Below, one piece after another: positions 1-33,705 of a stretch of DNA of 33,705 nucleotides; the stretch's first letter is position 1, and each line of letters starts with the position of its first letter. Position numbers and translations under genes: made by a program. The stretch is from a virus: IMG/VR virus record IMGVR_UViG_3300005617_000310, positions 1 to 33,705 of that record. One strand, given 5' to 3'. The notes below the pieces were generated by a model. The model saw only the letters and a program-made list of their open reading frames with translations, did not search any database and had not been told where the DNA came from.

Positions 1-647
1 CCGAACGTGAGGCGCCCGCCCTTCGCGAAATACCCGTCCGGCGAATCGTCCGCCTCGCTGACGGTGACCGTGATCCCGTCCACGGTGATCGCGTCCACGG
101 TGCCGCTCACGGCAAGGGCGTCGACGTTCACGCCGCAGAAGGCGTCGCCGAACTCGTTGTTACATGGGCCCTGGTAGAGCTGCCGGAGGATCGGATGCTG
201 GAGCGCGCCGCTCTTCGGATCGCAGTTGAGCGTGCACTCGCCCTTCTCGAACGTCGCGCCGGTGATGTTGCCATAGAACTCGCGCACCGCGGACGCGCTG
301 CCGCGCCAGGAGCGGTAGACGCACACCTCGACCGCCGCGACCGGCCCGCCGTCGCGGTAGAGGTCCACGATGCCGTTCGTCTCGGCACCATCCTCGGGGA
401 TCGTGATCTTCAGCCCCGTGCCGCTCCGCTCCTCCGTTCCCTCGATCGCTTCCCGCCGCACCGGTGCCGGGAGATAGGTCTCGAGGACGTCGCTGCCCGT
501 CGGGTGCACCGCGCCGGGGATCGAGAACTCGCGCGCCGTGTCGCTCGCGTTCCACTTGGCAAGCGCGGTCGTAGTCCCGACGTACTGGAAGCGGTAGAAC
601 TCGACGGGCTGCCCGCCCCGGCGCATGACCGCGGTGTAGTAGCTCAC
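1..647 (-). CDS. tail protein, DUF2163 / phage BR0599-like (3' end cut by window)
   Basis: This open frame runs off the left edge; about 215 residues are visible. The start is the GTG at 647-645, which overlaps the TGA of the upstream tail gene (GTGA). The N-terminus begins MSYYTAVMRRGGQPVEFYRF. A Cys-containing stretch follows (CTLNCDPKSGALQHP, then QGPCNNEFGDAFCGVNVDA), leading into an SGTVDAITVDG beta segment. This pattern of spaced Cys before a 'sgtv' beta repeat is known from the DUF2163/BR0599 tail-tip proteins of siphoviruses and gene transfer agents, which sit downstream of the tape measure in the baseplate hub. Position as third gene after the tape measure agrees. The C-terminal domain is not in view, so the family call rests on the N-terminal two thirds. 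Confidence 0.65.
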   Translation of the reverse strand, partial: MSYYTAVMRRGGQPVEFYRFQYVGTTTALAKWNASDTAREFSIPGAVHPTGSDVLETYLPAPVRREAIEGTEERSGTGLKITIPEDGAETNGIVDLYRDGGPVAAVEVCVYRSWRGSASAVREFYGNITGATFEKGECTLNCDPKSGALQHPILRQLYQGPCNNEFGDAFCGVNVDALAVSGTVDAITVDGITVTVSEADDSPDGYFAKGGRLTF

Positions 648-1282
648 GCGGTCACCTCGGCCTGCCGCGCCACCTCGACCATCCGGACGTCGGCGACGGC
701 GAGCTGCGGGTGGTGCCAGTGCAGGGGGTTCACGTCGTCCGCGAGCCGCGCCAGCACGAGGAACGAGAGCAGCGCCGTCCGGTCGGCCTCGACGCCTAAC
801 GCCGAGTCGATCGTCAGCGTCTCCGTGCCGTCGCCGTTATCGACGCTGGCCTCGATCCGCCGCGGGTGGACCGTGATCGCGCCGCCGCCCGCGACGATGA
901 TCGCGAGGTGCCGCCGCGCCTCGGTGAGAAAGCCGCTGTCGGTGTAGCCGGTGGTGCTGACGATGAGGTCCGTATCGGCAGCGCCGAGTGTAGCGGTAAG
1001 CCTGAAGTCTCGTCTCCATGTCGGCATCCAGAAGGGCGCGTACCGCCCGCGACGAAACGACAGCCACAGCAACCAGTCGCTCACGCGGTCGCGGGTCTCG
1101 AGCACGATCGAGTAGGGGAAGTCGAACGTCGGCGTCGCGGTCGGCCAGCTGACGGCCCACTGCCCGACGCCGCCGTCGCTGACGACCTGCGGCATCGCCT
1201 GCGCCTGGTCCCGCACAGGATTGCCGACGGGCGGCTCGGTCAGGAGGTCGTGCCCGCGGTAGTACGCGCCGAGGAACGTCAT
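644..1282 (-). CDS. tail-tip protein, function unknown
   Basis: The 212-residue protein starts at ATG 1282-1280, overlapping the TGA of the preceding gene (ATGA). Its N-terminus MTFLGAYYRGHDLLTEPP is followed by a Trp-rich central stretch (SDWLLWLSFRRGRYAPFWMP, residues about 70-90) and a mostly beta C-terminus. Such Trp/Arg-rich central segments occur in tail proteins encoded between the tape measure and DUF2163 proteins. No catalytic motif is visible. From its place in the tail operon I infer a distal-tail or baseplate structural role. One Leu-Gly pair is written TTA-GGC inside the CCTAACG motif. Confidence 0.6.
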   Translation of the reverse strand: MTFLGAYYRGHDLLTEPPVGNPVRDQAQAMPQVVSDGGVGQWAVSWPTATPTFDFPYSIVLETRDRVSDWLLWLSFRRGRYAPFWMPTWRRDFRLTATLGAADTDLIVSTTGYTDSGFLTEARRHLAIIVAGGGAITVHPRRIEASVDNGDGTETLTIDSALGVEADRTALLSFLVLARLADDVNPLHWHHPQLAVADVRMVEVARQAEVTA

Positions 1283-2400
1283 TGCACCATCTGCACGTCG
1301 AACGCGAGCGGGTAGATGCCGATCTGGTTGTTCGGCCGCTGGAACGACAGGTCGGGCACGAAGCGCGCGGGCACGAGCGGAACGATCTTCGCGTATCCGG
1401 GCGTGAAGGTTCCCGTGAGCGCGCCCTCGCCTGGGTCGAGCGTGATGCGCGTCGTGTTGATCGTGTCGACGATCTCGACCTCGTAGTTGTCCTCGCTCTC
1501 CCACACCATGAACCGCTGGCGCGGCGCGAACCACCGCGCGGAGAAGTCGCCGCTCGTAAACACTTCGTGCCCGCTGCTCGCGGTCGACGCGAAGGGCACC
1601 GCGTCCTGCCACCGCGGGACCGCCACGAGCTGCCCGTGGTAGCGGTAGAGGAACTGGTCGACCTTCCCCGACGCCTCCGCGTTGAGCGCGCGCACGGAGT
1701 ATTCGAGCCGGCAGCTCGGGATGAGCCGCAAGTTTTCGCGGTACTCGTTGCCGTCCTCGAACTGCTGGAGCGCGGTGAGCCAGCCGTAGGTCTCGCGGTA
1801 GCCATCGGCCCAATCGATGCGGAGCGGGACCACCGGGAGCGTGTTGTCGATCTCGCGCTGGATCTGCCCGTTGCGCATCACGCGAATGTCGTCGAGGCGC
1901 ACCGTCCCGTCGGCGCCGTCCGGGATCCCCGAGACGAACCAGATGTTGCCGTTGAACACCACGGAGTCGATCTGGATGTTCCACGTCCCGGTGACCGTGT
2001 GCCACTCGCCGTCGCAGATTGCGGGGCTCGCCTGGACGGTCTGCGCGAACGGGCCGTTCCCGAACGTGACGCCGATCGTGCAGCCGGCGAAGTCCGCGGG
2101 CGCCTTGTAGCGGAAGCTGATCGTCATCACGTTCGACGTCAGCACGGTGTTCTGGACCCACATGCCGAGCCCGACGCCCGTACTGGTGATGCTGACCGAC
2201 TGCCCGCCGCCCGCCGTGTTGGTGATCGCGAGCGCGAGGTGATTGCGCTGGCCGGAGACGCTGTAGTCCTCGAAGCCGATCGACGGGGTGCAGATGCCCG
2301 CGCTGTCCGTCTCGCCGTAGTACTCGGCGGCCTCGGTCCAGTCGCGATAGCCCTCCCAGTCCTCGTCGAACATCACCATCCCGAGGTCGAACGTTCTCAC
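1279..2400 (-). CDS. distal tail protein with jelly-roll/carbohydrate-binding-like N-terminal domain
   Basis: The 373-residue protein begins at ATG 2400, four bases inside the end of the tape measure gene. Residues about 40-180 are rich in alternating beta strands and end in the pattern RLDDIRVMRNG. Together with ICDGEWHTVTGTWN this looks like a concanavalin/CBM-type jelly roll. The C-terminal half (from about 190, VVPLRIDWADGYRETYGWLT) contains aromatic beta-rich sequence typical of tail-tip proteins, ending QRPNNQIGIYPLAFDVQMVQ. By position it would be a distal tail protein, and the N-terminal domain may bind host glycans. That role is inferred from fold resemblance only. Confidence 0.55.
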   Translation of the reverse strand: MRTFDLGMVMFDEDWEGYRDWTEAAEYYGETDSAGICTPSIGFEDYSVSGQRNHLALAITNTAGGGQSVSITSTGVGLGMWVQNTVLTSNVMTISFRYKAPADFAGCTIGVTFGNGPFAQTVQASPAICDGEWHTVTGTWNIQIDSVVFNGNIWFVSGIPDGADGTVRLDDIRVMRNGQIQREIDNTLPVVPLRIDWADGYRETYGWLTALQQFEDGNEYRENLRLIPSCRLEYSVRALNAEASGKVDQFLYRYHGQLVAVPRWQDAVPFASTASSGHEVFTSGDFSARWFAPRQRFMVWESEDNYEVEIVDTINTTRITLDPGEGALTGTFTPGYAKIVPLVPARFVPDLSFQRPNNQIGIYPLAFDVQMVQ

Positions 2401-5400
2401 GTGAGCACTGCCTTGATCTGCGACTTGTTGGCCTGCATGAGCCGCGTGAGCGCGCGCAGTCCCTTCGTGCCGGAGATGACGCGGACGATGGCGTCCTCGG
2501 AGTGCTCGACCAGGACGTGCAGCGTGTCGTTCCGGGCGGGCGCCGCGGCCGCAGCCTGCTGCTGCTGCTCGATCGTGACGAGTCCGCCCTCGGCGAATTG
2601 CGGCACCCCGATCGAGTCGATCGACGTCACGCGCGGCGTGTGCAGCCCGGCGGTGAACTCGAGGAGCAGCTCGCGCGGGATGCGGAGCGTGCGGATCGCC
2701 TCCATGACCGAGACGCCGTAGTACGCGGTCGCGCGCGCGGGCTGCACGAACTCTCGGTCGGAGAGCCGGGCGGGGATGCTGTCGGAGGTCGCGGTGCCGG
2801 GCCCGCGCACGTAGCCGCCTGACGCGAACGCCTGGACGCTGCTCGTGCTCGAGTGCGCGACGCTCGTCGCCAGCGCCATCACGCGCGCGAACTCGAGGAC
2901 GTCGCGCGCGAGTGTTTCAAACACCCGCCGAATGGTATACTGCACCACCGACAACGAGCGAGTCTCATGGCTGACACTGCTGCTGCGGTCGCCCCGGATG
3001 ACGGAATCATTCGTGAAGGTGAGCCGCTTCCCGACGACTGCAACAAGCGCAGCCAAATTCGCGTGTTGATTGGCAACGACATCGTGCAGGGGTACGCGTG
3101 CTGGTATCCGCAGATGGGCGGCTATGCCGGGAAGGCGCTCGTGACGTTCAACAATGCTGGGATGGCGGGGACGTGCTTTGACGTCTACGTCTGGCACGAT
3201 GGGAACTTTCCGTTCAGCGGCGAGATCTCGCCGCGCATCATCCATCATTGTGACGCGACGCAATTCATTGAGTTCGGTGAGTTTCTGAACTCGCTCCTCC
3301 CGCCCGAATAACGTCTCCCGGATCGTCTGCAGAGTCCTCGACACCAGCGAGCGATGTTCGTGACTGGCACTGAGAAGGAACTCCCGGTCCTCCCGGCTGA
3401 CGCGCCGCTCCTGCGCGGTATCATTGCGCGTGCTGGATCGGTCGGTGAGGTGATGCTCCTGCCGAGCGAGGTGGACCGACTCCGAGCGCTCGCGGAGCTG
3501 CTGGACAAGCTCACGCGCAGTGACGTGGGCGCGGTCAGAGATGCGGTTCGTCAGCTCGACGATCCGCGTGTTGGACACGAGGTCACGTCGGGCGTCCCCA
3601 CCCGGCGGGTCGTGTGTTATGACCTGGAGCGAGTCGCGGCGAACCTCGCTGCGCTCCTGCCGCCCGACCAGCGATGACACCCGGTCGCGCACTGTTTCGA
3701 GCACACGGGTCGCGCTATCGTGCAGGATCCCTAACGCGAGTGTGGCATGGCTGACACGTCCACGATCAAGCCCGCCCTCACGCCCGAGTGGTGGGCCGCC
3801 CTGCGCGAGTTCACGCGGCGGGCCTACTCGGTTGACGACGACACCTGGCTGTTCGACGCCTACATCGGGAACTCGAGCGACAGCCCCACGTACCGGGCCA
3901 ACAGTTGGGACGACGCCGCCGTCGCTATGGCTCTCGCGAACGCTTCGCTCCCTAACGATGATCCGCGAAAGATCACGCGCGACGATGTGAGTTTGCTCGA
4001 GTCGGCGCGGCAGGAGCTCGGAGGCAGGGTGGCGGACGATGTTCGCGTGCTCGCCGCGAAGCTCGCTGCGCTCCTCCCGCCGGAGTGAGGTGAGGCGGTG
4101 TACTGTTTCGACTACCGAGCGGACGACATGAGCGACCAGACTACTACTCCGACGATCGTCCCGGCTAACGCTGCGCTGCTCCGTGATATCGCCACTCTGT
4201 ATGACACGTCCGACTTCCGCGATCACTTCGGTCCGTCGATTTCTGCGCTCCGTACTGCTCTCCGTCTCCGCGCGCTCGCGGATGCGCTCGACAAGATTAC
4301 CGACGAGGACGTGGAGATTGTTTGTCTTGCCAATAAGAAAATCGCGGGCGAGTGGGGCGAGGGGTGGGATGAATTGGGAGCGCTCGCTGTGAAACTCACT
4401 ACGCTGCACCCGGCCCAATAGCGTTTCTCTGATCGTCTCGACAACCCGCGACACCAACGAGCGAGACTCATGACGGACGTCACTAGCGACGCTATCCCGC
4501 CCGCGCTCACCGAGGACCAGTGGGCGGACGCGTTCCGCGTCGTCCCCGGCACGAACGGGACGGGATACGTCATCTCCGAGGGCGGCGAGTGGTGCTGCAC
4601 GATTCGCGGGGCGACCGTCGGCGGCGTGTCGATCGAGGTGCCCTACGACGGGGATGCCGATATTGGACCGAGGCACATCCCCGCGCTGATCGCCCTCGCG
4701 AATGCCGCGCTCCCCGAGAACGACCCGCACAAACTCACGCGCGAGGACGTGGGCGTAATCGGCGACGCGGCGGAGACTATCGCGCAGGAATACGGAATCA
4801 CTGAACCGAACGACAGAGACTTCCCTCGTATGGCTGCGAAAGTGCGAGCGCTCAATGCCCTCGCCGCGAGAGTCGCGGCGCTGCTCCCGCCCGAATAGCA
4901 CGTCGCGGGGAATCTCCCGCCGGCGGAGCGACTCCATGAAGCGCACGCCGTAATGCTCCACCGTGCGCGCCGGCTGGACGAACTCGCCCGCCGAGAGCCG
5001 CGCCGGGATCGAGTCGCTCGTGCCGCTGCCCGGCCCCGTGACGTGACCACCGCTCGCGAACCCTAACGCGGCGGGCAGTGAGGCGAGCCCCGCCTGCAGA
5101 CCCGCCACGGCACCAGCCGCCGCCAGGGCCGCCGCTGCCGCGGTCAGGGCCGCCGCCGCACTGAGGAGGATCCCGCCAGATGCTGTCAGCGCCCCGGCGC
5201 TCCCGCCGAGGCTCACCGCGCTCGTATTGACGACCGCTCCGGCTGCCGAGGTCGCGGTCGCGCTGGCACCTAACGCCGCGGCGGCCGTCGCGATTTGCCC
5301 GCCGCTGGTGCTACGGCCGAGGAGCCCGTCGATCTTCTCGATGATCTGCGCCGACAGGATCTGGGCGGCGATGCGCTGGAAGCTTCCGATGACCGTTGCG

Positions 5401-7766
5401 CCCAACTGGCGGAACGCATCGCCGAGCGACGTCACCTCGTTGATCGCCGAGCCGAGGAATCCGGAGAGGTCCGATTCCGCGGCACTCAGCAGCGAGTCCC
5501 GGAGGTTGGCGATCAGCCGCGTGGACTCGAGCGTGACCTTCCCGATGCTGTTGATGTGCTGCTGGAGCTGATCGGCCGCGTCGAGGAGCGCCGGGTCTTT
5601 CGTCTCCTCCGCGAACTGCCGCATCAGCGTCACGGTCTCCTGCAAGGAGACTTTGTGCTGACGCTCGGACTCCGCGATCGCGAGCACCCCGTCCCGTTCC
5701 GAGATGGTGCCCTCGCTGACCTGCTGCTCGATCGTCGCCCGCTCGCGCGCCAGGACGTTGAGCTCCCGCTCGGCTTTCGCCTGCTGGTCGGCGATCACCG
5801 CGCGGTTCGTGAGCAGCGTCGTGAACGTGCCGACGAGCGCCTCCGACTGCGTGGAGTCCACGCCGAGGTTCGAGAGCACCTCGCGGAAGCGCTCGGCCGC
5901 CTGCGCGATCTGGATTTCCGTGGCCTGCAGCGTCTGGCCCTGTGCGGTCGCGATCTGCGCGATGAACGATGTGAACTCGGTCTCGGCCGACTTCCGCGCA
6001 ACGCGCTCCTGCTCGACGAGCGAGAGCAGCCGCGTCTCGCCCTCGACCTTCGTGCGCGCGATCGACGCTTCGAGCGCCTGGATCTCGGTCGTGCGCTGAG
6101 TCCGCGCGGCCTCGGTGTTCTCGGTGAGCGGCTCGGCCTTGAGTCGGGTGAGCTGCTGGTTCTGCGCCTTGAGCTCGGCCGCGATCCCCTGCTCGACGAT
6201 ATTCGTGCGGGCGCGGAAGAATCCGGAGAGGGACGTGAGGCGCTGCGCGAACCGCTCGTTCTCGATCTCCTCCGTCTCCGCGAGCCCTGCGCGCGTGGCC
6301 GCGAGCTCGTCCTGCGCCGCCTGCCGGATCTGCGCGAGCTGTGCCGCGCGCGCCGCCTTCTCGGCCGCCGGGTCGGGGATCGCGATCGTCCCCTTCTTCT
6401 GCCCCGTGGGGTTCGTCGCCACGAGCGCGGCCAGCTTGTCGTCCTTGTCGAGCGCCGAAAGGTCGCTGCCGAGCTCCTTGACGAGCGCGGAGGAGGACGC
6501 CGCCGCGGCGCCGAGACCAGTGATCGCCCCGATGATCGCCGCAATCACCCCGACCCCCGATACCTCGGCGAGCGCGCCGAGCGCGAACACGAGCGCGCCG
6601 ACCGCGCCGGCCAGTACCAGCGCCGCCGCGCCCGCAACGCCGGCACCCACCATGAACGCCTTGAGCGGTCCCGGGAGCTTCCCGAGGAACTCCGCGACCC
6701 CGTTGATGAGGTTCGAAAGCCCTTGGAGCGGCCCGGCGAGCTGGTTGGTGAAGCCACTGAGCGACGACCGGAGGTTCACGAGGGCGTCATTGAACTCGCC
6801 GGCCGCGTGCGCCGCGTCGCCACTCAACACAGCGCCTAACGCTTCAGCCTTCTCGCGGGCGCGGTCGAATCCGCCGTTCGCCAGCTGCTCGAGCAGCGGG
6901 ATGAGCTGTTCACCAGCGCGCCCGAAGATCTGTGTGGCGACGGCGGACTTGCCCGACCCATCTTCGAACTTCGCCATCGCGTTTGCGACGCGGATGAGCA
7001 CTTGGTCGAGCGAGAGCCCCTTGAGATCATTCGCCGAGAGTCCGATCGCGCGGAACGAAGCGGCCGCCTGCTGGTTTCCACTCCGCATGTCCTCGAGCGT
7101 CTTGGCGAGCTGGCGGAATCCGGTCGCCAGTGACTCCGTGTCAGCACCGGCCTTTTTCGCCTCGGCAGCCAGGACCGACAACGACTCGACGGACACACCG
7201 GTGCGCTGCGACAGTTCCTCCATCGAGTCGGCGGCGTCGATCGCGTCCTTTGCGATCCCGAGTAGGCGGATCGCGCCGATTGCCGCGGCGATCGAGACGA
7301 GCGTGGCGTGGAGCTGCTGGAACCGGCTGAGCGCCCCCTGCGGGACGTCGGGGGTCGCGCCCTGGATCGTGCTTCGGATGGTTGCGAGCTCGCGCTCAAG
7401 CTGGATGCGCTGCTCGAGCGTCAGGTTCGACTGCTGGAGCGCCTTCTGGAGCTGGAGCTCCGCCGCCTGCAGTTTCGTGAGCGACGCCGAGCGCGTGCTC
7501 GCCGACTGGAGCCCCTGGCCCAACAGCGCCACGCGCTTGCTGATCGCGTCGAGCCCGCCCGTGCTGGACCGGAGCCCGATGATCGACTTCGACATCCGAT
7601 CGAAGCCGTCCGCCGCGGTCTTCACTGGCGCGGCGAGCGTGCCGGCCGACGCCGCAGCGTCCTTCTGCTGCTTATCCAGCTGCCGCAGCACCTCGAGGAG
7701 TTTGCGGGCGACGTCGGTCGCCTGATCGTCTGCCGAAAAACGAACTTGAACGTTAGGTGTCGTCAT
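2397..7766 (-). CDS. tail tape measure protein, frame interrupted by an antisense gene array
   Basis: The frame of 1789 codons starts at ATG 7766. Residues 1-950 look like a genuine tape measure protein: an N-terminal VRFSADDQATDVARKLLEVL, long Ala/Gln/Glu helices, a very hydrophobic stretch around residues 370-430, and a glycine-rich motif FASGGHVTGPGSGTSDSIPARLS near 4.9-5.06 kb. Residues about 955-1630 (2.88-4.9 kb) are Arg/Glu/Val-rich with almost no Trp, Tyr or Phe and look like the antisense image of five plus-strand genes. The last 160 residues regain normal composition and carry a second SDSIPARLS motif and an AEGG-type tail. The protein normally sets tail length and enters during DNA ejection. 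Either the whole frame is translated or the gene is split; the sequence alone does not decide. Confidence 0.85.
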   Translation of the reverse strand: MTTPNVQVRFSADDQATDVARKLLEVLRQLDKQQKDAAASAGTLAAPVKTAADGFDRMSKSIIGLRSSTGGLDAISKRVALLGQGLQSASTRSASLTKLQAAELQLQKALQQSNLTLEQRIQLERELATIRSTIQGATPDVPQGALSRFQQLHATLVSIAAAIGAIRLLGIAKDAIDAADSMEELSQRTGVSVESLSVLAAEAKKAGADTESLATGFRQLAKTLEDMRSGNQQAAASFRAIGLSANDLKGLSLDQVLIRVANAMAKFEDGSGKSAVATQIFGRAGEQLIPLLEQLANGGFDRAREKAEALGAVLSGDAAHAAGEFNDALVNLRSSLSGFTNQLAGPLQGLSNLINGVAEFLGKLPGPLKAFMVGAGVAGAAALVLAGAVGALVFALGALAEVSGVGVIAAIIGAITGLGAAAASSSALVKELGSDLSALDKDDKLAALVATNPTGQKKGTIAIPDPAAEKAARAAQLAQIRQAAQDELAATRAGLAETEEIENERFAQRLTSLSGFFRARTNIVEQGIAAELKAQNQQLTRLKAEPLTENTEAARTQRTTEIQALEASIARTKVEGETRLLSLVEQERVARKSAETEFTSFIAQIATAQGQTLQATEIQIAQAAERFREVLSNLGVDSTQSEALVGTFTTLLTNRAVIADQQAKAERELNVLARERATIEQQVSEGTISERDGVLAIAESERQHKVSLQETVTLMRQFAEETKDPALLDAADQLQQHINSIGKVTLESTRLIANLRDSLLSAAESDLSGFLGSAINEVTSLGDAFRQLGATVIGSFQRIAAQILSAQIIEKIDGLLGRSTSGGQIATAAAALGASATATSAAGAVVNTSAVSLGGSAGALTASGGILLSAAAALTAAAAALAAAGAVAGLQAGLASLPAALGFASGGHVTGPGSGTSDSIPARLSAGEFVQPARTVEHYGVRFMESLRRREIPRDVLFGREQRRDSRGEGIERSHFRSHTREVSVVRFSDSVFLRDSLRRVADYAHVLAREFVRVVLGERGIREGDQRGDVPRSNIGIPVVGHLDRHAADGRPANRAAPLAALGDDVSRPVRAGDDAERVRPLVLGERGRDSVASDVRHESRSLVSRVVETIRETLLGRVQRSEFHSERSQFIPPLAPLARDFLIGKTNNLHVLVGNLVERIRERAETESSTERRNRRTEVIAEVGRVIQSGDITEQRSVSRDDRRSSSLVAHVVRSVVETVHRLTSLRREERSELRGEHANIVRHPASELLPRRLEQTHIVARDLSRIIVRERSVRESHSDGGVVPTVGPVRGAVARVPDVGVEQPGVVVNRVGPPRELAQGGPPLGREGGLDRGRVSHATLALGILHDSATRVLETVRDRVSSLVGRQERSEVRRDSLQVITHDPPGGDARRDLVSNTRIVELTNRISDRAHVTARELVQQLRERSESVHLARQEHHLTDRSSTRNDTAQERRVSREDREFLLSASHEHRSLVSRTLQTIRETLFGREERVQKLTELNELRRVTMMDDARRDLAAERKVPIVPDVDVKARPRHPSIVERHERLPGIAAHLRIPARVPLHDVVANQHANLAALVAVVGKRLTFTNDSVIRGDRSSSVSHETRSLSVVQYTIRRVFETLARDVLEFARVMALATSVAHSSTSSVQAFASGGYVRGPGTATSDSIPARLSDREFVQPARATAYYGVSVMEAIRTLRIPRELLLEFTAGLHTPRVTSIDSIGVPQFAEGGLVTIEQQQQAAAAAPARNDTLHVLVEHSEDAIVRVISGTKGLRALTRLMQANKSQIKAVLT
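2662..2832 (-). repeat. tape measure SDSIPARLS motif, copy 2 (C-terminal)
   Basis: This encodes the FASGGYV..GPG..TSDSIPARLS..EFVQPA..YYGV..ME.I...IPREL module of about 55 residues. The same module is encoded at 4900-5062. At DNA level the two copies are clearly diverged, so the duplication is not recent. This motif is usually seen once, near the C-terminus of tape measure proteins. Confidence 0.7.
2912..2941 (+). promoter_or_regulatory. candidate promoter/operator of the plus-strand array
   Basis: TGTTTC at 2913-2918 and TATACT at 2936-2941 are separated by 17 bp, a plausible -35/-10 pair, 26 bp upstream of the first array ATG. The -35 box lies inside a perfect odd palindrome GTGTTTCAAACAC (2912-2924), a possible operator. 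TGTTTC also recurs upstream of the third gene (with TATCGT 17 bp downstream) and of the fourth gene. Confidence 0.45.
2967..3311 (+). CDS. array gene 1: small protein with LLPPE tail, unknown function
   Basis: The 114-residue product begins MADTAAAVAPDDGI and ends FGEFLNSLLPPE. It has normal protein composition (three Trp, several Tyr, Cys and Phe: QGYACWYPQMGGYAGKALV, FDVYVWHDGNFPFSG), arguing that this strand is the coding one here. No family is recognised. The ATG is preceded by the leader ACAACGAGCGAGTCTC, nearly repeated before array gene 5. It lies wholly antisense to the tape measure frame with aligned codon boundaries. It differs from the other four members except in the N- and C-terminal ends, so it may be a distant relative or a different insert sharing the cassette ends. 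Confidence 0.65.
   Translation: MADTAAAVAPDDGIIREGEPLPDDCNKRSQIRVLIGNDIVQGYACWYPQMGGYAGKALVTFNNAGMAGTCFDVYVWHDGNFPFSGEISPRIIHHCDATQFIEFGEFLNSLLPPE
3354..3677 (+). CDS. array gene 2: small LLPPD-tail protein
   Basis: The 107-residue helical protein contains RLRALAELLDKLTRSDVGAV and ends LERVAANLAALLPPDQR. Both segments align with array genes 3-5 (ALA..L.K.TR.DV and LA.KLAALLPPE). The leader GACACCAGCGAGCG before the ATG matches that of array gene 5 (GACACCAACGAGCG). The annotated ATG lies slightly closer to the leader than in gene 5, so the true start could be shifted. Function unknown; gap to array gene 1 is 42 bp. Confidence 0.6.
   Translation: MFVTGTEKELPVLPADAPLLRGIIARAGSVGEVMLLPSEVDRLRALAELLDKLTRSDVGAVRDAVRQLDDPRVGHEVTSGVPTRRVVCYDLERVAANLAALLPPDQR
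3747..4088 (+). CDS. array gene 3: small LLPPE-tail protein
   Basis: The 113-residue protein begins MADTSTIKPALTPEWWAALR, closely parallel to array gene 5 (TDVTSDAIPPALTEDQWADA). It carries ALANASLPNDDPRKITRDDV (about residues 62-81) and ends LAAKLAALLPPE. The central segment is the best-conserved block of the family. Upstream at about 3690-3715 is another TGTTTC-17-TATCGT arrangement. Function is not recognised; acidic and helical, probably cytoplasmic. Confidence 0.65.
   Translation: MADTSTIKPALTPEWWAALREFTRRAYSVDDDTWLFDAYIGNSSDSPTYRANSWDDAAVAMALANASLPNDDPRKITRDDVSLLESARQELGGRVADDVRVLAAKLAALLPPE
4128..4421 (+). CDS. array gene 4: small protein, degenerate tail
   Basis: The 97-residue protein starts MSDQTTTPTIVPANAALLRD. 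An in-frame GTG at 4098 upstream is less likely because TGTTTC precedes this ATG much as in the other units. It shares RLRALADALDKITDEDVEIV with array gene 2 and ends LAVKLTTLHPAQ, a diverged form of LAAKLAALLPPE. Base composition is visibly lower in GC than the flanking phage genes (for example TTTGTCTTGCCAATAAGAAAA near 4320). Function unknown. Confidence 0.6.
   Translation: MSDQTTTPTIVPANAALLRDIATLYDTSDFRDHFGPSISALRTALRLRALADALDKITDEDVEIVCLANKKIAGEWGEGWDELGALAVKLTTLHPAQ
4470..4898 (+). CDS. array gene 5: small LLPPE-tail protein
   Basis: The 142-residue protein starts MTDVTSDAIPPALTEDQWAD after the conserved leader ACACCAACGAGCGAGACTC. A beta-rich insert (YVISEGGEWCCTIRGATVGG) precedes LIALANAALPENDPHKLTRE, matching array gene 3, and it ends VAALLPPE. 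The stop TAG is read as Leu in the opposite tape measure frame, whose motif copy 1 begins immediately beyond. Function unknown; last unit of the array. Confidence 0.65.
   Translation: MTDVTSDAIPPALTEDQWADAFRVVPGTNGTGYVISEGGEWCCTIRGATVGGVSIEVPYDGDADIGPRHIPALIALANAALPENDPHKLTREDVGVIGDAAETIAQEYGITEPNDRDFPRMAAKVRALNALAARVAALLPPE
4900..5062 (-). repeat. tape measure SDSIPARLS motif, copy 1
   Basis: This is the first copy of the glycine-rich SDSIPARLS module (GFASGGHVTGPG..TSDSIPARLS.GEFVQPA..HYGV..MESL...IPRDV). It abuts the 3' end of the plus-strand array: the residues following IPRDVL are already the antisense image of the LLPPE end of the last plus-strand gene. Confidence 0.7.
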
Positions 7767-7817
7767 GGCGCCTAACGTCTCAATGTCTTATATTGCATCG
7801 TCTTAGCCTAACGTCCG
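7767..7817. promoter_or_regulatory. divergent tape measure/HNH intergenic region with three CCTAACG motifs nearby
   Basis: The 51-bp gap separates the two divergent start codons. CCTAACG occurs at 7771-7777 and 7807-7813, and CGTTAGG at 7751-7757 just inside the tape measure gene. An AT-rich TTATATT lies at 7788-7794, but I see no convincing -35 partner on either strand. Confidence 0.35.
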
Positions 7818-8483
7818 ATGAAAGGAAAGACGTGCGGGAAGTGCGGAACGCACTACGAGGACGCCGACGCCAATTTCCTGCGCCGCAGCGCCGGGAGTCG
7901 TGGCTATCGCTCGCCATGCAGGGCGTGCATGCGCGAGTACAACCGCCAGTGGAAGCTCAATGACCCTGGCCATCAGGCGCGACAGAACGCGGCGCGGCGC
8001 GAGCGTCGACTTGTAGACCCGGCATGGGCAGATAAGGACCGTCGAGAGTCGCTTGCTTACTACCAGCGCAATCGCGAGGCGGTCAAAGCGACGGTGCGGT
8101 CGTACCGGAAGCGGAATCCGGAGAAGGTCCGCGAGTGCTACTACAAGTGGCGCAAGGCCAACCTTCCAGAAGTATTGCGCCGCCAAAAGGCGTATGTCGC
8201 TCGGGAGCGCGAGACGCACCGGATGTGGGCGCGGCTTAAGTCGCACAGGCGGCGAGCACGCCTGAGAGGAGCGCCCGGGACCGCGACCCGCGAACAGGTG
8301 ATGGCGCGCGTCGCGTACTATGGCGGACGCTGCTGGATGTGCGGTGCCGAATGGCGCGACATCGATCATGTCATCCCCATCTCGCGGGGCGGAAGCAACT
8401 GGCCCGCGAACCTCCGCCCGGCCTGCGGCGCCTGCAACCGGCGCAAGAGAGATCGCCTTCCGTCCGAACTCAGAGCGTCGTAG
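7818..8483 (+). CDS. free-standing HNH endonuclease
   Basis: The 221-residue protein has an N-terminal zinc-ribbon-like part (CGKC at about 6-9, CRAC at about 33-36). A long basic helical region follows, then a C-terminal HNH domain: CWMCGAEWRDIDHVIPISRG then NLRPACGACNRRKRD, with the two Cys pairs and the catalytic DHV His. Such enzymes cut DNA and often act as homing endonucleases or packaging accessories. Here the gene lies opposite to its neighbours between the tail chaperone and tape measure genes, with CCTAACG just before its ATG and CGTTAGG just after its stop. That position suggests an inserted selfish gene rather than a packaging partner. Confidence 0.85.
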   Translation: MKGKTCGKCGTHYEDADANFLRRSAGSRGYRSPCRACMREYNRQWKLNDPGHQARQNAARRERRLVDPAWADKDRRESLAYYQRNREAVKATVRSYRKRNPEKVRECYYKWRKANLPEVLRRQKAYVARERETHRMWARLKSHRRRARLRGAPGTATREQVMARVAYYGGRCWMCGAEWRDIDHVIPISRGGSNWPANLRPACGACNRRKRDRLPSELRAS

Positions 8484-8493
8484 AACGGTCACG

Positions 8494-9173
8494 TTAGGAT
8501 TTCAGGATCTCCGGAAGTTTCGGGGGTTTCTCGGCCTGCTTCTGGTGTGGGGCGAGCGCCGCCCAGACCTGCACCTCGGTGTGATACCGTTCCGTCGCGC
8601 GCGCGCGGAGCGTGAGGCGGAGGGCGTGGAGGAGGTCCACGAGCGGCCAGTCCAGCGCCGACTCAACGGCCGCGGCGTCACCGCCTACGAGCTCGCGGGC
8701 AACTCCGCGCCACTGGCCACCGGCACCGGCACCGCGGCCTCGGTCGAGCGCTTCCCGCGCTTGCGCCGCGCGGGTGGGGCTGCTCCCGCCTCCACCGAAG
8801 CATTCGGGGAAGGCGCCGAGGATACGGGAGCGCCGAGAAAAAAACCGGCGAGCGTCGGCACGAACGCCTCGTCGAGTGCCGCCTTCGATTCCGGATCGGT
8901 GAGGTTCGCGAAATACTCGGCGTTCTGCTCCGCGGTCGCGACCGACCACGGCACGTCCGCCTCGACGAGCGCGCCGGCGAGGAGGTGCTCGCGCTTGCCC
9001 GACCGGAGGACTGCGATCACGAGCTCGCGGGCCGTCTCCTCGTCGAGCTGCTTGTTCACGAACTTGAGGAGGCCGGCGTCCGCGATCTGCACCTGCATCC
9101 AGCCATCCTGCCGAGCGGTGGTCTGCTCAGCAGGCTGGAACCAACGGTTCCCGAGTTTGAGGACTTTCGTCAT
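8494..9173 (-). CDS. tail assembly chaperone GT, made by -1 frameshift
   Basis: Reading starts in the G frame at ATG 9173 and shifts -1 at the T7 slippery site (8838-8844). It continues in the overlapping frame as SRRSRILGAFPECFGGGG to ESALDWPLVDLLHALRLTLR and ends KPPKLPEILKS at 8494. This mirrors lambda gpG/gpGT, where a few percent of ribosomes shift to add the T domain that recruits the tail tube protein to the tape measure. The location between the major tail protein and tape measure genes is the canonical one. The stop TAA lies in a CCTAACG motif read on the minus strand. Confidence 0.8.
8685..9173 (-). CDS. tail assembly chaperone G (unshifted product)
   Basis: The 162-residue protein begins MTKVLKLGNRWFQPAEQTTA. 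It is helical through ELVIAVLRSGKREHLLAGAL and SVATAEQNAEYFANLTDPES, and has a low-complexity Ala/Pro/Arg tail after the slip site ending SGAELPASS. It shares its first about 110 residues with the GT fusion. By analogy with lambda gpG it coats the tape measure during tail assembly and is absent from virions. Confidence 0.75.
   Translation of the reverse strand: MTKVLKLGNRWFQPAEQTTARQDGWMQVQIADAGLLKFVNKQLDEETARELVIAVLRSGKREHLLAGALVEADVPWSVATAEQNAEYFANLTDPESKAALDEAFVPTLAGFFLGAPVSSAPSPNASVEAGAAPPARRKRGKRSTEAAVPVPVASGAELPASS
8838..8844 (-). promoter_or_regulatory. programmed -1 ribosomal frameshift site (T7)
   Basis: On the coding strand the sequence is GGT TTT TTT CTC, a T TTT TTT heptamer matching X XXY YYZ. 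It lies where the G and T frames overlap, and a -1 slip joins them exactly. This is the classical position for the conserved phage tail-chaperone frameshift. Confidence 0.8.
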
Positions 9174-9208
9174 GCCCTGACCATAGTGAGGGGTAGGTCG
9201 GGAGATGT

Positions 9209-9230
9209 CGGGGCGCCCTCACGCGCCCCG
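9209..9230 (-). terminator. GC-rich hairpin between major tail protein and chaperone genes
   Basis: A perfect 8-bp stem CGGGGCGC/GCGCCCCG with a 6-nt loop lies in the 104-bp gap between the two genes. No T-run follows, so it could attenuate transcription or protect the upstream mRNA rather than terminate fully. Confidence 0.35.
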
Positions 9231-9277
9231 AGCAGCCTAACGGCCTCGCGGACGTCAGCATCTCCCTTCGAGCGGGG

Positions 9278-10081
9278 TTACCGCGTGGTGATCTGGAAAT
9301 ACGGGCAAGCGGTCGAGCCGCCGTACGTGCCGGCGCTGTCGTCCTGCACGACGCCCGTCAGGTTCCACTTGAGGAAGTCGTTCTCCCCGATGAATCCGAT
9401 GTCGCCATCCGGGCGCAGCGTCGCGTTCCAGACGAGGACTTCGTTGTCGGGGCCGGTGGTGTTGTCGGGCAGGAACAGGAGGCGACCTTCGACCGACGTG
9501 TCCACCGCCGCGCGGACGACCGTGAGGCCCGCGCCCGTGATCGCGGCGTGCGCGTACGTGAGGAGCAGCGCCGTGCCATCGGTGATCGTCGAGCCGGTCG
9601 GGAGGATCTTGACCACGCCGGCCGACGCATCCTCGATCGTGTAGTCCGTCCCGCTCACCATCGTCGTCGAGCTCTGCGTCATGATCAGACCGGAGATCGA
9701 CCGCTTCGTGGTGCGGAAGAACGATCCCTTGAGCCCCGTGATCGCCGCCGACGCGAGCGTCTCGCCGGTGATCGTCGCCGCCGCCTGGGTGTACGACGTC
9801 TGATCACCCATGAAGTTGATCTTGTTGTTGAACGACGCGAACTCGAACCCGCCGATCTTGATCGGGATGTTCACCTTCTTCACCACCGACTTGTACGGCG
9901 CCGAGGTCTCGGTCATGAAGTTCGTCATGTCCACCGTCTCGGGCGCGACGCCGATCGAGAACGTGTCGCAGTTGCCGAAATGGAAGTATTGCACGGGCGC
10001 GGCCGTCGTGAGGAACGGCGCGAACATCACCTTGCCTCTGCCAAAGGTGACATTGTCGGGACTCGGGGTATTCGTAGCCAT
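9278..10081 (-). CDS. major tail (tube) protein
   Basis: The 267-residue beta-rich protein starts MATNTPSPDNVTFGRGKVMF. It includes a long alternating-strand N-terminal half (FGNCDTFSIGVAPETVDMTN) and an Ig-like Thr/Val-rich segment (SGTDYTIEDASAGVVKILPT) before PDNEVLVWNATLRPDGDIGF. Length, composition and its place directly upstream of the chaperone G/GT genes match siphovirus tail-tube proteins, which polymerise around the tape measure. Confidence 0.75.
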   Translation of the reverse strand: MATNTPSPDNVTFGRGKVMFAPFLTTAAPVQYFHFGNCDTFSIGVAPETVDMTNFMTETSAPYKSVVKKVNIPIKIGGFEFASFNNKINFMGDQTSYTQAAATITGETLASAAITGLKGSFFRTTKRSISGLIMTQSSTTMVSGTDYTIEDASAGVVKILPTGSTITDGTALLLTYAHAAITGAGLTVVRAAVDTSVEGRLLFLPDNTTGPDNEVLVWNATLRPDGDIGFIGENDFLKWNLTGVVQDDSAGTYGGSTACPYFQITTR

Positions 10082-10102
10082 GGAAGTGAGTGCTCCGGGG
10101 GG

Positions 10103-10561
10103 TTAGGCCACCGCGTCCGGATCGGTCGCAGCGGTGAGGTAATCAACGAGGAACATCGTCCGGGCCGCGCCTAACAAGCTGCTGTCGGTCTGGTCCCACA
10201 CGGTTCCCATTTCCTGTATGTCATGCACGCCCGTGGCGAGCTGCGGGTTAGCGCAGAGCGCTTGCACGGACCACGAGATGAGGGGATCGACATCCTGGTC
10301 GGCGGTCGTCGTGACGACGCACCGATGCTCGACGCACACGCGCATCTTCCGCCGCGCGAGCCGCGACGGGCCGCGCCCGGGCCCGGTCGAGATTTCCTCG
10401 TCGATCAGGTAGACCGCCTGCGCCGGGAGCTGCGAGGCGTCGAGGGGGAGGGTGCGCTGGCGCGACACCGTCAGGCCCGCAGGCTGCGCGTGCCCGTTGA
10501 CCGTCCCGGTGCCTAACAACGCCACCATCGCGTCGAGGATCACGTCCCGCCGTGAGGCCAT
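10103..10561 (-). CDS. tail terminator-like (gpU-position) protein
   Basis: The 152-residue protein starts MASRRDVILDAMVALLGTGT; its ATG shares a base with the TGA of the upstream gene. It has QAVYLIDEEI and a central Glu/Arg strand followed by DPLISWSVQALCANPQLATG and an FLVDYLTA ending. This resembles minor tail proteins of the gpU type that cap the tube at the head end. Family membership is inferred from layout as much as from sequence. Two Leu-Leu-Gly triplets use TTG-TTA-GGC. Confidence 0.55.
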   Translation of the reverse strand: MASRRDVILDAMVALLGTGTVNGHAQPAGLTVSRQRTLPLDASQLPAQAVYLIDEEISTGPGRGPSRLARRKMRVCVEHRCVVTTTADQDVDPLISWSVQALCANPQLATGVHDIQEMGTVWDQTDSSLLGAARTMFLVDYLTAATDPDAVA

Positions 10562-10872
10562 CAGTACCACCACACGACGGTGAACGCCCCGTCCTCGTGC
10601 GCGAGCAGGTACCGCACGACCCCGCTCACGCCGTCGACGGTGATGGCGGTGCCCGGCTTGAGCGCGCCTTTCTGCGACGTGCGGATCAGCACCGTCTTGT
10701 CGGTGGTCTGCACGCCGAGGAGCTGCGCGCCCTCGCCAACGCCCGTGATGGACGCCAGGTCGAGCGCGCCTGGTGCGTCGGCGATGCCGACCATGCCCAC
10801 CGCGCTCCCCGAGAACGACACCGGCACGCCGAAGTCGACGAGGAACGCCGCGAGGTCTTCCGTGAACGTCAT
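10561..10872 (-). CDS. head-tail joining protein (gpFII/Gifsy-2-like)
   Basis: The 103-residue protein starts MTFTEDLAAFLVDFGVPVSF and has short beta strands ending LKPGTAITVDGVSGVVRYLL, AFTVVWWY. Small proteins of this length with a 'vdG..Y.V' ending in this position are typical head-tail connectors. They bind the portal/connector ring and the tail terminator. Confidence 0.55.
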   Translation of the reverse strand: MTFTEDLAAFLVDFGVPVSFSGSAVGMVGIADAPGALDLASITGVGEGAQLLGVQTTDKTVLIRTSQKGALKPGTAITVDGVSGVVRYLLAHEDGAFTVVWWY

Positions 10873-10875
10873 GAG

Positions 10876-11589
10876 TTAGGCGCTCCGGTTCTGCCACCAC
10901 TTCACGTAGTCGATCTGCACTGTGCCGACCGACGCGGACGAGGCCTTCGAGATGCGGGCGTAGGGCTGCAGCGCCAGCGTCGGCACCGTCGCCATCGTGA
11001 ACGTCGTCCCGCCCGCCACGCGGTTCCCGTTGAGGTAGAACTTGATGTCCGCGATGTCTGAGCAGTCGATCCGGGCGACGACCCAGTCGTTCGTGGTCAC
11101 GGTGACGCCGGTCGCGACCTTCGAGGTCTCGTTCGAGGTGTCATCGTTCTCGACCGTGATCGCGCCCGAGCCGTCGGCGCGGAAGATGATCGACTCCGCG
11201 ACCGTATCGAGCGTCGCGTTATGATCGCCGGCGAGGCCGATCGCCACGATCGACGTCGAGGCCGAGGGGAGCACCGAGAAGCGGAACCGGAACTCGATGT
11301 TGAGCCCCTGGTTGAGCACCAGCGTCCGCTTGTCGTTCCACGAGACGCCGGCGAGCTCCGCTTCGGACGTCGCCGCGAGCGCGAGCGCCAGAACGCCGCT
11401 CGGCGCATCTTCCACGAGCGCTTCTGTGGCGTCGCCGGTGTCCAGCGCAGTCCACCCGACCGTCGTGTCCAGCGCCTGCTTCTCGAAGTCGTCCTTGCCC
11501 CAGAGTGGCGCAAAGGCGTGGACGGTCTCGAACGTCGTCCCGTCGTAGTACCGGAGGACGCCGCCTTCGTATCTGGCTTTCGTTGACAT
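10876..11589 (-). CDS. structural protein with LamG/concanavalin-like fold
   Basis: The 237-residue protein starts MSTKARYEGGVLRYYDGTTF. Residues about 60-235 show the LamG-type pattern: LNIEFRFRFSVLP, SIVAIGLAGDHN, NDWVVARIDCSDIADIKFYL-NGNRV, and a terminal VQIDYVKWWQ. Such lectin-like folds are found on capsid fibres or decoration proteins. It lies between capsid and connector genes, so a surface-decoration role is plausible but unproven. Confidence 0.55.
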   Translation of the reverse strand: MSTKARYEGGVLRYYDGTTFETVHAFAPLWGKDDFEKQALDTTVGWTALDTGDATEALVEDAPSGVLALALAATSEAELAGVSWNDKRTLVLNQGLNIEFRFRFSVLPSASTSIVAIGLAGDHNATLDTVAESIIFRADGSGAITVENDDTSNETSKVATGVTVTTNDWVVARIDCSDIADIKFYLNGNRVAGGTTFTMATVPTLALQPYARISKASSASVGTVQIDYVKWWQNRSA

Positions 11590-11648
11590 GGGTGATTCGG
11601 TTGAGGGTTCCGATCCCGTGCGGGACCGCCGTTAGGCGAAACCCTCAG

Positions 11649-11679
11649 AAAAGCGAAAGGCGCCCATCATCGAGCGCCT
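11649..11679 (-). terminator. intrinsic terminator-like hairpin after the decoration gene
   Basis: On the minus strand a 6-bp stem AGGCGC/GCGCCT with a 10-nt loop is followed by TTCGCTTTT. It sits in the 121-bp gap between the genes ending at 11711 and starting at 11589. CGTTAGG heptamers flank it at 11630-11636 and 11709-11715. It may tune expression after the highly expressed capsid genes. Confidence 0.5.
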
Positions 11680-11710
11680 GGTTCGCCGTCCTGAGTTTCT
11701 CCGGTCGCCG

Positions 11711-12187
11711 TTAGGTGACCGACGAGCCTTGCGTCTTGTTCGGGAAGGCCGGCTCGAGCATCTCGATCAGGATCCCGCCGAGGATCGGCGAGTTGGTGAC
11801 CTCGACGGCCTTGAGCCGGACGTAGGAGTAGCCCGACGCCAGCAGGTTCTCGGCAGGCACCTCCACTTCGATGATCTGGTTCGAGCCCGCGGTCGTGGTG
11901 AAGCCGGCCGACGTGGCCGCGGTCACCGCGCCGGGCGCAGCTGCGGCGACCGTCACGCGGTAATGGAACGCGACCGCCGAGGTGTTGGACGGCGTGACAT
12001 CGTCGCACGCCTCGACCGTCAGCGTCACGGTCCCCGTCGCGCCGACGCCCCACAGGACCACGAAGCGGACGCGGTTGTGATACTTCATGCTGACGACATC
12101 GCTCGTGGCCGAGGTGTCGAAGGCGTCAGCGACTGGCGCGAGCCCCATTTCGTAATGGGAACTCATCATCTGCAAACCCGTAGACAT
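11711..12187 (-). CDS. capsid decoration / head fibre-like protein
   Basis: The 158-residue beta-rich protein starts MSTGLQMMSSHYEMGLAPVA. Its Ig-like strands include VRFVVLWGVGATGTVTLTVE and VEVPAENLLASGYSYVRLKA, and it ends PNKTQGSSVT. Its position immediately downstream of the major capsid gene and its size suit a decoration protein. No diagnostic motif is visible. Confidence 0.5.
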   Translation of the reverse strand: MSTGLQMMSSHYEMGLAPVADAFDTSATSDVVSMKYHNRVRFVVLWGVGATGTVTLTVEACDDVTPSNTSAVAFHYRVTVAAAAPGAVTAATSAGFTTTAGSNQIIEVEVPAENLLASGYSYVRLKAVEVTNSPILGGILIEMLEPAFPNKTQGSSVT

Positions 12188-12207
12188 GTCAGAGTCTCCC
12201 GAGGGGG

Positions 12208-13497
12208 TTAGCGCGCGGCGAGCGCGACGTGATCGGACAGCGTGTTGCTGCCCTTGTACGGCGTGAGCGCGCTCTTGAGCTTCGGAGCACCACCCACTCG
12301 CTTGAGCCAGCGGAAGGTCCGCTCGTGCGTGAGGAACGCGACGTGAATCGAGTCATCGTTCTGCAGCTCACCCTTCGTTATCAGCTTGTAGCCGGAGAGG
12401 TCCGCGAGGATGACGTCGCCGACGTCGCCGGGCGCCGAGCACTGCTCCACGACCTGGACCGGCCGACCGTAGATCGTGCCGAACGGCGACCCGGAGAGGC
12501 CGCCCGGGGGCATGTAGACGAGCTGGCCGCTCGCGCCCGTGCCGATCTGCATCGTCTGGAGCTGCTGCTCGATCTCCTGGTTGATGTACCACTTCGCCCG
12601 CCGCTTCGCGCGCGGCAGCAGCCGCGCCCACATCTTGATGATGTTCTCGGCGACGACGGTATCCGCGATCTGGCCGGTCTCTTTCGGGACCGAGACGAGC
12701 GCGGGCGAGTTGAGGACTCCGAGGCACTGGCCCGCGCCGGTGCCGCGCACGATCTCGTCATCCACCACGAAGTCGAACTCGTTGGTGAACGACTCGCTGA
12801 GGACCGACGCGAGCGCCGTCGTGTCATCGAGCAGCCGTTCGCTGACCTTGGCCGCGCCGATGATGTCGTAGACGCGCCGCTCCCACTCGCCGAACTGCGG
12901 CTTCTTCGCCGTGGGGCTGTCACCCTCGGCGCCGCGGTAGACCTGGACGCCGCCCCAGCGCGAGCCGGTCGCGCGCGAGGTCTCGTCGATGTACATAACG
13001 CGGAGGCCGTCCGAGGTGCCCGAGACTGGCGTCTTCGAGCAGTCGCCGGCCAGCGTGCCCTCGCCGAAGGCATCCTTCGTGAGGTCCAGGGCGAAGTCCT
13101 GCTGGATCTGGAACGACCCGTCGCTCGGGACGTTGGCGGACGCGGCGCCGCTCGAGAGGGCGGCGTTCAGCTGCAGCAGCCGCTTGTCCGTCCCGAGGCC
13201 CATGCCGTGGTGGGCGATGGCCCGGAGCTGCTCACCTAACGAGGCGAACGGGCGCGTGGCTTCGCGGTCGACCATGCCGGTGACGGCGGTCGCGCTCGGC
13301 GCCTTCTGGCGGCCGGCGAGCTCCTGGCGCACCTGGTCGGCCGTCTTGCCGCTCGCGATAAACGTGTTCATGTCGGACAGGCTCGCGCCTGCCAGGGCGC
13401 AGAGTTGTGCGATCGATTCTCGGCGGGCCAGCTCCGCCTGAACCGTCGCGAGCTCCGCGCTGGTGGCCCCTGGGACCACCGTGGGAGTGTCACTCAC
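12208..13497 (-). CDS. major capsid protein from internal in-frame start
   Basis: Inside the fusion, AAGGAG lies 6 bases ahead of an in-frame GTG (13497-13495), a far better Shine-Dalgarno match than most genes here. It would give a 429-residue protein beginning VSDTPTVVPGATSAELATVQ, a typical start for a capsid precursor with an N-terminal scaffold segment. The arrangement parallels lambda C/Nu3, where a shorter product is translated from within the protease gene. It would supply excess capsid protein over protease. Confidence 0.7.
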   Translation of the reverse strand: MSDTPTVVPGATSAELATVQAELARRESIAQLCALAGASLSDMNTFIASGKTADQVRQELAGRQKAPSATAVTGMVDREATRPFASLGEQLRAIAHHGMGLGTDKRLLQLNAALSSGAASANVPSDGSFQIQQDFALDLTKDAFGEGTLAGDCSKTPVSGTSDGLRVMYIDETSRATGSRWGGVQVYRGAEGDSPTAKKPQFGEWERRVYDIIGAAKVSERLLDDTTALASVLSESFTNEFDFVVDDEIVRGTGAGQCLGVLNSPALVSVPKETGQIADTVVAENIIKMWARLLPRAKRRAKWYINQEIEQQLQTMQIGTGASGQLVYMPPGGLSGSPFGTIYGRPVQVVEQCSAPGDVGDVILADLSGYKLITKGELQNDDSIHVAFLTHERTFRWLKRVGGAPKLKSALTPYKGSNTLSDHVALAAR

Positions 13498-14526
13498 GGT
13501 ATTCTCCTTGGCCTTGGGGGCCGATGGGGAGGGTTGGGTTGAACCGTTCGGCTCAACGGGGACGAGACGGATCGCCGTCTCGGTCGAGGCGGCCGTCTCG
13601 ACGACGGTGCCGGATACGAGAACGCCGCCTAACGAGGCGGCGAGTTGGGGTGCAGATTCGGCGCGGAGCCGTTGGCGGCCAGGCGGTTGGCCGGCGGTGA
13701 GCTCCGCCACCACGTCGTCGAGCGTGGCCACGCGATCGATCATGCCGGCGTCGAGCGCGTCTTTCGCGAGCAGCGCGCGGCCCTCGCCATACCCGCTCCG
13801 CACAGCGGACGCAGTGACGCCGCGGCCCTTGGCCACGTCCGCCACGAACATCGCGTACATCTGGTCGACGGTCGCCTGCATCGCGCCGCGCGCGTCGTCG
13901 CCGAGGGCGCCAATGCCTTCCGCCTTGTATTTGCCCGCCGAGATGATCGTGCGCTTGATGCCGGCCTTTTCCTCGGCGCCGGTGATGTCCGTGTGGACGC
14001 CGAAGACGCCGATCGAGCCGACGAACGCCGAGGGCGAGGCGATCACTTCGGTGGCCTGCGCGGAGAGCCAGTAGGCGGCCGACGCCATGATCCCGTTCGC
14101 GACGGCGTAGATCGGCTTCACCTCGCGCGCGGCGCGGATCTTCGCGGCTGCCTCGGGGATCCCGAACGTCGAGCCCCCCTCGGAGTCCACGTCGAGCACG
14201 ATCGCGGAGACCTGGGGGTTGTTGACGAGGGCGTCGAGCTCCGCCGCGAACTTCTCGGTGCTCGTGCCACCGCTCACGTCGGACATGAGGTTCATCCGCT
14301 GCGAGAGCACGCCATACATCGGGAGGATCGCCACGGACCCCTGCGCCGCTGTCGGCGCGTTCGTCCGCCGGCCATCGCCGACGCGCGCCTGGATCTCCTC
14401 GCGCGTGAACGTGAGGCCCGCCGCGCGCATCTCAAGGACGTCGAGGATGGCGTCCAGCTTCTCGGGCTGGATCGCCCACGGCTGCGCGCTCACCGCGCGC
14501 AGAATGCCATCGAGTCGGTGTGTCAT
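12208..14526 (-). CDS. fused S49 prohead protease and major capsid protein
   Basis: The 772-residue frame starts MTHRLDGILRAVSAQPW. Residues about 60-285 are an S49 (SppA / lambda gpC) protease: LDVDSEGGSTFG, MASAAYWLS with nucleophile Ser at about 149, VGSIGVFG, and SAGKYKAEG with the general-base Lys near 199-201. A Pro/Ser-rich linker follows, then a helical scaffold/delta-like segment (about 345-430). The HK97-fold capsid domain (about 440-772) includes WERRVYDIIGAAKVSERLLD, FTNEFDFVVDDEIVRGTGAG and PPGGLSGSPFGTIYGRPVQV. Usually these are two genes; an internal RBS and GTG at 13497 would yield capsid protein alone. The protease would process the scaffold inside the prohead. Confidence 0.85.
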   Translation of the reverse strand: MTHRLDGILRAVSAQPWAIQPEKLDAILDVLEMRAAGLTFTREEIQARVGDGRRTNAPTAAQGSVAILPMYGVLSQRMNLMSDVSGGTSTEKFAAELDALVNNPQVSAIVLDVDSEGGSTFGIPEAAAKIRAAREVKPIYAVANGIMASAAYWLSAQATEVIASPSAFVGSIGVFGVHTDITGAEEKAGIKRTIISAGKYKAEGIGALGDDARGAMQATVDQMYAMFVADVAKGRGVTASAVRSGYGEGRALLAKDALDAGMIDRVATLDDVVAELTAGQPPGRQRLRAESAPQLAASLGGVLVSGTVVETAASTETAIRLVPVEPNGSTQPSPSAPKAKENTVSDTPTVVPGATSAELATVQAELARRESIAQLCALAGASLSDMNTFIASGKTADQVRQELAGRQKAPSATAVTGMVDREATRPFASLGEQLRAIAHHGMGLGTDKRLLQLNAALSSGAASANVPSDGSFQIQQDFALDLTKDAFGEGTLAGDCSKTPVSGTSDGLRVMYIDETSRATGSRWGGVQVYRGAEGDSPTAKKPQFGEWERRVYDIIGAAKVSERLLDDTTALASVLSESFTNEFDFVVDDEIVRGTGAGQCLGVLNSPALVSVPKETGQIADTVVAENIIKMWARLLPRAKRRAKWYINQEIEQQLQTMQIGTGASGQLVYMPPGGLSGSPFGTIYGRPVQVVEQCSAPGDVGDVILADLSGYKLITKGELQNDDSIHVAFLTHERTFRWLKRVGGAPKLKSALTPYKGSNTLSDHVALAAR

Positions 14527-14532
14527 CAGTTG

Positions 14533-16095
14533 TTAGGCTGAGGCGACGCGCCGGATCCGGCCGCCCGATGTGGAACCGGCGCCCTCGGGAGGCGCCGGCT
14601 GTTTCAAGCTCTCGATCTCGGCCTCGAGCAGGTCGTCGGGGTGCGGGATGCCGCGCCTCCGGAACTCGTCGCGCTCGCGCTTCCGCTCGTCCAGGAGCTC
14701 ACCCAGGTCGCGCCCCTGGGCGGCCGCCATCCGGGTGATGTTGTTGATGCCCAGCTTCTGCTCCTTCTCGGCTGCGTCGATGTCGGCCGCGGGATCGATC
14801 CACGGGAAGGCGCGCGGGTGCCACGTCACGGCGTGGTACTGCGTCGGATCGTAGGAGGCGAGCCGCACCGCGCCGTGCAGGATCGCCGACCGGAGCCAGC
14901 GCCGGTAGACGCGCGTGTGCACCTTCTCGATGAGCCGCTGCTGGAGCTTCTGATAGACCGCGCGCTCGGCGAGCAGCCCGATGCGCCCACTGCCGTACGT
15001 GGTGTCGGAGAGGTCCGACGAGAGCGACATGTACGAGACGCGGAGCGCGGTGGCGATCGAGCGCAGGATCGCCTTGTCGAACTCCGCGAACGCGTTGGTC
15101 GGGTGTGTCGGATCCCAGCTCTGGAACTCGGTGTTCTCCGGCAGCTGCTCAATCACGCCCGGGTCCGCGTCCCAGCGCACGTGGTCCTCGCCGTCCTCGG
15201 CCTCGAGGTTGGGCGCCGGCCCGTCCGGATTGATGGATTTGAGGAAGCCCATCTTCGACGCCGCGACGCGCGCGGCCACGAGCTCCGCCTCGCGGTAGCC
15301 GCCCAGCATCTGCAGGTCGACGATCACCGGCGCGAACCAGGTGAGTCCGCGCGTCTGTCGCTCGTAGCGGAACAGGTAGAGGTGGATCAGGTCCTCGGCG
15401 GGGATCGGCATATAGCGCTTCGATCCCACGCGCACCCCTTCGGACGGGTGATTCGAGAGCACCCAGTACCGCACCGGGCGGCCCCAGAGGTTGATCTCGA
15501 CGCCCATCCGGATCTCGTTCTGGACGTCGCTCGGCTTCCGGTTGATCGACCAGTCGAGCTGCGCGGGGTCCAGGACCTCGGTCGTGAAGCCGTGCGGGTT
15601 CTCGAAGTTGTCGAGCAGGCGCAGGCACACCTCGCCCGCGACCGGCTCCCGCTCGGCGATCAGCGTCTCGTGCTCGCACCACGAGTGCAGCCCGTCGGCC
15701 GACGCGTTCCGCGCCTCGTACCAGTCCCACCAGCCGCGCTCGATCTCCTCGTTGACCTGCTTGTTGTAGCGCGGGGTGCCGTCGTCGCTGTTGCGCGTCG
15801 ACTGGACCCGGGGCTGCAGGATGATCCCATCCTTGCCGATCACGTTCTCGGAGAAGAGGGAAGGGACGCGCGAGGCGGTGGAGTTGTTCGCCACGAGCTC
15901 CTCGGCACGCTGCCGCAGCGTCTTCGCGTCGGCGCGGATCAGCTGATCGGGTGACGCCGCCGACCCGACGAAATCGGAGAGCAGGCGGCTCGCGCTGGCG
16001 CCGCTGAAGTAGCTGGCGCGCGGCCGGAGCGTCGCGGTGCGGGTGAGCCCGATCGCGCCGAGCGCGCGATCCCAGAGCGAGCGCCTAACGGGCAT
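14533..16095 (-). CDS. portal protein, lambda gpB family
   Basis: The 520-residue protein starts at ATG 16095 (MPVRRSLWDRALGAIGLTRT). The longer frame to 16140 would overlap the preceding gene more, and this ATG sits just upstream of that gene's stop. Family features are the N-terminal LVANNSTASRVPSLFSENVI-GKDG, WWDWYEA...DGLHSWCEHE, EVLDPAQLDW, and IPAEDLIHLYLFRYERQTRG leading to the ALRVSYMSLSSDLSDTTYGS region. A helical C-terminus follows. It forms the dodecameric ring at the head vertex used for packaging and ejection, and sits between TerL and protease-capsid as expected. Confidence 0.9.
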   Translation of the reverse strand: MPVRRSLWDRALGAIGLTRTATLRPRASYFSGASASRLLSDFVGSAASPDQLIRADAKTLRQRAEELVANNSTASRVPSLFSENVIGKDGIILQPRVQSTRNSDDGTPRYNKQVNEEIERGWWDWYEARNASADGLHSWCEHETLIAEREPVAGEVCLRLLDNFENPHGFTTEVLDPAQLDWSINRKPSDVQNEIRMGVEINLWGRPVRYWVLSNHPSEGVRVGSKRYMPIPAEDLIHLYLFRYERQTRGLTWFAPVIVDLQMLGGYREAELVAARVAASKMGFLKSINPDGPAPNLEAEDGEDHVRWDADPGVIEQLPENTEFQSWDPTHPTNAFAEFDKAILRSIATALRVSYMSLSSDLSDTTYGSGRIGLLAERAVYQKLQQRLIEKVHTRVYRRWLRSAILHGAVRLASYDPTQYHAVTWHPRAFPWIDPAADIDAAEKEQKLGINNITRMAAAQGRDLGELLDERKRERDEFRRRGIPHPDDLLEAEIESLKQPAPPEGAGSTSGGRIRRVASA

Positions 16096-16633
16096 TGCCG
16101 AAATACGTGCGAATCGCCGGCTTCTTCCCGCCGCCGGCAATGGCCGCGAGCTCGCCGCGGAGCTGCTTCAGGAGATCGAAGAGTTCCTTCCGCGACATGT
16201 AGCGCATGTGCCGGCCGTGGATCGTGTACTCCTCGGTCACCGGGATCGTCCCGTTGCCGTAGAGCACCGACTCGAGCGTCGCGATCATCTTCTCGGTCCA
16301 CGAGCGCGAGTCGGTGGCCGTGAGGGTGGCGAGGTTCCGCGTGACCTCGAGGCGGCCGGCGTACGCCGTATACACGGCCCCGCCGATGCTCGCGCGGATC
16401 TCCCACTGGTACGGGCCGGGGAGCACGTTGGCGGTGCTGGTCGCGGCGATCGTGAACGTGTACTCACCGCTGGCGCCGGTGCCGACGGCCGAGGCGCCCA
16501 GGTAGCCGACGAGGTAAAACGTGTAGATCCAGCTCTCGGAGAGGGGGAAGTCCGGGCGCTCCGGGACCTTGAACGTCAGCGTGGTGCCCGCGGCGAACGC
16601 CGAAGGCACCCCGGTCGGGATTGTGTAGCTCAC
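16085..16633 (-). CDS. hypothetical beta-sandwich protein upstream of portal
   Basis: The 182-residue protein starts with GTG 16633 overlapping the upstream TGA. Residues 1-100 are an Ig-like beta sandwich (TTLTFKVPERPDFPLSESW, GEYTFTIAATSTANVLPG). Residues about 105-182 are helical (SWTEKMIATLESVLYGNGTI, MRYMSRKELFDLLKQLRGEL). The helical tail resembles what small gpW-type connector genes contain in this position, but no firm homology is visible. It ends in a TAG inside CGTTAGGC that overlaps the portal start. Confidence 0.5.
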   Translation of the reverse strand: MSYTIPTGVPSAFAAGTTLTFKVPERPDFPLSESWIYTFYLVGYLGASAVGTGASGEYTFTIAATSTANVLPGPYQWEIRASIGGAVYTAYAGRLEVTRNLATLTATDSRSWTEKMIATLESVLYGNGTIPVTEEYTIHGRHMRYMSRKELFDLLKQLRGELAAIAGGGKKPAIRTYFGNAR

Positions 16634-16830
16634 TTCGCGGGCGACGCCGGCTTGTGGTGGGCCGGAGCTTTCTCGGCGACGGCGGCAGCCGGCGACACCG
16701 GAGCTGCTGGCTTCGCGGCGGCCTTGAGCGCGTCGTTCTCGGCGCGCAGCTCGGCGATCTCGCCGCGGAGCTTGTTCTGCGTCTCGGTTTCCTGGGCGAT
16801 CGCTCGTTCGAGCGCTTCTTCTCGGGTCAT
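16630..16830 (-). CDS. small coiled-coil protein with Ala/Pro tail
   Basis: The 66-residue protein starts MTREEALERAIAQETETQNK. Heptad-like Leu/Glu spacing runs through LRGEIAELRAENDALKAA, and it ends in an Ala/Pro/Lys-rich tail. Its stop overlaps the next GTG start. Such short coiled coils are common between terminase and portal genes; the role is unknown. Confidence 0.55.
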   Translation of the reverse strand: MTREEALERAIAQETETQNKLRGEIAELRAENDALKAAAKPAAPVSPAAAVAEKAPAHHKPASPAK

Positions 16831-16850
16831 GGGAGTATCAACGGTGAGGG

Positions 16851-17228
16851 TTACCCGCGCACAAACGGCCGCCCTGAGCGGCCCGTGACGCTCGCGACGA
16901 ACGCCTCGCGCTGCCGCGCTTTCTTGCGCGCGTTGATCCGCTTGAGCTTCTGGCGGTTGAGGGCCGCGCGCGGCGACTCGACGAGCCAACCGCCAGAGAG
17001 GCCGTCGGCGATGTACTGGGAGAGGTTGCCCGAAAACTCGTCGGGGCCCCCTTCGAGGAGGCCCCGTGCGTTGTGATCGGTCAGCTGCGCGTGGTGTCGC
17101 CAGTACGCGGCGTTGAGCTGGCGGGTGACCCCATCCTCGTGGGAGAGCCGCTCGCGAGGCGGCGTCGCGGTCACGGATCGCGTGAGGTTTAAGCGGTATT
17201 CGCGCACGCTAGCATTTTTGGGTGTCAA
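16851..17228 (-). CDS. hypothetical basic protein
   Basis: The 125-codon frame starts at TTG 17228. An internal GTG about 20 bases downstream (REYRLNLTRSVTATPPRERL) is equally possible because no clear RBS favours either. It contains NAAYWRHHAQLTDHNARG and a very basic C-terminus (RQKLKRINARKKARQREA), suggesting nucleic-acid contact. No family recognised. Only 16 bases separate it from the upstream gene. Confidence 0.5.
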   Translation of the reverse strand: MTPKNASVREYRLNLTRSVTATPPRERLSHEDGVTRQLNAAYWRHHAQLTDHNARGLLEGGPDEFSGNLSQYIADGLSGGWLVESPRAALNRQKLKRINARKKARQREAFVASVTGRSGRPFVRG

Positions 17229-17244
17229 CCCCCCGGCTCGCTAG

Positions 17245-17448
17245 TTACCGCTTCCGGTAGGTCGCTACGTCACATCCGGCGGCCGCGATAAGGCGCCTAC
17301 CGAACTCGTTGGTGCAGTCGCGGTGCAACAAGAACGATTCGGGCGCCTCAACCTCGAAGTACATCTCGCCATCGGTGAAGCCTTTGCCGCATTCCTCGCA
17401 GGCCCAAATGAGCTTTGGGCTGGCGGTTCTGGCGAGCACTCTAACCAT
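17245..17448 (-). CDS. small zinc-ribbon-like protein
   Basis: The 67-residue product starts at ATG 17448, sharing a base with the preceding TGA. It has WACEECGKGFTDGEMYFEVE and LLHRDCTNEFG: a CxxC pair followed by His and Cys, a likely single zinc site. Partner unknown. Confidence 0.6.
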   Translation of the reverse strand: MVRVLARTASPKLIWACEECGKGFTDGEMYFEVEAPESFLLHRDCTNEFGRRLIAAAGCDVATYRKR

Positions 17449-17729
17449 CACGCGACGTTCGCGGGTGAGCCGCTGACATGGGCGACCACGTCCGCGTTCT
17501 CGCGGAGCAGCGCGTGGCACCAGAGCATGACGCGGAGCTGCGGCGGCAGGACGCGCGAGACTGGGGGCAGCGTCTCGGCGATCGCCTGGACGTGCGCCCG
17601 CACGGTCTCCTCGTGTATCCCGAGCGCCGCAGCGATCTGCTTGTAGCTCCGGCCGGCCTCGAGGTGAAGCAGGATCGTCACTTTCCGCAGCGTGAGGCGG
17701 GAGAGGCGATTCGTCTCGATCGGCGTCAT
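17448..17729 (-). CDS. LuxR-type helix-turn-helix protein adjoining terminase
   Basis: The 93-residue protein starts at ATG 17729 overlapping the TerL stop (ATGA). Residues about 10-50 (LSRLTLRKVTILLHLEAGRS then YKQIAAALGIHEETVRAHVQ) match a LuxR/GerE-like HTH, with IAAALGI...TVRAHV as the turn and recognition helix. It lacks any receiver or ligand domain. It could regulate late genes or bind packaging sites; directly downstream of TerL in the same transcript, both are only guesses. Confidence 0.65.
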   Translation of the reverse strand: MTPIETNRLSRLTLRKVTILLHLEAGRSYKQIAAALGIHEETVRAHVQAIAETLPPVSRVLPPQLRVMLWCHALLRENADVVAHVSGSPANVA

Positions 17730-19666
17730 CCGCGCCAGCCCCGGGTGAATCCGCCGCCCCCGCGGCGACCCTTCACCCAGCCTCGTTTCGGTGGCTGTGG
17801 TGGGCTCGGTACATCCTGCTCCGTGAGCGCCTCGGACTGCGGCTCCGGCGCCGGCTCCTGCGCCTGCGGTGCGGCGCCGCGCTCTTGGAGCGCCTTCGCG
17901 CGCTTCGTCAGTGAGTCGCGGAGATTTCCCAGGTAGAGCGCCGCCAGCGCGTAGAGCTCGCAGTCCGAGACTTCGTTCCGGCGGTGCTCCGGGCACGTGT
18001 ACACCACGGTCCATATGCGGTTGACCTGCTTCCGTTCGGCCTTCTCCGCGGTGAGCTGCTCGAAGTAGTCGCGGTCGGCCGTGAGGTTGAAGTGGTACTT
18101 GTAGGCCGCCGACGCCTCGGTCGAGGTGCCGACGATCTTCAAGCGGCCGAACATCAGCGCTTTGCCCTGGTTGACGCCGAGCACGAAGAGCGGGCAACGG
18201 TGTTTGTTGTTGCGCGTCGGCCGCTTCGGGATGAATGGCGCCGCCGGCAGCGAGCCCCCCTTGATCGCGCGCACGCCGCGGCCGAACCGCGGGGCGCAGT
18301 AGCGGAGCACGCGCTCGTAGTTGTCGCCGGCGTCGATCGCGGTGGCGAGGATCCGCATCTGCGCGCCCGACTCGTGCTCGTACGTGCGCGCGAGCACGGC
18401 GTCGACGTCGGCCCAGAACTGGTCGGTGGTCGGGTCGCCGAAGACGATGACGCGCTCGAGCAGCCAGCTCTCCTCGCCTGCGCCCCACGCGCGCACGATG
18501 AACTCGCCGCGGTCGTGCTGGATGTCGCCGCCGCACGTGATGGCCCCCGCAGCCAGCGGGACCGCGGTGTAGGGCTCGCGCCGGTTCACCCACATCGAAT
18601 CCGGATCGAGCCCGCCCCGGCGGTCCTCCCACGACTCGCCTAACGACTGGTTGACGAACACCTGGAGCAGGAGCGGATTCTGCTGCGCCGCGAGCCACTC
18701 CTCCACGAGCTCGCCCCAGCTAATCCACGGCGAGTAGAGCGCGGAGATGTGGAAGCCCGCCGTCTTGTGCCCCGGGTTCGTCGCGACCCACCGGCCTTTG
18801 GCGACCATCCCGAACTTCTGGCTCTCCGGGATGAGCACGCCGCAGCCCTCGCACACGAAGGCGGCCGTCGCGGGCGCGTGGTCGTCCCATTTGACGCGCC
18901 CCCAGACGAGCGTCTGCTCGTGGCCGCAGTCGGGGCAAGGGACGAAGTAGCGACGCTGGTCGCTCGCCTCGTACTCGCGCTCGATCCGCGAGTAGCCTTT
19001 GAGCGTCGGCGTCGAGTTGAGGTACGCTTTGCGCCGATGCTGGAACGTGTCGGATCGACCTTCCGCGAGCTTTACCTGATCGCCTTCAGTGCCCGCGGAC
19101 GGTGGATAGCCATCCACCTCCTCAAGCACCACGACGCGAGCGGTTCGCCGACGGAATCCTCGAGGACTGTTCGCACCCACGAGATAGAGGGCACCGCCGG
19201 GGAAAAGCTTGGCGAGGAGCGTATTGCCGGAATCGCGTGACGACGCTTCGCTGACTCGAGCGCGGAGCGACTCGGTCTCTTCGATCGTCGGAGTGAGCTG
19301 CTCTTTCGAGAAATCCTTGGCATCATCAACCGTGGGCTGGACGATGAAGATCGGGCTCGGGTCCTGCGCGATGAAGTAGCCGATGACGTTGATCCCGGCC
19401 TCCGTCGCGCCGATCCGGCGGCACTTCATGAACACGACGCGGTTGATCGCGGGATCGGAGAACGCGTCCATCACGTCGCGCAGGTACGGCGTCTTCTCCG
19501 TCACCCACCGCCCCGGCTCGGCCGAGTAGGACGGCACGATGCGGTACTGATCGGCCCACTGGCTGACGGTCAAGAGCGGCGGCGGAGCGAACGCCGCAGC
19601 GCGCTCCTCCCGCCACAGATCCCACAGCCGGGAGGCGTTAGGCGCCTCGACCGCGACTGCCGTCAC
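17726..19666 (-). CDS. terminase large subunit, GpA family
   Basis: The 646-residue protein begins at GTG 19666, which overlaps the preceding TGA; the in-frame ATG at 19702 would overlap that gene by 40 bases. The ATPase has an adenine-proximal region (LTVSQWADQYRIVPSYSAEP), Walker A-like RRIGATEAG (about 84-92) and Walker B VVVLEEVDGYP (about 180-188). A zinc-ribbon-like CPDC...CEGC follows. The nuclease domain carries GGDIQHDRGEF, ATAIDAGDNYERV and SDCELYALAAL acidic residues. The C-terminal 60 residues are Pro/Gly/Arg-rich. It drives ATP-dependent DNA translocation and cleavage, probably at cos sites as in other GpA proteins. Confidence 0.92.
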   Translation of the reverse strand: MTAVAVEAPNASRLWDLWREERAAAFAPPPLLTVSQWADQYRIVPSYSAEPGRWVTEKTPYLRDVMDAFSDPAINRVVFMKCRRIGATEAGINVIGYFIAQDPSPIFIVQPTVDDAKDFSKEQLTPTIEETESLRARVSEASSRDSGNTLLAKLFPGGALYLVGANSPRGFRRRTARVVVLEEVDGYPPSAGTEGDQVKLAEGRSDTFQHRRKAYLNSTPTLKGYSRIEREYEASDQRRYFVPCPDCGHEQTLVWGRVKWDDHAPATAAFVCEGCGVLIPESQKFGMVAKGRWVATNPGHKTAGFHISALYSPWISWGELVEEWLAAQQNPLLLQVFVNQSLGESWEDRRGGLDPDSMWVNRREPYTAVPLAAGAITCGGDIQHDRGEFIVRAWGAGEESWLLERVIVFGDPTTDQFWADVDAVLARTYEHESGAQMRILATAIDAGDNYERVLRYCAPRFGRGVRAIKGGSLPAAPFIPKRPTRNNKHRCPLFVLGVNQGKALMFGRLKIVGTSTEASAAYKYHFNLTADRDYFEQLTAEKAERKQVNRIWTVVYTCPEHRRNEVSDCELYALAALYLGNLRDSLTKRAKALQERGAAPQAQEPAPEPQSEALTEQDVPSPPQPPKRGWVKGRRGGGGFTRGWRG

Positions 19667-19857
19667 CTGCGAAACACGAGGGCTATCTGACGCGCAATCC
19701 ACGCGTCAAAGGACGCCTGGTCGGGGAAGTGATCCTCGGCCAGTCGCTCGAGCAGGAATGATGCTCGTTGGTACTCAGCGTAGTGCGCCGCACAACCCAG
19801 ACAGTCATTTTCTGGTGCTGGTACATCACGGTACCTAGTAGGTCTTTCCTCGGGCAC
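19663..19857 (-). CDS. small protein between TerS and TerL
   Basis: The 64-residue product starts with GTG 19857, just inside the TerS stop. It includes a CLGC pair and helical AEYQRASFLLERLAEDHFPD, ending WIARQIALVFRR. Unknown function; stop overlaps the TerL GTG. Confidence 0.5.
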   Translation of the reverse strand: MPEERPTRYRDVPAPENDCLGCAAHYAEYQRASFLLERLAEDHFPDQASFDAWIARQIALVFRR

Positions 19858-20328
19858 TCACCCCTCCTGTAGTTCCGCGAGAATGTCCCGTACCGCGTGG
19901 TCCCAAGCGCGCTGCGACTCCGGGAGCGAGGGCAGACCGACCGTTCGCGCCGCGTACCGGCCCGGCACGGCCAGCAGCTGCGCCCGGATCGTCGTCGTGA
20001 TCTGCCGCACCGTCTGCCGGAAGTCGTCGACCGATACGAGCCTGCCGGCCATCTCGTCGCGTTCCATCTCCGCCATCTCCACCTCGGCCGCCATCTTCCG
20101 CCTCGTGTACTCCACGATGTCGTTCGGTTTGGCGTTCCGCTCCGCCAACAGCTGCGCCTCACGCCAGCGGGCGAACTTGGGCCACGCATAGAGCAGCTTC
20201 CCGCCCTCACGCTTCACCGGCGCGTCCGGCTTCGCGCCCCACACGCCGAGCGACTGCGCCGTGACCCCGATCCGACGGGCAGCCTCGGCGCCGGAGACCC
20301 ACTCGCCGTCGGATTTCAGCCGGGGCAT
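19858..20328 (-). CDS. terminase small subunit, Nu1-like
   Basis: The 156-residue protein starts MPRLKSDGEWVSGAEAARRI, a winged HTH (AARRIGVTAQSLGVWGAKPD) as in lambda Nu1 for binding cos DNA. A helical middle with WREAQLLAERNAKPNDIVEY and MAAEVEMAEMERDEMAGRLV precedes a C-terminal domain (LLAVPGRYAARTVGLPSLPE) typical of this family. It recognises packaging-initiation DNA and recruits TerL. It follows a 115-bp gap, so it may open a separate transcript. Confidence 0.8.
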   Translation of the reverse strand: MPRLKSDGEWVSGAEAARRIGVTAQSLGVWGAKPDAPVKREGGKLLYAWPKFARWREAQLLAERNAKPNDIVEYTRRKMAAEVEMAEMERDEMAGRLVSVDDFRQTVRQITTTIRAQLLAVPGRYAARTVGLPSLPESQRAWDHAVRDILAELQEG

Positions 20329-20443
20329 CTAAGTCGATGGTTCCGAAAGTCTTTCACTAGTGGGTACCCTCGCCCGCACGGGACCTGCGGCAATCGCGGC
20401 GGAAGGACCCGCAAAAAAATCGTGCCACTACGACTCGTTAGGT
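20329..20443. promoter_or_regulatory. 115-bp gap upstream of terminase genes (possible late promoter or cos region)
   Basis: The gap precedes TerS in the leftward direction, where cos sites and late promoters often lie. I see no convincing -10/-35 pair. It holds a T-run hairpin (20413-20433) and one CGTTAGG (20436-20442). Confidence 0.3.
20413..20433 (-). terminator. weak terminator-like hairpin with T7 run
   Basis: On the minus strand a short stem TCGT/ACGA with a 6-nt loop is followed directly by seven T. The stem is only 4 bp, so termination would be weak, but the location just after the gene ending at 20444 is right. Confidence 0.35.
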
Positions 20444-21100
20444 TCATCGCGCCGTCCGCAACGCTTCCGCGAGTGCCGTCGCAAAGATCGCGGGCCACTG
20501 TTCTTGCGCCACGCGCTTCGCTGTGTCGACGAAGTGGAGCTCTGGGTCGATCGACACGCTCGGCTTGAACACGAACATCGCCTTGAGCGACCCTCGCCCT
20601 TTGCGCCCGGTGCGTTGATAGATCCCGGGACCGATCTTTCCGGTCTGCTTATCGATCACGATCACCTGGCGTGCGCCCTTGAGTGATCCGAACCGCTCTA
20701 TCAGTGCTCGCGGCCTGTTCCCGGACGTCACGATGTCGCGCTTGTTCCGACGGACGCCGCTCGCTGGCACCGCCAGCATGTGGCCTGAGCCTCTGGTCGG
20801 GAACTTCCGGGTGTCGCGCTCGAATTTGGCGAGGAAGTCCGCCTTGCGGTCCATGCCGTACGTGACCGTCGGATCGGTTTTGGTCGCGATGCCGCTCAGG
20901 CGCTTCACGCCCTGTTTTTCGATGAAGTCTTTCCGCCGCAGAGTGAAGATCGAGCCGAGACGTTCGCGTTCCGCCTTCTGGAATGCCTCACCGAGGCGGT
21001 TGATCGCGAGCGAACGTGCGAACGGAAGCTGTTTCTGCTCGAGTGCCGTCAGTTGCTTGACGACATCGCTGGTGTCGAGCGTGATTCGCATCGTGATCAT
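20444..21100 (-). CDS. tail completion / minor tail protein Z-like
   Basis: The 218-residue protein starts MITMRITLDTSDVVKQLTAL, overlapping the upstream TGA; a second ATG three codons in is possible. The pattern LARSLAINRLGEAFQ-like (here QLPFARSLAINRLGEAFQKA), then FTLRRKDFIEKQGVKR, resembles phage proteins related to minor tail protein Z. The C-terminal FVDTAKRVAQEQWPAIFATA is also typical. Its placement before TerS, away from the other tail genes, is unusual. Confidence 0.45.
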   Translation of the reverse strand: MITMRITLDTSDVVKQLTALEQKQLPFARSLAINRLGEAFQKAERERLGSIFTLRRKDFIEKQGVKRLSGIATKTDPTVTYGMDRKADFLAKFERDTRKFPTRGSGHMLAVPASGVRRNKRDIVTSGNRPRALIERFGSLKGARQVIVIDKQTGKIGPGIYQRTGRKGRGSLKAMFVFKPSVSIDPELHFVDTAKRVAQEQWPAIFATALAEALRTAR

Positions 21101-22254
21101 GCCGCGCGCCTCTGGTCGACGAGCCGTGTGAGCTCACTCCTGACGCTCTCAATGACTTTCGGCCACGCGTGCGGCCGTTCGCATCGGAAAAGCGTGGTGT
21201 TGAAGTACCACGGCGTTCGATCTCCGCTCGCCATCCATCGATAATCGTTCGGAGCGCCGATCATCAACAAAGTCGGCACGCATAACGCACCGGCGATGTG
21301 AGCAGTGGACGTATCGACAGAGACAACCGCGTGTAGCGAACGAACGACGGTAGAAGTCTCGTAGAAGTCGAGCGTCTCGAATTGCTTCATCCCGTTCGCC
21401 TCGCCGAGCTGCAGCGAGACCCACGTCACGCCTGCCGTCTCGAAGAGCGGCGCGAGTTGATCGGAGTTGTGAATGCTTCGCATCGCATCGCCCTTGTGGG
21501 CACGATTTCCCTTCCACACGAGACCGACTCGGTAGCCCGGCAGCGATGCGACTTCTGGGTGTGGCCGAGCGTGCAGGTAGCCGGCAGACCCGGGGATATC
21601 CGCCGCGCGCCAGGTGCGGAAGAGGTACGGGAGCGACATGAACGCGGCGTGATAGTCGTGCCGCGGCACCGGCTCGGTGTCGGTGACCACGTCCGCGCCC
21701 TTGGGGACGTTGTAGCGCACGAGACGCCAGAGGTTCGCGGGCACTCGATAGATGACGTGCATGCCGGTCTGCTCGAGCAGCCCCCAGTAGCGGAGCATCA
21801 TGAGCACGTCGCCCGCGCCCTGCTCGGCGAAGATCAGTAACGAGCGATCTCGGTGCACGGCCCCATCCCATCGCTTCGCCAGCTCAGTGCCCGCGGCGAC
21901 CGCGATCGACGTACGCGCGTGGAATGTTGGATCGTGCCACCGCTCCTCGTAGATCGACCAGCCGTCGCGATATTCGCCGAGCTGTAGGTGCGCATGCGCG
22001 ATATTGACGCGTGGGGCGGGGTCGAACGGCGCGAGCGTGTGGGCGTGGTGGTAGTAGCGGAGCGCGTCACGGTGACGGCCACGGTTGCCCGCGGCGTTGC
22101 CGAGATTGACCCACGCGCCGAAATGCTTGGGATAGCACTCGACGGCGAGGCGGAAGAGCATCTCCGCTCGCTCGTAGTCCTGCGCGTTCATGGCGACCAA
22201 TCCGCTCACCACGGCGCGCTGGGACTCACGCTTCCGCCAACCGGCAAGTCTCAC
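21097..22254 (-). CDS. TPR-glycosyltransferase (GT9-like) cargo protein
   Basis: The 385-residue protein has two or three TPR-like repeats (residues about 15-110: QDYERAEMLFRLAVECYPKH-FGAWVNLGNAAG; RHRDALRYYHHAHTLAPFDP). A GT-B-like domain follows, with LIFAEQGAGDVLMMLRY, GYRVGLVWKGNRAHKGD, and VVSVDTSTAHIAGALCVPTL then LMIGAPNDYRWM. This architecture is known for bacterial TPR proteins related to heptosyltransferase-family GT9 enzymes, which move sugars to glycan acceptors. In a phage it could modify the host surface (superinfection exclusion) or virion proteins. It starts within the ATGA of the upstream gene and so shares the operon. Confidence 0.75.
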   Translation of the reverse strand: MRLAGWRKRESQRAVVSGLVAMNAQDYERAEMLFRLAVECYPKHFGAWVNLGNAAGNRGRHRDALRYYHHAHTLAPFDPAPRVNIAHAHLQLGEYRDGWSIYEERWHDPTFHARTSIAVAAGTELAKRWDGAVHRDRSLLIFAEQGAGDVLMMLRYWGLLEQTGMHVIYRVPANLWRLVRYNVPKGADVVTDTEPVPRHDYHAAFMSLPYLFRTWRAADIPGSAGYLHARPHPEVASLPGYRVGLVWKGNRAHKGDAMRSIHNSDQLAPLFETAGVTWVSLQLGEANGMKQFETLDFYETSTVVRSLHAVVSVDTSTAHIAGALCVPTLLMIGAPNDYRWMASGDRTPWYFNTTLFRCERPHAWPKVIESVRSELTRLVDQRRAA

Positions 22255-22472
22255 CCGATGCGCTCCCAGTCTTTCTTCCGATACACGGGCTTGAACGGCT
22301 GAATCTGCGCGCTAGTGACTTCCGGCATGTCCGGCCCCTCGATCAGCATCTCGATAGAGAGCCCGTCCTCCGAATTCCGCGCGCTCACAATCCGGTGCGT
22401 CTCAGGATCGAGACAAAGCAGGTCGAGCCACAATTCCTTCGAGATGGTCAGTTCTCCCATCCGCTCGCTCAT
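22251..22472 (-). CDS. small hypothetical phage protein
   Basis: The 73-residue protein starts MSERMGELTISKELWLDLLC and contains THRIVSARNSEDGLSIEMLI and a Pro-rich end PFKPVYRKKDW. An N-terminal helix then two beta strands are predicted by eye. Overlaps both neighbours by ATGA. Confidence 0.55.
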   Translation of the reverse strand: MSERMGELTISKELWLDLLCLDPETHRIVSARNSEDGLSIEMLIEGPDMPEVTSAQIQPFKPVYRKKDWERIG

Positions 22473-22672
22473 GACAACACCTCGGGCAGTCGCCGGTTGT
22501 ACTCCCGCGTGAACGACTCCGTGATCGTCGCGGTGATCTCGTCAAACTGCTTCCGCGTGAGAGGAATGCATCCGCAGCGCCGCATGGTCAGCTCGGCCTT
22601 CAGGCTCCGAGAGATCGTCGCTTTCGCGATCACGCCGGTGCCGAAGCATTTCTTGCACGCCTGCTTGCTCAT
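22469..22672 (-). CDS. small zinc-binding protein (CxxCxG)
   Basis: The 67-residue protein starts MSKQACKKCFGTGVIAKATI and later has RRCGCIPLTRK. A CxxCxG and a CGC pair resemble one DnaJ-type zinc centre. Helical C-terminus. It overlaps its neighbours at both ends. Function unknown. Confidence 0.6.
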   Translation of the reverse strand: MSKQACKKCFGTGVIAKATISRSLKAELTMRRCGCIPLTRKQFDEITATITESFTREYNRRLPEVLS

Positions 22673-22953
22673 CCCAGGTTCTCCTCGGGTGCTGTGCGCG
22701 GTGGCGGGGCGGCCTTCACGTCGATGCCCGCGATCGCGTACCACACCGCGGCAGCGGCGGCGAGCTGGCGGGCCGCCTGGAGCGCGGGCCGCGGATCTTG
22801 CATCGCTTTTGCGAGCTCGAACTCGATCTCGCGCACGTGAACGAACAGGGCGTGTCTGGCGTGCGCGACGCGGATGAGGTCACGCGCTTGGCAGGCCAGC
22901 GTGTACTCGCGGATGATCGCCTCGCCGAGGACGTCGGCATCAGACGCACTCAC
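22669..22953 (-). CDS. hypothetical helical protein
   Basis: The 94-residue protein starts with GTG 22953, 14 bases inside the preceding gene (VSASDADVLGEAIIREYTLA). Long amphipathic helices run through RVAHARHALFVHVREIEFEL and ALQAARQLAAAAAVWYAIAG. No family recognised. Confidence 0.55.
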   Translation of the reverse strand: MSASDADVLGEAIIREYTLACQARDLIRVAHARHALFVHVREIEFELAKAMQDPRPALQAARQLAAAAAVWYAIAGIDVKAAPPPRTAPEENLG

Positions 22954-23176
22954 CGCGCCTCGACTGGTCAGCGAAGCGCCCGTGCGGCATCGCACTGAAC
23001 GCTTTGGTGTAGCCGCGATCGAGGTCGCGGATGATGCGCCGGATCCGGTGCAGATCCTCTGCGGCGGGGTGAGGCACGCGATCGGCGTGCGTGAACGCAT
23101 CATAGAGCAGCTGCAGCGCAGCGATATCGTCGCGGTCGACCACGATGTCGATCGTCCGGCGCGGGTCGGCGGCCAT
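22940..23176 (-). CDS. hypothetical small protein
   Basis: The 78-residue protein starts MAADPRRTIDIVVDRDDIAA at ATG 23176. The frame is open further upstream but that part is the hairpin-bearing leader. HPAAEDLHRIRRIIRDLDRG is a likely charged helix. First gene after the large hairpin, so possibly the start of a transcript. Confidence 0.55.
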   Translation of the reverse strand: MAADPRRTIDIVVDRDDIAALQLLYDAFTHADRVPHPAAEDLHRIRRIIRDLDRGYTKAFSAMPHGRFADQSRRGECV

Positions 23177-23204
23177 TCTCGGATCCTGGGCAACGGGAAA
23201 CGAA

Positions 23205-23256
23205 ACCGCCGGCCGTCGCGCCCCTGAGTCCGGGAAGGCGCGGAACGGCCGGCGGT
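23205..23256 (-). terminator. large hairpin (terminator or attenuator)
   Basis: ACCGCCGGCCGT (23205-23216) pairs with ACGGCCGGCGGT (23245-23256), and CGCGCC/GGCGCG extend the stem inward (23217-23222 with 23237-23242), giving about 18 bp. On the minus strand it is followed by TTCGTTTCCCG. It lies in the gap between the genes ending at 23349 and starting at 23176. Confidence 0.55.
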
Positions 23257-23299
23257 CAAGCCTGGCGTAGTTGTCGGGTCGTGCGAGTGCCCGGACAGA

Positions 23300-23333
23300 A
23301 TAACGCCTGACGCGCGCGAGGGGCAACGCGGAA
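23300..23333 (-). promoter_or_regulatory. possible minus-strand promoter
   Basis: On the minus strand TTGCCC, about 18 bases, then TATTCT form a loose -35/-10 pair upstream of the hairpin and the gene starting at 23176. Boxes are imperfect; coordinates are approximate. Confidence 0.25.
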
Positions 23334-23348
23334 GATCGCGACGCACTA

Positions 23349-23522
23349 TCACTGTAGGTGGATTCGCCGCAGGATGGCCAGTACCACCACGAACCCGATC
23401 GCGACGATCGCGGTGATCGTGACGACGGTGCTCTTGACCGGCTCCGCGATCGGGATGCGGTCCCACAGATGAACCAGCAGCACCACGAGGACGACGAGCA
23501 GGACTACCGTGAGGAGGGTCAT
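23349..23522 (-). CDS. 57-residue two-helix membrane protein (holin-like candidate)
   Basis: The product starts MTLLTVVLLVVLVVLLVHLW and has a short charged loop (DRIPIAEPVKS). A second hydrophobic helix (VVTITAIVAIGFVVVLAIL) ends in RRIHLQ. GGAG lies 8 bases before the ATG, a good RBS. Two helices with a charged loop suit a small holin or other inner-membrane phage peptide, but there is no endolysin beside it. Confidence 0.65.
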   Translation of the reverse strand: MTLLTVVLLVVLVVLLVHLWDRIPIAEPVKSTVVTITAIVAIGFVVVLAILRRIHLQ

Positions 23523-23544
23523 ATGGGGCTCCGGTTGATGTGGG

Positions 23545-23970
23545 TTAGCCGGCCTTCGATCGCCGCGGCGGGTCGTATCGCTCGCCCAGCACGGCGATCA
23601 TCTCGAACACGTCCGTGATCCCTTGGGACTCAAGCCATCGGAATTCCCGCCAGTCGATCTCGCTGATGAACACCTTCCGGATGTGGCGGCCGGTCCCGTC
23701 CTTCGCCACGCGGTGCACGAAGAGCACGAGCATCGAGCGGCCGCAGCGTGGCCCGTTGCCCGGCGGCTCGCGGTAGGTGCACGTGTAGTAGCCGGCCTCT
23801 GGGAACTGCGCGAGATCGGAACGCGAGACGGGATGCCCCGCTGGACAAAACACAACGTCGAGTGGGTCGACGCCCTCCGTGGTGTGCACGAAGCCGGCGT
23901 ATCGACGACGGCCGCTCCGGATATCGTCATCCGCTGGCAACGGGTTGAGGTGGCCGCCATCGGGCGTCAC
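23545..23970 (-). CDS. hypothetical protein with Cys/His cluster
   Basis: The 141-residue protein starts with GTG 23970 (MTPDGGHLNPLPADDD) overlapping the preceding TGA. VVFCPAGHPVSRSDL, YYTCTYREPPGNGPRCGRSM and LVLFVHRVAKDG suggest a zinc-ribbon-like site (CPAGH...C...C). The C-terminal part is helical and acidic. Unknown role. Confidence 0.55.
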   Translation of the reverse strand: MTPDGGHLNPLPADDDIRSGRRRYAGFVHTTEGVDPLDVVFCPAGHPVSRSDLAQFPEAGYYTCTYREPPGNGPRCGRSMLVLFVHRVAKDGTGRHIRKVFISEIDWREFRWLESQGITDVFEMIAVLGERYDPPRRSKAG

Positions 23971-24218
23971 ACGCCGTCGCCGATCGGTGCGGGGATCAGC
24001 TCGCGCGGCAGCACGGTCTTCTCCCACCGAACCGACACGTGGTGCGGGTCGAGCCGCTGGGCCTCGGCGATCCGCTCGTCGCGCTCCTCACGGAGCTGCT
24101 GCGCGGCGTCCAGCTCCTCGAGCTCCGTGGCGTACTCGGCGCCGCGGTGCTTGCTCTCGGCGGAGTCCAGGAGCTCGTGGATCCGGCGCTCGGTCAGGAT
24201 GCGTTCGGTGGGCGTCAT
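23967..24218 (-). CDS. small charged coiled-coil protein
   Basis: The 83-residue protein starts MTPTERILTERRIHELLDSA and is almost wholly charged helix (ATELEELDAAQQLREERDER). It ends LPRELIPAPIGDGV. Overlaps both neighbours by ATGA/GTGA. Confidence 0.55.
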   Translation of the reverse strand: MTPTERILTERRIHELLDSAESKHRGAEYATELEELDAAQQLREERDERIAEAQRLDPHHVSVRWEKTVLPRELIPAPIGDGV

Positions 24219-24403
24219 GGGCGGCGCAGCGTGTTGCGAATGGTGATGCAGTTGATCACGATCAACCCACCGAACCCCATCACAATGGACCACTTCGCGA
24301 CGGCCGACATGTCGCGCTGTAGCAGATCGAATATCACGTAGCAGCCGGCGACGATGGCGCTTCCGGCAACCACGCGAACTGTCCACCGCCAGGAGATCTT
24401 CAT
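24215..24403 (-). CDS. 62-residue two-helix membrane protein
   Basis: MKISWRWTVRVVAGSAIVAG then YVIFDLLQRDMS then a second hydrophobic segment VAKWSIVMGFGGLIVINCIT and a basic tail RNTLRRP. N- and C-terminal positive charges with two hydrophobic stretches suggest an inner-membrane peptide. Possibly holin-related, function not shown. Confidence 0.6.
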   Translation of the reverse strand: MKISWRWTVRVVAGSAIVAGCYVIFDLLQRDMSAVAKWSIVMGFGGLIVINCITIRNTLRRP

Positions 24404-24413
24404 TGCTAGGCTC

Positions 24414-24617
24414 CTAGTCGTCGCGCGCGGGGCGTCTGCCGCGCAGGTCGTACAGCTCTCGCGCGAGCTCGTCGAGCGCCTGGCGAGCGGTGAGCGTTGG
24501 GAATCCCAGGCGGGTGACCTTGTCCAGCGTTTCCTTGATGGCGTCGACGCGGACGTCTGGCGCCTGGTGTTCTCGGCGGCGGGGTTCGTTGTTAGGCTCG
24601 GGGTTCGATCTGCTCAC
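24414..24617 (-). CDS. small hypothetical protein
   Basis: The 67-residue protein starts with GTG 24617 (MSRSNPEPNNEPRRREHQAP) overlapping the upstream TGA. The C-terminal half TRLGFPTLTARQALDELARE resembles a short helical domain. A longer frame upstream is the shadow of the acidic gene. Confidence 0.5.
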   Translation of the reverse strand: MSRSNPEPNNEPRRREHQAPDVRVDAIKETLDKVTRLGFPTLTARQALDELARELYDLRGRRPARDD

Positions 24618-24832
24618 GTGACAAGGTCCTCCTCCGTGAAGTCGTGCTCTCCGTCGTCGTCGTCGAACTCTTCGGGCAGGGCGTAGCCGGCATCGTCGGC
24701 GAAAACTTCCTCCTCCTCCTCCATCTCGGCATTCGCGTCCGCGAGCGCGCAGCGGCAGTCGTCGGGCGCCTGCTGGCCGTGATCCTCGCCGTCGCAATCG
24801 CATTGCTGGCCGCAGATCGGACACTCGTGCAT
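24614..24832 (-). CDS. small acidic zinc-binding protein
   Basis: The 72-residue protein starts MHECPICGQQCDCDGEDHGQ, with a CxxC...C.C cluster plus CRC. It is followed by a strongly acidic tail (EMEEEEEVFADDAGYALPEE, FDDDDGEHD). Acidic tails occur in DNA mimics, but that is a guess. Confidence 0.6.
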   Translation of the reverse strand: MHECPICGQQCDCDGEDHGQQAPDDCRCALADANAEMEEEEEVFADDAGYALPEEFDDDDGEHDFTEEDLVT

Positions 24833-24845
24833 TAGCGCGCTCCAC

Positions 24846-25061
24846 TCATGGCTCGATCGAGTATTGGCACTCGGTCGACAGCACGACCGGACCGTCGTCG
24901 ATGGCGATGATCGTGATGAATGGATCCTCGGTGTCGTCGCGGACGATCTCACCGGGGAATGTCTTAGTTGGGTCGTAGTGGAAGCAGACGCGTACACGGC
25001 GATGCAGGTGGTCGCCCTGCTTCGGGAATCGTGTCGCGGAGATGTTCGGATGCACGCCCAT
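24846..25061 (-). CDS. small hypothetical protein
   Basis: The 71-residue protein starts MGVHPNISATRFPKQGDHLH at ATG 25061, sharing a base with the nuclease stop. RRVRVCFHYDPTKTFPGEIV and DDTEDPFITIIAIDDGPVVL look like a small beta barrel. Unknown function. Confidence 0.6.
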   Translation of the reverse strand: MGVHPNISATRFPKQGDHLHRRVRVCFHYDPTKTFPGEIVRDDTEDPFITIIAIDDGPVVLSTECQYSIEP

Positions 25062-25552
25062 CAGCGTCTCACCGGCTCGAGTGCTCCGCTCGCCTCGTCG
25101 CGGTAGGCGAGCCCTAACGCGACCACCAGGTCCTCCGCCTCGCGCCGGCCGCCGATGTAGTGCCGGCTGCCTGTGATGGTGCAGTTGCAGAGATCGTGGA
25201 ACTCCTGCTGCGGCTCCGACACGCGCGCGCCCTTCTGCCGTTTCGTTTCCCACCAGAAGGACACGAGCTCTAGGAACACGACGAATAGATCGCCGAGTCC
25301 CGGCGTCTGCTTCGCTGCGCGCGTCTGGCTGAGCCAGTAGACACGAGCGCCGAACGCGCCGAAAACTTTCTGCACCTCGAGCTGCTCGGCCTTCTCGAGG
25401 CGATCGCGATCGTCGGTGTCCGGCTCCAGGGCGACACCAGTCTTTCGCGCTCGATACTGCACGAGCGTCAGACCGGCCGCTTTCGCTGCGAGTAGCTCGG
25501 TGCTGATCGGAAACGGATCGAGCTCGGGGGCGCGTTCTGGTTTGTTAGGCAT
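25061..25552 (-). CDS. VRR-NUC-type nuclease
   Basis: The 163-residue protein starts MPNKPERAPELDPFPISTEL at ATG 25552, overlapping the helicase stop by 8 bases. The C-terminal half matches VRR-NUC: QTPGLGDLFVVFLELVSFWW-ETKRQKG, with the PD-(D/E)xK acids at about Asp88 and Glu102 and Lys104. SEPQQEFHD then follows with the family's Gln (about 115-116), then GRREAEDLVVALGLA. These enzymes cut branched or flapped DNA. Beside the helicase it may process replication or packaging intermediates. Confidence 0.8.
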   Translation of the reverse strand: MPNKPERAPELDPFPISTELLAAKAAGLTLVQYRARKTGVALEPDTDDRDRLEKAEQLEVQKVFGAFGARVYWLSQTRAAKQTPGLGDLFVVFLELVSFWWETKRQKGARVSEPQQEFHDLCNCTITGSRHYIGGRREAEDLVVALGLAYRDEASGALEPVRR

Positions 25553-26969
25553 CGTCGCCCTCCCGATCAGCCTGCATTCCACGACGCTCTTCGAGCTGCT
25601 CGTTGATCGACTCCGCAAGACCTTGCCCACCTTGCCCGGGCGATTTAACCCCCTTTTCGGAAGCCGCTTCCCCCCTTAAGGGGGAAGCGAGGCTTTCCGG
25701 AGGTGGTCCGGACAGGCTCGGGGCAAGGTGGGCAGGGTCTAAAAGGCCCAGGTCTGGAGGTTGCCCAACCCTGCCCACTTTTTCCCGGGCAGGGTTGTAC
25801 GAGCCGAATCCGTGCGACCCGTGGGCTTGAATAGAGGCGGGGTCGAGCGCCTGGGAATCGGTCGACATCGTGCTGTTGCCCCCATCAGAAGGGCCAGACC
25901 ACGAGCGGTCGACGATCCGCCAGAGCTTCGCACCCTGCCGGCCTGTGTCGTACGCGATCACGTTCAGCGCGTTGAGCCGCGCGATCGCCTTGCTGAGATC
26001 CTCGTTGCGGATCCCGGTGCCGAGCTTCCGGAGATCGGTGGAGGTAATCGGTTTGGCCGCGAGCGAGAGCTGCGACACGATGAACTCTTCGGCGCGTCGG
26101 TCGGCGTCGCTTCGCGCGTCCTCGAGCGTGAGCCGCGCCGCCGTCCACTGGCCGCGGTTCCCCGGCTCGTGGTCGATCCGGTGCTTGATGAGGAACGGCT
26201 CGAGCCGGGGCGCGCGGCTCATCTTCAGGTTCTCGACGCGGATGCCCTGCTCGAGGAACTCGAAGAAGAAGACCGCGCGTGAGGAGTGCGGCAGCGAGCT
26301 CGCCCCGCGGATCCGGTCCAGCTGTCGCTTGTCGGCGCCCGCTTTCCCGGCGTGGTGCACGACGCCGACCGTGCAGTGGAAGCGCTTCGTGAGCGACCGG
26401 AGATATTTGATCGCCGGCCGCGTCTCGGTGTTGGAATTCTCGTCGGCGCCCAGGACCTCGAACCACGGGTCGAAGAGCACGAGCGCTGGCTCGATGCGTT
26501 CGACTTCGCGGTCGAGGTGCACGCGCCAGGCGTGGTCGCTGAGGTTGGGCTCCCCCTCGGCGATGACGTGGACGTTGCCGAGCACGCGCTCGCGCGACCA
26601 GCCATGGCCGGCGCAGTAGGCCTCGAGCCGCATGACGACGACCCCTAACGAGTCCTCGTTCGAGACCACGAGCACGGGCCCGCGGAGCGCGCGATACGAG
26701 CCGAAGGCAGCGTATCCGCCGGCCACTGCCCCGGCCATGTGGAGCGCCGCGCTGCTCTTGAACGCCCCGCCGTCCCCGACGAAGAGCACGATCTCCGACA
26801 TCGGGATGAGATCGTGGACAAGGAACCGCACCGGCGGCTGCGGCGGCGCGTGGAGCGCGTTGACCGCTGCCGGCAGCGATACGTCCGAGGCCGGCGCGAT
26901 GGTGGCCACCGCGACGTCCGATTCGTAGTCGGGATACCGATCGACGGGCATCGTCAGCGCCACGGCCAT
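25545..26969 (-). CDS. RepA/AAA_25-type replicative helicase
   Basis: The 474-residue protein starts MAVALTMPVDRYPDYESDVA with GTGAGG about 10 bases upstream. RecA fold: VLFVGDGGAFKSSAALHMAG is a P-loop (residues 65-73), LVLFDPWFEVLG is Walker B (163-168), and VGVVHHAGKAG is a motif III-like segment. A winged-helix-like region (SSDLRKLGTGIRNEDLSK pattern, about 330-380) follows. The last about 100 residues are low complexity and their DNA is the iteron cluster. It probably unwinds the phage origin. No primase or polymerase is seen, so host enzymes would be recruited. Confidence 0.8.
   Translation of the reverse strand: MAVALTMPVDRYPDYESDVAVATIAPASDVSLPAAVNALHAPPQPPVRFLVHDLIPMSEIVLFVGDGGAFKSSAALHMAGAVAGGYAAFGSYRALRGPVLVVSNEDSLGVVVMRLEAYCAGHGWSRERVLGNVHVIAEGEPNLSDHAWRVHLDREVERIEPALVLFDPWFEVLGADENSNTETRPAIKYLRSLTKRFHCTVGVVHHAGKAGADKRQLDRIRGASSLPHSSRAVFFFEFLEQGIRVENLKMSRAPRLEPFLIKHRIDHEPGNRGQWTAARLTLEDARSDADRRAEEFIVSQLSLAAKPITSTDLRKLGTGIRNEDLSKAIARLNALNVIAYDTGRQGAKLWRIVDRSWSGPSDGGNSTMSTDSQALDPASIQAHGSHGFGSYNPAREKVGRVGQPPDLGLLDPAHLAPSLSGPPPESLASPLRGEAASEKGVKSPGQGGQGLAESINEQLEERRGMQADREGDDA
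25619..25797. repeat. iteron-like repeats and hairpins: candidate replication origin
   Basis: Six copies of a 9-mer ACCTTGCCC/ACCCTGCCC occur: 25620-25628 and 25629-25637 in tandem, 25721-25729 and 25730-25738 in tandem inverted, 25768-25776, and 25787-25795 inverted. A 10-bp stem CGCTTCCCCC/GGGGGAAGCG (25665-25674 with 25680-25689, loop CTTAA) lies in the middle. An 11-bp inverted repeat ends the cluster (25766-25776 with 25787-25797). It lies in the 3' low-complexity part of the helicase gene. Confidence 0.55.
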
Positions 26970-26979
26970 GCTCGATGCC

Positions 26980-27384
26980 TCACGCGGACTTCCTCGCGCC
27001 GGCGGTGATGGCGGCGCCCGCGGCGGCGCGTGCCGAGACCGCCGCGTCGGCGAGGCCCGTGTGCTCACAGACCAGCGCCGTGAGCTCCCACGCGGCCGCG
27101 ACCTCGAGCGGCTGGCGGCCGCGCGACTCCAGCACCTGCGCACGCCACCGCTCGAGCGCCGGGCACCGCGCCACCGGGTCCGCCGTCTCGCCCTCCTGGA
27201 GGAAGTCGAGCAGGCCGACGATGAAGTCCGCGATCGACCAGACGCAGATCGGGTCGAGCGGCACCGGTGGCGCCGGCGGTCCCTCGTCGAACGGGTAGCC
27301 GCCGATCGCGGCCTCGGCGTCATTGAGCAGCCGCTCGGCCAGCCATCGGGTGTTGGTGTAGAGCCGTGCGCGCGCGTCGTTCAT
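26980..27384 (-). CDS. hypothetical helical protein
   Basis: The 134-residue protein starts MNDARARLYTNTRWLAERLL. CVWSIADFIVGLLDFLQEG and WELTALVCEHTGLADAAVSA are probable helices. Ala-rich C-terminus. It overlaps the Topo VI-A-like gene by ATGA and lies just upstream of the helicase, so a replication role is possible but unsupported. Confidence 0.55.
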   Translation of the reverse strand: MNDARARLYTNTRWLAERLLNDAEAAIGGYPFDEGPPAPPVPLDPICVWSIADFIVGLLDFLQEGETADPVARCPALERWRAQVLESRGRQPLEVAAAWELTALVCEHTGLADAAVSARAAAGAAITAGARKSA

Positions 27385-28295
27385 GCCGCATCTCCGTCGA
27401 GCAGCGCAACGACATCTTTCCAGCGTCGCGACACGTTGGCGAGAAGGTCTCGGCCGCGTTCCTCCTCGTCAGATTTGGCCTGCCATTCATCGTCGTCCAG
27501 TAGGTCGGTTACCGTATCCCTAACGATTCCGGCCAGCATGTCCGGCTCGAGCGCGTCGAGCTCCCACGACTCGTCACCGTACTCGGCCAGGTAGGCCTGG
27601 AACCGCGAGTCAGTCTCCTTCGCTGGGTTGGGTGGCGGCTCGTGCTCCTCGACCTGGTCCATGTTGAGCGCCATGCGATCGACGCGGATCTCGTTCTCCG
27701 AGAACAGCTCGAGCCGCTCGCGGATGTCCCGCGTCATGTCAATTCCGGAGGGGTCATGGTCGCCGAAGTGGAGGATCACGGGCGTCTGACCCCTGCGCGC
27801 GATCTGGCGGAGCCGCATCGCGGCACCCCACATCTCGGACTGAGACGTGTAGCCGCGACACGAGAAGAACGGCACCTGGAGCTCATCGCACGCACGCTCG
27901 AAGACGCCGGCGAGCGCCTCCTTCTCGATCCAGACCTCAACCCGGTACCGCTGTGTCGCCCACTTGTCGATGCGGAAGACGCTCGCGTCCTCGCTCACGA
28001 GGTGCGCTGGGTTCCGCCATTCGGCGAGCTTGTGGAGCTCGCGCGTACGATCCTCGATCGCCTCCCAGTCAATGAGACCGGCGAGCCGCGCGTCGTTCAC
28101 GATCGAGCCGAGCCGCTTATAGCTCTTGACCGTATTGGCGATCAGGTCACGGCTGACGAACTGGTAATACAGCTGCCGAAGGGTCAGCTGGTATCCGTCA
28201 GCCGTATACTCGGCAATGATCGTGTTGGCGTGATCGATCACCTCTCGCGACTCCGCGGAGAAGCGACGATCGACGTAGGCGATCTTCGGGCTCAC
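27381..28295 (-). CDS. stand-alone Topo VI-A/Spo11-like TOPRIM protein
   Basis: The 304-residue protein has an N-terminal winged-helix-like part with LTLRQLYYQFVSRDLIANTV, closely resembling the catalytic-Tyr motif of Topo VI-A/Spo11 ('R.iYY'; here Tyr43/44). A Toprim domain follows: EVWIEKEALAGVFERACDEL (Glu near 124-126) and VILHFGDHDPSGIDMTRDI (DHD, 179-181). The family makes double-strand breaks or strand passage with a B subunit. None is seen here, and the protein is shorter than cellular Topo VI-A (about 350-390). It may act alone in phage recombination or replication. Confidence 0.75.
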   Translation of the reverse strand: MSPKIAYVDRRFSAESREVIDHANTIIAEYTADGYQLTLRQLYYQFVSRDLIANTVKSYKRLGSIVNDARLAGLIDWEAIEDRTRELHKLAEWRNPAHLVSEDASVFRIDKWATQRYRVEVWIEKEALAGVFERACDELQVPFFSCRGYTSQSEMWGAAMRLRQIARRGQTPVILHFGDHDPSGIDMTRDIRERLELFSENEIRVDRMALNMDQVEEHEPPPNPAKETDSRFQAYLAEYGDESWELDALEPDMLAGIVRDTVTDLLDDDEWQAKSDEEERGRDLLANVSRRWKDVVALLDGDAA

Positions 28296-28681
28296 GAAGC
28301 TAGCCCTCCGCTCTTACATCCCTCGCAGTCGAGCGCGCGCGGCCCGGTCGGCACGAACGGTTGGGTGCACCGACGGCAGACCTTCGCCTGATAGACCCGA
28401 CACTTCACCGTGCCCCTCGCGCGGCTGCCGGCGGCGAGCTTCGACTTGAGCTCGACGCGCTCGGCCAGGAGCCGCCCGATCTGGTTGCGCAGCTCGCGCA
28501 CTTCAGAAACGCGTAGCTCGCACGCCGCGCAGACGGTGCAGACCTTCCCGAACTGGCGCTCGTGCCGGACCTCGAGCTGCCCGCCGCAGTGGTCGACGAG
28601 GCACGGCCCGGCCGACTCCACACCTCGCTTCAGCGGTGGGGTGTACTGCGCGGCGATCGCGGCGGCGGTGGACTGTCTCAT
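28292..28681 (-). CDS. zinc-binding hypothetical protein
   Basis: The 129-residue protein starts MRQSTAAAIAAQYTPPLKRG. It has CLVDHC, CTVCAAC, then a coiled segment (RVSEVRELRNQIGRLLAERV), then CRVYQAKVCRRCTQPF and LDCEGCKSG: several Cys pairs, probably two zinc sites with a coiled coil between. First gene after the att-like gap. Could be a regulator; not recognised. Confidence 0.6.
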   Translation of the reverse strand: MRQSTAAAIAAQYTPPLKRGVESAGPCLVDHCGGQLEVRHERQFGKVCTVCAACELRVSEVRELRNQIGRLLAERVELKSKLAAGSRARGTVKCRVYQAKVCRRCTQPFVPTGPRALDCEGCKSGGLAS

Positions 28682-28736
28682 CGCCACTCCGCGAGGCGAA
28701 CCCGGAGCGCCGCGGCGACGAGCCGGCCAACAAACG

Positions 28737-28756
28737 GGAACGTTATGGGAACAGTA
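28737..28756 (+). repeat. direct repeat 1 (possible integrase arm site)
   Basis: GGAACGTTATGGGAACAGTA; it matches 28964-28983 at 19 of 20 bases in the same orientation. It contains internal GTTCC half-sites on the minus strand (GTTCC CATAAC GTTCC). Confidence 0.6.
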
Positions 28757-28963
28757 TGAGCACGAGTTGCGGGTCCTCTTCGCCCATGTGTGCCCTGTTC
28801 CTCGCTGCCTAACTCGTTGCTCCACCGCGTGAGGCGCTGAAAGAGGGCCTCCCAACGACTAAGCGGTCGTCGGTTCAATCCCGACCGCTGGCTCTCCGTT
28901 AACCGGCCCTCGGTGGCCCTAACGCCCCGCTGACCCCCCGTCGGCGGTGCGTCCGCGCACGAA

Positions 28964-28983
28964 GGAACGTTATGGGAACGGTA
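28964..28983 (+). repeat. direct repeat 2 (possible integrase arm site)
   Basis: GGAACGTTATGGGAACGGTA, partner of 28737-28756, ending 12 bp before the integrase stop codon. Confidence 0.6.
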
Positions 28984-28994
28984 GCGTTGCCGAT

Positions 28995-30200
28995 TCATCG
29001 GTCCCCTCCCACCACGCCGGCCGCCTTTTCCATCCGCTCCTTCCGCTGTTTGAGGTAGCTCCGCGCCTGCTTCATGTCCTTGTCGCCGATCCACTCCATG
29101 CCGAGGCGGTCGTCGCCCGTACGGTCGGCCACGTTCCCGGCGACCATCTTCCGGAATCCGTGCAGCGCGCGGTACGGCCGGTGCTCGACGCCGGCGCGCT
29201 CCTCGAGGGCTCGGAGCGCGCGCCACATGGCCTGGTAGCCGTAGGGCTTCCCGGCGTGGTTCCCGTGCCCCGGGATGACCCACGGCGAGCGTGAGAGCTC
29301 GTCGGCGGCGATACGCTGGTGGCGGTTCATCTGCGTGAACGCGCGCCCCGTCGGCACTCGCAGCCAGTACCTCGCCGTCTCGAGCGCGGCGATCGCCTCC
29401 CAAGTCAGCGGCTGCGTCAGGACATCGCCGTTCTTCTGGTATTCCGCCGGCCAGAGGATCACGCCCTCGGTTTCGTCGACGTCCGCCCACCGGAGGTGGA
29501 GCACGGCGTTGGCGCGCTGCCCCTGGTGCCCGGCAAGCATGAGGGCGACCCAGATGCGCCAGTCGCGGGTGTCCTGCGGGTTGAGCGCGCGGAGGAGTTG
29601 CGAGTACTCCTCGTCGCTGTACTCCTCGGGGTTGTTCACCACCGCGTCCTTCGGCCGCTTCCAGCGGTGCAGCGCGAGCTCGTTCTGCGCGACCAGCTTG
29701 CGGGTCTGGCCCCAGTTGTAGACGATGCGCGCGACGTTGAGCACTTGGCGGATCTGGTTGATCGCCATGCCGGCCGTGCGCGCTCGCGCGATGAACTGGT
29801 CGACGTCGTGGAGCGTCGTCGTCGCGGCAACGGTGTTCCGGCCGATGTAGGTCTCCCACTTCCGCCATCGCTCGGCGTAGTTCACCTGGGACTTCAGGCG
29901 GAGATCGGCGAACGCCGGCGCCTCGGCGTACGCGGTCCAGAGTGCCCGGACCGTGGTCCTCGGGATCACGCGCCGGTCGTCGCCCTCGGCGATCCGTTTC
30001 CGCTCGTCGTGGAAGGCCTCGGCGAACTTGATGGCGTCGGCCTTCCCGTCGCGCGAGAGCGGGAACACGCGCTTCGACTTCACGCCGGATGCGTCGGCGT
30101 AGAGCACCTCGTAGCGCTTCCGCTTCACGTCCTCGAGGACGCGCACGTAGTCGCCGCGGCGCTTCTGGCCGAGGGTCCGGATGGACTTCCGGGCGGTCAT
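28995..30200 (-). CDS. tyrosine-family site-specific integrase
   Basis: The 401-residue protein has an N-terminal arm-binding part, a SAM-like core-binding domain (about 80-180, with HDVDQFIARARTAGMAINQI) and a catalytic domain. Visible residues: Arg229 in AGHQGQRANAVLHLRW, a Lys near 256, His347-x-x-Arg350 in ALHGFRKMVAGN, Trp370 in the WIGD box and Tyr382 in QARSYLKQR. It would integrate and excise the phage at the att region immediately downstream. It starts by ATGA overlap. Confidence 0.9.
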   Translation of the reverse strand: MTARKSIRTLGQKRRGDYVRVLEDVKRKRYEVLYADASGVKSKRVFPLSRDGKADAIKFAEAFHDERKRIAEGDDRRVIPRTTVRALWTAYAEAPAFADLRLKSQVNYAERWRKWETYIGRNTVAATTTLHDVDQFIARARTAGMAINQIRQVLNVARIVYNWGQTRKLVAQNELALHRWKRPKDAVVNNPEEYSDEEYSQLLRALNPQDTRDWRIWVALMLAGHQGQRANAVLHLRWADVDETEGVILWPAEYQKNGDVLTQPLTWEAIAALETARYWLRVPTGRAFTQMNRHQRIAADELSRSPWVIPGHGNHAGKPYGYQAMWRALRALEERAGVEHRPYRALHGFRKMVAGNVADRTGDDRLGMEWIGDKDMKQARSYLKQRKERMEKAAGVVGGDR

Positions 30201-30553
30201 CGGGCTTGCTCCTCAATGCGCATCAGGCGGAACCCGGCACGCTTGAGCGCTGTTTCCAGGAACGATCGCCCGACTGCTGTCCCAAGCCACTGGATGACTG
30301 TCGCGGCCACGCGCGCGTCGCGCTGCGTCATCGGCCCATCGGTCCACTCGCGGTCCATCATCGCGTAGCCGAACGGGTCGCGATGCTCGTCCTTCTCATG
30401 TGAGAGAAGCGTGGCGAGGATCGGCGTGCAGCCGAACGGCTTGTTATTCTCCTTCTCCCACTCGACCGCAAAGGCGTGTTCAAACCTGCCGGTGAAGTCA
30501 TCGATGGCGGTCCGGCGGTAACGGTAGCCGCGGTGCTCGATCGTTTGCGTCAT
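30197..30553 (-). CDS. hypothetical protein upstream of integrase
   Basis: The 118-residue protein starts MTQTIEHRGYRYRRTAIDDF at ATG 30553 (ATGA overlap). ARVAATVIQWLGTAVGRSFL and ETALKRAGFRLMRI are helical. A longer upstream frame is a shadow of the next gene. Unknown. Confidence 0.55.
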   Translation of the reverse strand: MTQTIEHRGYRYRRTAIDDFTGRFEHAFAVEWEKENNKPFGCTPILATLLSHEKDEHRDPFGYAMMDREWTDGPMTQRDARVAATVIQWLGTAVGRSFLETALKRAGFRLMRIEEQAR

Positions 30554-30906
30554 GCGGCCTCTCCTCCGCGCGCGGCCCGCCGCGCCTCGTCCCGGACCTC
30601 GTCGCCGCGCATCCGCTGCGGCACCATGACGCTCAGGTACTGCCGCTCGCTCTTCTTCCGCGGGCTCCAGCGCGCGAGGCCCTGCTGCTCCCACGCGCGG
30701 AACCGCTGGCGGAACCACGGGGCGGCGTGCGGCGACGCCAGCACGGCCTCCGTCTCGGACATCCACTTCGTGAACGGCTCCGCGGCCTCGGCGATCTCGT
30801 CGCAGAGCCGCTCAAGCGCGTCGGCGATCGCGGCCTGGCCGTGCTTCCGGAGCACCGGGAGCTCGCCGCGCGCGTCGGCAATCACCTGATCGAGGGTCCG
30901 CGTCAT
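30550..30906 (-). CDS. hypothetical, possible DNA-binding/excisionase-type protein
   Basis: The 118-residue protein starts MTRTLDQVIADARGELPVLR. The C-terminal half HAAPWFRQRFRAWEQQGLAR followed by KKSERQYLSVMVPQRMRG resembles a winged-helix segment, often seen in phage proteins reading 'W...G.AR....RQY'. Two genes upstream of the integrase it could assist excision; the evidence is only motif-like. Confidence 0.55.
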   Translation of the reverse strand: MTRTLDQVIADARGELPVLRKHGQAAIADALERLCDEIAEAAEPFTKWMSETEAVLASPHAAPWFRQRFRAWEQQGLARWSPRKKSERQYLSVMVPQRMRGDEVRDEARRAARGGEAA

Positions 30907-31112
30907 GCCTTGGAAAAGCCAGACGTTAGGCGGAGGCCCGAGCGGTCATACGCCGCGACGAGCATGCGCCGCGAGGTGCGGAACTTCTCGAGCAGCGCGG
31001 CGCCGGTGGATCCGTTGGCGTAGAGTGCCACGATCGTCTCGGTGAGGACGGCCTCGTGCTCGTCGAGCAATGCCATGAACTCGGCGCGCGGTTCCGCGGC
31101 GGGCCTCGTCAC
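30903..31112 (-). CDS. small hypothetical protein, HTH-like
   Basis: The 69-residue protein starts with GTG 31112 (MTRPAAEPRAEFMALLDEHE) overlapping the previous TGA. IVALYANGSTGAALLEKFRT then SRRMLVAAYDRSG suggests helices with a short turn. Unknown. Confidence 0.55.
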   Translation of the reverse strand: MTRPAAEPRAEFMALLDEHEAVLTETIVALYANGSTGAALLEKFRTSRRMLVAAYDRSGLRLTSGFSKA

Positions 31113-31405
31113 AGGTTCTTCCGCGAGAACTGCACAACGTCGGGGCATGTCGTGAAGTGCGAGACGCCGCGACCGTCGTACACGTCCGCCGTACCGCCCG
31201 GCGCCAGCAGGTCGCCCTGCGCCGTGTCGTTCGTCTCGCTCGGTCGCCGGCCGCCTTCGACGTCGCAATCGACCGGCAGTGGTCCGAACCCACCCCGGAC
31301 CCAGTAAATCGTCTTGCCGCAATTCGGCCCGCGACACTGCCCCGGGGACGATCCGGCCGGGACGTCGTAGAACCGAGTCGCTGGCTGCTTTCGAGTCGTA
31401 GTCAT
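31109..31405 (-). CDS. small Cys-containing hypothetical protein
   Basis: The 98-residue protein starts MTTTRKQPATRFYDVPAGSS at ATG 31405. QCRGPNCGKTIYWVRGGFGP and LPVDCDVEGGRRP give a zinc-ribbon-like Cys set, and FTTCPDVVQFSRKNL ends the protein. The pattern 'C...NCGK.IYW' recalls small phage proteins that read 'C..C.a.I.W'. Unknown. Confidence 0.6.
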   Translation of the reverse strand: MTTTRKQPATRFYDVPAGSSPGQCRGPNCGKTIYWVRGGFGPLPVDCDVEGGRRPSETNDTAQGDLLAPGGTADVYDGRGVSHFTTCPDVVQFSRKNL

Positions 31406-31629
31406 GCGGGCACCGCCTGGCGCGGGATGATCGTCCGCCAGTAGTGGGTGAGGTTCGTCGGCGAAACGCAGCCTGTGCAGAGCCCGACGCCGAGCACTGG
31501 CTCGAGGAGCAGGATCCCGAGCCCGGGCGATCGCCCCCACGACCCGGGGTACAGCGACGACTGCACGCGGCCGCAGCTCACGCACGTGGCTTCGGTCGGC
31601 TGCACCGGGAATCGCGGGGTGGGGGCCAT
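31402..31629 (-). CDS. small zinc-ribbon-like protein
   Basis: The 75-residue protein starts MAPTPRFPVQPTEATCVSCG. A CVSC pair and later a CTGC pair (VGLCTGCVSPTNLTHYWRTI) are 32-33 residues apart, a likely single zinc site. Stop overlaps the next ATG. Confidence 0.55.
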   Translation of the reverse strand: MAPTPRFPVQPTEATCVSCGRVQSSLYPGSWGRSPGLGILLLEPVLGVGLCTGCVSPTNLTHYWRTIIPRQAVPA

Positions 31630-31636
31630 ACGTGAA

Positions 31637-31822
31637 TTAGCTCCAACGGGTCGGCAGGTCGTCGCTGGCCGTGGCGCGCAGCGCCGACAGCCGCGTGATC
31701 TCGTGCGCCGTGTTCACGCACTCGGCGATGTCCGGCGAACTACCAGCTTCGCGATGCGCGAGGTCAGCTTGCGCGTTGTAGAGGATCGCAGCGACGATGG
31801 CGATCAGGTCTGAGTGATTCAT
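31637..31822 (-). CDS. small hypothetical protein
   Basis: The 61-residue protein MNHSDLIAIVAAILYNAQAD... is helical throughout (AECVNTAHEITRLSALRATA). Four bases separate it from the upstream gene. Unknown. Confidence 0.5.
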   Translation of the reverse strand: MNHSDLIAIVAAILYNAQADLAHREAGSSPDIAECVNTAHEITRLSALRATASDDLPTRWS

Positions 31823-31826
31823 AGTT

Positions 31827-32324
31827 TTACGCGTCCAGCGCGTGCAGGGTGCGGAGCGCGATAGCCTCGGGATCAGTCGCGCGCGCGGCGTAGCCGGCGG
31901 CGTAGGCCTCCTCGGCGATCGCGGAGGCGTAGTGCTCCACGTACAGCGCCAGACGCTCGCAGAGCATACTCTCGCGCGAGTGCAGCGCGTCCTCCTGCCG
32001 GTCCTCCGGTGCCTTGACGACGATCGCGCCGTGAACCAGCGGCCGTATGCGATTCGCGATACCGGCGCGCACCTGGTCCGCGTTGGCGAGCTTCATTTCC
32101 GTCTGGCCGCGCAGCACCGGGATGATGAAGGTCTTGATCGCCGCGGCGTCGGCGCGCTGGGTGCGCGCCTCGCGATGATAGCCCTCCTCCTCGTTCTTCT
32201 TCGCCAGCTTCTCGATCGACTCCTGCCGCTCCTCCAGCGAGCGGATCACGATCGACTGATCATGGGCGGTGCGGAATCGGACGGCCTCGGGCAGCGTCTC
32301 GGTGTCGATGTTCGTGAGGGTCAT
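31827..32324 (-). CDS. hypothetical helical protein
   Basis: The 165-residue protein starts MTLTNIDTETLPEAVRFRTA. Charged helices ERQESIEKLAKKNEEEGYHR and EARTQRADAAAIKTFIIPVL precede IVVKAPEDRQEDALHSRESM, ending EEAYAAGYAARATDPEAIAL. Lies directly after the possible annealing protein, where partner exonucleases often lie, but no nuclease motif is visible. Confidence 0.55.
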   Translation of the reverse strand: MTLTNIDTETLPEAVRFRTAHDQSIVIRSLEERQESIEKLAKKNEEEGYHREARTQRADAAAIKTFIIPVLRGQTEMKLANADQVRAGIANRIRPLVHGAIVVKAPEDRQEDALHSRESMLCERLALYVEHYASAIAEEAYAAGYAARATDPEAIALRTLHALDA

Positions 32325-32327
32325 GGG

Positions 32328-33404
32328 CTAGTCCAGTTGGGCGTTGCGGTTGCGGCGCTTCGGCTGATCGTTGAGGTCGAGGGCGTCCTGGATCTTCCCG
32401 GGACCGGGGACCGTGTGAGACTTCGACCCGGGCGGCGAGGCCTGCCGCGCCTCGTCATCCAGGAGCTGCTGGTCGAGCACCAGGTCATCGTCTGGCGTCT
32501 CGAGGTCGCTCGTGTCGATCTGCGTGGTCGCGACGTTCTCCGGCGGTCGGCTCACCACGGTCGTCGGGACCGGGTCGCCGGGGCCTAACGCGGGCTTCAT
32601 CCCGGGGGACGTGTAGGGGTCGTCGCCGATCATCGGCATCCGCCGCACGTGCCCGCTCCCGTTGAGTGCGGACTCGCGGATGTCGACCTTGGTCGGGAGG
32701 GCGGCCGCGGATCGCTCGTCGGCCATGCGCGCCGTCACCAGGAGGCCCTTGTCGTCGAGCTCCTCCTCGCGCCACTTGAGATGCGGGATCTGGCTCGCGA
32801 TGTAGCGCATGACGCGGCGGCAGGCGCGCGTCTCCGAGGTCTCGACGGGGAACGAGTCGCCGACCGGGTCCGACTTCCGCGTCCCGCCGCCGCACCACTT
32901 GGCCGACGTGAACTCGACCGGCACGGTCTTGAGCTTCACGCGGAAGACGACGGCCGACACCGCCGCCTCGGGGATGGCGTGCTGGATCCGCTCGTAGCGG
33001 CGCCGCTCGATCTCCGAACGCGCCCACGACGCCTCCTGGCCCTCGCCTTTCGCGAGCTGCTCGAGCCGCGGGTCAGCCTCGACGTGGTCGGGCTTCGCGT
33101 AGTCGACCAGCCCGTCCTCGACCATCTCTGAGAGGCGGCGCAGATAGTAACGGGAATTGCGGTAGACGTTCCCGCCTAACACGTCGATCTCGGTCGGGTC
33201 GATCAGGCTCTGGCGACAGTACATCGCGACCGCGCGCTGCATCTCGTTACTGAGGCCTTTGCCCCAGTTCATCTCCGAGATTTTCGCCGCGACGAGGTGC
33301 AGCTTCTTGCGCTCCTCGAGCGCGTCCTGCGCCTCGGTCTGCGCGAGCGCCTGGCGCGCGCGCTTCGTCTCGCTCTCGGGCGGCGTCTGGGCTGGAAGGG
33401 TCAC
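32328..33404 (-). CDS. possible RecT-like ssDNA annealing protein
   Basis: The 358-residue protein starts with GTG 33404 (MTLPAQTPPESETKRARQAL), AGGAGA 8-9 bases upstream, overlapping the preceding TGA. NEMQRAVAMYCRQSLIDPTE, DVLGGNVYRNSRYYLRRLSE, and a beta-rich AVVFRVKLKTVPVEFTSAKW then SETRACRRVMRYIASQIPHL recall RecT/Bet-type annealing proteins: an 'a..cr...ldP' helix, a Y-rich strand, and an 'e.TRA.rRa.r' helix. The C-terminal 150 residues are disordered and acidic. Plausible but weak; other early DNA-binding roles are possible. Confidence 0.4.
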   Translation of the reverse strand: MTLPAQTPPESETKRARQALAQTEAQDALEERKKLHLVAAKISEMNWGKGLSNEMQRAVAMYCRQSLIDPTEIDVLGGNVYRNSRYYLRRLSEMVEDGLVDYAKPDHVEADPRLEQLAKGEGQEASWARSEIERRRYERIQHAIPEAAVSAVVFRVKLKTVPVEFTSAKWCGGGTRKSDPVGDSFPVETSETRACRRVMRYIASQIPHLKWREEELDDKGLLVTARMADERSAAALPTKVDIRESALNGSGHVRRMPMIGDDPYTSPGMKPALGPGDPVPTTVVSRPPENVATTQIDTSDLETPDDDLVLDQQLLDDEARQASPPGSKSHTVPGPGKIQDALDLNDQPKRRNRNAQLD

Positions 33405-33640
33405 GCGGCACTCTCCTGACTCTGAATGGACGCCGCGGCGGCCTGCTCGAGCATGAGACGCTCGATCTCCGGCAGCGCGGCGGTGATGTGTTTGCAGCGG
33501 TCGGTGAGGCAAGTCAGGCAGCAGATCACGCCGTTCCGGTTGGACTGTCGGACCGTGACGAGGCCCTTGCCATCCGCGACGGCGAAATACTCCGCCATGG
33601 AGGTGGACTTCATGTGGCGCACTCCGGGCTGATCGCTCAT
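33401..33640 (-). CDS. SWIM-like zinc-finger protein
   Basis: The 79-residue protein starts MSDQPGVRHMKSTSMAEYFA. Residues about 26-60 (VTVRQSNRNGVICCLTCLTD then RCKHITAALPEIERL) resemble a SWIM finger: Cys pair, then Cys-x-His followed by a helix. SWIM domains bind DNA or protein partners. It overlaps both neighbours. Confidence 0.6.
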   Translation of the reverse strand: MSDQPGVRHMKSTSMAEYFAVADGKGLVTVRQSNRNGVICCLTCLTDRCKHITAALPEIERLMLEQAAAASIQSQESAA

Positions 33641-33705
33641 CGGTGCGACACGATGAAGTGCGACGATTTGCGCTTGAGCATCGCGCCGAGCAGCCGATCA
33701 TAGAG
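33637..33705 (-). CDS. 3' end of an upstream gene cut by the window edge
   Basis: Twenty-two codons ending LLGAMLKRKSSHFIVSHR and a TGA that overlaps the next ATG. Too short to identify; the overlap pattern supports it being coding. Confidence 0.5.
   Translation of the reverse strand, partial: LYDRLLGAMLKRKSSHFIVSHR

Follow-up and report, generated by a model that had tools for sequence, protein, structure and literature searches.

How can five genes on one strand lie within a gene on the opposite strand whose reading frame never closes beneath them? The window, i.e., the whole stretch of DNA analysed, is a single virus record of 33,705 bases (IMGVR_UViG_3300005617_000310, IMG/VR) with a genome G+C content of 67%, and the integrase, terminase, portal, head and tail genes on its minus strand identify a temperate siphophage, the remaining structural genes of which are long, intact ORFs. 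The reading favoured here, which we consider probable, is that of a moron-like accessory array dual-coded antisense within the tape measure gene of this phage.

Five genes antisense to an open tape measure frame

The minus-strand ORF at 2397-7766 matches PHROG tail-length tape-measure families at residues ~133-957 and ~1605-1782, which flank the array, and, judged by this family similarity on either side within a single frame, it is a phage tape measure protein (TMP). The features concerned are the following.

2397-7766, minus strand: TMP ORF, 1789 aa, open across the array; 1122 aa without the array segment
4908-7766, minus strand: TMP portion upstream of the array, residues 1-953, resembling Gemmatimonadota prophage TMPs
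4896-5065, minus strand: first copy of the TMP motif, FASGGHVTGPG..SDSIPARLS..IPRDVL, mostly single-copy in relatives
2397-2898, minus strand: C-terminal part of the TMP, with the linker EFARVMALATS..., motif copy 2 and the C-terminus
2899-4899, plus strand: putatively inserted array, in the TMP frame, 2001 bp or 667 codons (TMP residues 958-1624)
2967-3311, plus strand: array gene 1, 114 aa, of a family whose core is YACWYPQMGGY...HHCDA and which recurs in other phage contigs
3354-3677, plus strand: array gene 2, 107 aa, distant member of the ALTPxEW..LAALLPPE family
3747-4088, plus strand: array gene 3, 113 aa, ALTPxEW..ALANxxLPxxDPRKIT..LAALLPPE family
4128-4421, plus strand: array gene 4, 97 aa, similar to gene 2, marginal family member (E 0.08)
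4470-4898, plus strand: array gene 5, 142 aa, grouped with gene 3 in one family

The plus-strand ORFs start at 2967, 3354, 3747, 4128 and 4470, each a multiple of three, and all five have codon boundaries in common with the minus-strand TMP frame, which confirms the original observation of five codon-aligned ORFs in an open tape measure frame: over 2899-4899 the codon-aligned minus frame has 0 stops and the other two have 34 and 11. The five genes and their gaps never close the TMP frame, so that both frames are open across the entire overlap, which measures 667 codons rather than the ~675 first given.

A codon-aligned antisense frame is closed only by TTA, CTA and TCA, which are rare at 67% G+C, and among 22 members of the array-gene family located elsewhere this frame is open in 10, the shifted frames being open in 0 and 1. 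At this base composition codon-aligned openness taken alone is weak evidence (P ~0.03-0.05). By contrast, five genes that are aligned, open and followed by an in-frame exit have a chance probability of ~3e-5 to 1e-4, an estimate that is our own arithmetic, takes the genes as independent and was computed after the fact. The earlier claim that the arrangement is unlikely by chance thus holds for these features jointly and not for openness by itself; chance openness survives as an account of the latter, and was ruled out once the register and the purging of codons described below were added.

Codon choice and selection on the two strands

The codon NCA on the plus strand is read as Cys, Trp or stop on the minus strand, and YTA as stop. 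Within the array, none of the 233 Ala, Ser, Pro, Thr and Leu codons is NCA or YTA. Codons ending in A are not generally avoided there, because the remaining ones amount to 32 of 206 (15.5%), a frequency equal to that of the homologs. When synonymous codons were redrawn with the third-base usage of the phage, the homologs or the array, 12.3, 15.6 and 13.8 NCA/YTA codons were expected, respectively, with probabilities of finding none of 3e-6, 9e-8 and 7e-7. The same redraw for the Cys codons alone gave P = 0.003 to 0.0001, the Cys/Trp signal having been spotted post hoc, following a scan of nine composition features. A CA-dinucleotide or mutational bias is ruled out by codon phase, since CA occurs 0 times at codon positions 2-3 of the array and 19 and 50 times in the other two phases. 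As for the frequency of NCA/YTA codons elsewhere, homologs have 0-7 each (absent from 1 of 21), every 573-codon stretch in the other genes of the phage has at least 4, and an HNH endonuclease gene that lies on the plus strand and is not antisense to the TMP uses them normally.

On the protein side, the TMP contains 0 Cys and 0 Trp in all 1789 residues; Cys is absent from 39 of 60 related TMPs, and Trp is present in most of them (median 4). Read in the TMP frame, the array segment is Arg/Glu-rich and drifts with the third positions of the plus-strand codons, and it therefore looks like a spacer under constraint to stay open and to lack Cys and Trp. The array is enriched in codons ending in T, and there is a small chance that its donor had an unusual bias against NCA. 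Its Ala and Thr codons are shifted toward GCT and ACT, which are Ser on the minus strand, and CCT, TCT and CTT are not raised, a pattern that is suggestive only.

The plus strand bears a signature of its own. Within the main block of each pair, gene 3 and gene 5 differ at 4, 1 and 12 sites at plus-strand codon positions 1, 2 and 3, and gene 2 and gene 4 at 4, 3 and 7; the concentration of gene-to-gene differences at position 3 points to protein-level selection on the plus strand. The genes of the array are genuine coding sequences, relatives of which occur elsewhere, and the plus strand is the older coding layer. The codon choice of the array suggests that protein is made from each strand, so that ~2,000 bases would serve twice, which is rare, and selection appears to act on the proteins of both, on the minus strand in the form of stop, Cys and Trp avoidance only. 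The earlier proposals of an array kept such that the tape measure can still be read across it, and of true overlapping genes, draw support from frame and register; stronger support comes from the complete lack, among 233 codons, of plus-strand codons giving stop, Cys or Trp on the minus strand.

Probable insertion site, gene families and probable host

The array, 3 x 667 nucleotides long, is bounded by a short direct repeat, and a further repeat element precedes each of its genes.

2899-2906: left copy of the short direct repeat, ACGTCGCG
4900-4907: right copy of ACGTCGCG
2895-2939, plus strand: repeat element preceding gene 1, with the palindrome GTGTTTCAAACAC followed by TATACT, which the element overlaps
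3306-3350, plus strand: repeat element preceding gene 2
3675-3719, plus strand: repeat element preceding gene 3
4086-4130, plus strand: repeat element preceding gene 4, a weak copy
4416-4460, plus strand: repeat element preceding gene 5
7818-8483, plus strand: HNH endonuclease gene, 50 bp from the TMP start, with CCTAACG copies on its flanks
3730, 3951, 5062, 5269, 7751, 7771, 7807 and 8492: examples of CCTAACG copies

On the minus strand, the direct repeat extends to 11 bp with one mismatch (CGCGACGTSCT) and codes RDVL in the TMP frame. When the array is excised in silico, IPRDVL joins EFARVM, which parallels the IPRELLLEF past the second motif. Two copies of the TMP motif, 64% identical over 56 residues, bracket the array, and the C-terminal part of the TMP is 62% identical to that of L040 (query residues 21-105). 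Related TMPs, among them those of L032, L034, L040 and L067, are array-free and carry a single FASGG...SDSIPARLS motif, close to the C-terminus; in L092 and L086 the motif is present twice, and what lies between the copies reads as ordinary TMP sequence. These relatives were obtained from PHROG and motif alignments, as a search of IMG/VR for whole-TMP relatives by peptide patterns returned none. The array thus appears to have been inserted between two older copies of the TMP motif. Insertion had been proposed from the outset, and it is supported both by these TMP relatives, which are distant and have one flanking motif copy without an array, and by the location of relatives of genes 1, 3 and 5 elsewhere in other phages and genomes. 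The arrangement is known from one metagenomic contig only, and the searches turned up no close relative, whether carrying the array at this exact site or lacking it there.

The five genes belong to at least two unrelated families and differ in G+C. The family of genes 3 and 5 was detected in 22 of 395 Gemmatimonadota genomes searched and also occurs in the phage contigs L004 and L188-L190; in L003 a member adjoins terminase and portal genes. In phage contig L190 (8001-8342, plus strand) a gene 3 family member is flanked by head morphogenesis-like and scaffold-like genes, and its protein is identical to one in the Gemmatimonadota contig L147. Outside the array, members are solitary except for one chromosomal pair, in the Gemmatimonadota contig L146 (7678-8780, minus strand), where two related members lie close together and each adjoins a related membrane-protein-like ORF, forming a duplicated two-gene unit. 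Single family members thus do occur outside a tape measure gene, as expected of an acquired family, and the whole array was not found elsewhere. The gene 1 family (YACWYPQMGGY) has four relatives in IMG/VR and none in 201 genomes of the order of G259, a search run without a positive control, and a plasmid search with gene 5 as query gave no match. Pfam, PHROGs and NCBIfam yielded no usable match for the array proteins. The structure model of the gene 3 family is mostly helical (pLDDT 81.6) and has no fold match in the PDB; that of gene 1 is poor (pLDDT 67.8), and no sequence relatives of gene 1 were found in the PDB. The five proteins are probably products of accessory genes.

The repeat element is common to all five gaps and distinct from the remainder of the window, and it may hold promoter or operator sites. 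A consensus promoter scan gave a single promoter-like site, inside gene 2, with no clear promoter and no terminator. The start of gene 2 may be GTG 3360 and not ATG 3354, given that the start-proximal repeat CAACGAGCGAGnCTC-ATG (family D3) aligns at 3360. An origin of the gap elements as remnants of the TMP motif, to which an apparent similarity (ETIRETL / MEAIRTL) pointed, was considered and dropped, the TMP motif ranking only 5th among TMP positions outside the array.

The host of the phage is probably a member of the Gemmatimonadota, as indicated by the array-gene family, the closest TMPs (L034, L032, L185) and a common over-represented motif, GCCTAACG. CCTAACG, which is part of this motif, is the top over-represented 7-mer family of the whole window, with 25 copies against 1.6 expected. 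It is frequent also in the Gemmatimonadota contigs L149, L155, L159, L162 and L163, not in other such contigs, and in L009, the closest terminase relative; by its distribution it is a lineage signature. Near the TMP, the HNH gene is the sole other clear plus-strand gene seen.

Competing explanations and known systems

According to the preferred reading, the 2,001-bp array would have entered the TMP between its two C-terminal motif copies, at the short repeat, and would have persisted with all its genes in the sole antisense register that is open at high G+C, after which selection would have purged the synonymous codons that place a stop, Cys or Trp in the TMP. During lytic growth the late minus-strand transcript would give the 1789-residue TMP, with the array segment as an Arg/Glu-rich spacer whose length and composition, but not its exact sequence, would be under constraint. 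In the lysogen, expression of the plus-strand genes would be driven by sites within the repeated gaps, and the minus-strand late operon would be read after induction, so that the two strands would be used at different times. Translation of the TMP through the array, the tail length and the function of the array genes are what we infer from the sequence. By our own scaling from P. freudenreichii phages, in which TMPs of 1132 aa and 1326 aa go with tails of ~160 nm and ~190 nm (PMC5831693), a TMP of 1789 aa predicts a tail of ~255 nm and one of 1122 aa a tail of ~160 nm.

Alternatively, the array may have broken the TMP gene of a now-defective prophage, in which case the open frame would be a by-product of high-G+C codon usage and the lack of NCA codons would trace to a codon bias in the donor from which the array came; we hold this account, both parts taken together, to be unlikely. 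Codon-aligned antisense frames are indeed commonly open at such G+C (10 of 22 homologs), the raised T-ending codons give the array a composition unlike that of the phage, and a single contig is known, but register, openness and in-frame exit combine to a probability of ~1e-4 or less, NCA and YTA are absent although other A-ending codons are common, NCA codons are present in the homologs, and the other structural genes are intact, long ORFs. A chimeric join of unrelated DNA to the TMP gene during assembly would likewise fit with one metagenomic contig; a random join would not enter and leave the TMP in frame with five genes aligned, and cannot account for codon purging specific to the TMP frame, so that such an artefact is very improbable.

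An active cassette system, with the gap elements as recombination sites, one-by-one addition of cassettes to coding sequence and possible spread by the HNH endonuclease close by, would explain the repeat element shared by the five gaps and distinct from the rest of the window, the descent of five genes of differing G+C from at least two unrelated families, the 8-11 bp direct repeat on the flanks and the HNH gene 50 bp from the TMP start. Nevertheless, a promoter or operator fits the gap element equally well, and family members elsewhere are solitary, bar the chromosomal pair. No attC-like pairs (core motifs RYYYAAC...GTTRRRY) were found between the array genes and no IntI integrase beside the array, the sole integrase seen being that of the phage (28995-30200). 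Terminal inverted repeats are also missing, the array proteins have no transposase match, and a direct repeat on the flanks does not by itself suffice to assign a DDE transposon; Rfam gave no match anywhere in the window (group I/II introns, other RNA elements). Integron cassettes, a transposon and an Rfam element are therefore unsupported by these searches, and the suggestion of a cassette system adapted to an essential gene was not borne out, there being no attC-like pairs, inverted repeats, dedicated recombinase or second array among ~60 related TMPs. We regard an active system of this kind as improbable, and give equally little weight to the broader idea that the TMP gene is a landing site for coding-compatible cassettes, perhaps spread by the neighbouring HNH endonuclease, which would enter in the sole open register, lengthen the ruler and place lysogeny genes antisense.

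Returning to the moron-like array, phage morons are additional genes lodged between those of a phage and often equipped with expression signals of their own. The array genes resemble them in being small, accessory, of mixed sources and set against the late operon of a temperate phage. They are absent at that position from related (distant) phages, and their relatives are accessory genes in other phages, located near terminase or portal or between head genes. Unlike morons, which normally lie between genes, the five are inside an essential gene with the host frame open throughout. In TMPs with inserted domains, the insertions are sense-strand domains; in-frame enlargement is common to both cases, whereas the array segment is the antisense of other genes. 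The start-associated sequences of small phage genes, in which a repeated element stands ahead of each of several small genes, have a similar repeat-before-gene layout (only the layout was compared), but the array elements also code on the minus strand. Antisense overlapping genes are known in prokaryotes, for example pop antisense to ompA (PMC7103648; review PMC7457138), and as in that type of overlap one DNA stretch apparently encodes proteins on opposite strands. There, however, the nested ORF is usually young, whereas here the nested five are the older layer and the host frame would have gained ~2 kb; five genes in one register are unusual, and the codon evidence indicates constraint on both strands. 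A literature search, with incomplete open coverage, found no described case of a five-gene antisense array inside a TMP.

If translation is confirmed, the locus would represent ~2 kb of codon-aligned antisense dual coding with selection on both layers, and the cost of dual coding would be readable from codon choices. A simple screen is suggested by this, namely for genes without NCA and YTA codons antisense to long phage ORFs. The locus would also be a natural test of the tolerance of a TMP for 667 near-arbitrary residues, and of a matching lengthening of the tail.
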